Shown here in pieces: positions 1 to 64,000 of a DNA stretch of 64,000 nt. Source of the DNA: Candidatus Scalindua rubra (GTDB taxonomy: Bacteria; Planctomycetota; Brocadiia; Brocadiales; Scalinduaceae); NCBI GenBank assembly GCA_001723765.1, contig MAYW01000003.1, forward strand, positions 1 through 64,000, in the 5' to 3' direction. The notes beneath the pieces were generated by a model that saw only the letters and a program-made list of their open reading frames with translations, was not told the origin of the DNA and ran no database searches. The translations under genes and the position numbers were made by a program. The first letter of the stretch is position 1; the number at the start of each line of letters is the position of its first letter.

Positions 1-47
1 ATATTAGGTAGTCGCCTAAATACTTTCAAGTTTAAAATTTCATTGTT

Positions 48-64
48 CTTAACCCGAACGAGTC
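48..64. repeat. Left arm of a 17-bp inverted repeat around nxrCB
   Basis: CTTAACCCGAACGAGTC here is the exact reverse complement of 3470-3486, downstream of the small secreted-protein gene. The two arms bracket nxrC, nxrB and the secreted protein gene. The right arm sits in a longer structured block, so this is probably one member of a dispersed repeat family rather than a defined element end. Confidence 0.6.
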
Positions 65-172
65 GGAAGAGAAATGTAGGGCGAGGCTTTGGCCTTGCGT
101 TTATTGCAACATGTTACACACATTAAAATATTTTGCCAAAAATGGGCAAAAAAATTTTACTAAGGACATAAG

Positions 173-200
173 CCTTTTCCGAGACTTCGCTCGGAAAAGG
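173..200. repeat. Perfect 11-bp stem hairpin upstream of nxrC
   Basis: CCTTTTCCGAG (173-183) pairs perfectly with CTCGGAAAAGG (190-200) around the six-base loop ACTTCG. No T-run follows on either strand, so it is not a canonical terminator. It may close an upstream transcript outside the window or act as a leader structure. Confidence 0.7.
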
Positions 201-253
201 TGGCTCGCTTCGGAGCAGTTACAACCACAACTAATACAATAAGTTACAACATG

Positions 254-271
254 TCGACAAAAAATTGTCGA
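254..271. promoter_or_regulatory. nxrC: Candidate operator palindrome before the nxr operon
   Basis: TCGACAA-AAAA-TTGTCGA is a perfect 7-bp inverted repeat with a 4-base spacer, 58 bases before the nxrC start. A second short palindrome (AGCGCTAAGCGC, about 277-288) follows, then AT-rich sequence and a strong AAGGAGG ribosome site at about 313-319. The position fits a transcription-factor site for the NXR operon. The regulator is unknown, and this is inferred from symmetry and position only. Confidence 0.35.
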
Positions 272-328
272 TTTTGAAGCGCTAAGCGCCTAATTATACA
301 ATCACTATAAAAAAGGAGGAATAATAAA

Positions 329-1285
329 ATGTTAAAAGAGTTATTAGTGAAATCGGCTTTCTTTGTAAGCATTGCTGCTGCTTTTGTATTTACTTTTAAT
401 GACAAAATATTAGCGCAAGGTTTAGAAAAGGAAGCAAGTATAGAGGAAAACATTCCTACAAAAACACCTTTAATTGTAAAATACTTAAATTTAGATATAA
501 ACTCTACAGATAAGGCATTTGAACAAGTAGATCCATTAAAAATTGAATTACAGATTCAAGATTTGGCATTTCCTAATGGGGGAGGTTCTGTAACTGAGTT
601 AGAAGTTAGAGGTTTTCACAATGGAGAGACGATATTCTTTGGTCTTACATGGAGTGATGAGACAAGGGATGAAAGAGCTATTACGTCTACTCAATATAGG
701 GATGCTGTTGGTATGATGTTCCCTTTAGATATTGTGACTATATCTCCAGAAACGCCATTCAGCCCCAGAATGGGTGATAGGGGTAGGCCAGTCAATATCT
801 GGCATTGGAAGGCTGACTGGGAAAAAGAATTACATTTAGCCGGTGGATACGAGCATATGGAAGACCAGTATCCTAACATGAATAGCGACTTTGATTTTGA
901 TCCAAATCCATTACATTATCATAAAGAAGCATATGAAAGTGTTCCCCTCATGGCAGGTGGAATAGCTGGAGGAAGTATATTATCTAAAGCGAATAGAGGT
1001 CGATCAGTTGAAGATATGAATGCTATAGGGTTTGGAACTCTTACTTCACAAGCCCATCAAGACGTAAAAGGTAAAGGTACCTGGGCTAATGGAAAATGGA
1101 ATGTTGTAGTTTATAGATCCCTGATAACCCCGGATAAAGATGACGTACAGTTCGTGCCTGGTATGGAGACATTCTTTAATGTTGCAGTATGGAATGGAAA
1201 CGAAGGTGATAGAGACGGGCAAAAGTCTATTAGCATAAGGTGGAGTCCTTTAAAGATAGAAAGGGTCGAGTACTTAGCAGAGTAA
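329..1285 (+). CDS. nxrC: Nitrite oxidoreductase gamma subunit NxrC (haem b type)
   Basis: 318 aa. It begins with a Sec-type signal: basic LLVK, hydrophobic FFVSIAAAFVF, and a likely cleavage after ILAQ near residue 30. The mature part resembles the ethylbenzene-dehydrogenase/DMSO reductase type II gamma-subunit family, a beta-sandwich that binds one haem b and passes electrons out of the NxrAB heterodimer. The family call rests on the length, the signal peptide, WSDETRDE-like and WNGNEGDRDGQKS stretches, and above all the position directly before nxrB. The start is set by AAGGAGG nine bases upstream. An 81-base gap separates it from nxrB, which has its own ribosome site. The axial haem ligands cannot be assigned by eye. 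In anammox bacteria the enzyme is placed in the anammoxosome, and the signal fits export into that compartment. Confidence 0.9.
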   Translation: MLKELLVKSAFFVSIAAAFVFTFNDKILAQGLEKEASIEENIPTKTPLIVKYLNLDINSTDKAFEQVDPLKIELQIQDLAFPNGGGSVTELEVRGFHNGETIFFGLTWSDETRDERAITSTQYRDAVGMMFPLDIVTISPETPFSPRMGDRGRPVNIWHWKADWEKELHLAGGYEHMEDQYPNMNSDFDFDPNPLHYHKEAYESVPLMAGGIAGGSILSKANRGRSVEDMNAIGFGTLTSQAHQDVKGKGTWANGKWNVVVYRSLITPDKDDVQFVPGMETFFNVAVWNGNEGDRDGQKSISIRWSPLKIERVEYLAE

Positions 1286-1366
1286 ATTTCTTTAAAATAA
1301 CTATTAATAATAATATTTAAATATTTTGTATATTAAAATATATGTTAAAAATAAAGGAGGATAATA

Positions 1367-2629
1367 ATGACACTTGTTCATAATTGGCATCTCGGAAGAA
1401 CGATGGAATATCCATACTTTGAATCAAGGCCAAAACAGCAATTTGCGGCTGTGTTTAATACAAATAGGTGTATTGCCTGCCAGACCTGTACAATGGCCCA
1501 TAAAAGCACCTGGACATACAGCAAGGGGCAGGAATATATGTGGTGGAACAACGTAGAGACAAAACCTTATGGAGGATATCCACAATTTTGGGACCACAAT
1601 ATATTACAGTTGTTGTGGGACAACGGGAACAACCCGATGGAATGGTATACTTCCGCCGAAGACAAAGATGATAAAAAAGCCCCTTACGGGCTTTACAATG
1701 GCGATACAATATTCGAATTGGCTCAAATAAAGGGTCTTAAACAGCATGCTGTGGGCTATATTCCGGATGATAAGGAATGGAGATTCCCGAATATTTATGA
1801 GGATACTGCTGCGAGTGAGAAAACAAATATTGAGACCGAACAGGTAAGTGAGTATTCAGAACTCCCTGAACATAAGAGATGGTATTTTTATTTGCAGCGA
1901 TTGTGTAATCATTGCACCTATCCGGCTTGCCTCGCTGCATGTCCCAGGAAAGCAATCTATAAACGTAAAGAAGATGGTATTGTTTTAATAGACCAGAAGC
2001 GTTGCAGAGGATATAGAAAGTGTGTAGAACAATGTCCATACAAAAAGCCGATGTACAGGGGTGAAACCCGTATTACTGAAAAATGTATAGCCTGCTATCC
2101 AAGGGTAGAGGGAAAAGATCCGGTTACGAAGGGGCGAAGAATGGAGGCAAGGTGTATGGCGGCTTGTGTAGGTAAGATAAGGTTAAACGGACTTCTTACA
2201 GGTGATCGCAATAAACCCGACCCGAAGAATCCTATGGATTGGTTAATAAGGATTCATAAAGTGGCATTACCTCTTTATCCTCAGTTTGGGACTGAACCAA
2301 ACATTTACTATATTCCGCCGAGATGGGCGCCCAGGGGATACCTGAGGCAGATGTTCGGTCCCGGTGTGGATGAAGCAATCGAGAAATTTTCTGCGCCTTC
2401 CAGGGAATTGCTGGCAATAATGCAACTCTTTAGAACCACACAGACAATGATATCCAAGTTTGAGATTGAGAAAGGAAAAAAGGTTTATGAGACACAGGTA
2501 AACGGGAAGAAGTTCGAGGTGTACGATGATACTGCGATTGGTTACGCGGAAGATGGGACGGAAGTGGTGAGGATTAAAGTTGAAGAGCCAACGTGGGAGA
2601 GTTCAAAAGAAAGGTTTTTCTCGTACTAA
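1367..2629 (+). CDS. nxrB: Nitrite oxidoreductase beta subunit NxrB (multi Fe-S)
   Basis: 420 aa, NarH/NxrB family, the four-cluster electron wire between the molybdopterin subunit and NxrC. Cys motifs run in the usual order: C35-x2-C38-x2-C41; CNHCTYPACLAACP near 183; CRGYRKCVEQCP near 217 (Tyr stands where NarH has the Trp that marks the 3Fe-4S site); and CIACYP with RCMAACVGKIR. Oddity: the fourth ligand of the first motif, normally Cys as in C-x2-C-x2-C-x3-C, is His45 (codon CAT). There is no signal peptide, so the protein is expected to be carried by the Tat-type leader of NxrA. Start ATG follows AAAGGAGG. Lengths and flanking text (GKGQEYMWWNNVETKPYG) match NXR-type beta subunits very well. 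Confidence 0.95.
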   Translation: MTLVHNWHLGRTMEYPYFESRPKQQFAAVFNTNRCIACQTCTMAHKSTWTYSKGQEYMWWNNVETKPYGGYPQFWDHNILQLLWDNGNNPMEWYTSAEDKDDKKAPYGLYNGDTIFELAQIKGLKQHAVGYIPDDKEWRFPNIYEDTAASEKTNIETEQVSEYSELPEHKRWYFYLQRLCNHCTYPACLAACPRKAIYKRKEDGIVLIDQKRCRGYRKCVEQCPYKKPMYRGETRITEKCIACYPRVEGKDPVTKGRRMEARCMAACVGKIRLNGLLTGDRNKPDPKNPMDWLIRIHKVALPLYPQFGTEPNIYYIPPRWAPRGYLRQMFGPGVDEAIEKFSAPSRELLAIMQLFRTTQTMISKFEIEKGKKVYETQVNGKKFEVYDDTAIGYAEDGTEVVRIKVEEPTWESSKERFFSY

Positions 2630-2687
2630 AAGAGAATCGAAAATAATTATTAAAGGAAGTTTTATTAATTAGGGAGGATAAAAGAAA

Positions 2688-3284
2688 ATGAAATACCCGA
2701 AATTTATTGGGATAATTGCTGTATTTATCTTTGTGGGTATGAATGCTGTAGGGATTTGTTCTAAAAGCGTTGTTGCCGAGGAATGGTCCGGTGGATTTGA
2801 GGCATTTAAACCGGCTGATGATACAAAGTACCATATGAGAAATACAGGTAGCATAAATTGGGGATTATATCAAGAACAGTCAAGCGAAAAATCGGAGCCG
2901 CTTATTACAGAATTATACTGGGTGGAACATGGAGGAAAGGGTTGGTTGAACAGACTAAAGGAAGCCGAAGGCCAATCCAGAGTGAAGTATCTAACTCCCG
3001 CGAATTTAGATGAAGGAAAGTACCAGAGTCCATGCCCGTTATGCGGAAAACCAACATATTTTTGGTTGGACAGCGGGCATATAGATAGTGATACAGTGAA
3101 GCATATAAATGCAGATTATCCTGATTGGGAAAAAGCAGACGGTGTTTGCCGTAATTGCTTTGAGTGTTATGCGGTTAGATCAGGTAAATGGTATGACGGT
3201 AACCTGGCATCTACAACAGACCAATATGTGTTTGGATATAAAAAATCTAGACAGGCGCTTGATTATTTTAGCAATGTCAAGTGA
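2688..3284 (+). CDS. Secreted NXR-operon protein with C-terminal zinc-ribbon-like module
   Basis: 198 aa. The N-terminal signal peptide (GIIAVFIFVGMNAVGI) probably ends after VVA-EE near residue 30, so the protein should share the NxrC compartment. Residues 116-168 hold two Cys pairs, CPLC (116/119) and CRNC (154/157), with PDW before and GKW after the second pair. The same 53-residue pattern recurs at the C-terminus of the HExxH protein encoded at 4360-5352. It lies 58 bases after nxrB behind its own AGGGAGG. A secreted partner in the nxr operon could be the tubule-associated NXR subunit reported for Kuenenia, or a maturation factor. This is inference from location, since no catalytic motif is visible. 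Confidence 0.75.
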   Translation: MKYPKFIGIIAVFIFVGMNAVGICSKSVVAEEWSGGFEAFKPADDTKYHMRNTGSINWGLYQEQSSEKSEPLITELYWVEHGGKGWLNRLKEAEGQSRVKYLTPANLDEGKYQSPCPLCGKPTYFWLDSGHIDSDTVKHINADYPDWEKADGVCRNCFECYAVRSGKWYDGNLASTTDQYVFGYKKSRQALDYFSNVK

Positions 3285-3521
3285 TAGACTCAAAAAAACT
3301 GAAATGGTAGCCGCACCTTTAGGTTGCGCCTAACCTTTAAGCTGCACCGTATATGAGGTTTTTTGTTAGTTTTTAGGTATTTATGTAAATTTAAAATTCC
3401 TGTTCCGACTCGCCCAGCCTTTTCTTATCCTGCTCTTTTTATAAAAAATGCGGATATTAAAAAGAGCTAGACTCGTTCGGGTTAAGGATAAATTAGCTAT
3501 TTAAAAAATTAAAGGAATATT
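3285..3521. repeat. Structured intergenic block between the NXR genes
   Basis: No gene. It holds an imperfect hairpin (GCTCTTTTTATA at about 3432-3443 against TATTAAAAAGAGC at about 3455-3467) and the right arm of the inverted repeat (3470-3486). A second CGACTCG word lies near 3408. A purine-rich AAAGGAA precedes the GTG start at 3522. Confidence 0.55.
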
Positions 3522-4292
3522 GTGTCAAACGAAAAGAATGAGAAGGTAGAGAAATTACTTGCATCCAGCCAAATATACCAGTTTCTTTCGATGTGCCTTT
3601 TTGAACCGGATGAAAAATTAGTTGAATTCCTGAATAATAAGGATTACATGAACGAAGTAGGAAGTTGTCTGAGAATGAACGGTAACGGTGAATTGTCAGG
3701 GACTTTTAAATGTGTGCAGGATGAGCTTAAAAACATATCACCGGATATAATGCATAAAGGATATCTGCATATGTTTGGTAATGCAACTGTAGCCATGGAT
3801 TGTCCACCTTATGAAATGTACTTCAGCGGTTCTCACATATATCAACAAACACAAGACTTGGCTGATATTTCAGGATTCTACAGGGCGTTTGGATTAGAAG
3901 TATCAAAGGACGACACTAATAACAGATGGGATCATATAGCCGTAGAACTGGAGTTTCTGCATTTCCTAACTTATAAAATAGCATATGCGATCGAAAATCA
4001 TGGAGAAAAGGAACTGGAGTCATGTGCTACCGGGAAGAAAAAGTTTTTAAATGCACATATTGGTAGATGGATACAGGCTTTTTCAAAAGCTGTAGAGAGA
4101 AAGACTACCGTGGAGTTTTACAGACAGGTTGCAAAGTTGGCTAATGATTTTGTTCATCTTGAAATGAAAAATCTGGGGGTCAGTGCCGAAGAGATAGATG
4201 AATTGCAAAGTGGAGAACCTGATTATTTGCAAAGGCTTGAAGGTAAGAGCGCCTCGGCATGTGATTCATGTATGGAAGAAGAGAAGTATTAA
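3522..4292 (+). CDS. TorD/NarJ-type chaperone for NxrA
   Basis: 256 aa, GTG start (MSNEKNEK) with AAAGGA six bases upstream. The TorD/DmsD/NarJ all-helical family is recognised by the core: YEMYFSG near residue 105, then ADISGFYRAFGLEV, then WDHIAVELEFLHFLTYK. These chaperones bind the Tat leader and apo-catalytic subunit of molybdoenzymes, so nitrate-reductase-like NxrA can receive its cofactor before export. The gene lies between nxrCB and nxrA, where such a chaperone is expected (often called NxrD). The C-terminal tail has CDSCMEE, an unusual Cys pair of unknown role. Cytoplasmic; no signal peptide. Confidence 0.85.
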   Translation: MSNEKNEKVEKLLASSQIYQFLSMCLFEPDEKLVEFLNNKDYMNEVGSCLRMNGNGELSGTFKCVQDELKNISPDIMHKGYLHMFGNATVAMDCPPYEMYFSGSHIYQQTQDLADISGFYRAFGLEVSKDDTNNRWDHIAVELEFLHFLTYKIAYAIENHGEKELESCATGKKKFLNAHIGRWIQAFSKAVERKTTVEFYRQVAKLANDFVHLEMKNLGVSAEEIDELQSGEPDYLQRLEGKSASACDSCMEEEKY

Positions 4293-4359
4293 TGAAGTTA
4301 TGGATATCGCAAAATTTTTAGATATTGTAATTTGATCTGTGCTTTGGTCGGAGTATTAT

Positions 4360-5352
4360 ATGCTTGATAAAAACCAAAATGCCACACAAAATCTTACACT
4401 AGAGAAGGATGTAGGGCATGAGATAATCTACGATATTCAATTAGTTGACGATATAGTATTTAAAGGTCTAGCCGAGAGAGAGAGGCATGGTGACATTGAG
4501 TTGTACAATAAGTACCATGAACTGAGAGATGGAATTTATGAAATTGAACAGGAAAATAGGCCAAAGAGATTTAGAGACCTGGATAACGATTTCTTTCATC
4601 GGTTAGGCTATGATATTTTTTTAAAAGAAATACTAAATGAATACCCCGGAATAAAGGATAAGATTGAGGAAGTGCACGTAAGAAGGGCGACCACTAAGCA
4701 AAATGAAGGATCAAATGTAGTTGACAATGGTAAAAAGGTTATAATAAGGTTGTATCCGGAACAGTTTATAGAAGGTGGTAAAGAAATACATAAGGTGCTT
4801 GCTCATGAGCTTATGCATGTTTCTGACATGATGGATGAAGATTTTGGTTATAGCGTGGAACATTTTGACTGTTCTCCTATGGAAGAACGTATAATAAGAG
4901 ATAGATACAGACTTTTCTGGGATATTTACGTGGATAGCAGACTTGAAAGAGAAGGAAAAGAATCTATCGCCAACAAGGAGATTCGAAAGAAAGAGTTTGA
5001 TTCATTTTTCAGTAAGATTCCAGAAGATACCAGAGGCTCAATATTTGAGAAAATGTGGGGAGGAAAAGAGCCTCTAACACACCCTAAAATGATCGAATTG
5101 TCTAAGGATATTAATAAAGTTCTTGCGATAGCGAAAGAAGGTAATCATGAGAATGAAGCAGAAAGAGTAGGACCTCTTCCGGGGACTACCTGCACACTGT
5201 GTGGATTCCCATCATTCGAATGGGTAGAAGACATAGAAAGTGATGAAGAAGTCGTTAAGATTTTAAAGGAGGATTTTCCCGATTGGAGTCCACATGATGG
5301 TGTATGTCCCAGATGTGTGGAATATTATAAAGTGAAAGCCGGTAAATGGTAG
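4360..5352 (+). CDS. HExxH metalloprotease-like NXR accessory protein with zinc-ribbon-like tail
   Basis: 330 aa from ATG 4360. An upstream GTG at 4339 is open, but TCGGAG six bases before 4360 favours the ATG. The centre carries HELMH (residues about 149-153), the zinc-binding signature of gluzincin-type peptidases, followed by an acidic stretch that may give the third ligand. The last 55 residues (CTLC ... PDW ... CPRC ... GKW) match residues 116-168 of the secreted protein at 2688-3284. There is no signal peptide or membrane segment, so it is cytoplasmic. Placed between the chaperone gene and nxrA, it could process or quality-control an NXR component. Peptidase activity is inferred from the motif only. 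Confidence 0.7.
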   Translation: MLDKNQNATQNLTLEKDVGHEIIYDIQLVDDIVFKGLAERERHGDIELYNKYHELRDGIYEIEQENRPKRFRDLDNDFFHRLGYDIFLKEILNEYPGIKDKIEEVHVRRATTKQNEGSNVVDNGKKVIIRLYPEQFIEGGKEIHKVLAHELMHVSDMMDEDFGYSVEHFDCSPMEERIIRDRYRLFWDIYVDSRLEREGKESIANKEIRKKEFDSFFSKIPEDTRGSIFEKMWGGKEPLTHPKMIELSKDINKVLAIAKEGNHENEAERVGPLPGTTCTLCGFPSFEWVEDIESDEEVVKILKEDFPDWSPHDGVCPRCVEYYKVKAGKW

Positions 5353-5398
5353 AAGGCGTATACAACATCTTTTAGTATTATGAGTAAAGCAAATATAG

Positions 5399-5444
5399 CG
5401 GAAGGCTTCTTGCCCGACGTGCTTTTTGGCGGGTAGCCTTCCAA
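5399..5444. terminator. Hairpin between HExxH gene and nxrA
   Basis: GGAAGGCT (5400-5407) pairs with AGCCTTCC (5436-5443), with an inner GCCCG/CGGGT stem. It ends without a proper T-run, so it may be an attenuator or a REP-like repeat rather than a strong terminator. Confidence 0.4.
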
Positions 5445-5533
5445 ATTACAAAACAGTGAGAAATGGATAGCTTAACATAAGTTATTAAATAGTTCATATT
5501 TACCATATTAAATTTTTATAAAGGAGGATGCTT

Positions 5534-8500
5534 ATGAAACTTACACGAAGGACATTTATAAAGATCGCCGGAGGGATAACAGCAGCGGTTTCAATACCTA
5601 CGAGAAAGGCGCTTGCTTTTAAATCATTAAAGCCTGCGGTAGAGGTTGTTAATCCTCTTGATTATTATCCTGAAAGAGAATGGGAAGATGTTTATAGAAA
5701 CCAATATCGATATGATCGCTCGTTTTCATTTTGTTGCTCTCCTAACGATACCCATCAGTGCAGGGTGAGGGCATTCGTGAGGAATAATGTTGTAGTAAGG
5801 ACAGAGCAGGATTATGAACATCAGGATTACACGGATATTGAAGGAAGACAACCACAAAGGAGCTGGAATCCGAGGATGTGTTTAAAAGGTTTTACTTTAT
5901 TTAGAAGGGTATACGGTCCGCATAGATTAAGGTTTCCGATTCTCAGGAAGGGCTGGAAGCAGTGGGCGGATGATGGGTTTCCGGAGCTTGACTGGGAGAA
6001 CAGGGAAAAATATAAATTTACATCCAGAGGTACCGATGAGCATATTAGGATGTCATGGGATAATATACTCGATTACGTAGCGAGGGGTATGATTCACATA
6101 GCAAAGACATACAGTGGCGAAGAGGGAAAGAAAAGGCTGCTGGAGAGAGATAAATATGCTCCGGAAACGCTTACACATTGGCACGGCGCCGGCACCAGGT
6201 GTTTTAAAACCCGTGGTGGGATGGGGTTATTAGGCGTTATAGGAAAGTATATGGGACAATATCGTTTTTGTAATATGCTTGCCCTTCTTGATGCTAATGT
6301 AAGGGGTGTAGGTCCGGACAAGGCACAGGGAGGAAGAAGATTTTCAAACTATACATGGCATGGCGACCAGGCGCCCGGTCATCCTTTTTCCCACGGCTTG
6401 CAGACGTCAGATATTGATTTTGCAGACTTGAGGTACTCTAAGTTAACTATACAAGTTGGAAAGAACCTGATTGAGAACAAGATGCCGGAGTCGCACTGGT
6501 TAACAGAAATTATAGAGAGGGGTGGTAAGATAGTGGTTATTGCGCCTGAATACAATCCTGCTGCAACAAAGGCTGATTACTGGATACCTGTCAGGACAGG
6601 ATTGTCGGATACTTCTATATTCCTCTGCATCGCTAAAATACTTATTGATAAGAAATGGTATGATGAAGACTATGTTAAGAAGTTCACAGATTTCCCTCTT
6701 CTGGTAAGGACGGATACGCTTAAACGACTAAAGGCGGACGAAATATTTGAGAACTATAAACATGAAAAGCTCGAATATTCTAAAGAGGTACAGGGACTGA
6801 AGGATAAACAAAGAGAGCAGATAGGGGATTTTGTTGTATATGATAAAAAATCAAAAGGCTTTAAGGCGATAACAAGAGAGGATGTTGGTAAGAAACTCTT
6901 TGCAAAGGGTATAGATCCTTCTCTCGAAGGCACGTATAAGGTGAAGACTTTAGACGGTAAGGAAGTAGAAGTTATGACACTCTTTGATATGTATAAAGTA
7001 CACCTTAGAGATTTTGATGTGAAAACAACTTCAGATATTACGGGATCTCCTGCACACCTGATCGAAAGGCTTGCCAAGGATGTAGCAACCATTAAGCCTG
7101 TATCCATACATTACGGAGAGGGAATAAATCATTATTTCCATGCAACTCTGCATAATAGGGCAACATATCTGCCATTAATGTTAACTGGTAACGTAGGGTA
7201 TCATGGATCGGGTTCACATACGTGGGCGGGTAATTACAAGGCTGGAAACTTTCAGGCATCAAAATGGTCTGGACCAGGGTTTAAGGGTCCAATAGCGGAG
7301 GATCCTTTCAACATGAACCTGGACCCTTATCTAGATGGCAAAAAAGTAAAAGCCCGCAGCTATGCAATGGACGAAGAAGTTGCATTTTGGAACCATGGAG
7401 ACACTCCGTTGATTGTAAATACACCCAAGTACGGCAAGAAATGCTTTACTGGAAAGACACACCTTAATACTCCTACTAAGTCATTGTGGTTTAATAATGT
7501 CAATCTTATAAACAATGCAAAATGGGTGTATGAGATGCTAAAGAATGTGGGTCCTAAGATAGACTTGATTATGTCAAGCGACGTGATAATGACCGCATCC
7601 GTACAATATGCGGACGTTGGATTACCGGCAAATTCCTGGATGGAGTTTGAGACTTATGAAGTTACGAGTGCGTGTTCTAACCCGTTTTTGCAGGTATGGA
7701 AGGGCGGCATAAGGCCATTGCACGATTCAAAAGATGATGTACTGATGAGCGCCTTGCTTGCAAAGAAAATAGGAGATATTCTTGGGGACGGCAGGTTTGC
7801 AGATTACTGGAAATTTGCGCTTGAGGGTAGACCTGAGGTGTATATGCAGAGGCTTTTTGATGGCAGTGTTCCGACAAGGGGTTATAAGGTAAATGACATC
7901 ATTGCAGGTAAGTATGGCGTTCCGGGTGGCGCGCTCATGAACTTCCATACATATCCCAGGTTGCCATTATACGAACAGGTGACCTATGACCGTCCGTTCT
8001 TTACTGATGATGGAAGACTCCATGCCTACTGTGACATACCGGAGGCGATTGAATACGGAGAAAACTTTATATGTCATAGGGAGGCTGTAGAAGCGACACC
8101 TTATCTTCCAAACGCTATTGTTAGTACAAACCCGTATATAAGACCTGATGATTACGGAGTACCGAAGAGTCATATGGGAGCGGATGAGCGTCATGTAAGG
8201 AACATAAAAATGCCCTGGAGTGAGGTAAAAAAGACAAAAAATCCTTTATGGGAAAGAGGTTACAAATTCTTTTGTGTTACACCCAAGACAAGACACAGGG
8301 TGCATTCTCAATGGAGTACGGTGGATTGGAATCTTATCTGGGATAGCAACTTTGGAGATCCATATAGGATGGATAAGAGGTCTCCTGGTGTAGGCGAACA
8401 CCAGCTTCACATTAATCCACAGGCAGCAAAGGATTTGGGCATTAACGATGGTGATTATATATATGTGGACGCAAACCCGGTTGATAGGCCGTACAGGACC

Positions 8501-8980
8501 TGGAAGCCTAATGATCCATTCTATAAGGTTGCAAGACTTATGGTAAGGGCGAAGTATAATCCTGCATATCCATACCATACGACCATGATGAAGCATGCCC
8601 CATACGTGGCAACCGAAAAGAGCGTTAAGGCGCACGAGACGAGGTCTGACGGCATGGCGATGTCATCGGATGGATATCTTTCTAATTTCAGATATGGTTC
8701 GCAGCAATCGATAACCAGGTCATGGTTGATGCCGATGCACATGACAGATACCCTTTTCCATAAGAAGAAGGTTGCAATGGCTTACATGCACGGTGGTGAG
8801 GCGGACAATCATACTGTAAACACGGTTCCAAAAGAAACCCTTGTGAGGATTACAAAAGCCGAGGATGGAGGATTGGGCGCTAAGGGAATTTGGGAGCCTT
8901 CTAAAACAGGCTTTACACCGGCAAATGAGAGTAAGTTTATGAAACTATATCTTGAAGGTGGAACCACAAAGGTTGAATAA
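5534..8980 (+). CDS. nxrA: Nitrite oxidoreductase catalytic subunit NxrA (molybdopterin)
   Basis: 1148 aa from ATG 5534. The ATG at 5528 touches AAGGAGG and is too close, while 5534 has a six-base spacing. The leader LTRRTFIKIAGG is a twin-arginine signal. Next come Cys67-Cys68, Cys76 and Cys116 for the FS0 cluster region (CCSPNDTHQC ... MCLKG). The rest is a type II DMSO-reductase family fold that binds bis-MGD molybdenum (QVGKNLIENKMPESHW, NVGYHGSGSHTWAGN, and a C-terminal molydopterin-dinucleotide domain from about residue 920). It oxidises nitrite to nitrate, feeding electrons via NxrB and NxrC. Length matches NXR-type alpha subunits. It is preceded by its chaperone and followed by a terminator, so it ends the operon. 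Confidence 0.96.
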   Translation: MKLTRRTFIKIAGGITAAVSIPTRKALAFKSLKPAVEVVNPLDYYPEREWEDVYRNQYRYDRSFSFCCSPNDTHQCRVRAFVRNNVVVRTEQDYEHQDYTDIEGRQPQRSWNPRMCLKGFTLFRRVYGPHRLRFPILRKGWKQWADDGFPELDWENREKYKFTSRGTDEHIRMSWDNILDYVARGMIHIAKTYSGEEGKKRLLERDKYAPETLTHWHGAGTRCFKTRGGMGLLGVIGKYMGQYRFCNMLALLDANVRGVGPDKAQGGRRFSNYTWHGDQAPGHPFSHGLQTSDIDFADLRYSKLTIQVGKNLIENKMPESHWLTEIIERGGKIVVIAPEYNPAATKADYWIPVRTGLSDTSIFLCIAKILIDKKWYDEDYVKKFTDFPLLVRTDTLKRLKADEIFENYKHEKLEYSKEVQGLKDKQREQIGDFVVYDKKSKGFKAITREDVGKKLFAKGIDPSLEGTYKVKTLDGKEVEVMTLFDMYKVHLRDFDVKTTSDITGSPAHLIERLAKDVATIKPVSIHYGEGINHYFHATLHNRATYLPLMLTGNVGYHGSGSHTWAGNYKAGNFQASKWSGPGFKGPIAEDPFNMNLDPYLDGKKVKARSYAMDEEVAFWNHGDTPLIVNTPKYGKKCFTGKTHLNTPTKSLWFNNVNLINNAKWVYEMLKNVGPKIDLIMSSDVIMTASVQYADVGLPANSWMEFETYEVTSACSNPFLQVWKGGIRPLHDSKDDVLMSALLAKKIGDILGDGRFADYWKFALEGRPEVYMQRLFDGSVPTRGYKVNDIIAGKYGVPGGALMNFHTYPRLPLYEQVTYDRPFFTDDGRLHAYCDIPEAIEYGENFICHREAVEATPYLPNAIVSTNPYIRPDDYGVPKSHMGADERHVRNIKMPWSEVKKTKNPLWERGYKFFCVTPKTRHRVHSQWSTVDWNLIWDSNFGDPYRMDKRSPGVGEHQLHINPQAAKDLGINDGDYIYVDANPVDRPYRTWKPNDPFYKVARLMVRAKYNPAYPYHTTMMKHAPYVATEKSVKAHETRSDGMAMSSDGYLSNFRYGSQQSITRSWLMPMHMTDTLFHKKKVAMAYMHGGEADNHTVNTVPKETLVRITKAEDGGLGAKGIWEPSKTGFTPANESKFMKLYLEGGTTKVE

Positions 8981-8999
8981 CACTTGAGATGTAATGTAG

Positions 9000-9045
9000 G
9001 GGGTGCGTTTCCCCTGCCCGACAGACGGCAGGCGGGCAAACGCAC
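9000..9045. repeat. REP-like hairpin after nxrA
   Basis: GGTGCGTTT pairs with AAACGCACC around an inner CTGCCCG-ACAGACGG-CAGGCGGGC palindrome. The same GCCTGCCCGACAG words recur near 12560, 19410 and 56716-56786, so this is one copy of a dispersed G+C-rich hairpin family. Confidence 0.6.
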
Positions 9046-9073
9046 CACCTTTAAAAACTTGAAAGTAAAAATT

Positions 9074-9110
9074 AAAAAAGCCCCTAATTAACTATTAGGG
9101 GCTTTTTTAA
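9074..9110 (+). terminator. Rho-independent terminator of the nxr operon
   Basis: AAAAAAGCCCCTAAT / ATTAGGGGCTTTTTT forms a near-perfect 14-bp stem with a five-base loop (TAACT), ending in T6. The A-run and T-run make it work in both directions, but the only upstream reader is nxrA. Confidence 0.9.
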
Positions 9111-9215
9111 TTTGAAGAGAAAGACATATGTCTTTATAATATAAACTAATTTTGAATGTAGCGGAAAGCTTTAGCTTTCCACTTAGCTGAACAAAAACAT
9201 ATTAAGGAGTAAAAT

Positions 9216-10886
9216 TTGCAGATTACGTTGATTTTTCCACCATCCTGGATACCATCTCAACCTTTTTTAAGTTTACCTTCATTACAAGGATTTCTTAAGA
9301 AGGAAGGCATTCATGATGTTTCAATTCGTGATTTGAATATAGAAGTCATGGATACCCTACTTTCTAAAAAAAGGGTAGAAGATACTTATGTAAAAGTAAA
9401 TGAGAGGATTAGGAGAGGCGGAAAATCATTCGGCAATGACACAGACAACTCTGGTGAAACTGAAAGAATAGAGTGGGTTAAGGAAGTTATTGAATTTGAA
9501 AACATGTTCCAGAAAGTAGAGTGGGCTAAGGCAACATTGAAATCTGAAGGGTTTTATGATATTAATGATTATGTGGAGAGTTGGAAGATTATTGACAGAT
9601 GGCTACAAGCATATGGCATGTTGTATTATCCATCTGAGATAACTATTACTGACAATTCTATGAAGTATAGTGTATATTCATCCTCAGATATTATAAAGGC
9701 TGCTGATGATGAAAATGAAAATCCATATCGTGACCTCTTTCAAGGACATATACTTGACTCAATTGTTAAGGATGGGCCATCTCTCGTTGGTATCTCTGTA
9801 ACGGCAACATCTCAGGTAATGCCTGCATTTACATTAGCAAGACTGCTGAAAGAAAGAAACAAGGATACTCATATAACAATGGGAGGAAGTGTATTTACAA
9901 AGCTTATAGATAATCTAAAAGGGCCGCATAAATTATTTGAACTTGTAGACAGCTTTATTGTATTTGAAGGAGAACACGCTCTACTAAACTTAATCGAGCA
10001 ACTTGATGGTAAGAAGGATTTTAGTAAGGTACCCAATCTTGTATATAGAGATGGAAATAAGACTCGTGTAAATGAGCCATTTCATATTGAAGACATAAAC
10101 TCTCTTCCTACACCTGAGTATTATGGTTTTCCTTTTGAATCGTATCTGTCTCCAATGCGAGTTCTACCATTGCAAAGCTCAAGGGGGTGTTACTGGAGAA
10201 AATGTACATTTTGTAATCTCCATATAGATAACCTACGATTCAGATTGAGGAATTTAGATTTAGTGCTTGAAGATATAGAAAAACTGAAAGAAGAGTACGG
10301 TACTAGATATATGTTCTTTAGCGATGAGTGCATGCCTGTTAAACAGTTGGATAATTTGAGCTTGCGATTGATTGAAGAGGGCAATGACGTAAAATGGATG
10401 GCAGGAGTAAGGTTTGATAGAGGACTTACGAAAGACATAATACAGAAAGCCAGAGACGCAGGATGTCTTAAGATGGTTTATGGTCTTGAATCTTCTAACA
10501 AAAGAATCCTTTCATTGATGGAAAAGGGTATAGAAACTGAAACAATTAAAAGTATTATAGGATATTGTTTGGATTCGGGTGTTGCCATACACATGTATAT
10601 TATCGTCGGATTTCCATCAGAAACCAGGGAAGAAGCGCTTGAAACTCTTGATTTCATAAGATCTAATGACGGGTTTATAAAATCCAGAGGGGCTTCTTGC
10701 CTTCCATGCCTCTTTGAGTTGGAGAAATATGCTCCCATAATGCGTGATCCTGGAAAGTATGGATTAACAAAAATAGCGCATCCAAAACGAGATGATATGA
10801 GTCTTGGTTATTTTTACGAGACAAACAAGGGAATGACTCCTGATGAGGCATGTAATGTTTACGGATATGTAAAAAGGAATAGATAA
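9216..10886 (+). CDS. B12-binding-domain radical SAM protein
   Basis: 556 aa, TTG start with AAGGAGT five bases upstream. Residues 1-200 look like a cobalamin-binding Rossmann domain (ITLIFPPSW ... LVGISVTATSQVMPAFTLARLLKE ... ITMGG). The radical SAM core has CYWRKCTFC (Cys-x4-Cys-x2-Cys, near 323-331) followed by YMFFSDECMP and later IYIIVGFPSETREEA. Such enzymes do methylations or rearrangements, and the substrate is not predictable. The 3' end looks frameshifted: in another frame the DNA stays open from just after the stop to 11004, coding KSLPIFPYNFSMSDG and further residues. The original protein was therefore probably about 38 residues longer. It sits downstream of the nxr terminator, so it has its own transcription unit with the ferredoxin-like genes. 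Confidence 0.8.
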   Translation: MQITLIFPPSWIPSQPFLSLPSLQGFLKKEGIHDVSIRDLNIEVMDTLLSKKRVEDTYVKVNERIRRGGKSFGNDTDNSGETERIEWVKEVIEFENMFQKVEWAKATLKSEGFYDINDYVESWKIIDRWLQAYGMLYYPSEITITDNSMKYSVYSSSDIIKAADDENENPYRDLFQGHILDSIVKDGPSLVGISVTATSQVMPAFTLARLLKERNKDTHITMGGSVFTKLIDNLKGPHKLFELVDSFIVFEGEHALLNLIEQLDGKKDFSKVPNLVYRDGNKTRVNEPFHIEDINSLPTPEYYGFPFESYLSPMRVLPLQSSRGCYWRKCTFCNLHIDNLRFRLRNLDLVLEDIEKLKEEYGTRYMFFSDECMPVKQLDNLSLRLIEEGNDVKWMAGVRFDRGLTKDIIQKARDAGCLKMVYGLESSNKRILSLMEKGIETETIKSIIGYCLDSGVAIHMYIIVGFPSETREEALETLDFIRSNDGFIKSRGASCLPCLFELEKYAPIMRDPGKYGLTKIAHPKRDDMSLGYFYETNKGMTPDEACNVYGYVKRNR

Positions 10887-11004
10887 AAGCTTACCTATAT
10901 TTCCGTACAATTTTTCAATGTCAGACGGGTTGTTATATTTAAACAATTATTCAGATAAGGTACATGAAGCTGCTGAACGTGGTACACATAGTGAGGTTAT
11001 ATAA

Positions 11005-11062
11005 ATGAATGATGAGAAAATTGACCGCTGAAGAAGGGAGTTTTTCAAGGAGGCTTTTTTAA
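11005..11062 (+). pseudogene. 5' stub of a duplicated 4Fe-4S protein gene
   Basis: MNDEKIDR-stop-RREFFKEAF reads almost like MKDEIIDRGRREFFKETF at the start of the intact gene at 11637. A TGA replaces the Gly codon. After about 19 codons the homology ends exactly where the inverted-repeat cassette begins. This looks like a duplicate copy, or the original start, broken by the cassette insertion. Confidence 0.7.
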
Positions 11063-11499
11063 ATTCCCCCTTAAAAAAGGGGGATTAAGGGGGTTGTTTG
11101 AACGACAATGAAAATATATTATAACCCAAAATTAAAAAACCTTGCCAGGAAACTAAGGAGAAAAGGCGTCATTTCAGAAGTCTTGTTGTGGAATTGTTTA
11201 AAAGGGAAGCAAATGAAAGGATACCGATTCATGCGGCAAAAGCCGATTGATAATTTCATAGTAGATTTTTGTTGCAGTAAAATACGTTTGATTATTGAAA
11301 TAGATGGTACCAGCCATGAGGAAAGATTCGAAGCAGATAAATCCAGACAAGAAAAGCTTGAACGCATGGGATTTGCATTTTTACGCTTCCATGATCTAGA
11401 TGTTAAGAAGAATTTAGATGGAGTTTTAAAACGTATTGAGTGTTGGATAAATAAATTTGAGGGGAGACAACCCCTTGACCCCCTTTATTAAGGGGGAAT
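11063..11499 (+). mobile_element. Inverted-repeat-bounded DUF559 single-gene cassette
   Basis: The left end (11063-11096) and the reverse complement of the right end (11468-11499) share ATTCCCCCTTAA-x-AAAGGGGG and then AAGGGG-GTTG. Each arm is itself partly palindromic (CCCCCTT...AAGGGGG). The only gene inside is the DUF559 protein, whose last codons and stop lie within the right repeat. No clear target duplication is visible. The left end breaks a 4Fe-4S protein stub. Confidence 0.65.
11108..11491 (+). CDS. DUF559 (Vsr-like/PD-(D/E)XK) endonuclease-domain protein
   Basis: 127 aa. It has the DUF559 pattern: SEVLLWNCLKGKQMKGYRFMRQKPI, then FIVDFCCSKIRLIIEIDGTSHEE, then RQEKLERMGFAFLRFHDLDV. 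The D in IVDF and the E-x-D pair in IEIDG fit a Vsr/PD-(D/E)XK-type catalytic site. Members are typically small and found as isolated genes. The C-terminal RQPLDPLY is encoded by the right terminal repeat, so the cassette end supplies the stop. There is no upstream ribosome site beyond a weak AACGACA. Function may relate to mobility of the cassette or be cargo; this is not known. Confidence 0.8.
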   Translation: MKIYYNPKLKNLARKLRRKGVISEVLLWNCLKGKQMKGYRFMRQKPIDNFIVDFCCSKIRLIIEIDGTSHEERFEADKSRQEKLERMGFAFLRFHDLDVKKNLDGVLKRIECWINKFEGRQPLDPLY

Positions 11500-11636
11500 A
11501 CAGTCTCCAGAACCAAATTGTAAATTAACAAGTTCTTATTCATTGGGTAAGAATAAAGTAAATTTCACAAGACAAACTCGTTTGTCCGTGTTTTTAGAGT
11601 CATGTTCGATATTGGTTATTAACAAGGTAACATAAA

Positions 11637-12239
11637 ATGAAAGATGAAATTATAGACCGCGGAAGAAGGGAATTCTTTAAAGAGACATTTTCTTATATAG
11701 GGAATACGATTAGTGATATAGTTAAGACAAAGGTAGATACTGTTTCCAATCCTAATACCAATCCAAAAACGAGGCGTTATATCAGACCTCCTGGCGCTTT
11801 GAACGAAAAGGAATTTCTCTCCTTATGTACCAGGTGTGATGAATGCGTGAAGGTCTGCCCACATTATAGTATACGAAAGTTAAATAAAGATTTTGACATT
11901 GCAGACGGTACACCTATTATTGTACCTGAAGAGACACCGTGTTTTTTATGTGAGGACTTTCCCTGTATAAAGGCATGTAAGGATGGTGCTCTGGTAGAGG
12001 TGAAGGATAAGGAAGAAGTTGCGATGGGCAAGGCGTATATAAATGAATCTAATTGTATGGCATATGGTGCGCAATTTTGTGAACACTGTGTAAGAAATTG
12101 TCCTATACCAGATGCAATATATCAGGATGAAAATAGACCGATAGTGGATAAAGAGAAATGTGTGGGATGTGGTGTTTGTGAGAATGTATGCAATACAGTA
12201 AATCAGCCAATTGCCATCAAAGTGGTACCTAAGCAATAA
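11637..12239 (+). CDS. NapG/MauM-like 4Fe-4S ferredoxin protein
   Basis: 200 aa. Cys motifs: CTRCDECVKVCP near 63-74, CFLCEDFPCIKAC near 102-114, CMAYGAQFCEHCVRNCP near 139-155, and CVGCGVCENVCN near 175-186. This gives four 4Fe-4S clusters arranged as in NapG/MauM-type ferredoxins. The N-terminus has GRREFFK, resembling a twin-arginine motif, but no hydrophobic stretch follows, so it is probably cytoplasmic. It lies near mrp and just beyond a broken duplicate of its own start, and could pass electrons to a periplasmic or anammoxosomal reductase. The partner enzyme is not visible here. Confidence 0.75.
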   Translation: MKDEIIDRGRREFFKETFSYIGNTISDIVKTKVDTVSNPNTNPKTRRYIRPPGALNEKEFLSLCTRCDECVKVCPHYSIRKLNKDFDIADGTPIIVPEETPCFLCEDFPCIKACKDGALVEVKDKEEVAMGKAYINESNCMAYGAQFCEHCVRNCPIPDAIYQDENRPIVDKEKCVGCGVCENVCNTVNQPIAIKVVPKQ

Positions 12240-12611
12240 GTAACGATAAGAGTATGTTGTTAGTTTATGTCATTTAGTTGTGCTGTCATACGGCTTCGCC
12301 GTCAATAGGTCGTTAATAATACCGTATATCATTGTTTGTTGGGTACCCGCCTAAATGACACCCGCCAGAATGAGTATCGGGCTGGTTGTTGGGCAGGCGC
12401 TACGCTTCACCCAACCTACATAAATATTTTTTATAACTCATTGAAATGCTTTACCTTATAAAATATATTTGTTATGTTACGAGAGGCAATATACAAAATT
12501 CCAAGAATATACTCCATTTTGTGCAGCTTACCCGCCACTCAGGCAGGCGTAATGCCATAAATTGGCGACTGCCTGTCCGACCACGTCTTTTTGCGGGAAA
12601 GGAGCTAATTT
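12240..12611. repeat. Repeat-rich intergenic region before mrp
   Basis: No gene. It contains GTTGGGT (about 12338) facing ACCCAAC (about 12410), with TGTTGGGCAGGCGCTACGC between, and a second hairpin of the GCCTGCC/GGCAGGC family (about 12528-12580). A good ribosome site (AAAGGAGC) precedes mrp at 12598-12605. Confidence 0.5.
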
Positions 12612-13466
12612 ATGAGTGAGTGCGAATTACCATTTACGTGTGAATTGTGTAACAAAAATTTTGAATGCAAAATAGACCATCATAAGCACAATAAATGGGC
12701 CATAAGCAACAGAATGTCCAGGATAGGGCAAAAGATTGTGGTTATGAGCAACAAAGGGGGAGTAGGAAAAAGTACAGTAACTACAAATCTTGGAGTATCT
12801 TTGGTGGAATTAGGCTATAAGGTGGGCATTGCAGATGCGGACATACATGGACCCAATATTCCCAAGATGCTGGGCGTGGAGGGAAGCAGGCTTAAGAGTA
12901 ATAAACAGGGTATTGAACCATTGTCTATTAATGGCAATTTAAAAGTTGTCTCTATAGCCTTTCTTATTGAAAAACCTGACGAACCTGTTGCATGGAGAGA
13001 TACAGCAAAGTATGATTTTCTTTGTGAACTCGTAGGGAGCATAAACTGGGGAGAACTCGATTATTTACTGGTAGATTTACCACCAGGGACAGGTAATGAG
13101 CCTATTACGTTGATCGAATTATTGGGGAAGATTGATGGTGCAATCATAGTAACAACACCGCAGGATGTAGCTTTGTTGGATGCGCAGAAAGCCATACTAT
13201 TTGCCAGGGACAATGATATACGAATCCTGGGAGTTGTTGAGAATATGAGCATCCTGGCCTGTCCCCATTGCAATAAAGAGATAGATGTGTTTAAATCAGG
13301 CGGGGGAGAAAAGATTGCGGGAAAAATGAGTGTTCCATTTCTCGGGAGGATTCCCCTTGATCCTGTAATCACAAATAGCTGTGATGAAGGAAAGGCATTT
13401 ACAACATTAAATGGAGATTCGGCACATTCCTTAGTATTTAAAGAAATAGCAGAAAAGATTGTTTAG
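12612..13466 (+). CDS. mrp: Mrp/NBP35-family Fe-S cluster carrier ATPase
   Basis: 284 aa. An N-terminal Cys/His-rich segment (CELPFTCELCNKNFEC, residues 4-19) precedes a ParA-type ATPase core. Visible motifs are the deviant Walker A NKGGVGKST (near 53), the GIADADIHGPNIPKMLG signature of the family, YLLVDLPPGTGNEP (Walker B/switch), and CPHC (near 218) that binds the bridging 4Fe-4S cluster. It delivers Fe-S clusters to apo-proteins in the cytoplasm and is useful beside a locus needing many clusters. The stop codon TAG is supplied by the left end of the next cassette (TTTAGCCAC), so the natural C-terminus may have been slightly altered. Confidence 0.9.
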   Translation: MSECELPFTCELCNKNFECKIDHHKHNKWAISNRMSRIGQKIVVMSNKGGVGKSTVTTNLGVSLVELGYKVGIADADIHGPNIPKMLGVEGSRLKSNKQGIEPLSINGNLKVVSIAFLIEKPDEPVAWRDTAKYDFLCELVGSINWGELDYLLVDLPPGTGNEPITLIELLGKIDGAIIVTTPQDVALLDAQKAILFARDNDIRILGVVENMSILACPHCNKEIDVFKSGGGEKIAGKMSVPFLGRIPLDPVITNSCDEGKAFTTLNGDSAHSLVFKEIAEKIV

Positions 13467-13879
13467 CCACGGATTCACACGAATGGACACTAATAAAAAG
13501 GAAATACTGTACAAAGATTTGTCATACAAAATAATTGGTATTGCCATGAAAGTACATAGCAAACTTGGTTATGGCTTTTTGGAAAAAGTCTATGAAAATT
13601 CTATGATGGTATTATTTAAGAAAGAGGGGATTCCGGCCAAACAACAAGTGCCGATAACTGTCTATTTTGAGGATGAAATAGTAGGGGACTATTTTGCTGA
13701 TATTTTAGAGCTTAAGTCTGTTAAGAATATCATGGATGCTCACAGAGCTCAAACTCTTAACTATCTAAAAGCTACTGGCTTGAGGCTGGCAATTATTCTA
13801 AATTTTGGGAAAGAAAAGCTTGAATACGAAAGGTTAGTTTTATAATTAGTGTAAATTAGTGTACATTTGTGGCTAAATT
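13462..13879 (+). mobile_element. Inverted-repeat-bounded GxxExxY single-gene cassette
   Basis: Left end 13462-13494 (TTTAGCCACGGATTCACACG...) and the reverse complement of 13847-13879 agree at 26 of 33 positions by hand alignment. Direct ACACKAAT repeats lie inside each arm. The gene begins inside the left arm (ATG 13483) and stops at the edge of the right arm. It sits precisely between the mrp stop and a moaA start. Confidence 0.65.
13483..13845 (+). CDS. GxxExxY-family protein (PD-(D/E)XK-like fold)
   Basis: 120 aa from ATG 13483. The TTG further upstream lies in mrp and the terminal repeat. It carries the family signature GYGFLEKVYENSM (G-x2-E-x2-Y) near residue 34, then AKQQVPITVYFEDEIVGDYFADILELKSVKNIMDAHRAQTLNYL. 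D, E and K in YFADILELKSV resemble a PD-(D/E)XK site. Members are common in planctomycetes and Bacteroidetes, often in many copies per genome; no proven activity is known to me. Like the DUF559 protein 2 kb away, it is the sole gene of an inverted-repeat cassette. Confidence 0.8.
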   Translation: MDTNKKEILYKDLSYKIIGIAMKVHSKLGYGFLEKVYENSMMVLFKKEGIPAKQQVPITVYFEDEIVGDYFADILELKSVKNIMDAHRAQTLNYLKATGLRLAIILNFGKEKLEYERLVL

Positions 13880-13890
13880 TTAATTTTAAA

Positions 13891-14046
13891 ATGTATGATA
13901 AATATTCAAGAAAAATTAGTTATCTGAGGATTTCAGTTACAGATCTTTGTAACTTGAGGTGCACCTATTGTATGCCACCGCAAGGATCAAAATTACTTGA
14001 GCGAGAAGAAATCCTTAGGTTCCATTGGATTCATGATAATCATTGA
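13891..14046 (+). pseudogene. moaA: Truncated moaA (GTP 3',8-cyclase), first ~45 residues only
   Basis: The reading frame [32 protein letters not shown] has the radical [11 protein letters not shown] site of MoaA, the first enzyme of molybdopterin synthesis. Homology stops after EREEILRF (about 14022), and the frame runs six residues into unrelated DNA before TGA. MoaA normally has about 320 aa. The next gene lies on the opposite strand one base later, so a rearrangement cut moaA. NxrA needs molybdopterin, so an intact moaA must exist elsewhere. Confidence 0.85.
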
Positions 14047-14047
14047 A

Positions 14048-16159
14048 TTAGGTGCCCCATGGGAGTGTGATCGTAAACGTACTTCCTGTTCCTACTTCTG
14101 AGGTAATCAAAATCTTACCTCCAAGGGCTTCGATGTTATTTCGCACGACGTCCATACCAACACCGCGACCTGAAATTGCAGTTACATTGGCAGCGGTAGA
14201 AAAACCAGCTGCAAAGATAAGTTTAAAAGCTTCTTCATCAGTAAGCTCAGTACCTGATTCTATGACGTCTTTGGATACGGCCTTTTCTATCAACACCTTT
14301 GGATCAAGTCCTTTGCCGTCATCCTTCAATTCAATGATTGCATGCTTTTTGCCATTGTCATCCTCGCACCTGGCACTGAGTTGAACCGTACCGAGGGGCG
14401 GTTTTCCGGCAGCCTTTCGAACCTCAGCATCTTCTATACCATGATCGACAGCGTTACGTATCATATGGATGAGCGGATCTTTGAGCTTCTCGATCATATT
14501 GCGTGCAATCATGGTATCCTCTCCTGAGAGTACCAAACGGGCTAACTTGCCGGTCTTTTTAGACAAGTCGCGAACCATACGAGTCATTTTCTGAAATAAC
14601 ATCAGAATCGGTACCATCCGCATAAGTGTGGCAACCTCGTATACCTCAGCACAAGCCGTAATCAAATCCTTATGAACCTCTTCAGAAAGCGCTGTGGATT
14701 TGAGATTTGCAATCTGAGGTTCGATTTTGTTGAATGAGGCCGCGATCAAGGCTAAACGCTCTATAAGGTCAACTGAGATCTTTACCGTTTCTTTCAACTT
14801 TGCTGGAGCTGCTTGTACAGTAGTAGGCGTTACCGGTTGACTTGCAGGCACTTCGCGAGCTGGAATACTCTCGCCGCGAATCACAGCTTCAAGGCGTGAA
14901 ATGAGCTTCGCCAGGCCACGTGTTTGTGGGAAACTGAGTTTGTTTTCAACTGCATTACGCGCATCGTCTAGTCGCAGGCGCATCATTTCCGTAGCTTCGA
15001 AAACGATATCCAAAGGGGCACCGCTAAGTTTTATTTTACCATCACGAGATAAATCGAGGAGGGTCTCAGTCGTATGAGCCAGGTTCGTCACATCTTTAAT
15101 CCCCAGGAAGCTGCTCAGCCCCTTGATTGAATGAAATACACGAAAAAGGGCGTTAATACCGTCTGGATCATCGGCGCCACCCTCAAGACGCATCAGGATT
15201 TGATCAGCGTTGCTCAATCCTTCGTCACTCTCTTGAAGGAAATCGGTAATAATTTCCAATGTTTCATCATCGCGCTCGACGGGAACTTGTTCGGCAAGTT
15301 TTTCTTCCTTTTCTGCGGTCTTAAAATCTGGAAGTGACGGAGCTTTGTACAGATGAGTGTGCCGTTCGCGTAGCGCAGTGGCGAGTTCATTGACAGACGT
15401 ACGAACCCACTGTAACGCAGTATCACCGTCAGGGATGTTTTCGTTGATCAATCCCATCACGATGGATGAGCAATTATCAATAGTCTTGCTTATGTCATCA
15501 TTACCCGCCTCATCAAGGCATTCCTCAAATTCTTCAAACAAAGCTATAACGCGCCCGAGTAATTGGGTTTCGCTGGGTGTTGAATCACTCAGCACACCAG
15601 CGATTTCACTCGCAAGGGAAGCAGAATCACGCTCACTCCAAACCAGCAGTATCTCTCCCTCGAAGTCAGAACCAGACAAGGGTTGTGCGACTACAGGGAT
15701 TGTATGTGGCACATAAGTTTTACAGTCCTCTGCGATGAGATGTAAAGGCACCCCAAAGTTGATTTCATCACCACCTGGAATTGATCGTTTAACAACACCG
15801 GAAACCATGTTGACTATCTCGCCAAGCAAGTCAACAACTTCGCTGCTCTGCGGTTCTTCATCTACGTTCAAATCGAGGAAAGCTCTTGCCAGGTTATGGC
15901 AGCTATCCCTGCTACCAAAAAGACCTAGTTCCCAGCTGCCACCCGCACGAAGCAAACTGAGACCAACACCATATTCCATACCATCGGCTGAAAACAATTT
16001 TGGTTTGCCGGTAGCCTCCAGCAGAATCCCAAACATGGTTTTGCAAACTTCCCTGATCGAAAGCAAGGAAGTTTCCATGTTCGCTGGAATCTCAACGGTA
16101 ATGTCGTTTGTGTGTACGTTTCCAGTTTTTTCAGACTGTTTTGTTGTAACGGTAGCCAT
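14048..16159 (-). CDS. CheX-like/Hpt/CheA hybrid histidine kinase without CheW domain
   Basis: 703 aa. Order: residues about 30-175 resemble the CheX/CheC phosphatase fold (LGEIVNMVSG at 112-121). A helical linker follows. An Hpt domain holds phospho-acceptor His343 in FHSIKG. Then comes a CheA dimerisation region with the CheA-type LMRMVPI (512-518). The HATPase domain has HMIRNAVDHGIE (565-576), DDGKGLDP and GRGVGMDVVRNNIEALGG. The protein ends at GSTFTITLPWGT, where CheA normally continues into the CheW-like P5 domain. Base use is visibly more G+C-rich than its neighbours, which suggests transfer. The 3' end abuts the broken moaA, so P5 may have been lost at the same breakpoint. No SD is evident. 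Confidence 0.8.
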   Translation of the reverse strand: MATVTTKQSEKTGNVHTNDITVEIPANMETSLLSIREVCKTMFGILLEATGKPKLFSADGMEYGVGLSLLRAGGSWELGLFGSRDSCHNLARAFLDLNVDEEPQSSEVVDLLGEIVNMVSGVVKRSIPGGDEINFGVPLHLIAEDCKTYVPHTIPVVAQPLSGSDFEGEILLVWSERDSASLASEIAGVLSDSTPSETQLLGRVIALFEEFEECLDEAGNDDISKTIDNCSSIVMGLINENIPDGDTALQWVRTSVNELATALRERHTHLYKAPSLPDFKTAEKEEKLAEQVPVERDDETLEIITDFLQESDEGLSNADQILMRLEGGADDPDGINALFRVFHSIKGLSSFLGIKDVTNLAHTTETLLDLSRDGKIKLSGAPLDIVFEATEMMRLRLDDARNAVENKLSFPQTRGLAKLISRLEAVIRGESIPAREVPASQPVTPTTVQAAPAKLKETVKISVDLIERLALIAASFNKIEPQIANLKSTALSEEVHKDLITACAEVYEVATLMRMVPILMLFQKMTRMVRDLSKKTGKLARLVLSGEDTMIARNMIEKLKDPLIHMIRNAVDHGIEDAEVRKAAGKPPLGTVQLSARCEDDNGKKHAIIELKDDGKGLDPKVLIEKAVSKDVIESGTELTDEEAFKLIFAAGFSTAANVTAISGRGVGMDVVRNNIEALGGKILITSEVGTGSTFTITLPWGT

Positions 16160-16186
16160 TGTTTTACAAAATGATAAATTGTTTTT

Positions 16187-16369
16187 TTAGGTAGTATTAC
16201 TATTCAATAATGATTTCAACCGTTCAATTTCATCTTTTAATTTTTTATTTTCTTCCTTTAAAACTTCGATGTCTTTGCTTGTGTCAGAATTATCGGTATT
16301 TCCTTCAGGAACAGCATTTGGTTGTACACCTACTAGAAATGTGTCATTTTTGAACACAAACTTTGTCAT
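16187..16369 (-). CDS. Small coiled-coil protein upstream of the CheA hybrid
   Basis: 60 aa. The C-terminal half (IEVLKEENKKLKDEIERLKSL) is a leucine-heptad coiled coil. It lies 27 bases before the kinase start on the same strand, so the two may be co-transcribed. There is no strong ribosome site and no known family. The N-terminus (KFVFKNDTFLVGVQP) is not diagnostic. Confidence 0.45.
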   Translation of the reverse strand: MTKFVFKNDTFLVGVQPNAVPEGNTDNSDTSKDIEVLKEENKKLKDEIERLKSLLNSNTT

Positions 16370-16455
16370 AATCGCTATATTATAATAAAACAGAATTAAG
16401 TTGAAAACAATTTTTTTATAAAACAGGCGCAGTTGTATATGCTCGGAACATTATT

Positions 16456-16560
16456 TTAACGATAAATATCCTTACGGTGGCCAACCCTTATGATCTGAAT
16501 AACTTTTTGGGTATGATATGCTTCGTAAATAATACGATATTCACTGATCTGATTGGCATT
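16456..16560 (-). pseudogene. C-terminal fragment of a RelE/ParE toxin
   Basis: The last 34 codons read [28 protein letters not shown], the classic RelE/ParE C-terminus (YRIIYE ... RVGHRKDIY). The toxin's N-terminal half is absent. The frame is fused directly to the glnS fragment upstream without a stop, which creates a chimeric reading frame. Confidence 0.8.
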
Positions 16561-16975
16561 CAAATCACAGACATACGCGAGTCCCTTTTTGATTAATTGC
16601 ACTGCGTAATCATACATTTGCTCGAAGTAGTCCGAAGCATAATAGAGGTGTTCGTCCCAGCCCCATCCCAGCCAGCGGACATCTTCCTGTATAGTGTCAA
16701 CGTATCTGGCTTCTTCAGTAATAGGGTTGGTATCATCATCCCTCAAGTGACATCGTCCACCTTTGTTTTCAGCCGCTATGCCAAAATTTAAGCAGATTGA
16801 CTTGGCGTGTCCAATATGTAAAAAACCATTCGGCTCCGGAGGAAATCTCCTGATTATCTTGCCGTCCCATTTATTGGTTTTGTTATCTTCAGCGACAACT
16901 GTCCTTATAAAGTCTATCGAAGAGTCCTTACCGGCTTCACTATTGTGTTCTTTTGCATGTTTAAAATCGTAAATC
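16561..16975 (-). pseudogene. glnS: N-terminal fragment of glutaminyl-tRNA synthetase
   Basis: On the minus strand the frame reads [13 protein letters not shown], then [20 protein letters not shown] (HIGH motif), [41 protein letters not shown] and [12 protein letters not shown]. This is the first ~130 residues of a class I GlnRS. It lacks a good start codon and everything after the first part of the Rossmann fold, including KMSKS. It joins a RelE tail at about 16560. Two remnant genes were spliced by deletion. Confidence 0.85.
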
Positions 16976-16979
16976 TAAA

Positions 16980-17451
16980 ATCATAAATCAACCCTTCGAC
17001 TTTCCCCTACCTCAAGGACGGGGTTTGCTCAGGGTTTGGACATTCGGTTGAGCGTTCGACCGGAGCTCACGTCGAAGGCTCAGTCGAGGCCATACTGAGC
17101 GCTGTCGAAGTATTAAAAATTCTTTTCTTGACATGCACGATGTAGTTCGATATATTAAATGAAGTGCAATATAAGACTGATGTTGGAGCACACAACATCA
17201 GCTCATTTTAATGTATGATGAATTTCAATGTTGCCCTTATGTCATTCCAATGAAAATGGGAATCTAATTGCCTTTATTATGATACTTCTAGATTCCCGCT
17301 TTGCTTCGACAGGCTCAGCATGGTGAGGAGTTCGGCTGAGCCTCACTCGAAGCCTTTATCGAACCATTGCGGGAATGACAGAAAAAGGTTAAGTTGTTTA
17401 GTTTGCGCTACAAAAACAGATCTATTTAAAGAGGCTGGAGTTGGGTATTAC
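16980..17451. repeat. Intergenic repeats of the TCGA-rich/GGGAATGACAG type
   Basis: No gene. It contains a palindrome-rich block (about 16990-17110) with GTTCGACCGGAGCTCACGTCGAAGG and related TCGA words. Then GTCATTCC...GGGAATC (17238-17266) and a CTTCGACAGGCTCAGC...GCGGGAATGACAG segment (17290-17392) resemble the elements at 35540 and 57594. A weak GGAG precedes the next start. Confidence 0.5.
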
Positions 17452-17817
17452 ATGAAAAAGGTATTGATAGTTGGGCATTGCAATGTGGATCATCCTCAAA
17501 TTACCTCATTGATAGAAAATAATTTCTCTGCAGAGGTAACAAGAGTAAAACTGCTGAAGAAGGCGATAGGGTATTTAGAAAAGCAAGATTATGACCTGGT
17601 GATAATTAACCGGATAGGGGCGTTTGATCAGGAAGACGGTATAGAGTTGATAAAGGAAATAAAAAAGGATGGACGTTTCAAACCGTCAGTGATGATGGTA
17701 ACTAACTACAAAGATCAAATGGATAAGGCCATAGAAAGCGGAGCAGTACCGGGATACAGCAAAGAAAAGCTATACGATAAAGAGACTATAGAATTGTTGG
17801 GTGAGTATTTAGGCTAG
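17452..17817 (+). CDS. Degenerate response-regulator receiver domain
   Basis: 121 aa, a stand-alone receiver fold. MKKVLIVGH forms strand 1, YDLVIINR strand 3, VMMVTNYKD strand 4, and GAVPGYSKE strand 5 with the usual Lys. The phospho-acceptor Asp at the end of strand 3 is replaced by Asn53 (IINRIG instead of LLD-x-x-MP), and the acidic pair after strand 1 is missing. It is therefore unlikely to be phosphorylated and may act as a pseudo-receiver. Start ATG 17452; upstream open codons run through repeats and are rejected. No kinase is adjacent apart from the CheA hybrid 1.3 kb away on the other strand. Confidence 0.7.
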   Translation: MKKVLIVGHCNVDHPQITSLIENNFSAEVTRVKLLKKAIGYLEKQDYDLVIINRIGAFDQEDGIELIKEIKKDGRFKPSVMMVTNYKDQMDKAIESGAVPGYSKEKLYDKETIELLGEYLG

Positions 17818-17853
17818 ATACTGCTTGACATAATTCTCTGGTTTTTTTCTTCA

Positions 17854-17940
17854 CCCTGTTAAATATTAACGCTCATGGCAGGTCAATTAACAACTTCATC
17901 AGTTCAATGCATTTCTGTATAATCTTACTATTTAACAGGG
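17854..17940. repeat. Mini-element copy A with CCCTGTTAAATA ends
   Basis: Perfect 12-bp terminal inverted repeats: CCCTGTTAAATA at 17854-17865 and TATTTAACAGGG at 17929-17940. Total 87 bp with no gene. Copies B (23368) and C (58827) share the ends but not the middle. Confidence 0.7.
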
Positions 17941-18043
17941 CAGGACATGGCAACTCTTCAAACTTATTAAAATTCCCCATTCCCAAACCTTTCAAACTTA
18001 TCTATAATTCCTAAATCCCCTAATTCCTGAATTCCTAAATTCC
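17941..18043. repeat. CCTAAATTCCCTAATC simple-repeat tract
   Basis: Many variants of CCTAAATYCCCTAATYCC occur in a row (about 17990-18056). A similar tract sits at 63735-63775 before cbiB. It looks like a low-complexity dispersed repeat rather than coding DNA. Confidence 0.6.
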
Positions 18044-19285
18044 CTAATCCCTAAATTCTTTATTATAGTTCAACGTTTCACCTTCAGACTTGGCAATAAC
18101 GACGGCTCCACAGCTATCACTCCATACGTTAACGGCTGTTCTGAACATGTCAAGTATTCTATCAACGGCTAATATCAAACCGACTCCTTCTAATGGTAAG
18201 CCAACAGCAGTCAAAATTACTGAAATCATTACCAGACCAGCCATTGGGATCCCTGCAGCTCCGATAGAAGCAAGTAAGGCCGTTATTACGACAATAGTCT
18301 GTTGAAAAAACGTCAGCTCTATGCTATATGCCTGAGCAATGAACATAGCAGCAACACATTCATACAGCGCTGTACCGTCCATATTAATAGTTGCTCCAAG
18401 GGGTAAAACAAGGCTGCTTACCTTATTAGAAACTCCGGATTTTTTTTCTACTGCTTCCAATGTTGAGGGCAGGGTAGCAGATGATGATGAAGTTGAAAAT
18501 GCCGTTAGCAATGGGGTTGTCAAAGCTTGAAAGTGGGTAAATGGATTGATTTTCCCAACCAGTTTTAGAATCAATGGAAGCACTATAATGGCATGTATAC
18601 ATAAACCTGCTAATACTGCTACCATGTAAACGCCTAACCTGTTTGCTGTCTTTAACAATGCGGTGGTATCACCTGCCTGCCGTGCTACTACCACTGCAAC
18701 GATTCCAAAGACGCCATAAGGCGTAAACTTTATGATAAAGTGTGTTACATTCATCATCAACTCAAAGCCGGCATTGGTAGCCGTGATGAAGAATTCTTTG
18801 TGTTTTGTTGATATTTTTGTAATAAAAAAACCTAATAAGATTGAGAAAAATATAATAGGCAACATCTTACTCTTTACAAATGCCACAAAGATATTTTCAG
18901 GTATTATATTTTTTAAAGTACTTCCGAATGACTCTTTAGCGGCTGCCAGTTCCTTTACGGGCTCAACAAAACCCAAATCTACACCCACACCGGGTTTCAG
19001 AGCATTTACTATTAGCAAACCCGTAATAATAGCACACAGACTTGTTATCACATAATAAGAGAAAGTCTTTAGTCCGAGTTTGCCCAGTTGGCCTGAACTG
19101 CCGATATTGGCGATACCAGAAGTAATTGACGTAAGCAATAATGGGATAATTAATAACTTGAGTGCACGCATAAATATGTCTCCCATCCAACCAATGTAGC
19201 TCACATAATCTGTCAGATAGAGACCGTATAATGCGCCTAATATTATGGCTAATAATATTTGCCAATGTAATGTAAATTTTTTCAT
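18044..19285 (-). CDS. Dicarboxylate/glutamate:cation symporter (DAACS family)
   Basis: 413 aa from the internal ATG at 19285 (MKKFTLHWQILLAIILG). The 22 codons before it are unlike the family and are rejected. About eight hydrophobic segments are visible. The serine-rich re-entrant loop (LLTAFSTSSSSATLPSTLEA) and the NMDGTALYE substrate/sodium motif are intact, followed by IGAAGIPMAGLVM. It imports C4-dicarboxylates or acidic amino acids with Na+ or H+ across the cytoplasmic membrane. No operon partner; Usp lies upstream in the same orientation. Confidence 0.9.
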   Translation of the reverse strand: MKKFTLHWQILLAIILGALYGLYLTDYVSYIGWMGDIFMRALKLLIIPLLLTSITSGIANIGSSGQLGKLGLKTFSYYVITSLCAIITGLLIVNALKPGVGVDLGFVEPVKELAAAKESFGSTLKNIIPENIFVAFVKSKMLPIIFFSILLGFFITKISTKHKEFFITATNAGFELMMNVTHFIIKFTPYGVFGIVAVVVARQAGDTTALLKTANRLGVYMVAVLAGLCIHAIIVLPLILKLVGKINPFTHFQALTTPLLTAFSTSSSSATLPSTLEAVEKKSGVSNKVSSLVLPLGATINMDGTALYECVAAMFIAQAYSIELTFFQQTIVVITALLASIGAAGIPMAGLVMISVILTAVGLPLEGVGLILAVDRILDMFRTAVNVWSDSCGAVVIAKSEGETLNYNKEFRD

Positions 19286-19460
19286 TAGGTTCAATTCGTA
19301 AATAAGAGTTAAGTTATTACAATTCGAGGCCGGAAATAAATGGTAAAGCAAAAGATAAAATAGAAAAAACCATGCCCCGTAAAGATATTCTACGGGGTAT
19401 GTCCTTCAGGGCAGGCCCACCTGCCATTAGTCGGGCAGGGATATTCGGGTTTTACTGTTT

Positions 19461-20324
19461 TTAATTTTCAGTGATGATGAGAACAGGACAGCTAGAATTA
19501 CGAAATACCCTCTCTATTGTGCTGCCACGAAGGACATCTAGGAAACCTTCACGACCTTGCGTGGTCATGACTATAAGATCTGATGAATGTACATTTTCCT
19601 GCTGTACAATCTTATTTACAATATTACCATGGCACGAAATTGTTTCACATATCCAACCCTTTTTTTTATTTGTCTTTACCTTTGGAACATCACTTTTGCC
19701 TCCAACATATAAAAGGACAAAGGTAACTTTCCTACGCTTGAGCATTTTGGCAAGGCTGGAAGCTGTATCAACTGCGAGTTGAGGGTCGGTAACATAATCA
19801 ATCGGTATGAGAATACGTCTTAATTTGATCCTGCCATTCTTGAATGAAACAAAACCTTGAGTTCCTTGAGGGACAAATAAGATCATTTCGTCTGATTGAC
19901 GACCTATTGATTCAGCAACTGACTTGTGTTGCCATCGAACGGTTCCCTTTCGTTGATGTGTTGCTAATACAATAAGATTGGTAGGTTTCCTTTTTAGATA
20001 ATTTAAAATAAACCGAACTGTATTAGAGTCAGAGACAATTGTCTTTTTAACTTGAAGTCCTAAATCTACAAATTGACTTTTAGTACTTCCTTCAGGTAAT
20101 ACTTTCCATCGTTCAAGAGTTTGGCGGATACTTGGGAAATCGCTCAAGTGGCTTTCGTGTGATTCAGATGTGATATGAAACATATCTAGTTTGGAATTTG
20201 CAGAAAGGGCAAACTTAAGAGCATGTACAAAAGCTATTTCATTGGCCTTCGAAAAATCTGTAGGATGAAAAATAGCATTCATAAATGCATCATTAATTTT
20301 AGAGCGTTTATTCGAAACATTCAT
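19461..20324 (-). CDS. Tandem universal stress protein (UspA) domains
   Basis: 287 aa, two UspA-like halves. The first (residues about 14-150) opens with NAIFHPTDFSKANEIAFVHALKFA. The second opens with RRILIPIDYVTDPQLAVDTA and ends with SSDLIVMTTQGREGFLDVLRGSTIERVFRNSSCPVLII. The second carries the G-x2-G-x9-G-(S/T) ATP-binding loop as GREGFLDVLRGST, and the first half seems to lack it. Cytoplasmic stress-related nucleotide binding is likely. A G+C-rich hairpin of the GCCTGCC family lies just downstream (about 19406-19446). Confidence 0.85.
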   Translation of the reverse strand: MNVSNKRSKINDAFMNAIFHPTDFSKANEIAFVHALKFALSANSKLDMFHITSESHESHLSDFPSIRQTLERWKVLPEGSTKSQFVDLGLQVKKTIVSDSNTVRFILNYLKRKPTNLIVLATHQRKGTVRWQHKSVAESIGRQSDEMILFVPQGTQGFVSFKNGRIKLRRILIPIDYVTDPQLAVDTASSLAKMLKRRKVTFVLLYVGGKSDVPKVKTNKKKGWICETISCHGNIVNKIVQQENVHSSDLIVMTTQGREGFLDVLRGSTIERVFRNSSCPVLIITEN

Positions 20325-20371
20325 CTTTTTTAAGGATAAATAGAATGTTATTTTTGTGAATAAGATACTTA

Positions 20372-21157
20372 TTAGATACTATGTTCTAACAAGATTTTTT
20401 CGATTGCCTGGCGAATAGCAGTATCTGTATTTGACGTAATATGATTATTTATGGTAGTTGTTGGATAAGTATCAATGCCGCGTTCTTTCGCATGCTCTTG
20501 GTCTTTTACGATCTGAGCATCAATATTGATCTCATCGGCATATGCCCGAATCTGTTCTGTGTCCATATCATGTTGGGCAGCAAGCTTAATGAGCGTATCC
20601 CAATCCCATGGTCCATTATGATCGATCAGGGCCTCCTGAATTTTGCAGAAATTCCCACTCAGACGTGCATACTCGGCGAGTTTGATGGCGCGGCGAGCCT
20701 CTGCTGTTAACCCCGGCGTTCGCAGAACAACCCTGTTCTGATGAAGCTCATCAGAAACAGTCTTAACCAGTTTCCACACTTTAGATATATTTGCATTCGT
20801 GTAGTCTGCAAAGACATCGATGAGAATCGGGCTGTTGAGGTTCAGAACAATTTCACGGGCTTTTTTACCGGCCTTTAGGCTTTCCAATACATAGGTGATT
20901 TCGGCTTTACCAGCACTGCATCCAAAACATGCAGGGATTTTGGAACTGCCCGGTAGATAGTTGTTGCATTGGCATGAGCAACGGCGATTAGCGAGGATTT
21001 CATTGGCTATTTCAATGATTTCTTTTTGAGCGGTTTTGGTTGTTTCAGCCTCACATTTTTGAGAAATGGATTGTGGAACCAACACCACCACGAGTATAAA
21101 AGCTATGATTATTAAACAATAAAGATTTGACCTGTCATCCACATTTACCCTTTTCAT
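20372..21157 (-). CDS. Membrane-anchored DsbA-like fold without CxxC, Cys-rich N-terminus
   Basis: 261 aa. One N-terminal transmembrane helix (LIIIAFILVVVLV, 14-26) is followed by a Cys cluster: C60, C62, C64, C77 and C80 in RRCSCQC ... PACFGC. From about residue 108 the DsbA-type thioredoxin fold appears (SPILIDVFADYTNANISK). The catalytic CPYC position is occupied by TNAN, so it cannot be a disulfide oxidase by the usual chemistry. The cis-Pro loop is kept in GIDTYPTTTINN. ATGA overlap with the small membrane gene upstream places it in the broken cbb3-oxidase operon. It may have been a metallochaperone or cytochrome-c maturation factor. Confidence 0.7.
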   Translation of the reverse strand: MKRVNVDDRSNLYCLIIIAFILVVVLVPQSISQKCEAETTKTAQKEIIEIANEILANRRCSCQCNNYLPGSSKIPACFGCSAGKAEITYVLESLKAGKKAREIVLNLNSPILIDVFADYTNANISKVWKLVKTVSDELHQNRVVLRTPGLTAEARRAIKLAEYARLSGNFCKIQEALIDHNGPWDWDTLIKLAAQHDMDTEQIRAYADEINIDAQIVKDQEHAKERGIDTYPTTTINNHITSNTDTAIRQAIEKILLEHSI

Positions 21158-21270
21158 CCTTTAAGTCCCCTAATTATATAAATAATCATCCAGACAGAAA
21201 ATGCAACCCATAACAATATCAACCACCAAGGCGTCTTTCCGTGACCAGTATAATGTTTCTCCTCATCCAT
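21154..21270 (-). CDS. 38-aa single-helix membrane protein (CcoQ-like)
   Basis: The frame MDEEKHYTGHGKTPWW then one hydrophobic helix (LILLWVAFSVWMIIYII) and RGLKG. The start overlaps the previous gene by eight bases, and the TGA overlaps the ATG of the DsbA-like gene. Tight coupling on both sides supports reality. Size and topology resemble CcoQ/FixQ-type subunits, but the sequence is too short for a firm call. Confidence 0.6.
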   Translation of the reverse strand: MDEEKHYTGHGKTPWWLILLWVAFSVWMIIYIIRGLKG

Positions 21271-21469
21271 CTTGAGCCTCATTTTGTTTCTCTTCAAGTT
21301 CTAACATTTTAAACTTTGGGGCTTCAACATCCCTGTACTGCCCCCTTATCCATGACCGTAGGAAAAGGGCAAAGAAACCTAGCATACCAGCTCCCATTAC
21401 AGAAAGGATAAAGTAAATGCTTTGCTGTATACCTGTCTCGCAAAAAATGCAGAGAATTATCATTTCCAT
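21263..21469 (-). CDS. 68-aa small membrane protein of the relic oxidase operon
   Basis: 68 aa, a hydrophobic N-terminal half (IYFILSVMGAGMLGFFALFL) and a charged C-terminal tail (DVEAPKFKMLELEEK). It overlaps the end of the relic ccoO by one base and the next small gene by eight. It resembles the short single-span proteins that accompany cbb3-type oxidases (CcoS/CcoQ type), with no diagnostic motif. Confidence 0.55.
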   Translation of the reverse strand: MEMIILCIFCETGIQQSIYFILSVMGAGMLGFFALFLRSWIRGQYRDVEAPKFKMLELEEKQNEAQDG

Positions 21470-21946
21470 TATCTAATCCCTTTCCCTGAGAATGCCTTCA
21501 CGTAATACACTAATGCCCATCGCTCTGTCTCTGAAAGCAACCCCCATGGTGGCATCATTGTCCCTGGAACACCACTGGATATTATACGGAATATTTCTTC
21601 GAGCCTACCTCCATACTTCCACTCCAGGTCTGTAAAATCAGAAGGAAGAGGACTTACTTGTTTCGCCATACCTTTTCCATCACCGTGTTCACCGTGACAC
21701 AACATGCAATTCTCCTCGTAAAGTTCGCTCTCGTTTGTTATCGGTCTAACAAATTGAGAGTGACAGTGCCAGCATCCTCCCTAATGTAGATATTCCGTCC
21801 CCGCCTCTCTATATCGGTGTAACTACCTACGCCAGAAGCAGGCCTTAACCCCCATAGAGTAGTCCATGGGCCAATGCCCATTAATATATATGCAAAGAAG
21901 AACAAACCTACACCCGCTATGAAAAGATTTTATCAAATCTCTCCAT
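21469..21946 (-). pseudogene. ccoO: Broken ccoO-like dihaem cytochrome c
   Basis: The start MERFDKIF (ATG 21946) loses frame at a T-run near 21925, then resumes as AGVGLFFFAYILMGIGPW and SYTDIERRGRNIYIRE. A second one-base loss at 21772-21779 separates it from GCWHCHSQFVRP, the CcoO haem motif. The frame then stays open through ENCMLCHGEHGDGKG to MMPPWGLLSETERWALVYYVKAF, a class I cytochrome c domain like CcoP. It is thus a fusion of the CcoO anchor with a second haem domain, with two frameshifts. Confidence 0.75.
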
Positions 21947-22986
21947 TTAAGCAACCACCTTTCAAACCCTCCTCCTTTAAGGTAAGGTAGCTGGGAGGCT
22001 ATGGCATTCTGCATAAGGTCATATACAAAGACAACCTGCCCAATTATTACAAGAGCCCCACCAAAACTTCTCGCTACCCAGTATGGCTTTGAAACCCTTA
22101 CAACATCCATAAAGATAGTACCCGCAAGCCAGAGATACCCCTGAACAAGTCCTGCTGCGGTTAGAGAACTCGTGTAAATTAACGTACCCGCAAAGGTAAG
22201 CCAGAAGTGCCATTCAGCAAGGTTTCGGGTATATACAGTCCTGTTGCTCATCCTCGGCAAGACGTAATAAAGCGCTGCAATCATCCAGAAGCTAAAGGTG
22301 CCAAGAAAGGCTATATGCGCATGTCCCACAACCCAATCGCTAAAGTGTATAACCTTTTGCAAGCTAAAAAGCGACTGAAAAGGCCCCTGAAAACAGGTAA
22401 TCATATAGTAAATGATGCCAATTGCCAAAAAACGCCGGAAAAACGTTACCAATGAAATAATTTAAGGCCGTCCATACGAGGGCAGCTATTATGTACCACA
22501 GACTGACATATAGCTGTTTCTCCTCACTCTTTAATATTGTAAGAAAGACATTAAAAACGTTAATATCAGTGTGGCGAAAACAAAAAAATCAACTATTAAG
22601 GGAAGTTCTGCGTACTCAAGTCCCTATACATAACCTTTGAGTAAAAATATTACACCAATCACAAAACTCACATTCCATACACAGAATGAAATCCAGCCAA
22701 GCCTTTCGCTATAAATAGGCCTGTTAGTAAGTCTCGGCACAATGTACATGAGGATGCCAAAGAAGGCTGTGGCAAGCCAGCCGAAGATGACACCGTTAGT
22801 ATGGACAAACCTCAGCCTGCCATAAGTCAAAAAGGGGGTTTTTCCAAGGAAATCAGGATATATGAGCTTTAAGGAAATTACAAACCCAACAAATATTGGT
22901 ATAAGAAACCAGAGCATTGATGAATAGAGAAATGCCTTTACGAAACGTGAGTTAACATTCCCAACAGTAGTATTCATTGCGCACAA
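21947..22986 (-). pseudogene. ccoN: Decayed ccoN: cbb3-type oxidase catalytic subunit
   Basis: N-terminal part (FVHTNGVIFGWLATAFFG with a haem-b His) is followed by TAG at 22624-22626 where Gln would fit (GYV-stop-GLEYAELPLIVDFF). A frameshift near 22560 leads to KSEEKQLYVSLWYIIAALVW and NYFIGNVFP. Next the centre of the protein is missing: the YGHN and HH segments that bind CuB are absent, and sequence jumps to RRFLAIGIIYYMITCFQGPFQSL (about 22440) and DWVVGHAHIAFLGTFSFW, which keeps two haem His. At least four lesions, one a large deletion, make an active oxidase impossible. Confidence 0.85.
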
Positions 22987-23025
22987 TTATATTGTTTATA
23001 TAAACACAGTCAACTTACTTTTTCC

Positions 23026-23130
23026 CAACCTGGCCGAGCCAGAACCAAAAAGGGATAACTTTCTGACAAAGCTGAGCTTAGCTTAGTCAGCTTTGGCTTA
23101 GCTCACGTATGCTCTGACTCGGCCAGGTTG
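23026..23130. repeat. 105-bp element with 13-bp perfect inverted ends
   Basis: CAACCTGGCCGAG (23026-23038) faces CTCGGCCAGGTTG (23118-23130). The middle holds GCTGAGCTTAGCTTAGTCAGC, a further imperfect palindrome. No gene. It would fold into a long stem as RNA or extruded DNA. Confidence 0.65.
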
Positions 23131-23598
23131 TCAAATGAAAACCTACGGTTTTCAAACTTTCCCTTAAGGTATAAGAATATCTAAATTATAAAGCTGCTTG
23201 CTTTTGACTCAACCGGTCACCGACTCGTAGAGTCTATGACTCAGAGAGTTGTTACTTTTAAAAAAACTTCTTATAAAGATCAAAGATACCTATCCATACT
23301 CCGTAGCACTGCGAAGGACGTGCAAATATTATCCTACGAAGCTGGGACGTATCGTAGTTGCTACTGGCCCTGTTAGATAGAGAAGCTGATATTATATTAA
23401 AGGTCTATGCACTTTATCTAACAGGGCTGGTCTAAAACTTAAAGAACTATTTATTATTCCACAGCTTTGTTCCCCATTTTCATGAGGACAAGCATTAAAC
23501 ATTAATGGGTGAGTGGTGCATAATTGTTTGAGAACTATTCTGCAACTTAAAAAAAGGTTTTACAGGATAATAGTAGAAAATATATAATAATAAGGGAA
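23131..23598. repeat. Intergenic region with mini-element copy B (23368-23426)
   Basis: No gene. CCCTGTTAGATA (23368-23379) faces TATCTAACAGGG (23415-23426) in perfect 12-bp symmetry. The element is 59 bp, the shortest of the three copies. Around 23195-23245 there is a GACTCAACCGGTCACCGACTCG motif. An AAGGG ribosome-like site precedes the HAD gene. Confidence 0.65.
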
Positions 23599-24327
23599 AT
23601 GGAAGATATGTCTAAGATTAAGGCTGTATTATTCGACCTCGGGAATACATTGTTCAAACTGGGAAAACAAGAGGATTGGGATTGGGTTGGCATTCACAAA
23701 GAAGGCATGGAAAAGGTTGGTTTTAATATAGACGTGGACAGGCTTAGACAGGCTATTTTAAATATACCTGAAGAGACGTTAACTAAAAAAAAGGTACTGT
23801 ATGGAGAAATTTATCGTTTTCACAAGGAAATAATAAAATACATACTGGAAAGTTTGGGTTACAAAGATTTAACCGATCATAAACTACACCTGGCAACAAT
23901 GAGCGCCAGACAGGTAATAATAAATGTACAATCATTGAGTGATGATGCCTTACCGTGTTTGGAAAAGCTAACTCAAAAGGGGATGATGGTTGGCGTAATC
24001 ACAAACGCAGAAGGGCAGACCGCAATTAACTCCGAAAGAATGGGCCTTGCACGATATATTGATTTTATAATTGATTCTGCGCATGTCGGTGTGCGAAAAC
24101 CGGATGAGATGATATTTAAAATAGCCATAAATACACTTCAACGCAATTGTGAAAACCCTTTACAGCCGGGTGAGATTATGTACGTGGGGAATGAATTAGA
24201 AGAAGACGCTCTGGCGGCAAAGGCCGTAGGATTGACGGGGGTATGGCTCAATCGTGATGATAAAAGAGTCGATCCACGTGTACCAACCATCCATTCACTT
24301 CATGATTTGGAGAAATTGATATTGTAA
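23599..24327 (+). CDS. HAD-superfamily hydrolase (phosphatase)
   Basis: 242 aa. Motif I VLFDLGNTLF has the first Asp (residue about 12), with Gly-Asn where many HADs have a second Asp. The cap region is helical. Motif II is VITNAEG, motif III is in GVRKPDEMIFK (Lys), and motif IV is MYVGNELEEDALAAKAVG. A small-molecule phosphatase or haloacid-dehalogenase-like enzyme is likely; substrate unknown. The Asn for the second Asp leaves phosphatase activity uncertain. It stands alone. Confidence 0.8.
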   Translation: MEDMSKIKAVLFDLGNTLFKLGKQEDWDWVGIHKEGMEKVGFNIDVDRLRQAILNIPEETLTKKKVLYGEIYRFHKEIIKYILESLGYKDLTDHKLHLATMSARQVIINVQSLSDDALPCLEKLTQKGMMVGVITNAEGQTAINSERMGLARYIDFIIDSAHVGVRKPDEMIFKIAINTLQRNCENPLQPGEIMYVGNELEEDALAAKAVGLTGVWLNRDDKRVDPRVPTIHSLHDLEKLIL

Positions 24328-24423
24328 AATGATGACTCTTTTCCCAATATTTCCCTCCTGTAACCTGATCGAAGATCACTCGCTGATAGTATATCAGGCA
24401 TAAACAGGCTTGATGAGATTGAA

Positions 24424-24831
24424 TTATTTGCTATCCTTTTCTTTACGGAATCCGACACGGCTTTTTGGCTTTTCTGGTGGTGTCATTAATCGACGGATTG
24501 CATCAAAAACCACCTTGAATTGAGCATCATATTTCTTTTCAAGAGCAGCAAGTTTACGTGCCAATTCTGCATTGGAGGCAAGCATTTGGCGAAGCCTAAC
24601 AAACGCTCGTACAACCTCAATACTTGCTCTAACTGCAATTGGGCTATTCAAAACAGTAGCAAGCATAATTGCTCCGTGTTCAGTAAAGGCATAAGGTGTA
24701 TTAGGCGAAAACTTAAGACGTTTGAGGTGGTCGCAATTTGCGACTACCTCTGCTTTTTCATTTGCAGTTAATTGGAACATAAAGTCTTCAGGGAAGAGGA
24801 ACAAAAGCACAAAAGGGGTCAGGTCTTTCAT
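24424..24831 (-). pseudogene. N-terminally truncated ORF6N/KilA-N-type DNA-binding protein
   Basis: 135 codons. From FPEDFMFQLT through PNTPYAFTEHGAIMLATVLNS and ASIEVVRAFVRLRQMLAS it matches ORF6N proteins, which are phage and mobile-element regulators. The normal beginning is missing, replaced by MKDLTPFVLLFL, which is derived from a GGGGTCAGGTC word also seen at 25640. It continues with a coiled-coil tail and RVGFRKEKDSK. Probably not functional, though an N-truncated product is possible. Confidence 0.65.
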
Positions 24832-25055
24832 TATTACTTTTTAACATTTCACCTCAACTCGCTTGATAGTACGGTTTATGGTAACATAGTGAAGGTCCAA
24901 ATATTCCTCACTTCACTAAAGGACATCAGATCAAGGAACTGGAACTTGTAATAAGTGAGTAAACCGCCACAAATTAGCGGGCAAAAATTATGTTAAATCA
25001 TCGAGCATGAAACAGAGACAGGAATATAGAAGCAAGAATCTATTGCTTTTTAAGT

Positions 25056-25299
25056 CTATTTGTCTTTAAAATTTCGAAATTGATCTACTGTCAAACCTGC
25101 ATCATTTAAAATAGCCTTTAAAGTTTTGCGTTTTATTATCTTGCCTGAATATGTATCAGCACATTGGTTCTTCGTTTATCGCTGGCTCTTTTATAAATAG
25201 CGTGGCTTCTTCCGGACTGGCGGTTGAATTGGAACCCGATAGATTCTAAAATTTTACAACTTCCTTAGAAGTAACTGCCGGAAATCTTTTGGAAGTCAT
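25056..25299 (-). pseudogene. hicA: hicA toxin with two one-base deletions
   Basis: The minus strand starts MTSKRFPAVTSKEVVKF, overlapping hicB by four bases. It loses frame in an A-run near 25250. It resumes as ILESIGFQFNRQSGRSHAIYKR and NVLIH, shifts again near 25150, and resumes as SGKIIKRKTLKAILNDAGLTV and DQFRNFKDK. These are the HicA dsRBD-like toxin features, including GRSHAIY with its catalytic His region. The length of 244 equals 82 codons minus two bases. The toxin is dead unless these are sequencing errors. Confidence 0.8.
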
Positions 25300-25529
25300 A
25301 CTGCTACCTTCAATGAGGTTACAGTAAATTCGTCATCCGGGATATCCTCTCCATTCTTTAAATAGTCTTCTATAAAGGTGTTTATGGCTTTTCTCATTTC
25401 AGATATAGTTTCTTCGTATGTTTCTCCCTCGACATGACAACCCTGAAAGGCAGGACACTGAGCAAAGTATCCACCCTCTTCGCATGGTTCAACAATAACA
25501 GCAAACTTATATGTTTGTTTTCCGCTCAT
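25296..25529 (-). CDS. hicB: HicB-family antitoxin
   Basis: 77 aa from ATG 25529 (MSGKQTYKFAV), with AAGGAGG at a good distance; a GTG three codons earlier lies within the ribosome site. Residues FAVIVEPCEEGGYFAQCPAFQGCHVEGETYEE-TISEM match the HicB partial RNase H fold. Normally it neutralises HicA and represses its own operon. It stays intact while hicA beside it is broken. It is not seen to carry a separate DNA-binding domain. Confidence 0.9.
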   Translation of the reverse strand: MSGKQTYKFAVIVEPCEEGGYFAQCPAFQGCHVEGETYEETISEMRKAINTFIEDYLKNGEDIPDDEFTVTSLKVAV

Positions 25530-26221
25530 TTCAATCACCTCCTTTATTGAAAATGTTGGTAAATGTTAGAAATTGTTAGATTCAGTATAATATTGCTCAC
25601 TGTACATGTCAAAGCTCGAATATCGAAAAGTATGGATAATGGGGTCAGGTCCAATACTGTTCGGCACTGTGTTTGTTTGTAACAAGAAATCCTTGAATTT
25701 GTCATTCTGAAGGAGGTTACGCCTGTCCTGACGACAGGAAGGGACTGAAGAATCTATGGTTACAAAGACAAGATTCTTCACGGAGTTTATTCCTTCGCCC
25801 TGTGGAGTAGTTTTGGTCTGTTTACTCCACAGGGCTCAAGGACAAGCTCTGAGCGCTGCATTTTTAGTATTAGTATATATTCTCTGTGCACAAAATAAAG
25901 ATTCTTCGATTCTCTCCGTTTCGTTCAGAATGACAAAGAGCGAAGGGTTCAGGATGACACCCTAAAATCCTACTAAAACTACTAAAATAATGACTTTTTA
26001 AAAACGCGCATTTTTTTATGGCGAACAGTTTTGGGTCAAACTTCAGAAATTCCAGAACGAGCCTCTCCTGCATGTTTAAATAACTGTAAATCTGAAAATG
26101 AGATGATACCTCTACACATATGATAAATATATCCTAAGTAAATTGGAAATCAACCACAAATCATGCGTCAAAAAAATCTAAATCTAAATATAAATTGACT
26201 TTAAAGATTTTTTCTATATCA
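25530..26221. repeat. Intergenic repeats before feoB
   Basis: No gene. It contains GTCATTCTGAAGGAGG...CTGAAGAATCT (25697-25755) facing AGATTCTTCGATTC...CAGAATGACAAAG (25907-25939), the ends of an inverted element of about 240 bp. TGTGGAGTAG...CTACTCCACAG-like words (about 25800-25835) lie inside. The remainder to 26220 is plain AT-rich sequence. Confidence 0.5.
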
Positions 26222-26251
26222 TTGATAATTGTTATTGAGACTCATTGTCAA
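26222..26251. promoter_or_regulatory. feoB: Candidate Fur/DtxR iron box upstream of feoB
   Basis: TTGATAATTGTTATTGAGAC and the following CATTGTCAA form an imperfect palindrome (TTGA...TCAA ends) resembling the GATAATNATTATC-type iron boxes. It is 62 bases before feoB, and a DtxR-type regulator gene is in the same operon. No binding evidence, only sequence and position. Confidence 0.45.
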
Positions 26252-26312
26252 TTTAATATTTTGATGTTGTAACATATTAGTAAATTATAACTTACATATA
26301 CTGGGTACTGGA

Positions 26313-28607
26313 ATGCATAATACAGAAGTAAAAAGTCCTGTTTCTAAAAAGATTGATTATCGTATTGCACTGGTCGGCAATCCAAATGTTGGAAAAAGTG
26401 TATTGTTTGGATTGTTAACAGGAAAGTACGTAACCGTTTCGAACTATCCGGGAACAACAGTAGAAATTTCCCGGGGTATGTATGTAGGCTCTAATAATAC
26501 GATAGAGGTGGTTGATACCCCGGGGGCCAATAGCTTGATTTCACACTCAGAGGATGAGAGGGTTGCGCGTGACATCCTTCTAAAAGATGAAGAAAAGAAG
26601 ATAATTCAGATAATAGATTCCAAGAACATACACAGGGGATTACTAATCACTACGCAGTTAGCCGAAATGGGTCTTCCTGTATCGATAGGCTTAAATATGT
26701 GGGATGAAACACTGGATAGGGGTATGTCCATAAATACTGATAAATTACAGAAGGCATTGGGAGTGACTTTAACAAAGACAATTGCAACTCAAAAATATGG
26801 GATAGGCGCATTGAGAAACTCAATTAACACAGTAAAAATCCCAAACATAGACATAAACTACGGAGATGATATTGAAGAGGGCATAAAGAAGATAGAGGAA
26901 TTACTGCCAGACGGCCTTATCGTAAAGAAAAGGGCCGTAGCCATAATGTTGTTGTCTTATGATGAAGCATTAGAGGAGACATTAAAGATTGATGAACAGA
27001 CCCTTGGTCATATCCACAAGATCAGGGATGATATACAAAAAAAATACAGTAATCCATTAAGTTATATAATAATCAGGAAGCGTAGCGACTTTGTTGATGA
27101 TTTATTAGAAGGTATAGTAAGTACCAGAAAAGAGGAAAGGAAAACAGGCGTATTATTAAGAAATGTTTTTTTCTTCCTGATTATGCCTCTGGTTTCGTTC
27201 TTTGTTGGATTCAAGATTATGGACTTGTTGATGTTTGTTATTGCCAGTCAGATGGCAGCATTTGGACAAATGGCGTTAATATTGAAGATTGCAGGTGGTG
27301 CAATTTCTGTCGGGTTTTTTTCCTTTTATTTATTTACGAAAGAATACAGGGCAAATCGGAAGATATCAAGCGTTCTGGGCACTTTAACTATGCACCCGGG
27401 TTTGGCATGGCCAATATTAATTGTGGTTTTATGGGGCATTTATAAGATTGTGGGTGAATTTGGCGCAGGTGATTGTGTTGATTTTATAGAGAACAAGATT
27501 TTTGGTTCATCCCTGGAAAGATCCGGCGGATTTGATTTTAAATTATTTATACCTTTCACGAGGATAGAATATGTATTTACGCATGTAAATTTTCAGGGTA
27601 TCAATTACTATCTTGGGTTACTAAGCCAGAAATTTATGAGTGCTGATAATTTTTTCTTTGAATTGTTTCTAGGTCAAGATGCAGGCCTGATACAGGTGGG
27701 TATAACCTATTCCATAGCCATAATATTGCCCATTGTCGGCTTTTTCTTTATAAGCTTTGGGCTAATGGAGGATAGTGGCTATTTGCCAAGGTTGGCAGTA
27801 ATGGTTAACAGGATATTTAAGGTAATTGGATTAAATGGCAAGGCAGTATTGCCTATGGTGCTGGGACTGGGCTGCGATACAATGGCCACATTGACTACAC
27901 GCATCCTTGATACTAAGAAGGAAAGGGTAATATCCACTTTGCTGCTTGCCCTTGCAGTACCATGTTCAGCTCAATTAGGGGTCATTGCAGGAATTCTGGG
28001 CAGGGTATCAGGAGTGCACTTTGCAATTTATTTTATTGTAATTTTTTCTCAAATGTTACTGGTTGGTTATCTCTCATCAAAAATCCTTAAAGGAACAAGT
28101 TCGGATTTCTTGATGGAAATGCCGCCATTTAGAAGGCCAAAGATATCCAATATTTTAATGAAGACTTATTATAGGACTAAGTGGTTTCTGAAGGAGGCGG
28201 TTCCTTTGTTTGTATTAGGTACATTTATATTGTTTATACTTACAAAACTTGGTATTTTAAATTATATAGAAGGTGCAGCTAAACCTGTAGTTAAGTATTT
28301 CCTGGGTTTACCTGTTGAAACTACAAAAGGATTTATTTTAGGTTTCTTGCGCAGGGATTATGCCGTTGTGAGTATCTTTAAGGCATTGGAGGAAAAAGCA
28401 GGCAGCCTGGTGATTGATCCAAATCAACTTATTGTTGCTCTTGTAGTTATTACGCTTTTTGTACCTTGTCTGGCAAACTTTTTTGTAATGATCAGGGAAA
28501 GGGGAGCGAAGACGGCATTCCTTATGCTTTCTTTTATAATCCCATTCTCTTTCCTGGTAGGTGGAGTATTGAGATATATATTGCAGTTTAGTAAGGAGCT
28601 AATTTAA
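26313..28607 (+). CDS. feoB: Ferrous iron transporter FeoB
   Basis: 764 aa. The N-terminal G domain has GNPNVGKS (G1, residue about 22), the switch NYPGTT, and DTPGANSL (G3), plus LNMWDE in place of NxxD (G4). Residues about 280 onward form a membrane domain with two gate motifs: GYLPRLAVMVNRIFKVIGLNGKAVLP, then CDTMATLTTRILDTKKER and VPCSAQLGVIAGI. It brings Fe2+ into the cytoplasm in a GTP-dependent way. The next gene starts immediately after the stop, so a tight operon with the DtxR regulator. There is no stand-alone feoA here; the FeoA-like domain is at the end of the regulator. Confidence 0.95.
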   Translation: MHNTEVKSPVSKKIDYRIALVGNPNVGKSVLFGLLTGKYVTVSNYPGTTVEISRGMYVGSNNTIEVVDTPGANSLISHSEDERVARDILLKDEEKKIIQIIDSKNIHRGLLITTQLAEMGLPVSIGLNMWDETLDRGMSINTDKLQKALGVTLTKTIATQKYGIGALRNSINTVKIPNIDINYGDDIEEGIKKIEELLPDGLIVKKRAVAIMLLSYDEALEETLKIDEQTLGHIHKIRDDIQKKYSNPLSYIIIRKRSDFVDDLLEGIVSTRKEERKTGVLLRNVFFFLIMPLVSFFVGFKIMDLLMFVIASQMAAFGQMALILKIAGGAISVGFFSFYLFTKEYRANRKISSVLGTLTMHPGLAWPILIVVLWGIYKIVGEFGAGDCVDFIENKIFGSSLERSGGFDFKLFIPFTRIEYVFTHVNFQGINYYLGLLSQKFMSADNFFFELFLGQDAGLIQVGITYSIAIILPIVGFFFISFGLMEDSGYLPRLAVMVNRIFKVIGLNGKAVLPMVLGLGCDTMATLTTRILDTKKERVISTLLLALAVPCSAQLGVIAGILGRVSGVHFAIYFIVIFSQMLLVGYLSSKILKGTSSDFLMEMPPFRRPKISNILMKTYYRTKWFLKEAVPLFVLGTFILFILTKLGILNYIEGAAKPVVKYFLGLPVETTKGFILGFLRRDYAVVSIFKALEEKAGSLVIDPNQLIVALVVITLFVPCLANFFVMIRERGAKTAFLMLSFIIPFSFLVGGVLRYILQFSKELI

Positions 28608-29267
28608 ATGGCTGATGAGACACAAATTGAAGAGATGCTTGAATATATATGGATGCTTGAAGAGGATCATGGCAAGGCCTTAAGATCGTTTATGGATGAT
28701 AAATTTGGTAATGATGTGGCAAAATACTATCTAAGCATAATGGTAGGGAAAAAACTGATTAACCTTAATGATTCGAAAATTGTATTGACAGAAGCAGGAA
28801 GAAATCGAGCGGAGCTAATTATCAGGCGTCATCGTATTGCCGAAAGACTATTAAATGACGTACTTGAGATTGGTGGTGATGAGTTTGAAGCTAGCGCATG
28901 CCAGTTTGAACATTTTATAAATGAAGAGATTGTTGCAAGTATTTGCACATTATTGGGTCATCCAGTTGTATGCCCTCACGGAAAGAAGATTCCACCAGGT
29001 GATTGTTGTATAAGCGCAAAAAGGAATTTGGAACCAGTAATCAACCCATTGTCTGAAATCAAATCTGGTGAAAGGGTAAAGGTAGTTTATATCACAACAA
29101 GGTCGCATGCGAGTTTAGACAGGCTTTCGGCAATTGGAATAATTCCCGGGCTTGAGCTTACGGTTCATCAAAAATATCCAAGTATTGTTATTCAATACGG
29201 AGAGACACAATTGGCCCTTGATAAGGACATTGCTACAAATGTGTACGTTCGTGTAATACAAAGCTAA
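28608..29267 (+). CDS. DtxR/MntR-family iron regulator with FeoA-like C-terminus
   Basis: 219 aa. A winged-helix start (EMLEYIWMLEEDHGKAL ... MVGKKLINLNDSKIVLTEAGR) is followed by the dimer/metal-binding part RRHRIAERLLNDVLEIGGDEFEASACQFEHFINEEIVASICTLLGHP, with Cys-His-Glu metal ligands. CPHGKKIPPG comes next. The C-terminal SH3-like FeoA domain (RSHASLDRLSAIGIIPGLELTVHQ) ends the protein. It would repress feoB when Fe2+ is high. Co-operon with feoB at zero spacing supports this. Confidence 0.9.
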   Translation: MADETQIEEMLEYIWMLEEDHGKALRSFMDDKFGNDVAKYYLSIMVGKKLINLNDSKIVLTEAGRNRAELIIRRHRIAERLLNDVLEIGGDEFEASACQFEHFINEEIVASICTLLGHPVVCPHGKKIPPGDCCISAKRNLEPVINPLSEIKSGERVKVVYITTRSHASLDRLSAIGIIPGLELTVHQKYPSIVIQYGETQLALDKDIATNVYVRVIQS

Positions 29268-29498
29268 ATTTTCATTCCTTAACAGTTTGTCCGAGGACTG
29301 TCATGCCGGTCCCATCCTCGATAGCAAGACTGTGTCAGGTTGGTGAGTGATGCCCGCCATAACGATGTTGAGCATGGTGGTCTGCCGTGGGGCAATGTCT
29401 GCACTCAGCTCTATTTTAACTTGACTTAAAAATCTTACTGTGTTATTTTCCAATGGTATTGCCGAATTTGAAAGACAAATAATTTGAATGGGTTTCAA

Positions 29499-30464
29499 AT
29501 GAAAAATTTAATATACGTAGTATTTATATTAAACTTGGTTTGTTTTTTTATATATCAAGAATGCATGAATATGATGACGTATGCTTATGGTGAAGACAAT
29601 GTCCCTTTCACACAACAACCTTACCTATTGGCTGAAAACAATACGGAGGAAGATAATTTTATAAATGAAAAAGATATAATTGTTAATATTGATGAATTTG
29701 ATAAAGAACTTTATGAGAAGGATTCCAGGAAGGAAATAGTCAATAAGAAGAAAAAGGGTTCACATTCTATTGATTTAGCTTTTGAATATATTAAGAAAGG
29801 CAAGAAATATGAAGCAAGAAATATGTTGTCGGATTTGTATTTTACTGAGACTGATTATGACGAAAGAAAGAAGATAAAGGCAGAGCTTGACAAGTTGAAT
29901 GCAGAACTCGTATTTTCTCCATTGCCGAGTCCGGATGCTATTTTTCATAACGTAAGCCAGGGTGACTCCTTGATTAAGATTGCTTCAAAATATAATACCA
30001 CTTACAAGTCTATTATGCGCATAAATAATAAGAGTCGCACAATTGTTAAAATAGGTGAGCGTTTAAAAGTTTTGAATGGTAGACTATCGCTTTTGGTTGA
30101 TAAAAAAGATTTTACATTGACGGTATTACTAAATGGTCACTATATTAAGCAATACCCTATAGGTATCGGGATGTATGATAAAACTCCTGAGGGAGTATTT
30201 GTTGTTAATAATAAAGTGAAGAATCCTGTGTGGTATTCTCCTGAGGGAGTATTTCCATTTGGTGATCCTAAGAATGTTCTGGGTACTCGCTGGATTGGTT
30301 TTGAGGAGAAGGAAGGGCTCTATGGTTATGGTATTCATGGTACAACTGAACCTGAGTCAATTGGTAAAGCGATGTCGAACGGTTGCATACGTTTAAGAAA
30401 TGAGGATGTTGAAGAACTTTATGATTTCGTGAAAAAAAATACAAATGTTGTCATACAAAAATGA
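29499..30464 (+). CDS. LysM plus L,D-transpeptidase (YkuD) protein
   Basis: 321 aa from ATG 29499. A single N-terminal hydrophobic segment (LIYVVFILNLVCFFIY) is a signal or anchor. A charged linker is followed by LysM (NVSQGDSLIKIASKYNTTYKSIMRINN, about 143-185) and YkuD. The catalytic pocket is HGTTEPESIGKAMSNGCIRL, with His and Cys in the SNGCIRL consensus. It cross-links meso-diaminopimelate peptidoglycan in the periplasm; anammox bacteria do contain peptidoglycan. No SD is visible; the start was chosen from the signal-peptide frame. Confidence 0.9.
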   Translation: MKNLIYVVFILNLVCFFIYQECMNMMTYAYGEDNVPFTQQPYLLAENNTEEDNFINEKDIIVNIDEFDKELYEKDSRKEIVNKKKKGSHSIDLAFEYIKKGKKYEARNMLSDLYFTETDYDERKKIKAELDKLNAELVFSPLPSPDAIFHNVSQGDSLIKIASKYNTTYKSIMRINNKSRTIVKIGERLKVLNGRLSLLVDKKDFTLTVLLNGHYIKQYPIGIGMYDKTPEGVFVVNNKVKNPVWYSPEGVFPFGDPKNVLGTRWIGFEEKEGLYGYGIHGTTEPESIGKAMSNGCIRLRNEDVEELYDFVKKNTNVVIQK

Positions 30465-30515
30465 TAAAGACTGATACGTGATTTTCATTATAATTTTGAG
30501 AATACGATATTTTTA

Positions 30516-31154
30516 ATGTATAGGCAAGAAACTTTAGACAAGTACTTGAATGATGCATCTTTAGATATTTCTACTCCTGGAGGGGGAAGTGTTTCAGCAT
30601 TAGTTGGAGCCCTGGGAACAAGCATGGTTTCTATGTCAGCGAGTTTTACATTGGGAAAGGAAAAATTTGAAGATGTTGAACCACAGATAAAAGAAATTAT
30701 GGGAAAATCTAAAAATGATCGTGAAGAACTATTAAGGCTAATGGAGGAAGATGTTGAAGCATATAATGGAGTAAATAAGGCGTATTCTCTTCCAAAATCA
30801 ACTGAAGAGGAAAAGAAATGGCGTTCATCAGCAATTCAAAGCGCTCTAGAGAAAGCGACGGATGTACCACTTAGGGTTATGAAGAATTCCTTAGGACTTC
30901 TTGCATATACTAATGAACTAGCAAAAATTGCAAATCCTAATCTTATCACGGAAGTTGGCGTTGCTAGTTTGCTGGCAAACGCAGCTCTTAAAGGAGCTTT
31001 ATTAAATGTTGAAGCAAACCTAAACTATATAAAGAATAAAGAAATTGTAAGTAATGTTAAGAGGGAGATTGAAAAAGTCCTGGAGAAGGCTGAAAAATTA
31101 ATTGATGATATTATGAAGAAAGTGGAGGTTACAATGAGAAAAAATTTAACGTAG
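30516..31154 (+). CDS. fchA: Formimidotetrahydrofolate cyclodeaminase-like (FTCD_C) protein
   Basis: 212 aa, all-helical FTCD_C family. STPGGGSVSALVGALG near residue 19 forms the folate loop, and VPLRVMKNSLGLL with NPNLITEVGVASLLANAALKGALLNVEANL matches the core. It converts 5-formimino-THF to methenyl-THF, or acts as a methenyl-THF cyclohydrolase (FchA) in the Wood-Ljungdahl pathway that anammox bacteria use to fix CO2. Start ATG 30516 has no clear SD. Confidence 0.85.
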   Translation: MYRQETLDKYLNDASLDISTPGGGSVSALVGALGTSMVSMSASFTLGKEKFEDVEPQIKEIMGKSKNDREELLRLMEEDVEAYNGVNKAYSLPKSTEEEKKWRSSAIQSALEKATDVPLRVMKNSLGLLAYTNELAKIANPNLITEVGVASLLANAALKGALLNVEANLNYIKNKEIVSNVKREIEKVLEKAEKLIDDIMKKVEVTMRKNLT

Positions 31155-31203
31155 GATGGGTCAAGTGCAGCGGACCCATCAAAATTAAGAGGGTAAAAAT
31201 AAT

Positions 31204-31347
31204 ATGGGACGAATAAGGAAATATATAGATGTAGGGGAACGTAGATGTTTGGCATTATTTGATACAGGGGCAAGGAACACTTATGTTATAAAAGAGATAG
31301 CTTCAAAATTGCCAAATTTTGATTTACCCATAAAGGAGAGTTTATAG
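31204..31347 (+). CDS. 47-aa retropepsin-like aspartyl protease fragment
   Basis: MGRIRKYIDVGERRCLALFDTGARNTYVI and then KEIASKLPNF. DTGA is the aspartyl-protease active-site motif (D-T/S-G-A) and the surrounding strands fit a retropepsin-like fold. The family usually exceeds 100 aa, while this ends right after a short tail. It has a fair site (AGAGG) and lies just before the next gene, whose AAAGGAGAG site overlaps its end. It may be a stub or a translational lead-in. Confidence 0.5.
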   Translation: MGRIRKYIDVGERRCLALFDTGARNTYVIKEIASKLPNFDLPIKESL

Positions 31348-31842
31348 ATGGAATGGTATATAAATAGGGGTTCGAAAAATTGCTTTTTTTGCGAAAGATT
31401 ATTCAGAGAAGAGGAAGAATACTATTCTGCACTTTATGACGAGGACAATGCCTTTACAAGAAAAGATTTTTGCATGGAGTGCTGGAATGAGAAAGCAGGA
31501 GAAGGTGTCTTTTCATACTGGAAGACGAAAATCCAGAAGAAATCTGAAACGGTACAAAAGTATGCAGACACAAATGTATTTTATGATTTATTTATAAAAC
31601 TAGAAAATGAAAATGATCATTCAAGGGTAAATTTTAGGTATGTATTATCTTTATATCTGATGAGAAAAAAAATATTGAAATTGAAAACTACACACAAAGC
31701 TAATGGAAATGAATATCTGGTATTTAAAAATCTCAAGGAAGATAAAGACACAAAGGTTTTTATACCAAAGTTAAGCAAAGATGAAGTTTTCGCAGTTACC
31801 GAGGAAATAGGTAAATTGGTTAATTGTATCCCAAAAATATAG
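31348..31842 (+). CDS. Conserved hypothetical zinc-finger-like protein
   Basis: 164 aa. The N-terminus has CFFCERLF (Cys pair near 12-15) and FCMECW (near 42-45), a four-Cys zinc-binding site. The rest is charged helical sequence (SLYLMRKKILKLKTTHKANG, FIPKLSKDEV). Gene has AAAGGAGAG and an ATG immediately after the aspartyl fragment's stop. I do not recognise the family. The layout (Cys knuckle then alpha-helices) is like small planctomycete proteins. Confidence 0.6.
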   Translation: MEWYINRGSKNCFFCERLFREEEEYYSALYDEDNAFTRKDFCMECWNEKAGEGVFSYWKTKIQKKSETVQKYADTNVFYDLFIKLENENDHSRVNFRYVLSLYLMRKKILKLKTTHKANGNEYLVFKNLKEDKDTKVFIPKLSKDEVFAVTEEIGKLVNCIPKI

Positions 31843-31897
31843 ACATTTTACATATCAGGATCAAGAATTATTAGTGGAATTGAGTGGCTACGCCGAC

Positions 31898-32158
31898 TTA
31901 TGTGGTTGCTGCGGGCACTACTTCCTTAGGTGTATTATATGAACAATCCTTGCAATCAACTGCAATTCCCTGGCTTTTCTTCTTTTTTAATCTTAACCGC
32001 AACTTTTCAACAGTTTTCTCAGGAATAGAAGAGTCCTTTTGCAACCGAAATAACTCACGTCTTATTTGTCTTGTCTTTCGTATGCTTGGACATTGTGATC
32101 TTGCGACCCTCGATGGGCAGATACTTACTATCTTCTTTTTGTTTATCCTTCTTTCCAT
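31898..32158 (-). CDS. Small basic protein downstream of rnc, function unknown
   Basis: 86 aa, minus strand, with AAGGAG six bases before the ATG and only 15 bases after rnc. Very basic (RVARSQCPSIRKTRQIRRELFRL, LRLRLKKKKSQG) and has a lone CKDC. It may bind RNA. The opposite-strand open frame here lacks a ribosome site and is rejected. I cannot name a family. Confidence 0.55.
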   Translation of the reverse strand: MERRINKKKIVSICPSRVARSQCPSIRKTRQIRRELFRLQKDSSIPEKTVEKLRLRLKKKKSQGIAVDCKDCSYNTPKEVVPAATT

Positions 32159-32173
32159 GTAAACTCCTTACAA

Positions 32174-32887
32174 TTATTCTATATTTATGTCGAGAGATTC
32201 TAATGTTTTTCTTGCTGCTATTTGTTCCGCTTCCTTTTTGTTATTTCCCATTCCTGTACAATATTCTAAGTTGTTAATCAATGTTACTACTTCAAATGTT
32301 TTATCATGATCTGGACCACTTTGTTTTATTATTTTATATTTGGGTATATTCCCATGTTGCCTTTGGCAAAAATGCTGGAGAATGGATTTGTAATTTTTTT
32401 CGTGTTTATTATTACAGACAATATCAATTTCATTTCTTAGCCTTCTGAGTGTAAAATCATAAGCTGCTTTTAAACCACCATCAATATATATAGCGGCTAT
32501 AATTGCTTCTAAGACATTTGCTATGAGTGATTTTGGAAATGAATTGCTTGACAATAATCCCTTTCCTACAGAGATATATCTCTTCAAGTTCATTTCAGTT
32601 CCAATTTTAGCAAGTGTTGCGCGGCTTACTACTACAGATTTTATTTTTGTTAGTTTTCCTTCTGAGTAATCGGAGAACTTTTTGAACAAGTATTCGGAGA
32701 TTACCATTCCAAGAATGGCATCACCGAGAAATTCTAATCTTTCATTACTAGGATTATAAGGTGTTTTGAAGGATGTATGCGTTAGAGCGTTTTCAAGTAG
32801 CTTAATGTTCTTGAAAGAATAACCTAATTTTTTCTGACATTCTTTTAATTTTTCAGCCAATTCTTTTTTATCAGTTGCTAGTGACAT
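32174..32887 (-). CDS. rnc: Ribonuclease III
   Basis: 237 aa. The RNase III domain carries NERLEFLGDAILGMVISEYLF, the catalytic signature (Glu, Asp pairs), and VLEAIIAAIYIDGGL as the second metal-binding block. The dsRNA-binding domain (NYKSILQHFCQRQHGNIPKYKII ... CTGMGNNKKEAEQIAARKTLESL) is complete. It processes rRNA and other duplex RNA in the cytoplasm. The start ATG 32887 lies inside the end of the NYN gene (17-base overlap), so translational coupling is likely. Confidence 0.95.
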   Translation of the reverse strand: MSLATDKKELAEKLKECQKKLGYSFKNIKLLENALTHTSFKTPYNPSNERLEFLGDAILGMVISEYLFKKFSDYSEGKLTKIKSVVVSRATLAKIGTEMNLKRYISVGKGLLSSNSFPKSLIANVLEAIIAAIYIDGGLKAAYDFTLRRLRNEIDIVCNNKHEKNYKSILQHFCQRQHGNIPKYKIIKQSGPDHDKTFEVVTLINNLEYCTGMGNNKKEAEQIAARKTLESLDINIE

Positions 32888-33395
32888 TTTTTATGAATTT
32901 TTTTTCTTTAAATAACATTGATTCTTCTATTGCTGTATATTGGGTAGATGATTCGATTAATTCTATGGCTGTACTTTTGCGAAATGACACCACCTCAACT
33001 CGGCAACCATGAGCCTTTAACATCTCTACGAGAGGTACAAAGTCACCATCCCCGGTAACAAGGACTACTGTGTCAAGTTTAGGCGCCATTGCAATAGTAT
33101 CAATGGCTATACCCATATCCCAATCTCCTTTGGCAGTTCCATCAGGTCTGAGTCGTAACTCTTTAGTCTTTATTTCATAACCCAATCGTTTAAGTGCATC
33201 AGTAAAGCCTGATTGGTCGACATCTGGTTTATGCACGGCATATGCTACTGCCCTTACCAAATCTCGATTGGTTGCTATTTCTTGCAATAATTTACTATAG
33301 TCAATCTTTGATTGATGAAGTGCCTTTGCCGAATAAAACATATTCTGTACATCAACAAAAAATTCCCAATCTCTGTCTAAATTTTGTAACTCCAT
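32871..33395 (-). CDS. NYN-domain (PIN-like) protein, LabA/DUF88 type
   Basis: 174 aa. The fold motifs are FVDVQNMF near residue 13 (first catalytic Asp), DWDMGIAIDTIAM (Asp), and VVLVTGDGDFVPLVEMLKAHG with the G-D-G-D acidic pair. NYN proteins are mostly RNases or nucleic-acid-binding. Overlapping start of rnc by 17 bases suggests a functional link in RNA processing. No signal, cytoplasmic. The start codon is ATG; upstream AT-rich region could be a divergent promoter with pheA. Confidence 0.85.
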   Translation of the reverse strand: MELQNLDRDWEFFVDVQNMFYSAKALHQSKIDYSKLLQEIATNRDLVRAVAYAVHKPDVDQSGFTDALKRLGYEIKTKELRLRPDGTAKGDWDMGIAIDTIAMAPKLDTVVLVTGDGDFVPLVEMLKAHGCRVEVVSFRKSTAIELIESSTQYTAIEESMLFKEKKFIKNVTSN

Positions 33396-33666
33396 CGCTT
33401 GACATATCTTATCCCATATATTTAGTTTGTTTCGTTGATTATGTTAGAAAATCTTTAAATACAATAAGTTATGAATTTATATATAAAATATTCTATCTTG
33501 TTTTTCCGAACAGTCAAACAAAAAAATATATTGATAACCAACATGATTTTTAAATTGATATTTTGTTGACAGTATGTGTGTGTTCTGTTATATTTTTAAA
33601 GGTCTAAAGTTTATAACCTACTGAAATGATAAACATTTATGTATTTTTATAGATGAGAGATTCCAT

Positions 33667-34692
33667 ATGAATCTAAGAAAATTAAGAGGAAAAATTGATG
33701 TTTTAGACTCAAAAATTGTGGATCTTCTCAATGAAAGGGCAAATATTGTTAAAGAGATTGGATCTATCAAAAAACGTACGAATTCTCAAGTATACGCACC
33801 TGACAGAGAAAAGCAGATATACGAGAGGATTTCGGCTGGGAATAAAGGCCCTTTAAGCAATAAATGTCTTTTTGCTATATATAGAGAGTTAATGGCAGGT
33901 TCTTTAGTCCTTGAAAAGCCCATAAAGGTGTCATATTTAGGACCAGAAGGAACCTTCAGTTATTTCGCCGCAATGGAAAAATTCGGTACTTCTGTTGAAT
34001 ATTTGCCATTGAATGGGATTGATTCAGTTTTTCGAGAAGTCTCGAATGAACGAAGTGACTATGGAATTGTTCCGGTAGGGAATACGACTGAAGGAGGCAT
34101 CAGAGAAACTTTGAATATGTTCATTGAGTGTGATGTGAAGGTTTGTGCAGAGATTATAATGCCTGTTCATCATAACTTAATGGCAAATTGCAAAATAAAC
34201 GAGATAAAGAAAATATACTCAAAGCCACAGGTGTTTTCGCAATGTAAGTTATGGTTAACAAATAATTTTGAAAGGGTTGACCTTCTGGATGTTGGTAGTA
34301 CTACCGAAGCGGCTAAGATTGCAGCAAAGGAAAGAAATACAGCAGCAATTGCACATTCAGAAGTAGCACAGATATATGGTTTAAAAATACTTCGACATAA
34401 CATCGAAGATTATTCTAATAATATTACAAAGTTCTTTGTCTTAAGTCGTGAATTTTCACTTCCTACCGGTAATGATAAAACAGCCATTATGTGTTATATT
34501 AGAAACGAGGCAGGCGCACTATTTAAAATTTTGGAGCCATTCAAGAAGTATAAAATAAACTTAACAGATATAGAACCATTACCCACAAGAAAAAAGGCCT
34601 GGGATTATTGCTTTTTTGTTGATTTTGTAGGTCATGCATTTGATGAGAAAGTAAAAAAAACACTTAAGGAAGTTAATAAAAAAATGTATTGA
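33667..34692 (+). CDS. pheA: Bifunctional chorismate mutase/prephenate dehydratase PheA
   Basis: 341 aa. The AroQ chorismate mutase is MNLRKLRGKIDVLDSKIVDLLNERANIVKEI (residues 1-32) onward to about 80. The prephenate dehydratase domain starts at VSYLGPEGTFSYFAAMEKF and includes the regulatory-site-like PVGNTTEGGIRETLNMF and DVGSTTEAAKIAA. The ACT domain (NEAGALFKILEPFKKYKINLTDIEPLPTRKKAWDYCFFVDF) senses phenylalanine. It converts chorismate to phenylpyruvate. Fusion order CM-PDT-ACT is standard. It starts 43 bases before tpiA. Confidence 0.95.
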   Translation: MNLRKLRGKIDVLDSKIVDLLNERANIVKEIGSIKKRTNSQVYAPDREKQIYERISAGNKGPLSNKCLFAIYRELMAGSLVLEKPIKVSYLGPEGTFSYFAAMEKFGTSVEYLPLNGIDSVFREVSNERSDYGIVPVGNTTEGGIRETLNMFIECDVKVCAEIIMPVHHNLMANCKINEIKKIYSKPQVFSQCKLWLTNNFERVDLLDVGSTTEAAKIAAKERNTAAIAHSEVAQIYGLKILRHNIEDYSNNITKFFVLSREFSLPTGNDKTAIMCYIRNEAGALFKILEPFKKYKINLTDIEPLPTRKKAWDYCFFVDFVGHAFDEKVKKTLKEVNKKMY

Positions 34693-34734
34693 CCTAAAAA
34701 TAATTGGTTCATTTCCGGTAAGCAATACAGTAGG

Positions 34735-35499
34735 ATGAAGAAACAATTTATAGCTGGCAACTGGAAGATGAATCTAACTTTGGAAGAAGCAGGAAATTTA
34801 GCGAAGAGACTTCGAGATGAGTTGGCTAATATAAATAAAGTAGATGTTGGAGTCTGTCCTTCTTTCATATTTTTAAGGGATGTATGTAAAATACTTCAAG
34901 GTAGCAAGATATATGTTGGCGCACAAAACATGTATCTAGAAAAGAGCGGAGCTTTCACTGGAGAGGTTTCAGGGGTTATGCTCAAGGATGTCGGTTGTAC
35001 GCACGTAATAATAGGACATTCGGAGCGAAGAATGTTTTTTCAGGAAACAAATTCTATAATAAATTCAAAGTTAAAAACTGCATATTCTTGTGACTTAAAT
35101 CCTATACTGTGTGTTGGAGAGAAACAAGAGGAAAGAGATGCCGATAAAACTGAGGAGGTTGTTGGAATTCAATTATCAGAAGGTTTAGACGGTTTAACGT
35201 CTGAGCAAGTAGAAAGATTGACAATTGCTTATGAGCCTGTTTGGGCAATTGGTACGGGGAAAACGGCAACACCAGAACAGGCAAATGAGGTACATGCTTA
35301 CATTAGGGGCATAATTGAAAATAGATATGGAAAAGATGTGGCTCAAAGTATTAGAATCCAGTATGGTGGAAGTGTAAAATCGAGTAATGCAGAGGAACTA
35401 TTAGGGCAACCTGAAATTGACGGTGCTTTGGTTGGAGGTGCTAGTTTAGATTCAGATTCTTTTTTAGATATAGTTTCGGTTGCAATCAAGTTATCATAA
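34735..35499 (+). CDS. tpiA: Triosephosphate isomerase
   Basis: 254 aa. All hallmark pieces are present: GNWKMN (Lys), VIIGHSERRMFF (His), AYEPVWAIGTGKTATPEQANEV (catalytic Glu) and QYGGSVKSSNAEELL. It interconverts dihydroxyacetone phosphate and glyceraldehyde 3-phosphate in glycolysis/gluconeogenesis. Starts 43 bases after pheA. Confidence 0.97.
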   Translation: MKKQFIAGNWKMNLTLEEAGNLAKRLRDELANINKVDVGVCPSFIFLRDVCKILQGSKIYVGAQNMYLEKSGAFTGEVSGVMLKDVGCTHVIIGHSERRMFFQETNSIINSKLKTAYSCDLNPILCVGEKQEERDADKTEEVVGIQLSEGLDGLTSEQVERLTIAYEPVWAIGTGKTATPEQANEVHAYIRGIIENRYGKDVAQSIRIQYGGSVKSSNAEELLGQPEIDGALVGGASLDSDSFLDIVSVAIKLS

Positions 35500-35539
35500 A
35501 TTAGTTCCCTTCGGTAGCTAATTTATTCGTGTTTAATCC

Positions 35540-35723
35540 GAAAATAGATTCCCGATCGGAGTCGGGAATGACAACATGCAATGCTCTATGTTATTTCCAA
35601 AATTCAATCCCCATTTACATGAGGACATGCTTATCTGTCATTCCCGAGGAATACCTACTTGGGAAACAGACAGGGAATCTAGAATTTTCATCCTTCGAGG
35701 TGCTACAATAGTGCCATGAAGGT
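35540..35723. repeat. Dispersed 184-bp repeat, copy 1
   Basis: Begins GAAAATAGATTCCC and ends GGAATCTAGAATTTTCATCC...CATGAAGGTTT. Inside, TCGGGAATGACA and TGTCATTCCCGA form a stem. A copy of about 140 bp is at 57594-57733, with the start and end words conserved and the middle shorter. Possibly a MITE. Confidence 0.65.
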
Positions 35724-35853
35724 TTTCTTCGCAAAAAAAAGAACGTTCAAGAGTAATATAGTCGGTGGTTTTGTAAGGCAAAGACATAAAAAAGAGTTTA
35801 TTAAATTTGTAAGTTTTAATCATTTAACGAAGATCTGAAAGGAACTAATTTAT

Positions 35854-36330
35854 ATGAAGTTAAAGTGGATCGTTGCAATTGTGATTAATTTTGGTTTACT
35901 TACGATGTTTTATTTGTTTCAGTGGACAGTAGTTTTAAAATCCTTATTAATATTGTCATGTGTTATTTTGATTGGTTGCATATTGATGCAGGCAGGAAGA
36001 GGTGGTGGTCTTGCAGCTATTGGTGGTTTAGCTGATCAAACTGCCCTTGGGACAAAGACGAGTACTGTTTTGAGTAAAATTACTTATTTGGTTGGAGCAT
36101 CATTTATTTTTACTACAATCTTGTTGACAAAATTAACATTATCGTCAATTCATGGAACAGATACATTAAGAATAGAAAAACCTCGGGCACTTCAAGAAAC
36201 TGTGCATGAGCATGCGGCGCATGAACATGCTGCCCATGAACCATCGCAGGACGTGACAGGTGTAGGAGAAGAGGAAGAATCTATGGGCATGAAGGCAGTT
36301 GATAGTGCTAATGAAAAGCAAGAGAACTAA
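35854..36330 (+). CDS. secG: Preprotein translocase subunit SecG with His-rich tail
   Basis: 158 aa. Two transmembrane helices (about 5-25 and 75-98) surround QAGRGGGLAAIGGLADQ...ALGTKTS, the SecG signature. It supports SecYEG export. The C-terminal tail is unusual: VHEHAAHEHAAHEPSQD (His-Ala-rich), then acidic. Usual SecG is 75-110 aa, so the tail is an extension and could bind metal. Start has a strong ribosome site within 35836-35850 that is also found identically before ftsK. Confidence 0.9.
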   Translation: MKLKWIVAIVINFGLLTMFYLFQWTVVLKSLLILSCVILIGCILMQAGRGGGLAAIGGLADQTALGTKTSTVLSKITYLVGASFIFTTILLTKLTLSSIHGTDTLRIEKPRALQETVHEHAAHEHAAHEPSQDVTGVGEEEESMGMKAVDSANEKQEN

Positions 36331-36367
36331 GAAAAAGAAACTAAATCAGTAGTTGGAGAAAAGATTA

Positions 36368-37258
36368 ATGATTAAGAGTATGACCGGTTTTGGACGAGCA
36401 GAATTAAAAGATGAAAAGAAGGCTATTCTTGTTGAAATGCGTTCTTTAAATAACAAATACTTGAAGATTAACATCAGGATACCGGAATTGCTAATGGGTT
36501 TTGAAGAGAGGATAGAGAAACTCTTAAAGAAAGAGTTGCTTCGTGGGACCATTAATTTAACAGTAGAGCACAAAGCATGTGAGCAAGAATCAAAATGTAT
36601 TATTAATAAGGATACCTTAAAGGAGTATTACAAATTGATAAGTGAGACACGAAAGGAAATATCTTCTGAACAGGATATTTCACTTGAAAGCCTTGTTTCT
36701 CTTCCTGGTGTTCTAGAATATAGAAAGGATACCGGGAATGGAAAGATGACGGATGATTTCTGGCCAGAATTGGAACAATTGATTAAGATTGCTATTAATG
36801 ATTTGAAGAATATGAAAGAAGCTGAGGGTAGAAATCTTCAAACAGAAATAGAAAAATGGAAAAGTCGAATATACTTATTACTGGATAAAATAGAAACTAA
36901 GTCTCCAAAAGTGGTATTGGAATATCGAGATCGTATTCAAGAGAGGATATCTTCTCTATTGGAAGGCACAGAAACAAAAGTAGAAAAAGATGATTTATAC
37001 AAAGAGGTTGCAATCTTTGCTGATAGATGTGATATTTCTGAAGAATTGGGGAGGCTTAGAAGTCATCTTTTATTACTCAATGATGTGATGGAAAATGAAG
37101 AACCAAGTGGAAGAAAACTCGAATTTATAGTTCAGGAAATGTTTCGTGAGGCTAATACAATAGCAGCCAAAGCAAATAATGCAGACATAATCAAAGATGT
37201 AATTGAGATGAAAACGGAGATTGAACGTATTAAGGAGCAGGTATTAAATATAGAATAA
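36368..37258 (+). CDS. yicC: YicC-family protein (putative endoribonuclease/stress factor)
   Basis: 296 aa from ATG 36368 (MIKSMTGFGRAEL), preferred over a TTG five codons earlier that overlaps the GGAG. Starts with the family signature SMTGFGRAE and NNKYLKINIRIPE, and ends with GRKLEFIVQEMFREANTIAAKANNADI and a coiled tail. It is placed before gmk as in many bacteria. Recent literature names homologues as RNases; here only the family is established. Confidence 0.9.
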   Translation: MIKSMTGFGRAELKDEKKAILVEMRSLNNKYLKINIRIPELLMGFEERIEKLLKKELLRGTINLTVEHKACEQESKCIINKDTLKEYYKLISETRKEISSEQDISLESLVSLPGVLEYRKDTGNGKMTDDFWPELEQLIKIAINDLKNMKEAEGRNLQTEIEKWKSRIYLLLDKIETKSPKVVLEYRDRIQERISSLLEGTETKVEKDDLYKEVAIFADRCDISEELGRLRSHLLLLNDVMENEEPSGRKLEFIVQEMFREANTIAAKANNADIIKDVIEMKTEIERIKEQVLNIE

Positions 37259-37270
37259 TTGGTTCTATTA

Positions 37271-37846
37271 GTGAATGAGAAAAAAAGTCAGAATACAAAT
37301 AAAAAGGGCAGATTAATAATAATTTCGGGACCATCAGGGAGTGGGAAGACAACAATTTGTAAACAACTCGTGAAGAATCCCAAGGTAAATAGATCAGTTT
37401 CTTTTACCACAAGAGAACCTAGAGATAGCGAGAAAGAAGGCGTTGATTATTGTTTCGTAAAGAAGAGTGAGTTTGAAAAACTTGTTGAAAAAGGGAAATT
37501 TATCGAATATGCTGATTACTGTGGTTCTTTATATGGAACCCCTATCGAGCCTATTAAAGAAGCAATTCACAATGGCGAAACATTCATACTTGCTATTGAT
37601 GTTAGAGGGGCATTAAAGATTATGGAGAAAATACATGAGGTGACTTCTATATTCATAATGACACCTGACGACAATACACTAAAACAAAGACTGAGGAAGA
37701 GACTTACAGATAGTGAAGTCGAGATTCGCAAGAGATTTAAGCAAGCCAAGGAAGAAATGAAATATAGTAAGTATTATGATTATTGTGTTATTAATGATAA
37801 ATTAGACGATGCCGTAAAGGAGATTGAAAAAATTTTAAATCTATAG
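37271..37846 (+). CDS. gmk: Guanylate kinase
   Basis: 191 aa from GTG 37271 (MNEKKSQ), with TTG 37259 as an alternative; neither has a clear SD. P-loop [17 protein letters not shown]-binding [25 protein letters not shown], and the lid [20 protein letters not shown] are complete. It makes GDP from GMP and ATP. Immediately after yicC and before coaC-dut, the canonical yicC-gmk-(rpoZ)-coaBC order without a visible rpoZ. Confidence 0.93.
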
Positions 37847-37853
37847 ATTAGAA

Positions 37854-38906
37854 ATGACCAAGAACATAATATTTGGTGTTACCGGAAGTATTGCTGCGTT
37901 TAAGGCTGCAGAAATTGTTTCCAGGCTAAAAAGTCATGGTTTTGATATTACCGTAATAATGACTGAATCTTCACAAAAATTTATTAAACCATTAACTTTT
38001 AGAACACTTTCGCAGAATAAAGTTATAACAGATCTCTTCGTTGCGGATGATGTATATGATCTTCAACATGTTTCTCTGGCAGATAAAGCAGACATAGTCG
38101 TAATTGCCCCCGCTACTGCCAATATTATTGGTAAATTAGCATCAGGTATTGCAGATGATGCCCTAACCTGTGTTGTTATGGCATCCAATAAGCTTGTGTT
38201 AATAGTTCCTGCAATGGATGATAGAATGTACACTAATCCAATCACGCAAATGAACGTGAAAAAACTACAAGAGATTGGATATAAATTTATAGGACCAGAA
38301 AAAGGTAGATTGGCATCGGGCCGAGTAGGTATTGGCCGTATGGCAAATGTAGAATTGGTAATTCAATCAATAATTAGAGAACTTGAGGATAAGCCTTATC
38401 AAGAGACAGACATATTAGTTACTCATTCAAACGACTTTGCCGAACAAAAAATATTAATGCAGAAAATAAGACTAAAGATAAAAAGAAAAAAGGGTTGCGA
38501 AGACCTGCCTTTGCCAAGATATATGAGTCAGGCAGCAAGCGGCATGGATCTCTACGCAGCAGTTGAAAATCATACAATCTTAGAAAAAAACGAAATAAAG
38601 TTAATTCCTACAGGGATTTTTATAGCACTACCTTTTGGATATGAGGCACAGGTTAGACCCAGAAGTGGATTAGCATTAAAATATGGAATAACGCTAGTCA
38701 ATTCGCCCGGTACAATTGATAGTGATTACAGAGGTGAAATAGGCGTTATCTTATGCAATCAAGGTAAAGATAAATTTGTAGTTGAAAGAGGTATGCGAAT
38801 AGCACAATTAGTTGTACAACCTGTTATGCATGCTGAATTAGAGGAAGTAATTGAACTGGAAGATACTCATAGAGGAGAAGGGGGGTTTGGACATACAGGG
38901 CATTGA
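37854..38906 (+). CDS. CoaC (PPC decarboxylase)-dUTPase fusion protein
   Basis: 350 aa. Residues 1-180 are the flavoprotein 4'-phosphopantothenoylcysteine decarboxylase: [11 protein letters not shown], His72 in [55 protein letters not shown] (Ser155 where many homologues have Cys). CoaB, its normal C-terminal partner, is missing except perhaps for DILVTHSND at 186-194. Residues 205-350 are a complete trimeric dUTPase: [52 protein letters not shown]. One continuous frame; an internal ATG (38457) lacks a ribosome site. So one polypeptide would serve CoA synthesis and dUTP removal. Position after yicC-gmk is that of coaBC. Confidence 0.85.
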
Positions 38907-38958
38907 TTTATGAAGAATACATTCATAAAAAATAGATTAAACCTTTATATTAGTGGAT

Positions 38959-39249
38959 ATGGAAAAAGTAATTAAAGTAAGACCAAAAACAAATTACGTA
39001 ATAGAGGTAACTTTTGAAGATGGATTTAAGGGTAAATTAAATATGAGACCTTTAATACGTGATGGAATTACAAAGGATTTAAAAGACTTTGGATATTTTA
39101 AGAAAGTAGAGATTGATGGTTTTGGGGGTATTTACTGGCCCAATGGATATGATATATGCCCAAACTATCTAAGAGAAATAATGGAAAAAGAAAATAAAAG
39201 AATAGTTAAAAGAAAAAGGGTAACTTTCGCCAGCAAAGCACACAAATAG
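38959..39249 (+). CDS. DUF2442 protein
   Basis: 96 aa from ATG 38959. Motif KPKTNYVIEVTFEDGFKGKLNMRPLI and IYWPNGYDICPNYL match DUF2442, small proteins often paired with DUF4160 (see 50516-51044). Here the partner is absent. A basic C-terminus (RIVKRKRVTF) is added. There is a weak stem (TTTATGAA/TTCATAAA at about 38908-38931) before it. Function unknown. Confidence 0.75.
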   Translation: MEKVIKVRPKTNYVIEVTFEDGFKGKLNMRPLIRDGITKDLKDFGYFKKVEIDGFGGIYWPNGYDICPNYLREIMEKENKRIVKRKRVTFASKAHK

Positions 39250-39270
39250 AATAGAAGGGGGAAACCAAAA

Positions 39271-39948
39271 ATGACAAAACGGACATCGAAGGGTAAGTGC
39301 AGTCTTTGCGATGGTTCCTTCAGCAAGGCAGCGATGACGAAGCACCTGAAAACGTGCAAACAAAAAAAAGGTATTTCCGAGAGTACATCGGGCCGTCTAA
39401 GTCCGCAGAAAACAAGGAACCTTCATCTTGTAGTTGAGGGTCGCTACTTACCCGAGTATTGGATGCATCTTGAAGCGCCAGCTAATGCGACATTGGAAGG
39501 TCTTGATAGTTTCCTAAGAAATGCCTGGTTAGAGTGTTGCGGGCACCTGAGTGCGTTTACGATTCAAGGAACAAGGTATGAGGTAGCAGAGAATGAGTTC
39601 ATGGGAGTTGAACTTATGGATGTTGCGTTGGATGAGGTACTGAGTCCAGGGATGAAGTTTTTTCATGAGTACGATTACGGTACCACTACGGATCTTATAC
39701 TGAAGGTTGTGTCAGAAAGAGAAAGTGAAATCAAGGGTAAGTCCATTCATCTTTTGGCCAGGAATGAACCTCCTTCGATAACCTGTGAGTCGTGCGGGAA
39801 AATTGCTACTCAAGTGTGCAGTCAGTGTATCTGGTCAGGTAAAGGATGGCTTTGTAATGAGTGTGCTGCCAAGCACGAGTGCGGTGAGGATATGTTCCTT
39901 CCAGTAGTTAATTCACCGCGAGTTGGAATGTGTGGATATACAGGATAG
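39271..39948 (+). CDS. pRiA4b ORF-3-like protein with two zinc knuckles
   Basis: 225 aa. An N-terminal C2HC-like finger (CSLCDGSFSKAAMTKHLKTC) precedes the pRiA4b ORF-3/IS1096 TnpR-like fold (LVVEGRYLPEYWMHLEAPANATLEGLDSFLRNAWLECCGHLSAF, then FFHEYDYGTTTDL). A C-terminal CESCGKIATQVCSQCIWSGKGWLCNECAAKHEC adds a second zinc region. Such proteins are common in mobile and accessory regions with unknown activity. AGAAGGGGG precedes the ATG. Confidence 0.8.
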   Translation: MTKRTSKGKCSLCDGSFSKAAMTKHLKTCKQKKGISESTSGRLSPQKTRNLHLVVEGRYLPEYWMHLEAPANATLEGLDSFLRNAWLECCGHLSAFTIQGTRYEVAENEFMGVELMDVALDEVLSPGMKFFHEYDYGTTTDLILKVVSERESEIKGKSIHLLARNEPPSITCESCGKIATQVCSQCIWSGKGWLCNECAAKHECGEDMFLPVVNSPRVGMCGYTG

Positions 39949-40052
39949 GGTCATAAGGCGTGCCAGTCGAATGTCAAATGAAAGAGAGAGTATTGTGTTA
40001 AATGTCAATTGAACAGCTATAGAGCGTAAAAATTAAATACAAGGAGTTAATT

Positions 40053-40622
40053 GTGCCTTTAGTTGAAAAGATTAAAAAAAAATACACATACAACGATTAT
40101 ATAAAATGGTCAGATGAAGAACGCTGGGAAATAATCAATGGGGTACCGTATAATATGACTCCAGCTCCAAGCATTAAACACCAAAATGCTGTAGGTACTT
40201 TTTATAGTAATTTAAAGCAGAAACTACAAGGTAAGCCATGTAAGCCTTTCATTGCTCCTGCTGATGTTATCCTTTCAGAGTTTGATGTGGTTCAGCCTGA
40301 TGTATTCGTTGTGTGTGATGAGAAAAAAATCACAGACTCAAATATACAAGGAACACCCGATTTGATCGTTGAAGTACTTTCACCATCTATTGCATTAAAA
40401 GACAAGAGAGAGAAAAAAGTTCTTTATGAGAAGTATGGAGTAATGGAGTACATCATTATAGATCCAATTGAATTTTATATCGAAAGGTTTGTTTTAGAAG
40501 AAGGAGCATACGGAAAACCGGAATTATTAGGGTCGCAAGATGTCTTGACGTTACATTGCTTAGAGAGAGTTGATATCCCGTTATGGGAAGTGTTTGAAGT
40601 AGAAAAAGTCAAGCCTGAGTGA
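40053..40622 (+). CDS. Uma2-family PD-(D/E)XK endonuclease-like protein
   Basis: 189 aa, GTG start after AAGGAG. It matches Uma2: YTYNDYIKWSDEERWEIINGVPYNM, then PADVILSEFDVVQPDVFVVC (Asp), TPDLIVEVLSPS (Asp, Glu), KVLYEKYGVMEYIIID. The D-...-E-x-x-S arrangement is the family's active-site pattern. Function is not established; these genes are frequent in planctomycetes and cyanobacteria. Its stop (TGA 40620) lies in the ribosome-site repeat of ftsK. Confidence 0.85.
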   Translation: MPLVEKIKKKYTYNDYIKWSDEERWEIINGVPYNMTPAPSIKHQNAVGTFYSNLKQKLQGKPCKPFIAPADVILSEFDVVQPDVFVVCDEKKITDSNIQGTPDLIVEVLSPSIALKDKREKKVLYEKYGVMEYIIIDPIEFYIERFVLEEGAYGKPELLGSQDVLTLHCLERVDIPLWEVFEVEKVKPE

Positions 40623-40637
40623 AAGGAACTAATTTAT

Positions 40638-42860
40638 ATGGAAAGAACAAGGATTTTTCATTCGGTATATTCAATGGTTATTTTCACAGTTGGAATATTT
40701 GTTTTAATAAGCATAGCGACGTTTTCACCAAATGACCCGCCATTTGCAAACTATCCAATAAATAATCCTGTACATAATTATTGTGGCAAGCTAGGTGCCG
40801 ATATTTCTGGCTATCTAATAACATGCATAGGATTAACGTCATATGTTTTAGCATTATTAATAGGCGCTCTGGGTATTTCACTATTATTTAGGAAGAAAAT
40901 TGAAATCTTGTGGGTAAAGATACTTGGTGGAGTACTGCTTATTTTTTCTATTGCTCCGATACTTGGTATACTTGACTACGTAACGAATATATTTAAGCTA
41001 CCTCTTGAACAGGGTGGAATTATCGGAATGATAGCATCTGTTAGATTGACTGAGTATCTCGGCATTCCAGGCGCTTGTATATTACTTACTTTAGCGTTTA
41101 TCATATCAATAATGCTTATCTCAAATAAGTCATTAGAGTCCTCTATTGGTTGGGTATATAAGAAGATAAAGAATATGTTTGTTAAACGATCATTGGTAAG
41201 TGATTATGCTCGGAATAGTGTTGATTATGACCTGTCTAATGAAGATTGGGATTTAGCTGAAGAAATTTATGAAACAGAAACGACTGTTAAGGAAGAAGAG
41301 GAAAATGTTAATAGCATTACTGCTGTAGCACCAGTCGTAGAGAAAAAACCTAAAAAGAAAACGTCAATCTTTGGAAAAGATATTTTGGGTTTACTTAAAG
41401 ATAAAAGTTATACATTTCCTCCAATATCATTATTAGATGCGCTTAAAAGGCACAAGTTTGATAGTGATGAACATGTTATGGAGAAGGCAGACGTATTAAA
41501 AAAGACATTAGAACAGTTTAATGTAGTCGCAGAAGTAGTAGGAATAGAGAAAGGCCCTTCTGTTACCATGTATGAATTGGAACTGGCGCCCGGTACCAAA
41601 GTAGGGAAAATATCATCTCTCTCTGATGATATTGCAATTGCCCTCAAAGCGCCAAACGTACGTGTGGTAGCGCCCATACAAGGAAAATCTACAATAGGTA
41701 TTGAAGTGCCAAATACTCACAGGAAACCTGTACAAATGCGCGAATTATATGAGGTAGCAAATAAAGATATTCAGAAACAAACAATACCATTATTATTGGG
41801 CAAAGACATAGCAGGATATCCTTTAATAGCAGATCTTGCAGCTATGCCACATTTATTAGTTGCTGGTACAACTGGTTCCGGGAAGTCTGTTTGTCTAAAT
41901 TCAATAATTTTGAGTATGCTCCTTTTTCAGCATCCAAGGAAATTAAAATTATTACTGGTAGACCCAAAAATGGTTGAATTCTCCTCCTTTAAGGATATTC
42001 CCCATTTGATTACGCCTGTTGTTTCGGATATGAAGAGGGCCGCGGCAATACTGGAATGGGCTGTCAACAAGATGGACGAACGATATGCACTTCTGGCAAG
42101 GGCTGGTGTAAGAAATATTTCCGGATATAACAACCTGAATGAATCAGAAAAGAGAAAGAGGCTAAATCCTGAAGGAGATGCGAGTCTTGATGATGTACAA
42201 TTTTATTTGCCACATATGGTGATTATTGTAGATGAATTGGCTGATTTGATGATGGTTGCCTCAAAAGAGGTTGAGGCTTCGATTATTAGGCTCTCACAAA
42301 AATCAAGGGCTGTTGGTATTCATCTTATTGTTGCAACTCAAAGGCCATCTGTAGACGTAATTACGGGTTTGATAAAATCTAACTTGCCTGCACGAATCTC
42401 ATTTAATGTATTTTCCAAGGTGGATTCGCGTACGATTTTAGATCAAAATGGAGCAGAAAAGCTTTTAGGGCGAGGCGATATGCTTTTTCTACCACCTGGA
42501 ACCTCTAAGCTGGCAAGGGTACAAGGAACATATGTCAGTGAAAATGAAGTCAAAAGAGTGGTTGAATACTTAACCCAAGAAGCACAACCGGAATTCAGCC
42601 CGGAATTAAAGATGTGGCAGGGTTCATTAAAAGGGAACGACGTTGCGAAAGATGAACTTTATTACGAGGCAGTAAGGATAGTATTGGAAACACAACGCGG
42701 TTCAGTATCGTTATTGCAACGACGATTAGAGATCGGCTACTCTCGTGCTGCCAGATTGATAGACTTAATGGCTGAAGATGGGATTGTTGGTGAATATAAA
42801 GGAAGTCAGGCAAGAGAAGTGTTTGTTACTCTTGATGAATGGGAGGCGCAGAAAAAATAA
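40638..42860 (+). CDS. ftsK: DNA translocase FtsK/SpoIIIE
   Basis: 740 aa. Four N-terminal transmembrane segments (residues about 10-160), a charged linker, then the motor: alpha domain PISLLDALKRHKF, Walker A AGTTGSGKSVCLNS, Walker B VIIVDELADLMM, and RAVGIHLIVATQRPSVDVITGLIKSNLPARISF. The C-terminal winged-helix gamma domain (LYYEAVRIVLETQRGSVSLLQRRLEIGYSRAARLIDLM) reads polar DNA sequences. It moves chromosome dimers through the closing septum; the anammox group divides without FtsZ, so its divisome partner is unknown. Followed after three bases by pgsA. Confidence 0.96.
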   Translation: MERTRIFHSVYSMVIFTVGIFVLISIATFSPNDPPFANYPINNPVHNYCGKLGADISGYLITCIGLTSYVLALLIGALGISLLFRKKIEILWVKILGGVLLIFSIAPILGILDYVTNIFKLPLEQGGIIGMIASVRLTEYLGIPGACILLTLAFIISIMLISNKSLESSIGWVYKKIKNMFVKRSLVSDYARNSVDYDLSNEDWDLAEEIYETETTVKEEEENVNSITAVAPVVEKKPKKKTSIFGKDILGLLKDKSYTFPPISLLDALKRHKFDSDEHVMEKADVLKKTLEQFNVVAEVVGIEKGPSVTMYELELAPGTKVGKISSLSDDIAIALKAPNVRVVAPIQGKSTIGIEVPNTHRKPVQMRELYEVANKDIQKQTIPLLLGKDIAGYPLIADLAAMPHLLVAGTTGSGKSVCLNSIILSMLLFQHPRKLKLLLVDPKMVEFSSFKDIPHLITPVVSDMKRAAAILEWAVNKMDERYALLARAGVRNISGYNNLNESEKRKRLNPEGDASLDDVQFYLPHMVIIVDELADLMMVASKEVEASIIRLSQKSRAVGIHLIVATQRPSVDVITGLIKSNLPARISFNVFSKVDSRTILDQNGAEKLLGRGDMLFLPPGTSKLARVQGTYVSENEVKRVVEYLTQEAQPEFSPELKMWQGSLKGNDVAKDELYYEAVRIVLETQRGSVSLLQRRLEIGYSRAARLIDLMAEDGIVGEYKGSQAREVFVTLDEWEAQKK

Positions 42861-42863
42861 ATT

Positions 42864-43472
42864 ATGGATATTGAATATAAAAAGACTAATGTTTCAGCAA
42901 AAGAACTAAGTTTTATAAAAAGCAATGTTTTTAATCTCCCAAATAAAATAACACTATCAAGATTGCTTCTTGCTATTGTCTTTTTTGTTTTTCTATCGTA
43001 CAGATATTTTGATGTAGCTCTAGCTATTTTTTTTGTTGCAGTTTTTACGGATTGGCTGGATGGATATTATGCCAGAAAATGGGGATTGTCAACAGACCTG
43101 GGACGTATTGTAGATCCTTTTGTTGATAAGGTTATTATATGTGGTGGTTTTATTATCTTTGTGCATATTGCAAAGGAGGTTATTGCGCCATGGATGGTAA
43201 TTGTAATTGTGGCCAGAGAGTTCTTTGTTAGTAGTATAAGGGGTTTTTCTGAATCAAAGGGAGTTAAATTTGCCAGTAACATGTGGGGAAAGACCAAGAT
43301 GTTTATACAATCAGGGACTATTTGTACCATGATTCTCTACTATGCACACTTTAAAGGTATAAGTTGGATAGAATACATGGTTTACGCCTTCATATGGGTC
43401 ACCGTAATAGTTACCACTATTTCGGGCATAATCTACGTATTCTCAGCAAAGAAGATATTACTGGCTGCTTGA
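42864..43472 (+). CDS. pgsA: CDP-diacylglycerol-glycerol-3-phosphate phosphatidyltransferase PgsA
   Basis: 202 aa. The CDP-alcohol phosphotransferase motif is intact: DWLDGYYARKWGLSTDLGRIVDPFVDK (two DG/AR/G/D-x3-D elements). Five to six transmembrane segments follow, with FVSSIRGFSESKG and an aromatic C-terminus. It makes phosphatidylglycerophosphate in the membrane. Co-operonic with ftsK. Confidence 0.93.
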   Translation: MDIEYKKTNVSAKELSFIKSNVFNLPNKITLSRLLLAIVFFVFLSYRYFDVALAIFFVAVFTDWLDGYYARKWGLSTDLGRIVDPFVDKVIICGGFIIFVHIAKEVIAPWMVIVIVAREFFVSSIRGFSESKGVKFASNMWGKTKMFIQSGTICTMILYYAHFKGISWIEYMVYAFIWVTVIVTTISGIIYVFSAKKILLAA

Positions 43473-43577
43473 CAGATATATAGCTTTTGTGGAAGTAGAG
43501 GTATTTTAAATACGTAATTTCGCTAATGTACAGAATCAAATCACCCCGTAAACTGTGTTGTTATGCTTGGTACTGAA

Positions 43578-44306
43578 TTACTCTTTCACAACAAACATAC
43601 CTTCATAATCACCTAGCAGTACCATCTTGACTCTTTCATGCCAGAGATTACCGAATTCCTTGATTTCTTCATCTGTGCCTGTTCCGCTAACTGCAAGGGG
43701 CATTAAATCTGCCATTTTTGGATTACCCGGAAGCATACTATTTCTATATGTGACCTCTAAAGATTTTCCATTGTCAATTCTTTCAAAGATTGCCGAACAT
43801 ATTGCGCCTGCAGGCGCTTCGCTTTTTTCATCAAAAGTCAATAGATTATGCCTGTTGAACCTGCCGCCTCCTAACCCGTGGAATCCATTATCCCCGGCAG
43901 CGCCGGTTATGAGTGAAACGACTTGAGAAATTGGACCATTAACCCTGTATTCAACTCCTCCTCTAAATGATACCTTTATTCCCCCTCTAACAGGGATTTC
44001 ATCTCCATAAAGATGCTTTAATGCAGTCTGAGTTAATCTATATGCGCCTGAGACGGCAAGACATGAATGACCGGCTGTTTTCACAGCATCTTCATATCTA
44101 TACACAAATGCTTCATCCTTGTCCATAGCGCCTAAAGCCACGGCAAGTGGATCTTTCATTTTAATTGGTTCTACCTGATCAAAAAAATCTTTATTAAACT
44201 TTGTCTGTCCTTCTGCCATTATTTTTCCTCCACTCATTAGGATTAAAAAAGATAATACCAGCAATATATGCCAGCATCTACAAAATCTAACCATTTTCTG
44301 CTTCAA
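43578..44306 (-). CDS. Exported FmdE-like protein
   Basis: 242 aa, TTG start at 44306 with GGAGG nine bases before it. Signal peptide RCWHILLVLSFLILMSGG is cleaved near residue 32. A GHSCLAVSGAYRLTQTALKHLYG segment (His-x-Cys) and PVRGGIKVSFRGGVEYRVNGP resemble the FmdE domain (formylmethanofuran-dehydrogenase subunit E), with GAICSAIFERI as the second block. Metal or haem binding is plausible. Found between pgsA and cobM, opposite orientation to pgsA. Function uncertain. Confidence 0.6.
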   Translation of the reverse strand: MKQKMVRFCRCWHILLVLSFLILMSGGKIMAEGQTKFNKDFFDQVEPIKMKDPLAVALGAMDKDEAFVYRYEDAVKTAGHSCLAVSGAYRLTQTALKHLYGDEIPVRGGIKVSFRGGVEYRVNGPISQVVSLITGAAGDNGFHGLGGGRFNRHNLLTFDEKSEAPAGAICSAIFERIDNGKSLEVTYRNSMLPGNPKMADLMPLAVSGTGTDEEIKEFGNLWHERVKMVLLGDYEGMFVVKE

Positions 44307-44457
44307 TATGATGTGCCTCCAATAATTTATCTGTTTTTGAGTTTTAAAATAATTCCACTTGTAGGAATTGTGTATGGTCCTAATCCGAGAAGTGAATATA
44401 TTTAAAACATCAAATTATAGATTGAAGAATATGATAAATCAACTTATAAAAATTGTG

Positions 44458-45210
44458 TTATGATTTATTACGGTATGAATGTTTGAAATGTTTATCGTAT
44501 AGTTTTGAATATTCGAAGTTTTTGGAAAGCACATCACCTACAATAATTATTGCAGTTTTTTTGATACCATTCTGAATTGTTTTATCAACAACATCGTTAA
44601 GATTGGAAATGATAACCTTTTCATCCTTCCAGCTTGCTTTATATACAATTGCAACAGGGCAATAAGCTCCATAGACAGGTTTAAGTATGTCTACAACTTT
44701 ATTAATTTCCTTAATGCTCAAGAAGATGCATAGTGTTGCTTTTGATTTTGCGAGTATTTCTAATCCTTCTGTTTCTGGTACAGGAGTATTTCCTTCGATG
44801 CGTGTTATTATTACGGTTTGTGATACACCTGGTAAAGTGAGTTCCTGTTTTAAAGTTGATGCTGCTGCAAGAAACGAGCTCACGCCAGGTACTATTTCAT
44901 AATCTATGCCGCGTTTGTCCAGCTCTAACATTTGCTCTTGTATAGCCCCATATATTGATGGGTCACCTGTGTGAACCCTCGCAACATCTTCATTCTTTGC
45001 TTTCGCTTCTTCCATTACGGCTATAATTTCCTCCAGGGTCATTGATGCAGAATCGTATTTCCTGGCATCCTTACTGCAGTACTTAAGTATATCAGGATTT
45101 ACAAGTGATCCTGCATATATACAATATCCTGATCTTTCAATTATTTTTTTTCCTTTTACGGTTATGAGTTCAGGGTCACCAGGGCCTGCACCGATAAAAT
45201 ATACTTTCAT
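44458..45210 (-). CDS. cobM: Precorrin-4/cobalt-precorrin-4 C11-methyltransferase CobM/CbiF
   Basis: 250 aa. MKVYFIGAGPGDPELITVKGKKIIERS and YAGSLVNPDIL are the tetrapyrrole-methylase start. VARVHTGDPSIYGAIQEQM and YEIVPGVSSFLAAASTLKQELTLPGVSQTVI are typical of the C11 enzyme. It methylates precorrin-4 with SAM. Part of a corrinoid set spread over the window (cobO, cobD, cobQ, cbiB). It precedes no other cob gene directly; the next gene upstream is pit. Confidence 0.93.
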   Translation of the reverse strand: MKVYFIGAGPGDPELITVKGKKIIERSGYCIYAGSLVNPDILKYCSKDARKYDSASMTLEEIIAVMEEAKAKNEDVARVHTGDPSIYGAIQEQMLELDKRGIDYEIVPGVSSFLAAASTLKQELTLPGVSQTVIITRIEGNTPVPETEGLEILAKSKATLCIFLSIKEINKVVDILKPVYGAYCPVAIVYKASWKDEKVIISNLNDVVDKTIQNGIKKTAIIIVGDVLSKNFEYSKLYDKHFKHSYRNKS

Positions 45211-45217
45211 AGTATTT

Positions 45218-46642
45218 TCAGGAAAATGACAATTTGATTATATAATAGAATACCGCTGTCAATAATGCTGAGGCAGGAATTGTAAACACCCATGAGATGA
45301 CTATCTCGCTAATAGTTCTCAGATTTAAAGAGCTTAAGCCTCTGGCAAGTCCCACACCTAGAACGGCTCCGACCAGAGTATGGGTTGTTGATACCGGTAA
45401 AGCAAGTTTGGATGCCAAAACAATTGTTATAGCGGCCCCGAATTCAGCAGCAAAACCCCTCGTGGGAGTTAATTCAGTAATATACTTTCCAACGGTTTCA
45501 ATGACACGCCATCCCCATGTGGCAAGCCCAATAACAATACCCAACCCTCCTAATAAGAGAATTAATAAAGGAACCTGGGCCTTCATTTCCACAACGCCCG
45601 ATTTTATTGCAGAGAGAACTCCTGCTAATGGTCCAATAGCGTTAGCCACGTCATTAGCTCCATGAGCAAAAGCGACAAAGCTGGCGCTCAAAATTTGCAA
45701 ATAAATAAAAATCTTTTCTACTGTTTGATAATCGGCGCTGATATGTTTTTTATGAGAGTATGTTTCAAATTGATTAGAGATGTTTTCTGACTTACCCAAT
45801 AAATGGGTGACTTCGTCAGAAAGTTCTCCCGTAACGGATTCTTTAACCCTTCTAAGATGCATCACTACCTTTTGAATGCTTCTCTCTACTTTCGGATCAA
45901 CAAACTCATTTTCTTCTATTTCGGATTTAGGAGATTTAATTCTATTGACCAGAGGTATACTGATAAGCGCACCTAATAATCCTACCAGGCAAGCAAGTAT
46001 CAGGGCATGAATGAAAGGCAGATCGAGGTGAAGATTCTTTAATCCCTTGAAAACCATCACCAGTGTCAATATTCCAACAACAAAAAATACTAAAAATGGT
46101 GTCATCCTTTTTGCTGATATGACTGGAGTTTTAGAATAAAAAATAATTCTTCTCAAAAGGCAAAATACCAAAAAAGAAATTGCTCCACTTAGAATAGGTG
46201 ATACTACCCAACTAGCGGCAATCTGCGATACTTTGTTCCAGTGAACGGAGGCAAAACCGCTGAAGATAATGCCGAATCCCAAAACAGCGCCAACGATCGA
46301 ATGAGTGGTAGAGACAGGCCATCCTTTATATGAAGCAATATTCAGCCATGTGCCGGCGGCCAATAACGCTGCGATCATCCCATAGATATAACTATTTGGA
46401 TCTCCAGAAAATATAACTGGATCGACAATTCCCTTTCTGACAGTGTTTGTGACGTGAGAACCAACTAAAAAGGCCCCAGCGAATTCCATGAGGGCGGCGA
46501 CGAGGATTGCCTGTTTAAGGGTTAAAGCCCCTGAACCGACTGATGTCCCCATGGCATTTGCAACATCATTTGCGCCAATATTCCAGGCCATATAAAAGCT
46601 GATGGACAAGGCGACAATAATGAGTATCATTTCAGGATTCAA
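45218..46642 (-). CDS. pit: PiT-family inorganic phosphate transporter
   Basis: 474 aa, about ten transmembrane segments. Both inverted-repeat signatures are present: AWNIGANDVANAMGTSVGSGALT and AFAHGANDVANAIGPLAGVLSA, each with GANDVANA. Substrate is phosphate with Na+ or H+. A charged insert (residues 235-310) lies on the cytoplasmic side. The PhoU-like partner lies just upstream (18-base gap), the usual arrangement. Confidence 0.95.
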   Translation of the reverse strand: MNPEMILIIVALSISFYMAWNIGANDVANAMGTSVGSGALTLKQAILVAALMEFAGAFLVGSHVTNTVRKGIVDPVIFSGDPNSYIYGMIAALLAAGTWLNIASYKGWPVSTTHSIVGAVLGFGIIFSGFASVHWNKVSQIAASWVVSPILSGAISFLVFCLLRRIIFYSKTPVISAKRMTPFLVFFVVGILTLVMVFKGLKNLHLDLPFIHALILACLVGLLGALISIPLVNRIKSPKSEIEENEFVDPKVERSIQKVVMHLRRVKESVTGELSDEVTHLLGKSENISNQFETYSHKKHISADYQTVEKIFIYLQILSASFVAFAHGANDVANAIGPLAGVLSAIKSGVVEMKAQVPLLILLLGGLGIVIGLATWGWRVIETVGKYITELTPTRGFAAEFGAAITIVLASKLALPVSTTHTLVGAVLGVGLARGLSSLNLRTISEIVISWVFTIPASALLTAVFYYIIKLSFS

Positions 46643-46660
46643 GTGGCGCTCTCTTTAGTA

Positions 46661-47335
46661 TCATTCAAGGTCGAGTAGGTTGCGAATACGGTGGGCTAAT
46701 TTTTCGGAAGTGTTAGATAATGTTCTTATTTCTCTTAGAATTGTTAACCACAATTGGAACTCCCCATGTGAAAAATGCTCTTCATTGCTGAATATGTTCT
46801 TAAGTAACTGTCTTTGAGACAAATCGGCTTCATGCTCCTTTAGGGCTACTTTGTTAACCATAGACTTGACTTTTTCAGCCTCACTACCGGTAAAAGACGT
46901 TTCAAGTAAATTATCAAACTCATCAATGATAATTTTAATGAGTTCATAAGTTTCTAAATTCTTTTTTAAAAAGTTTTTGAAGTCATCTTTAAAAACTTCT
47001 TTTAATGTGAGTTCTTTAAGTGTCAGCAATATTCCGACATCTTCACAGTCGTCTGCTATGTCATCTTGCAATGATAAGATTTCTAATAATGCGCCTTTGC
47101 TGATAGGCATAAATAGGCTGCTTGGAAGGTGATTTCGCAATTCATTCTTTGTAGTATCTGCTTGTGATTCGAGTTTTGAGATTTCTTTGGCTATTCGTGA
47201 GATAGATTCGGAATCGTTTTTTTCCAAAGCCTCAAATATCTCTTTTACTTTATCAACACATTCATTTACATCCTGCATATGCTTTTGCAGTGGAGCGAAT
47301 GGAGATTTTGCAAACAATTTTGCCAGTGTTCTCAT
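46661..47335 (-). CDS. DUF47 PhoU-like phosphate-transport regulator
   Basis: 224 aa, helical DUF47/TIGR00153 family (LFAKSPFAPLQKHMQDVNECVDKVKEIFEAL ... KHEADLSQRQLLKNIF). E/D pairs in helix bundles bind metals as in PhoU. Paired with pit, it probably controls phosphate uptake in the cytoplasm. The start ATG 47335 lacks a clear SD. Confidence 0.9.
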   Translation of the reverse strand: MRTLAKLFAKSPFAPLQKHMQDVNECVDKVKEIFEALEKNDSESISRIAKEISKLESQADTTKNELRNHLPSSLFMPISKGALLEILSLQDDIADDCEDVGILLTLKELTLKEVFKDDFKNFLKKNLETYELIKIIIDEFDNLLETSFTGSEAEKVKSMVNKVALKEHEADLSQRQLLKNIFSNEEHFSHGEFQLWLTILREIRTLSNTSEKLAHRIRNLLDLE

Positions 47336-47546
47336 GCCGATTGATCAAAAAAAACAACAATCTGATAAATAATATTTTTCTTCTTTGTATTAAAACAAAA
47401 ACCCATACGATTTCAATAACTTTTTCAAATTTAAAACCATTAAACAGTTCGTTAAACGCATGCGTAGTAAATTTAAAATATAACCTTCAATTAATTATAT
47501 TTTTCTAATACCTCAAATAATGTCCTATTGAAATTTCTCTCATTTT

Positions 47547-47963
47547 TTATATCTTCTTTTTTATTATAGATAAAAGACTTTCAACGTTTAAATCGCTATG
47601 TTTCGCAATGAGGTCAAAATGAGAGTCGGCATGAATAAGGAGCGCATTTTCAGTTATGGCTGATGAGGCTATAAATACATCAGTAAAAGGAACCGTAATT
47701 CCCTTTCTTCGCAAATCGAAGGCTATTTTAGATGCATGATCCCATAATAACCACGTTGCCTCAATATAATAAAGGGCATCGAGTCGATTCTTAAGCCTCT
47801 CATATTCCTTTTTTGTCTTAGCGCCACCAAGAAGCTCAAGTTTTATAATTCCATTTATCGCAACCTCACTTTCTATAAGAACATTATTTACTTTATCCTT
47901 TATAACAGTATGATGCTTTTTCTTTAAAGCAAATAGCCATACAGAGGTGTCTATTATAACCAT
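47547..47963 (-). CDS. vapC: VapC-type PIN-domain toxin (RNase)
   Basis: 138 aa. The PIN-domain acidic residues are in VIIDTSVWLFAL (Asp), KLELLGGAKTKKEY (Glu), DVFIASSAI (Asp) and ALLIHADSHFDLIAKH (Asp). It is expected to cleave tRNA or rRNA when free of VapB. Two bases lie between its start and the vapB stop, so they are co-translated. This is the only toxin-antitoxin pair in the window with both partners intact. Confidence 0.9.
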   Translation of the reverse strand: MVIIDTSVWLFALKKKHHTVIKDKVNNVLIESEVAINGIIKLELLGGAKTKKEYERLKNRLDALYYIEATWLLWDHASKIAFDLRRKGITVPFTDVFIASSAITENALLIHADSHFDLIAKHSDLNVESLLSIIKKKI

Positions 47964-47965
47964 AA

Positions 47966-48172
47966 CTAAGATTTAGACCGTAATCTTTCAAGTTCTTTTA
48001 ACGTAAGATCAATATCGTACGTCCCGAGTTCCTGCCTTAAACGTTCTTGACTTCTCTTTCTAATGAGTTCCTTTAGTCCTTCCTCAATTACTTCCCTTTT
48101 TGTCTTTAAATTTGTTGCCTTAAGGGCTTCTTTTATGAGGTCATCATCCAAAAATACTGTCGTTTTACCCAT
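47966..48172 (-). CDS. vapB: VapB-type antitoxin (ribbon-helix-helix)
   Basis: 68 aa. MGKTTVFLDDDLIKEALKATNLKTKREVIEEGLKELIRK has the DxDLIxEALxxTxxKTKxEVVxxAL pattern of VapB antitoxins, followed by a basic tail that binds toxin. AGGAGG precedes the start. It neutralises VapC and represses the operon. Confidence 0.88.
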   Translation of the reverse strand: MGKTTVFLDDDLIKEALKATNLKTKREVIEEGLKELIRKRSQERLRQELGTYDIDLTLKELERLRSKS

Positions 48173-48347
48173 ATACGCCTCCTTATATTTCTTTATGATA
48201 CATATTAATATACATATAATGATATGTCAAATAAAGTTTTATTATCTTGCTTAGTGAAGAACTTTATAACCCATCATTTATAAGACAAAACGTTTTTTCT
48301 GTTATCTGTTATACCCCACATAATTCAGACAAAATAAGCACTTCCGT

Positions 48348-50081
48348 TTACACCAGAAACTTACACTTTTTCTTATAAAATCCTGAAAAATCTTTAGCAT
48401 CATTGATCATCTCTTTAGCCTGTTTTCTTGTTACGTCGGTCTTTTCTGTACCCCTGATCATTTCTGCAATTTCTTCAAGACGCTCTTTCGTTGAAAGTGT
48501 TTCAACGGTTACAAAGGTTTTATTGTTCTTAGCATATTTATTGACTTTAAGATGTTGTTCTGCATAGCTGGCTATCTGGGGCAGATGAGTAACGCAAATA
48601 ATCTGATGAGATTGTGAAACCAATTTTAGTTTTTCACCAATTATTCTTCCTATTCTTCCTCCAATGTTTGCATCAATTTCGTCGAATACAAGGGCTGGTG
48701 TTTGATCTGCCAACGCAAGATGTCGTTTTAGTGCCAGCATAATTCTAGAAATTTCACCACCTGATGCAATCTTCCTGAGTGGTTTAATATCTTCGCCAGG
48801 ATTGGACGAGAACATAAATTCTACACGATCAAACCCTGAACTATTGGCATCTTCTAATATAAATTGTTCTTCATCAGTCGTATCTATCGTTGAGATATTA
48901 ATATCAAATCTTCCGTTAGTTATACCCAGGTCTGCCAATTCCTTTTTGATAAGAACAGATAGTTTTTTACTTGTTTTTTTGCGAAATTGAGTTAGTTCCT
49001 TGCCTGTATTTATGACGGTCTTTCTCAATTGCTTTAATTCTTTTTCAGTGCTATCAAGGGTTTCGTTTTCCCTTGATAATTGTTCCAGTTTGACTTTAGA
49101 TTCCTCACAGTAAGAAAGGATGTCACCTATCGTTTCACCATATTTGCTTTTAAGTCTTCGAATGGTTTCAATCCGTTCTTCAATCTGCTCTAATCGCTCA
49201 GGATCATAGTCATACTTTTCTACATTATTTCTTAGAGAATTAGCTATGTCTTCTAATTGATAAATAGATTGATTACAAACTTCTATAGTATTTTCAAAAC
49301 TTTTGTCTATACCCTTAATCTTGCATAGTTCATTTGCAACCTCTCTTAATCTTGCAATTATGGAATTATCTGATTCGTATAAGCTATTAGAACAATATGA
49401 TAATGCATTTTGTATCTTCTCTGAATTTGCAAGGATGTAGCGTTCTTCTTCTAAGGTGTCCATTTCATCGGGTTTTAGATGGGTACTTTCGATCTCATTT
49501 ATCTCATAATGGTAAAGCTCAATCTGTTTTTTCCTTTCGTGTTGTTGATTTGTTAATGAATGTAATAGCTTTTCTTTTTCCACTGCTTTACTGTAAATCT
49601 TCGAATATTTAGTCCGATAATCATCCAGTTTCCCAAAGCCGTCAAGGATAACGAGTTGTTGTAACGGATTTGTTAATGACTCGTGTTCATGCTGACCATG
49701 TATATTAACCAGTAATTCGCCAATCTCTTTCAACAGAGAGACGGTTATTGGCTGGTTATTGAGTCTATAACGATTTCGACCATTTTGGTCTAAGCTTCTT
49801 TGAATAATGATTTCTTCATCTGAGAAATTATCTATGCGTTCTTTTATGCCTTTAAGAACATGTCCATTATTTATGGTAAATACTCCACTTATGGATACTT
49901 CTTTTTTATTATCTCTGACAATTTCATTTGTAGCTCGACTTCCAAGGAGAAAATTCAAGGCGCCAATTATTAATGATTTACCGACTCCCGTGGTTCCGGT
50001 AAAGATATTCAAGCCTTTTTCAAACTTAATCGTAATATTATCAATAAGGGCAAAATTTGAGATGTAAAGTTCGCTTAGCAT
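48348..50081 (-). CDS. recN: DNA repair protein RecN
   Basis: 577 aa SMC-like ATPase. Walker A is GTTGVGKSLIIGAL (Thr in place of the usual Glu of GETGAGKS). Long coiled-coil arms run from about 155 to 340 (KAVEKEKLLHSLTNQQHERKKQIELYHY). The signature ASGGEISRIMLALKRHLA and Walker B PALVFDEIDANIGG are complete. It works in recombinational repair of double-strand breaks. The start has no SD. Confidence 0.95.
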   Translation of the reverse strand: MLSELYISNFALIDNITIKFEKGLNIFTGTTGVGKSLIIGALNFLLGSRATNEIVRDNKKEVSISGVFTINNGHVLKGIKERIDNFSDEEIIIQRSLDQNGRNRYRLNNQPITVSLLKEIGELLVNIHGQHEHESLTNPLQQLVILDGFGKLDDYRTKYSKIYSKAVEKEKLLHSLTNQQHERKKQIELYHYEINEIESTHLKPDEMDTLEEERYILANSEKIQNALSYCSNSLYESDNSIIARLREVANELCKIKGIDKSFENTIEVCNQSIYQLEDIANSLRNNVEKYDYDPERLEQIEERIETIRRLKSKYGETIGDILSYCEESKVKLEQLSRENETLDSTEKELKQLRKTVINTGKELTQFRKKTSKKLSVLIKKELADLGITNGRFDINISTIDTTDEEQFILEDANSSGFDRVEFMFSSNPGEDIKPLRKIASGGEISRIMLALKRHLALADQTPALVFDEIDANIGGRIGRIIGEKLKLVSQSHQIICVTHLPQIASYAEQHLKVNKYAKNNKTFVTVETLSTKERLEEIAEMIRGTEKTDVTRKQAKEMINDAKDFSGFYKKKCKFLV

Positions 50082-50515
50082 GATTTATGTCTCTAGAAAA
50101 TTCGATTTTAGACAAGATTTACAGGATTAAATCTAATGGGACGCCGACTTTCGCAGATGCTCTCAGATAAGAAGTTATAGTTAAAAAATAATTTCCTAAC
50201 CACTAGCTAACAAATACTTAATATGGAAATATTCTCATCCTCAAGTTCCAGCTTTTGTTTTCCTTTGCGTTCCTGACGCTTCTGTGAAGGGTTAGTTTGA
50301 AAAATCCTACAAATCCTGTGTATCCCGTCTAGAAATAGCAGAATGCGCTAATTTATAATAATAAAAATCTTTTTGTTTACCAGAAAAAACCATAATTCAT
50401 ACATCAATTTTTAATTGATTTAAATACTTTATTAATTTAAGATGCTAAATATTAAGAAGCCATAATAAACATAATATCTTATATTAATCGTTAGCACAAA
50501 TTAAAGGATTTAAAA
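50082..50515. repeat. Non-coding stretch before DUF4160 with direct repeat copy 1 (50421-50488)
   Basis: The 68-base segment from TAAATACTTTATTAATT to ATCTTATATTAAT recurs at 51128-51195 with two substitutions by my reading. Earlier text (50100-50340) contains remnants such as ACAAATCCTGTGTATCCCG of the cassette-terminal type. The repeat ends about 28 bases before DUF4160, so it could hold a promoter. Confidence 0.65.
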
Positions 50516-50776
50516 ATGCCGATAATTTCCCAATTTTTTGGTATTATAATCAGAATGTTTTATGATGAGCATAACCCTCCTCATTTGCATTCAGAATATC
50601 AAGGGAATAAAGCGGTCTTTGATTTTAACGGTAATATTGTTAAGGGAAATTTGAAATCAAAAACAGCAATAAAACTTGTTCGTGAATGGATAGATTTACA
50701 TGTTAACGAGCTTGAAGAAGATTGGGAATTAGCAAGAGAAGGAAAAGAAATAAGAAAAATTGACCCATTAGCCTAA
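50516..50776 (+). CDS. DUF4160 protein
   Basis: 86 aa. [36 protein letters not shown] matches DUF4160, and the Asp, His, Pro-His motif ([10 protein letters not shown]) is complete. Paired ten bases before the DUF2442 gene, as in many bacteria, where it may be a toxin-antitoxin-like module (unproven). It is flanked on both sides by a 68-base direct repeat. Confidence 0.85.
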
Positions 50777-50786
50777 GGAGAAAAAC

Positions 50787-51044
50787 ATGTGGAATATGAA
50801 TGATATTATAAAGATTAAATATAAAAATAATCATGTATATTTTGTAGAATTTGATGATGGATCCAAAGGGGATGTAGACTTTTCCGAATATTTAGACAAA
50901 GGGCCAATATTTAAACCATTGCATGATATTAATTTCTTTAAGAAAGCAATAATAGACGGAGGTACCATAAGTTGGCCTAATGGAGCAGACATTGCACCAG
51001 AAACAATATATGAAAAACTATTGCTAACAAGTCGCTTAAGCTAA
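50787..51044 (+). CDS. DUF2442 protein, partner of DUF4160
   Basis: 85 aa. Has [27 protein letters not shown] and [18 protein letters not shown], the DUF2442 core. AAGGAG upstream. Similar to the lone copy at 38959. It may bind or neutralise the DUF4160 protein. Confidence 0.85.
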
Positions 51045-51127
51045 CCCCTTAATTATTGAGTTTTCGATTATCTTGATACTCCATTAATGTTTTATTATTA
51101 TTGGGAAAGGAGGGAAAGACACTAAAT

Positions 51128-51195
51128 TAAATACCTTATTAATTTAAGATGCTAAATATTAAGAAACCATAATAAACATAATATCTTATATTAAT
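51128..51195. repeat. 68-bp direct repeat copy 2
   Basis: Nearly identical to 50421-50488 (two differing bases), in the same orientation. It lies before the nuclease gene as the first copy lies before DUF4160. Either a duplicated promoter, or the scar of an insertion or recombination of the module between. Confidence 0.7.
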
Positions 51196-51263
51196 AGTCG
51201 TAACGAGAGAAAATAAGGGGCAATTATAGATTATTGTTTAGTCATCTAAAAGAAGCTAAAAGA

Positions 51264-51935
51264 ATGTCGATGGGTTATGAAGACGTTATTGAAAATCATC
51301 GGGCAATTTTGGTAGAAGCAGGGGCTACTAACGTCTCAGCTTATATCGATAAACTATGTTCCAACCATAATAATAATGACGTCTTTGCTGACTTATTGTT
51401 TGAAGGCCGTTCAGCACTGATGTTTCTAAAGAATGGCTTTTTGGTCGAAATGCAAGAAAGTCCAGATATTAATATAGGGTTTGCAGGGTATCAGTTGTAT
51501 GCTGAGGTAAAACATTTTCGATTGAAAGAGCAAGATAGAATCGACCAAGTGAATATGGAAGCTTTTCAAGACGAACTTATACCCTATGGTGATACCGTTC
51601 CGAGTGAAGTGGTTGCTGCATGGGATCAAGTTGTTCAGGTAGCTAAACGAAAGATAAAGCAGTACCATAAGAATGCTCCATACATTTTGGTTATTGGAAG
51701 CAGTAGTCCAAACTGTATAGATGATTCAATAATACGAACGGCAATTAATATTATTACTGAAAAAATATCTAATGGGAGTTGGCCACAATTGAAAAAACTA
51801 AGTGGCATACTTCTTATCAGTCCAGAATATAACATAGGGGGAAAGCGTAATGTATACTTTTATTATGCACATACTGTAGGGAATCCGCTGACACAAACTA
51901 TTATAGAAAAGCTAAGTTCTATTCAAATAGGATAA
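51264..51935 (+). CDS. Putative PD-(D/E)XK restriction-like endonuclease
   Basis: 223 aa from ATG 51264, ahead of a less likely TTG. Residues 67-83 read PDINIGFAGYQLYAEVK, an exact PD-(x)12-E-V-K nuclease motif, with preceding helix (DVFADLLFEGRSALMFLKNGF). Later PYILVIGSSSPNCIDDS and GILLISPEYN are plausible core strands. There is no methyltransferase nearby, so a solitary nuclease or part of a defence unit is likely. The HNH gene follows after 19 bases. Confidence 0.6.
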   Translation: MSMGYEDVIENHRAILVEAGATNVSAYIDKLCSNHNNNDVFADLLFEGRSALMFLKNGFLVEMQESPDINIGFAGYQLYAEVKHFRLKEQDRIDQVNMEAFQDELIPYGDTVPSEVVAAWDQVVQVAKRKIKQYHKNAPYILVIGSSSPNCIDDSIIRTAINIITEKISNGSWPQLKKLSGILLISPEYNIGGKRNVYFYYAHTVGNPLTQTIIEKLSSIQIG

Positions 51936-51954
51936 AAGGATGAGGACATGATAA

Positions 51955-52798
51955 ATGAAAGAGAAACTTTGGCAAAGGATATACTCTCACTTCTATAACA
52001 TTTTCGATGAATATCTGAAAAAATACCCTTTAAAAAAATTATAAAGAACATAACGCCTTACTTGATGTTCGTAATCTTGTCGTTAGTTCCGTAGAAAATT
52101 TATTAAACGAGCCTGCTATAAGAAAAAAATATGATGTTTCCGTTGATTCTTTAAGCTTGATTTCATTTTCAAAAAAAGAAGCCATAAATCCAAAAAACTC
52201 ATGGATCCCTATACCAAGCGAAAATAATGAAACACGACCTGCAGGGATAACCAATGAAGAATTCAAGGTATACTCAGAAGGTTTACAAAAACTTTTTACT
52301 AATGTAGGGCTGTATAATTCTTCTTTGTATCTTAATGTTCTTTCTTTATTTCGTGATGCATTCTTAAAACCCTCAGAGAATAGACCTTTTAGGTCTGGTA
52401 CATATGTTAGGCTGGAGTTTGGAGCAACAACAAGCGAGTCTGTAAAAAAACAGAATATTCCCTGTGAGATATGTGCTGAGAATAGAGCAACAGATATCTG
52501 TCATATTATTCCTAAAAGGCTTAGAGGCGTTCATGATATCGATAATGTTCTATATCTCTGTCCAACGCATCATCGTCTTTTTGACAACTGCATGTTAAGC
52601 AAAGATGAATGGGAAAAAATTGACTGGTGTAGTAAAAACGAGAAATCTCAAGTATATGCATTCAAAGTACTTAAAGTAGAGCAAGAGAAATTTTGGAGAA
52701 AAGTTGACTTAGGTTTATTTAAAAAACAAACAACATGGGAGATAGATATTTATAAGAATTATAACGATCATAAAAATGAGATTCAAAATAAAGATTAA
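51955..52798 (+). pseudogene. HNH endonuclease gene split by a frameshift
   Basis: Frame 1: MKEKLWQRIYSHFYNIFDEYLKKYP (from ATG 51955). In the A7 run at about 52034-52040 the frame changes. It continues as NYKEHNALLDVRNLVVSSVENLL and on to the C-terminus. The HNH core is IPCEICAENRATDICHIIPKRLRG with VLYLCPTHHRLFDN (CxxC, HIIP, CxxHH), around residues 140-190. A downstream TTG (52157) could restart the HNH half. The A7 tract makes a sequencing error possible. It follows the PD-(D/E)XK gene in the same operon. Confidence 0.7.
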
Positions 52799-52980
52799 GC
52801 CTAACAATCTCATGCACAGGAATGCGTGACCGCAGGTATCAAATTAACCTCTAATGTTTTGTGATGGGTGAGAGAGTGGGGCGTATCTTGACAAGATGTC
52901 CGAGAACATACAAAACTATCAAGAGGAGAGAAGGGAAGAAGACGGTCACTATTTGAGTCGTTAACTAAAATCTCTCACTT

Positions 52981-55068
52981 TCATTTTTTTCCCACCATTA
53001 GTGATTCGTTCAATTCTTTCAGTAGTTGGTCTAAGTCGGTAGGTCTTATCTTTGTCGCCTGGGCTATATTTACGGCTCTTGCAAGTGTGTTTCTGAGAAC
53101 AGGATTCTTGAGTTGTGTAAATCCCTTACTTACAAGAACATCCATTGCCTGAGGATGTTGTTTTATGAGTTGATACACATTTGTTGATGCCGTAACAGTC
53201 GTGATTTCCTCTTGCGCTGCATCATCTTCAGCGCCTAGCTTCCCTGCACTAAAGGTCTTCCATATATTAATGCCAAACAATAGTATAGCCAAACTCTCTA
53301 TAAATCCGCTTATTCCCATTAGTAAAAAAGCCGGGGTTGAGCCAGTATGTACGGCAACTGGTTGAAAAATTACCCTTATAGCGCTACCCACGTTTATGAG
53401 AATAAAAGTTTTTGTTAATAATGAATAACTATGAAGTTTAACACCCTGGCTAATGGGTACAATTCTTGATGCATAACCAAAGATCATCATAGTGATGAAT
53501 CCGACCGTAACTGCATGCCTGTATGCACCAATTAATGCATGTGAAGCGGGTGTACCTGTAGATGCTTCGTAAAATGTAAAGATTAACATGGCTATCTCGG
53601 CTACGATTAACCACATAAACGCAGCCCAGACAAATCTCTCGTAACCCTTCTCAATCTCCATTCCTGAATAATCGATCTCCGGTTTCTTGAGTAAGTTTAA
53701 ATTATAGAGGAATAGGAGAACCGATATAAACTCCAGACAACCTGAAGTAAAAAAGAGTGTATTTAAGGCATAATAAGTAGTAAGGTTTATGTCAATAAAA
53801 TATGCCTTTAGGGGTTCGGATGCTGCTCTGAGGAGAACAGAAAAGTTTAATATTAACATAATAAGAAGGTTTATTTTGGGATTAGGGGCTTTTAATCCTA
53901 AAAAGACAGGTAAAGTCCGAGTGAGTACACCAAATATTACAAACGTTATGAACCCCATTATCTGTATATGACGGAGTGGACCAACCAAGACGTGTGGCAT
54001 ACTAGTTTTGCCAGTATTAATCATATAAACAGTTATACCAGTGAGGGCCACTATCTGAACGAGGAACCAGAGATAGCCTGATATTATAAAACCCTCGTAT
54101 GGTTCCAGTTCCTGTTTTTCCGCTGAAAGGATTGTCTTAAATACAACTACCAGGAATATTAATACTGCAGCGACTTCTAACAAACATCCTGATATGATTA
54201 ATGTCTTGAAGAAAGAAGAATCCGAAAATGGTAGAAGAGATCTGAAAAGAAATACCAGAAGTATGCCTGAGACCATAAAGACAAAGGATAGATTGGCGAG
54301 TTTTCCGCTGTACAGGCGTGTGGCGTAAAATCTTGGGAGTACGAAGTACGATACGCCCATTATGAATAGTCCACACCAACCAAAGATTTGTGTGTGGCCA
54401 TGAGTCTCTATCAGTACTCTGGAAACAGAATAAAGAGAATGTTGAAGCCCCATATAGAAAAGTAGTATTGCTCCATAAACACATCCAGTAGATAATGCGA
54501 TAACAATCGCCGTCTTCATGAATTTTTCGTGTATATTCTCGTATGCCGTAGCCGTATCATCTTCAGATACTTCAGGAGCTTCTGCCTTTCCCTGAACTAC
54601 ATCATTGAGTTCTTTGATTAAGCTGTCACCGTCTACATTATGTACCCTGGCAAAGAAATAAACTGCCTCCTCCGGTCCATATTCACCACCACACTCGAGT
54701 AAACCATATTTTGAAAAAACACCTTTGGTTTGTGGATAGTTCTTTATAATCTCTTTTACCGTGGTTTTTCCTGTGATTTCTTTTAACTCTGATCCTTCAG
54801 ATTCAGCAACGGAAGGTATTTCTTTACTTTCATCTTTAACTTCTTCTTCAACCATACCGGTTTCTTCCGGAATAGCTTTGTTCAGTGCATCCATCAGTTC
54901 ATCAATATTCTTTACATTGCAAGCTATTGCTGTTTTTTCTATGCTTTGTACTCCACCACAACACAGGTCAACACCGTACCTGGTAAGTACCACGTCAGTT
55001 TGTGGATATTTGTTAATCACCTCATTAACAATCATATCCTTTGTAATCCGATACTTCTCTTGACTCAT
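52981..55068 (-). CDS. NnrS-type membrane protein with ScdA_N and DUF1858-like domains
   Basis: 695 aa from ATG 55068 (MSQEKYRITKD); GGGGAACGG precedes. Three small domains frame it: N-terminal ScdA_N/DUF542 (ITKDMIVNEVINKYPQTDVV ... GVDLCCGG), a second DUF1858-like (TTVKEIIKNYPQTKGVFSKYGLLECGG), and a C-terminal (NVYQLIKQHPQAMDVLVSKG). Between residues about 190 and 620 lie about 12 helices of NnrS type, with HGHTQIFGWCGLFIMGVSYFVLPR, RHIQIMGFITFVIFGVLTRTLP and RHAVTVGFITMMIFGYASRIVPI. NnrS proteins relate to NO tolerance, and ScdA to repair of iron centres, so it would protect from NO made in anammox metabolism. Confidence 0.8.
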   Translation of the reverse strand: MSQEKYRITKDMIVNEVINKYPQTDVVLTRYGVDLCCGGVQSIEKTAIACNVKNIDELMDALNKAIPEETGMVEEEVKDESKEIPSVAESEGSELKEITGKTTVKEIIKNYPQTKGVFSKYGLLECGGEYGPEEAVYFFARVHNVDGDSLIKELNDVVQGKAEAPEVSEDDTATAYENIHEKFMKTAIVIALSTGCVYGAILLFYMGLQHSLYSVSRVLIETHGHTQIFGWCGLFIMGVSYFVLPRFYATRLYSGKLANLSFVFMVSGILLVFLFRSLLPFSDSSFFKTLIISGCLLEVAAVLIFLVVVFKTILSAEKQELEPYEGFIISGYLWFLVQIVALTGITVYMINTGKTSMPHVLVGPLRHIQIMGFITFVIFGVLTRTLPVFLGLKAPNPKINLLIMLILNFSVLLRAASEPLKAYFIDINLTTYYALNTLFFTSGCLEFISVLLFLYNLNLLKKPEIDYSGMEIEKGYERFVWAAFMWLIVAEIAMLIFTFYEASTGTPASHALIGAYRHAVTVGFITMMIFGYASRIVPISQGVKLHSYSLLTKTFILINVGSAIRVIFQPVAVHTGSTPAFLLMGISGFIESLAILLFGINIWKTFSAGKLGAEDDAAQEEITTVTASTNVYQLIKQHPQAMDVLVSKGFTQLKNPVLRNTLARAVNIAQATKIRPTDLDQLLKELNESLMVGKK

Positions 55069-55255
55069 TGGAACCGTTCCCCTTTTGTGCAAAAAGTGTA
55101 GTTGCTATTTGTAAGGTCTAGGTTAAGAATGCTCAAATATTTCAATATCCAATTGTTATTATTGCTTTTCTTTAAACGGTATTATACAAGAAAAGAATGT
55201 CAAATCCATTTAAAATACGATTTAATCAAAAAGGACTTGCAATATCATCAATCAT

Positions 55256-55801
55256 GTGATTTTATTGAACTTATTGAGAAAAGGACTAATAATAGTATAT
55301 ACAGGTAATGGTAAAGGAAAGACGACAGCAGCGATGGGAACGGCCTTGAGAGCTGTGGGGCAAGGGTTGAAGGTGCTAATGCTTCAATTCATAAAAGGGT
55401 CACGTAGTTATGGTGAGCTTGAATCAATAAAAAAGCTTGAGCCAGATTTTAAGATTAAACCATTGGGTAAGGGTTTTATCCATTTAAATTCAAAGTTAGA
55501 TAATGAAGAAGTTATAGAAAATATTTCGAAATCATGGAAACTCGCTAAGAATGAGATTCTCTCTGATAAATACGATATGATTATACTTGACGAAATTAAT
55601 TATGTTATCAGTTACGGATTGTTACCAGTTGAAGAAATGTTAGCATTGCTCGAAAGAAAACCCGAAAGGTTACATGTAATCCTGACAGGGAGGAACGCAC
55701 ATAGAAAAATAATTCAAAAAGCAGATTTAGTTACTGAAATGACCGAGATAAAACATCCATATTCTGAAGGTGTTAAGGCTCAAGAAGGAATAGAGTTTTA
55801 G
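55256..55801 (+). CDS. cobO: Cob(I)alamin adenosyltransferase CobO/BtuR
   Basis: 181 aa. P-loop TGNGKGKTTAAMGTALRAVGQG, QFIKGSRSYGELE and YDMIILDEINYVISYGLLP, HVILTGRNAHRKIIQKADLVTEM. It adds the 5'-deoxyadenosyl group to the corrinoid. Start uncertain: GTG 55256 is open, and TTG 55274 (MRKGLIIVYTG) is nearer the family's start. No SD is seen. Confidence 0.9.
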   Translation: MILLNLLRKGLIIVYTGNGKGKTTAAMGTALRAVGQGLKVLMLQFIKGSRSYGELESIKKLEPDFKIKPLGKGFIHLNSKLDNEEVIENISKSWKLAKNEILSDKYDMIILDEINYVISYGLLPVEEMLALLERKPERLHVILTGRNAHRKIIQKADLVTEMTEIKHPYSEGVKAQEGIEF

Positions 55802-55818
55802 ATAATAACGGCTTAAAT

Positions 55819-55938
55819 AAGTGCCTAAAGTGTGAAGTGAACTAAAGTGCCTAAAGTTGGGGGGTGGGGATAACGGTTTAAACCGCATCCGTTTCCTAAC
55901 TTTAGTCACTTCAAACTTTAGTTCACTTTAGTCACTTT
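55819..55938. repeat. 120-bp inverted repeat of CTAAAGTG words
   Basis: Left arm AAGTGCCTAAAGTG... pairs with right arm AACTTTAGTCACTTCAAACT; each arm has an internal direct CTAAAGT repeat. Fills the cobO-thyX gap; a T-run is missing, so it is a repeat rather than a terminator. Confidence 0.65.
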
Positions 55939-55966
55939 TATACATTACAACTATTTTAAACGACAC

Positions 55967-56698
55967 ATGGGACAAGTTAACTTAAAAGTGGTTTTATTGC
56001 AACATACACAAGATCCTGAAGGCGTAATTGCTCATGCTGCTAAATTGTGCTATAGCCCTAGTTCTGTGGAAGAACTCAAAAGTAAAATTGAAAAGTCTAA
56101 TAAAAAAAAGTTTATTGAAAAACTCCTTAAATTAGGACACCTCTCTCCCTTTGAGCATGTTTCTTTCACTTTTGGTGTAGAAGGCATATCAAGAGCCTGT
56201 TCGCACCAGCTCGTTAGACATAGAATTGCATCATACTCTCAACAAAGCCAAAGGTATGTTGGCAAACGCAGCGGCAAAGAAGACAAAATCTTTGATTTCA
56301 TCATACCACCTGGTGTTGAAGCTGCAGGTAAAAAGGAATGGTTTATTGGGAAGATGCAAGAGATTCAGAAATGGTATGATGAGCTTGTTGAGGCATTGGG
56401 GGATTCTGGTGAGAAGTCAAATGAAGATGCGCGTTTTATTTTACCTAATGCCTCTGAAACCAAGATAATTATCACAATGAATGTCAGAGAATTGCTTCAT
56501 TTTTTCAGTGTAAGATGCTGCAACCGTGCACAATGGGAAATAAGGGACCTTGCGACTGAAATGTTGAGATTAGCTAGAAAGATTATTCCCAGCATCTTTT
56601 CGAAATCCGGTCCAAATTGTATAAATGGTCCTTGTACAGAAGGCGAGATGTATTGTGGGAAGCTTGATGAGGTTAGGGCAAAATTTCGTGACTTGTGA
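55967..56698 (+). CDS. thyX: Flavin-dependent thymidylate synthase ThyX
   Basis: 243 aa. The RHRxxSxNxxSxR-like motif is RHRIASYSQQSQRYV (residue about 84), with HLSPFEHVSFTF and ARFILPNASETKIIITMNVRELLHFFSVRCCNRAQWEIRDLA as FAD/dUMP sites. It makes dTMP from dUMP using FAD, NADPH and methylene-THF. It fits with the dUTPase fusion at 37.9 kb, which supplies dUMP. The start is ATG 55967. Confidence 0.95.
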   Translation: MGQVNLKVVLLQHTQDPEGVIAHAAKLCYSPSSVEELKSKIEKSNKKKFIEKLLKLGHLSPFEHVSFTFGVEGISRACSHQLVRHRIASYSQQSQRYVGKRSGKEDKIFDFIIPPGVEAAGKKEWFIGKMQEIQKWYDELVEALGDSGEKSNEDARFILPNASETKIIITMNVRELLHFFSVRCCNRAQWEIRDLATEMLRLARKIIPSIFSKSGPNCINGPCTEGEMYCGKLDEVRAKFRDL

Positions 56699-56715
56699 TT
56701 TAGATTAAATAGAAC

Positions 56716-56786
56716 GCACCCGCCTGTCATTTGTCGGGCGGGGATATTCGCAGATGCCTGCCCGACAGCGTCGTTCGGGCGGGTGC
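56716..56786. repeat. REP-like hairpin GCACCCGCC...GGGCGGGTGC
   Basis: GCACCCGCC faces GGCGGGTGC with inner TCGGGCGG and GCCTGCCCGACAG words; it is the strongest member of the family seen at 9000, 12530 and 19410. It probably forms a cruciform or RNA stem. Confidence 0.65.
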
Positions 56787-56840
56787 ATAGATAAAAGCCT
56801 CTTTCTGAAATAAAAAAACAGAACAAACACTTTGGTAGTT

Positions 56841-57750
56841 TCCCTCCCCCTTGATGGGGGAGGGGAGGGTGGGGGTGACAGAAAGATCGTTAATAAAGTT
56901 ACTAACATTGCAAAAGTTTTAAGAAAAAGATCAACAGAAACAGAAAGGTTTTAAAGTGTTGATATTTTGGAATAATGATGTTTTTACAAATATAAACGGA
57001 ATATTAGAAGTGATAAGGGAGAATTGTCTGAGTCACCCTCTCCTAACCCCTCCCATCAAGGGAGGGGAATAAACCAGGGTTCAAGCAATGTCGAATATAT
57101 TTTATCTATTATGCCAAAATGCTATAAATTTATAGTATAGGAATTTCCATTTTAAGTCTTTGGGAATTAAGTCCTTAGCCTTTTATTTTAACCCCGCTGC
57201 TTTCTTGCTGAAAGCAAGATGCGGGGTAGCGGCAACCTTTAGGTTGCCACGTCCATGGGATAGCGAGCAAAGATAGTTATATGAACATTTAAATTGGATT
57301 TAATCTCATGGTGTGTGGAGGCCTGAAGACCTCCGCTACAGTTGGGGATCGGAGTCCGCCCGAAGGGCGTTAAGTTCATTAAATTTATTATTTATGAACG
57401 TATTTAAAGTAGTCTTAGGTAATAATTACATACTGTAATAGTTTGCCAATGTCCTAACCTGACACTATATGAAGTTTAAGGAAACAAACTAGAAAAGTTC
57501 CCTCTCCCCTTGATGGGGGTGAGGGCTTCGGCGTGAGTTCAGCCGAACGGATAGGGTGAGGGGTGCTGAAGTAATACATTAAATATTTGATACGAAAATA
57601 GATTCCCAATCGAGTTGGGAATGACAATTTTTTTGTATTATCTGTCATTCCCGTGGCATTGCTCACATGGCAAGCAGACATGGAATCTAGAATTTTCATC
57701 CGTCGTGGTGCCACAATACTGGCATGAAGGTTTAATAGGAGTAAAAAAAT
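56841..57750. repeat. Gene-free repeat region between thyX and the MetE-like gene
   Basis: No gene. It contains an inverted pair at 56841-56879 and 57033-57077 (CCCTCCCCCTTGATGGGGGAGGGG against CCCTCCCATCAAGGGAGGGG), a TTTAGGTTGCC stem (57230-57250), CCTGAAGACCTCCGCTAC (about 57320), a CCCCTTGATGGGGGTGAGGG block (57508-57530), and copy 2 of the 35540 repeat (57594-57733). This is a hotspot of small palindromic elements. Confidence 0.55.
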
Positions 57751-58800
57751 TTGTTTAAAGGGAATTTTTCAGCAACAGCCATTGGTAGTTTTCCTCATGA
57801 TAATGTTGATGATGCATGCAATCTTATTTTGAGAACACTTACTGAGATACCATGTTGGCCACAACTTCCTGAAAGAGATATGAGAGAAGAAATGTGCGTT
57901 CAGTATACAGAAGGACTACCGTACTTAAGGCTTTGTCCAGAAGATAAAAAGATCTATGTTGATATGCCCAGCGATAATACCGAAGAATTGGAAGACTTTT
58001 ACAATAAGTATCTGTCAGAAGATGCAGGACTTTTTTCTATAAGTGAACGTTTTGCTGTTGGATTTCCGTATATGATTAAATATCTTCATGAAAAAAAACC
58101 TGATAGTCTCCGTGCAATTAAGGGACAAATAGTAGGTCCCATTACCTTAGCTGGTACCTTAAAGGACCCAGAGCAGATTCCAATACTCCATAATTCAGTA
58201 CTTTTTGACGCAGCAGTAAAGCTGCTTGCTATGAAGGCTTGCTGGCAAATTGAAAAGTTTTCTGAATTTGGTTTGCCTGAGATTATGTTTCTGGATGAAC
58301 CATATCTTTCGAGTTATGGTTCTGCATTTGCCAGTTTAAAGAAAGAACAAATTGTTGATTCTTTAAATGAGATATTTCAGGTAATACATAATCGTCATGC
58401 GTTATCAGGCATTCATTGTTGTGGGAACACTGATTGGTCAATGCTTATGGATACTCAAGTAGACATCATAAGTTTTGATGCTTATGGTTATATGGATACG
58501 ATGCTAATATATAAGCAAGAAATAGATTCGTTTCTTAAAAGGGGCGGAATCTTGTCATGGGGGATTGTTCCTACGTCTCACAGTGTTAATGAAGTTACAG
58601 TAGAAAGCCTGTCTGAAAAACTTGAATCAGCTATTGATTCCTTAGTAAACAAGGGAATTGAAAGAAGGTTGATAAATGAAAATTCCTTGATAACCCCAAG
58701 TTGTGGTACTGGCACAATGCCCTTAGAAGAGGCCGAAAAGGCAATGACTCTAACTCACGATTTATCAGTGAGGGTCAAGGATAAATACAAAATCAGGTAA
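57751..58800 (+). CDS. MetE-like (UROD/MetE superfamily) protein
   Basis: 349 aa, TTG start with GGAG ten bases upstream. It resembles the MetE C-terminal (cobalamin-independent methionine synthase-like) barrel: TAIGSFPHDNVDDA, then IKGQIVGPITLAG, GLPEIMFLDEPYLSSYG, IHCCGNTDWSMLMDTQVDIISFDAYGY, and PSCGTGTMPLEEAEKAM. The zinc ligands HCCG and CG-T at the end are kept. Too short for full MetE; a methyltransferase for a corrinoid protein or thiol is likely. Confidence 0.75.
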   Translation: MFKGNFSATAIGSFPHDNVDDACNLILRTLTEIPCWPQLPERDMREEMCVQYTEGLPYLRLCPEDKKIYVDMPSDNTEELEDFYNKYLSEDAGLFSISERFAVGFPYMIKYLHEKKPDSLRAIKGQIVGPITLAGTLKDPEQIPILHNSVLFDAAVKLLAMKACWQIEKFSEFGLPEIMFLDEPYLSSYGSAFASLKKEQIVDSLNEIFQVIHNRHALSGIHCCGNTDWSMLMDTQVDIISFDAYGYMDTMLIYKQEIDSFLKRGGILSWGIVPTSHSVNEVTVESLSEKLESAIDSLVNKGIERRLINENSLITPSCGTGTMPLEEAEKAMTLTHDLSVRVKDKYKIR

Positions 58801-58803
58801 CAG

Positions 58804-58950
58804 TTCACCGCAAAAACGCAAATTTACCCTGTTAGATAAAACTTATCCAACAGTCAACTACGTTTATCGTGATTAATGTGCGCTTATCGTACAACTAACG
58901 GTTATTTTACATTATCTAACAGGGTGAATTTGCGCCTTTGCGGTGAACTC
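58804..58950. repeat. Mini-element copy C nested in a CACCGCAAAGGCGCAAA palindrome
   Basis: The core CCCTGTTAGATAA (58827-58839) faces TTATCTAACAGGG (58912-58924), 98 bp. Outside it TTCACCGCAAAAACGCAAATT (58804-58824) faces TTTGCGCCTTTGCGGTGAA (about 58930-58948). Thus copy C sits in the loop of an older palindrome, as after insertion. Confidence 0.7.
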
Positions 58951-58986
58951 TTACGACATTGTCAATTGAAAGGGAGGGGTATACCA

Positions 58987-59826
58987 ATGAAGACATTAGT
59001 AAACCCCATAAGACCTATGGTCTCTTACGTGGCAAATATTGTTTTAATTATGACGCTGACCGTGTCACTTGCCTTGCCTGCTTATGCCCAGGAGAAATTG
59101 TGGAACGAAATAAATGCTAAAATTACAATACTTTATCAACAAGGGCAAATTTTAAAAGCGGTTAATATAGCTAAAGAAGCATTAAAGGTTGCAGTGGAGA
59201 CATTTGGTACTGATCATCCCAGTGTAGCCATATCCCTGAACAATCTTGCGGAACTTTACCGAGACCAGGGCAAATACACCAAAGCTGAGCCCCTTTACAA
59301 GCAGGCATTGGCGATAGATGAGAAAGCTCTTGGTAAAGATCATACTGATTTTGCAAGAGACTTGAACAATCTGGCGGCACTTTATTACTCCCAGGGCAAA
59401 TATGCCGAGGCCGAGCCCATTTGCAAGCGAGTACTGGCAATAAGGGAAAAAGCCCTTGGGCCAGAGCATCCCGATGTGGCCACATCCCTGAACAATCTGG
59501 CGGAACTTTATAGCGCCCAGGGTAAATATAACGAGGCTGAACACCTTTTCAGGCAGGCACTGGCGATACATGAGAAGGCACTTGGTAAAGTTAATCCTAG
59601 TGTTGCATCAGATATCAACAATCTAGCGGCACTTTATCATGACCAGGGCAAATATGCCGAGGCTGAGCCACTTTACAAGTGGGCATTGGCAATATACGAA
59701 AAAGCCCTTGGGCCAGACCATCCTAATGTGGCGTTGGTGCTAGAACATATGGCAAAGTTATACAAAAAGATTGGAAAGAAAAAGGAAGCAAAACGAATTA
59801 AAAAAACGTGCAAAAAAAATCCGTAA
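58987..59826 (+). CDS. Secreted TPR (kinesin-light-chain-type) protein
   Basis: 279 aa from ATG 58987 with AAAGGGAGGGG; an upstream open part runs through the repeat and is rejected. Signal peptide VLIMTLTVSLALPAYAQ ends near residue 34. Then about five 42-residue TPR units occur, such as SLNNLAELYRDQGKY and AEPLYKQALAI (with EKALG). The 126-bp DNA units are very similar to each other. It is a protein-protein scaffold on the outer side of the membrane. Partner unknown. Confidence 0.85.
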   Translation: MKTLVNPIRPMVSYVANIVLIMTLTVSLALPAYAQEKLWNEINAKITILYQQGQILKAVNIAKEALKVAVETFGTDHPSVAISLNNLAELYRDQGKYTKAEPLYKQALAIDEKALGKDHTDFARDLNNLAALYYSQGKYAEAEPICKRVLAIREKALGPEHPDVATSLNNLAELYSAQGKYNEAEHLFRQALAIHEKALGKVNPSVASDINNLAALYHDQGKYAEAEPLYKWALAIYEKALGPDHPNVALVLEHMAKLYKKIGKKKEAKRIKKTCKKNP

Positions 59827-59876
59827 AAGAAATCAATGATGGTAATTTCGTAACTACTCAATATCTTGTGGAAAAT

Positions 59877-60231
59877 GAAATTTCTCGCAAAGCCGCAAAG
59901 AGCGCAAAGGCCTCCGGCTCGTAGAGCCTATGCCTCGGAGAGAGACCTAAAGTGTTAAAGGAAGAAGATAGGGAATGTAGAAAAGTATAACATTTAAAAA
60001 AAAATAATCACACAAAGTCACGAAGAACACAAAGGGAAAAACTATTATCTTTTGTTTTATTTTTTTAATTTCGTTTTCTTAGTGATCTCTGTGCCTCTGT
60101 GTGAAATTTTCTTTTATTCCTCACTTTTAATGTGTGAGGATTAGTAATTTAAAAGAAGGGATTAAGAGAATAGTCAATAATCTTTGAAGCTTTGCGCCCT
60201 TGGCGTCTTTGCGATGAACTTTTACAATAAA
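59877..60231. repeat. Nested palindromes in the TPR-cobD gap
   Basis: Outer: CTCGCAAAGCCGCAAAGAGC (from about 59882) facing GCGTCTTTGCGATGAAC (about 60211-60227). Inner: TCACACAAAGTCACGAAGAAC (about 60009) facing GTGATCTCTGTGCCTCTGTG (about 60083). Four arms in two nested pairs, no gene. Similar words occur at the ends of 58804-58950. Confidence 0.6.
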
Positions 60232-60240
60232 GTTTAAAAC

Positions 60241-61371
60241 ATGCTTAATGGACACGGCGGTAACATAAATCAGATTTGTAGTGAGTATGGACTAACCTCA
60301 GATGAAATCATAGACTTTAGTGCGAACGTAAATCCACTTGGCTATCCAGATAGTGTTCGCAAGGTTATTCTGGAGCGATTCGATGAAATACTAAACTACC
60401 CTGATAGTAAGTGTACTAACCTCCGAAAGAACATTGCAGTAAAATATTCTTGTAACGAGTCAAACATAATTGTTGGTAATGGCTCAAATGAGCTTTTTTA
60501 TCTAATACCTCGTGCTTTGAAACCTGAAAAGGGGATTATTCTGCAGCCCACATTCAGCGAGTTTAAAGATGCATTGTCCAGTGTAAACGTCGAGGTTATT
60601 GAAATCATAAATGATGATAATAAATTTCCCATGATTAATATAAATGACTCAAGATTGAAAAGTATAAGAGATGGTATGGTTTTCTTGTGTAATCCGAACA
60701 ATCCAACAGGACAACTCATCTCAAAGGGTGAAATATTAAAACTTGTAAAAAGCAATCCGAAGAGATTAATTGTAGTAGATGAAGCATTCATAGATTTTGT
60801 TGAAGATGAAGATAAGTATAGTGTCATAAAAGAGGCACCCTTAATGGACAATCTCATAGTAGTCAGATCGTTAACGAAATTTTACGGTTTCCCTGGCCTG
60901 AGACTTGGATATCTTGTTGCATGTGAATCTATTATTAATAATTTATTGCGTTTCAAAGAACCATGGACAGTTAATGTACTAGCACAAATTGCAGGATATG
61001 TTGCGATAAATGACAAGGAGTTTGAACGGAATACAAAAACGTTTATATCAGTGGAAAAGACTTTCTTATATGAAAGTCTATCTAAGATAGAAGGTTTACG
61101 ACCGTTTTATCCATCTGCAAATTTTATTCTGGTAAGGATTGACAATGATGAATTAACGTCTTCTGAAATTCACGATCTTTTAGTAAAAGATAAGATTGTC
61201 ATCAGAGATTGTTCAAATTTTGTTGGCCTTAGTAATAAATATTTTCGTGTTGCTGTCAAGACTAGAGAAGATAATAAAAGACTCTTAAGTGCATTGAAAT
61301 TAATAATGGAAGATGTGGCTTTTAAAGGAATAAATAAGAGGGGGTTTGTGCAGGAATTTATTGCCAGATAA
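60241..61371 (+). CDS. cobD: Threonine-phosphate decarboxylase-like CobD (PLP enzyme)
   Basis: 376 aa. Begins MLNGHGGNINQICSEYGL and DFSANVNPLGYPDSVR, typical of CobD (HisC-like). PLP-binding parts are GNGSNELFYLI, FLCNPNNPTGQLIS, VVDEAFIDF and RSLTKFYGFPGLRLGYLV (Lys of SLTKFYG). It makes the aminopropanol-phosphate arm of the corrinoid nucleotide loop. The C-terminal extension (FKGINKRGFVQEFIAR) is short. It lies before cobQ and cbiB with an inserted MNT/HEPN pair between. Confidence 0.9.
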   Translation: MLNGHGGNINQICSEYGLTSDEIIDFSANVNPLGYPDSVRKVILERFDEILNYPDSKCTNLRKNIAVKYSCNESNIIVGNGSNELFYLIPRALKPEKGIILQPTFSEFKDALSSVNVEVIEIINDDNKFPMININDSRLKSIRDGMVFLCNPNNPTGQLISKGEILKLVKSNPKRLIVVDEAFIDFVEDEDKYSVIKEAPLMDNLIVVRSLTKFYGFPGLRLGYLVACESIINNLLRFKEPWTVNVLAQIAGYVAINDKEFERNTKTFISVEKTFLYESLSKIEGLRPFYPSANFILVRIDNDELTSSEIHDLLVKDKIVIRDCSNFVGLSNKYFRVAVKTREDNKRLLSALKLIMEDVAFKGINKRGFVQEFIAR

Positions 61372-61377
61372 ATGATT

Positions 61378-61695
61378 CTATTTAATCTTTATTCCTGTTT
61401 CCATTATTTCTTTTACAAATGGATCATCTGTCTTGAAATCTTGTGGACTATATGGTAATACTTCAATATTGCTACTTACTTTTAGTGTTATTAGTCTTAT
61501 TTTACTACGATCTTTGATGCGAATACCTTCAAATATTTCAGATACAATAACCAAATCTATATCACTCCAATCATCATAATTACCTTTTGCATAACTACCA
61601 AAAAGTATTGCTTGATTAACTGGAATATTATTATCCTTTAACGCTACCAAATATTTATCTATTATTTCTCTTACTTTAGCTGGGATTTGAGCCAC
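61378..61695 (-). CDS. MNT-type nucleotidyltransferase (antitoxin-like)
   Basis: 105 aa, GTG start with AAGGAG. Nucleotidyltransferase motif GSYAKGNYDDWSDIDLVIVS is intact (G-S-x9-D-x-D). Partner of the HEPN fragment upstream (15 bases). In MNT/HEPN toxin-antitoxin modules the MNT protein AMPylates and silences HEPN. Confidence 0.85.
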   Translation of the reverse strand: MAQIPAKVREIIDKYLVALKDNNIPVNQAILFGSYAKGNYDDWSDIDLVIVSEIFEGIRIKDRSKIRLITLKVSSNIEVLPYSPQDFKTDDPFVKEIMETGIKIK

Positions 61696-61710
61696 TTATA
61701 ATACTCCTTG

Positions 61711-61866
61711 TTATAAACAAAAAATTGCCTTTAGAGTCTTTTCCAGAACCAAATGTCCTATGAATAAACACCAATCATATTTTTCTGATTTAAAAAGACT
61801 CTCTGCAGCACTCAAGTCATGATCCGCACTTTTAAGCCAATAATCAATATGTTCATCTTTTGTCAT
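61711..61866 (-). pseudogene. Truncated HEPN toxin (51 aa)
   Basis: The minus-strand frame reads MTKDEHIDYWLKSADHDLSAAESLFKSEKYDWCLFIGHLVLEKTLKAIFCL-stop. It matches the first two helices of HEPN; the R-x4-6-H active site (about residue 100 in the family) is missing. The stop lies at 61711-61713, right before the MNT ribosome site, so a deletion of the C-terminal half is likely. The toxin is probably dead. Confidence 0.75.
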
Positions 61867-62123
61867 GAACGAATTTTATTAAATAATTGACATATTTCAA
61901 GGGCTATTTTATACTTTCACAGGAAGATTACAGGAAATGTTTTAGACGCAAGGACATCGATACATACCCATATCATTAAAAGCAAATCTATTAAAGAGAC
62001 AAAACGCACACTTGATTTCCAGACTAAAGTAAGTTTTGTCTTTCTATATACACTTTTTTTTTGGTAGTATATTCAGTGTAATTCTGTGGTAAAGTTTTTT
62101 GTGTGTTCTAAAGGAGTCTTTAT

Positions 62124-63698
62124 TTGAAGGCAAAATCCATAATGGTGCAGGGTACAGGCTCTGATGTGGGTAAGAGTATTCTTGTATGCGCATTATGCCG
62201 TATTTTTCATCAGGATGGTTTAAAAGTTGCTCCCTTTAAGGCACAAAATATGTCGCTTAATTCATACGTAACATTAGATGGTAGGGAAATGGGTAGGGCT
62301 CAAGTAGCTCAGGCAGAAGCAGCAGGTATACACCCCACAGTAGAGATGAATCCAATCCTGCTGAAACCAACAGGAAATAATGGTTCACAGGTAATAACAA
62401 TGGGAAAACCCATAGGACATATGACGGCTAATGAATATTATCAGAATAAAAACACAATGTTAGATATCGCTAAAAATGCTTTTGAAGCGTTGAAAGAACA
62501 ATATGAAATTATCGTTATTGAGGGAGCAGGTAGTCCGTCAGAAATTAATATTAAGGATGATGATATCGTTAATATGAAGATTGCAGAGATTGCTAATGCG
62601 CCCGTATTACTAATGACAGACATAGAAAGGGGGGGGGCATTCGCATGGGTAGTAGGTACGTGTGAGTTGTTAAATAATAATGAAAAAGAAAGGATATGCG
62701 GGGTAATCATTAACAAATTCAGGGGTGATATGGAAATACTGAAGACAGGAATAAGTATGTTAGAAAATAAAATAAACAAACCTGTTTTGGGTGTTATTCC
62801 CTATTTTAATGATATAAAGATTGACAATGAAGATTCAGTGTGTCTCGAGAGCGCTAATTATAAATCAGAAACTATTGATTATGATTCAGTAAAGAATTGC
62901 ATAGATGTTGTAGTAATACGACTTCCCAGGATATCTAATTTCACAGATTTTGATTTACTTAAGTATGAGAAAGATGTGCGTGTAAGATTTGTAGACAGAG
63001 CTCAAGCCATCGGAAAACCAGATTTGGTTATATTACCAGGAACGAAGAATACCATAGGTGATTTGCAGTCTATAAAAGAAAACGGTATTGCTGAGACCAT
63101 TATAGAACTTAAAAAGAAGGGGACTATGGTTATTGGGATTTGTGGTGGGTATCAAATGCTTGGTAAAATAATTACTGACCCTGAGAATACAGAATCAAAA
63201 ATATCTCAAATAGAAGGTCTTGGTCTTTTTGATGCATTTACCACGTTTATACCAGAAAAAAAGACTTACCAGGTTAAGGCAAAGATGTATGACAACCCGG
63301 CCAGTCGAACCGGTCTGTCGGGTAAAAATTTCAATACAAAATGTGAAATAATTGGTTATGAGATTCATATGGGAGAAACTGAGTTGCTGAATGGCACTTT
63401 ACCATTCTTAAAAATTATAGAAAGATCAGGTAAAAAAGTTAATCTGGATGATGGAGCAATCTCTAAAGATGGAAACGTAATAGGTACATATTTACACGGT
63501 ATTTTTGACAATGATGAATTTAGACTAGGGCTCATTAATCATCTTAGAGGAATTAAGGGGCTTATTCCATTATTACCTGATGAACTATTGAAAGCAAAGA
63601 GAGAGAAAGAAAAACAATACGATAGACTTGCAGATTTAATTCGCAAACATGTAAAGATGGATTTGATTTATGACTTAATTGGAGAATTAAAGAATTAA
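62124..63698 (+). CDS. cobQ: Cobyric acid synthase CobQ
   Basis: 524 aa, TTG start with AAAGGAG. ATP-binding half: MVQGTGSDVGKSILVCALCRIF, PFKAQNMSLNSYVTLDGREMGRAQ, EGAGSPSEINIKDDDIVNMKIAEIA. The glutaminase half has VIGICGGYQML (Cys nucleophile) and GTYLHGIFDNDEFR (His). It amidates four side chains of the corrin ring. It is followed by a repeat tract and cbiB. Confidence 0.95.
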   Translation: MKAKSIMVQGTGSDVGKSILVCALCRIFHQDGLKVAPFKAQNMSLNSYVTLDGREMGRAQVAQAEAAGIHPTVEMNPILLKPTGNNGSQVITMGKPIGHMTANEYYQNKNTMLDIAKNAFEALKEQYEIIVIEGAGSPSEINIKDDDIVNMKIAEIANAPVLLMTDIERGGAFAWVVGTCELLNNNEKERICGVIINKFRGDMEILKTGISMLENKINKPVLGVIPYFNDIKIDNEDSVCLESANYKSETIDYDSVKNCIDVVVIRLPRISNFTDFDLLKYEKDVRVRFVDRAQAIGKPDLVILPGTKNTIGDLQSIKENGIAETIIELKKKGTMVIGICGGYQMLGKIITDPENTESKISQIEGLGLFDAFTTFIPEKKTYQVKAKMYDNPASRTGLSGKNFNTKCEIIGYEIHMGETELLNGTLPFLKIIERSGKKVNLDDGAISKDGNVIGTYLHGIFDNDEFRLGLINHLRGIKGLIPLLPDELLKAKREKEKQYDRLADLIRKHVKMDLIYDLIGELKN

Positions 63699-63783
63699 GG
63701 AATTTAGGAATTAAAATCAGTTTCTGGCAAAATCAGGAATCCCATAATCCCTAAATTCCCTAATCCCTCAATCCCGAAATATA
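63690..63783. repeat. CCCTAAATTCCCTAATCC tract before cbiB
   Basis: AATTTAGGAATT (about 63698-63712) faces AAATTCCCTAAT (about 63750-63766), as in the 17990-18056 tract. Non-coding spacer within the cob cluster. Confidence 0.5.
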
Positions 63784-64000
63784 ATGTATGATTATTTACC
63801 TTTACAAATTGCTATTGCCTTCATTCTGGACTTCCTAATAGGAGATCCAAGATGGATACCTCATCCTGTAAGAATAATAGGCAGATGTATTGAATATCTT
63901 GAGAAAATATTGCTAAGGATATTTATATCAGAGCGAGTAGCAGGCATACTTCTTACTGGAATAGTTGTATTTGGGACATATTTGATAACTTATAAAATAA
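63784..64000 (+). CDS. cbiB: Adenosylcobinamide-phosphate synthase CbiB (start only)
   Basis: Partial, open to the window end (about 72 codons). MYDYLPLQIAIAFILDFLIGDPRWIPHPVRIIGRCIEYLEK has the CbiB start with DFLIGDP and PHPVR-IG. It joins aminopropanol phosphate to adenosylcobyric acid in the membrane. Substrates come from CobQ and CobD, encoded just upstream. A TTG/ATG alternative is not needed; ATG 63784 is consistent with the family start. Confidence 0.85.
   Translation, partial: MYDYLPLQIAIAFILDFLIGDPRWIPHPVRIIGRCIEYLEKILLRIFISERVAGILLTGIVVFGTYLITYKI

Follow-up and report, generated by a model that had tools for sequence, protein, structure and literature searches.

The 64,000 bp window, the whole stretch of Candidatus Scalindua rubra DNA analysed here (positions 1 to 64,000 of contig MAYW01000003.1), carries a nitrite oxidoreductase (NXR) locus in which the genes are ordered nxrC, nxrB, a gene encoding an exported 198-residue protein, the torD-like nxrD, a gene encoding a protein with an HExxH motif, and nxrA (Table 1). 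NxrB is 72-88% identical to its relatives at anammox nxr loci. The gene order matches that of the published Scalindua profunda nxr cluster (nxrA scal00863, nxrD scal00865, nxrB scal00867 and nxrM scal00868; PMC3655542), and by their positions in that order scal00866 and scal00864 should be the S. profunda counterparts of the exported and HExxH proteins. The ATG at 4360 is the more likely start of the HExxH gene than the upstream GTG at 4339, because relatives begin there and GGAG lies just upstream. The exported protein consists of a signal peptide (approximately residues 1-30), a family-specific domain (approximately 31-112), a four-cysteine module (113-168) and a C-terminal extension; the HExxH protein has no signal peptide.

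Table 1. Coordinates of genes and motifs at the nxr locus, in window positions.
Feature	Position	Strand	Evidence
nxrC, haem b gamma subunit (ethylbenzene dehydrogenase-type), Sec-type signal peptide	329..1285	+	PF09459 E 1e-37; TIGR03477 E 4e-37
nxrB, iron-sulphur beta subunit	1367..2629	+	TIGR03478 E 5e-73
Exported 198-aa protein	2688..3284	+	13 full-length relatives; GGAGG ribosome site; nucleotide changes concentrated at third codon positions
Four-cysteine module of exported protein (C116, C119, C154, C157)	3024..3191	+	BLASTP, alignments, hhalign
torD-like chaperone (nxrD)	3522..4292	+	PF02613 E 1.5e-15; TIGR03482 E 9e-23
HExxH protein, zincin-like domain and C-terminal module, 330 aa	4360..5352	+	listed ORF 4339-5352, with upstream GTG start
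HELMH motif codons of HExxH protein	4804..4818	+	sequence
Four-cysteine module at C-terminus of HExxH protein	5182..5349	+	BLASTP, alignments, hhalign
nxrA, molybdopterin catalytic subunit, Tat signal	5528..8980	+	TIGR03479 E 1e-93; TAT_signal E 0.01

Two other features of the region are noted. The arms of a 22-nt inverted repeat containing AACCCGAACGAGTC (43-64 and 3470-3491, 91% complementary) lie on either side of nxrC, nxrB and the exported-protein gene, one of them in the intergenic region before torD. To the right of nxrA, positions 9216-10886 encode a 556-residue radical-SAM/B12-binding-like protein; a close relative follows nxrA at all own-family loci whose downstream side was examined and at none of the Brocadiaceae-type loci.

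The exported and HExxH proteins share the four-cysteine module. Residues 114-168 of the exported protein match the last 55 residues of the HExxH protein in one ungapped 55-residue alignment with 44% identity (BLASTP, E 4e-16), the Smith-Waterman score of the pair is 154 compared with a maximum of 60 in 2000 shuffles, and a profile-profile comparison (hhalign) of the alignments of the two families gives a probability of 99% and an E value of 9e-18 over 56 columns. The preliminary description, that two proteins flanking the torD-like chaperone gene inside the nxr locus have tails that align directly, is thus borne out, including the motifs C-x-L-C-G-x-P, D-x-P-D-W, D-G-V-C-x-x-C and Y-x-V-x-x-G-K-W. 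The module lies at the extreme C-terminus of the HExxH protein and is followed by about 30 further residues in the exported protein. Both window copies have CxxC pairs about 35 residues apart with a conserved tryptophan and glycine before the second pair. All four cysteines are retained in 47 of 47 copies and are invariant in the module alignments A3 and A4; both CxxC pairs, W14, W35 and Y49 are invariant in 21 diverse anammox copies.

The predicted fold of the module is a treble clef and not the zinc ribbon first suggested. In a zinc ribbon both CxxC pairs sit on beta knuckles, whereas the second CxxC begins a helix in both predicted structures (residues 317-326 of the 330-residue HExxH protein and 155-164 of the exported protein), and the zinc-ribbon label is therefore rejected. 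The HExxH protein model is confident (mean pLDDT 86), and that of the exported protein is poor except for the module. A metal bound by the module would be structural and probably zinc, and a role for the module in metal loading, as initially proposed, is not supported. Sequence searches of Pfam, NCBIfam and PDB with the HExxH and exported proteins, Foldseek searches with both models, and searches of plasmid and viral collections for relatives yielded nothing useful.

The HExxH protein is closely associated with NXR. All 12 own-family genomes with a near-complete nxrA carry both the HExxH and exported proteins, and the tailed HExxH protein is present in 28 of the 29 nxrA-containing genomes of a second anammox family (Kuenenia/Brocadia-type, assigned by gene order); in the single exception nxrA is cut by the contig start. 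At all nxr loci examined in these two families the HExxH gene is situated directly upstream of nxrA and downstream of torD, and in the second family it corresponds, as placed by gene order, to the unnamed Kuenenia gene kustd1701. Several genomes of the second family (G015, G017, G027, G014 and G036) contain two nxrA genes and one HExxH gene, such that the second nxrA is without its own copy. The HExxH protein is also present in L031 (DCWS01000034.1), a sister of the window's own family. This metagenome-assembled genome is labelled Desulfobacteraceae bacterium UBA2156 but has a Scalindua-like nxr locus, with 85% identity in NxrA; the label appears to be wrong, or else the bin is mixed. A 52-residue 'orphan tail' in G022 was considered as a decayed copy and rejected, as it is cut by a contig end.

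A broader relationship is seen outside the anammox order. A profile search with the module identifies copies in further planctomycetes, and the surroundings of these matches contain tailed relatives of the HExxH protein in 24 genomes. At 20 of the 24 loci nxrA, nxrB or torD is in the same stretch, and the remaining four are at contig ends. Among non-anammox genomes the tailed protein is found in 22 of 35 with NXR and two of approximately 322 without (Fisher p 6e-24), where a genome is counted as having NXR if NxrA identity is at least about 50%, the counts were compiled by hand, and the total of 322 is approximate. In the NxrA tree the loci lacking the HExxH protein fall into a single, well-supported group with seven members and the long branch of a further family, f3. 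The tree and the pattern of occurrence therefore link the protein to much of the NXR family rather than to anammox itself. The synteny comparison thus ties the HExxH protein and its tail strongly to NXR loci far beyond the anammox bacteria, and the protein displays both the genetic linkage and the co-occurrence with NXR that were looked for in a maturation factor. No NxrB columns were found that distinguish loci with the HExxH helper from those without.

The f3 locus (L077, in genome G005) has an nxrA that falls outside the other anammox NxrA sequences on a long branch, the gene order nxrC-A-B-torD, an nxrC with two CxxCH motifs, and no HExxH gene. Scanning the genome contigs for relatives gives one match only. 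A tailless HExxH paralogue with an intact HELMH is located elsewhere in the genome (G000:C40, L079 7257-7889), about 3.6 kb downstream of putative hydrogenase genes; similar tailless paralogues are present away from nxr in the window's own family and in f3. We also note that several non-anammox planctomycetes have a short acidic open reading frame (approximately 93-119 residues) between nxrA and nxrB (L109 6603-6884, L116 12285-12623 and L118 12387-12746).

The exported protein has a much narrower distribution. Its full-length relatives share approximately 50-65% identity and are all in the window's own (Scalindua-like) family, where the gene adjoins nxrB at the loci examined. None was found in genomes of the second anammox family, the protein is absent from the whole genome of the sister lineage L031, and a search of all the DNA collected for relatives of its N-terminal domain yielded nothing useful. 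The exported module is equally distant from the tails of the two anammox families (38% and 39% identity), and a recent duplication of the Scalindua tail is therefore not supported.

The exported protein had been suggested as a candidate for the tubule-associated NXR subunit known from Kuenenia, and would then be the tubule-inducing NXR-T in the Scalindua-like lineage. Both are exported, and both are encoded in an nxr cluster (that of Kuenenia for NXR-T). Such an identity is contradicted by the composition of the protein and we regard it as highly improbable. NXR-T (Kustd1705) is described in the structure paper as a monohaem cytochrome c with a four-helix bundle (PMC8387239), and is unrelated in sequence to the exported protein, which has CPLCG and CRNCF at its cysteine pairs and whose family has the haem-binding CxxCH in none of 14 members. 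Moreover, NXR-T-like monohaem proteins are encoded at other loci in 16 of 17 own-family genomes; the structure paper reported the same arrangement for genera other than Kuenenia (PMC8387239). None was found in the window's own genome, which is incomplete.

The N-terminal part of the HExxH protein resembles zincin metallopeptidases (SprT/Wss1, M61 and M91) in its HExxH helix and in weak profile and fold similarities (M91 and SprT-like in Pfam; M61 and Wss1 in Foldseek), but has no significant match to them; weak-scoring Pfam matches to terminase and M91 were below threshold and left unused. One explanation gives the protein an active metalloprotease role specific to NXR, in which it trims a subunit or controls its quality while the module holds the substrate, a logic comparable to that of the hydrogenase maturation proteases. 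The motif is indeed intact (HELMH or HELTH) in 27 of 27 anammox copies, and elsewhere the module has been joined to a protease fold a second time, at the N-terminus of subtilases in two planctomycetes (L126 7980-9623, PF00082 E 1e-37; and L149 4388-9727, by inspection). However, H149 or H153 is replaced in eight tailed copies (NEWRH in L102, AELVR in L106, VELTR in L108, HELLL in L109, HEFLR in L114 and PELEH in L120; also L130 and L148), and the first histidine is lost in all four tailless NXR-locus copies (L074, L075, L133 and L134), such that intact and degenerate motifs number 16 and eight among non-anammox copies with the tail and zero and four among those without (p 0.024, ignoring shared ancestry). 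A third metal ligand is not evident: beyond HExxH, the aligned intact copies have no acidic residue or histidine in common, D192 being missing from several of them. The available text of the structure paper reports no processing of NXR (PMC8387239). We consider an active protease possible but on balance unlikely. E150, R182 and W187 do not vary across 35 aligned cores, and D156 hardly does; because the histidines are repeatedly lost while these four residues stay, the domain seems to be a zincin-derived scaffold that may have kept catalysis in some lineages.

Alternatively, the module could be a generic metal-binding domain of planctomycetes that lacks a common partner and was recruited separately onto the two NXR-locus proteins. 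It does occur elsewhere, and the question of whether it is found mostly outside NXR loci has a mixed answer: most of the copies identified belong to NXR-locus proteins, but about nine are in standalone or subtilase-fused proteins with no visible link to NXR. The standalone proteins (60-94 residues; L122, L123, L124, L125, L127 and L150) match the profile with E values of approximately 1e-5 to 1e-10, and the N-terminus of DUF1003 proteins (L151 and L152) is a remote match (E 5e-3 to 7e-3); both have the same CxxC...W...C pattern but lie outside NXR loci and have no zincin domain. A match to IspG (L153) is attributed to chance. The equal distance of the exported copy from the tails of both anammox families also suits separate recruitment, whereas the predominance of NXR-locus proteins among the copies and the G-K-W with which both window copies end C-terminally argue against it, and we find this explanation doubtful. 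For the exported protein specifically, a further scenario is that NXR of the Scalindua-like family includes it as an additional stoichiometric subunit, such as a tubule cap or linker, with the module as a docking domain. Its export, its presence in 12 of 12 NxrA-bearing family genomes, its position beside nxrB and the degree of identity among its relatives are consistent with this. Its absence from L031 and the Brocadiaceae-type genomes shows that it is not needed for NXR in general, and the S. profunda main text does not mention the gene between nxrD and nxrB in the scal00868-00861 cluster (PMC3655542); an extra subunit thus seems rather improbable.

The explanation we favour, to which we assign about an even chance, makes the HExxH protein an assembly factor specific to NXR that acts in the cytoplasm together with TorD, the exported partner acting after export. 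The targets of the HExxH protein and the TorD-like chaperone before Tat export would be NxrA and/or NxrB. The zincin-like domain would serve mainly as a scaffold, and the C-terminal treble clef would be a protein-recognition element holding a structural metal, probably zinc. In the window's family the module would also be taken into the anammoxosome by the second protein, which in the simplest reading binds the same NXR surface there, either to help late in assembly or as an accessory subunit specific to the lineage. We infer the cytoplasmic action with TorD, the binding to NXR, the metal and everything concerning the role of the exported partner. More speculatively, NXR could be served by one recognition module on either side of the membrane. 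In the cytoplasm the module would sit on a largely non-catalytic zincin helper that passes NXR from the chaperone to the Tat pathway, and beyond the membrane on a lineage-specific exported protein that finishes or regulates assembly in the anammoxosome. Of the suggestions made initially, a part in NXR maturation is the best reading, and a tubule subunit and metal loading are not supported.

In Kuenenia, transcripts but no proteins were detected for kustd1701 and the torD gene kustd1702, whereas the products of nxrA, nxrB and nxrC are abundant in the proteome (PMC6423088), and the components reported for purified NXR and tubules are A, B, C and T (PMC8387239). Together with the tie to NXR and the neighbouring torD, this fits a substoichiometric cytoplasmic assembly factor. 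Several observations count against an assembly factor built on a scaffold. The HExxH motif is intact in all of the anammox copies and, elsewhere, in 16 of the 24 copies with a tail, and catalysis may matter there; four NXR loci retain a tailless copy, indicating that some lineages can do without the module; no HExxH protein is encoded at the locus in f3 or in one clade of NXR-like loci; and the module is also present on proteins unrelated to NXR.

The TorD/NarJ/DmsD-type chaperones of molybdoenzymes are operon-encoded helpers dedicated to one enzyme and absent from the final complex. They offer a proposed functional parallel to the HExxH protein but are not related to it in sequence, the latter having a putative zincin-like fold and metal module. 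Its closest known counterpart is the unnamed gene kustd1701 of Kuenenia stuttgartiensis, annotated as 'unknown protein', which lies between torD (kustd1702) and nxrA (kustd1700) and has the same architecture in Brocadiaceae-type genomes; it has never been characterised, and the literature searched mentions neither its HExxH domain nor the exported relative of its module. Lucker et al. (2013, PMC3578206) listed a 'putative zinc finger' protein among the genes that the nxr clusters of Nitrospina, Nitrospira and Kuenenia have in common. Going by the paper's description, in which the gene is not identified, this protein, kept alongside NXR and TorD, probably belongs to the HExxH family. The system had been proposed as undescribed, and this stands for the shared module and the HExxH domain, of which no description was found in the literature searched, but not for the nxr-cluster zinc finger, which was already on record, unnamed, in 2013.

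NXR makes most of the nitrate in nature and, to our knowledge, little is known of how it is assembled. The comparisons described here define a conserved and testable NXR accessory family across the anammox bacteria and many other planctomycetes, and remove a tempting but wrong candidate for the Scalindua tubule subunit. The combination of an often degenerate zincin and a treble clef beside torD and nxrA could also provide a signature for marking true NXR loci in uncultured genomes.
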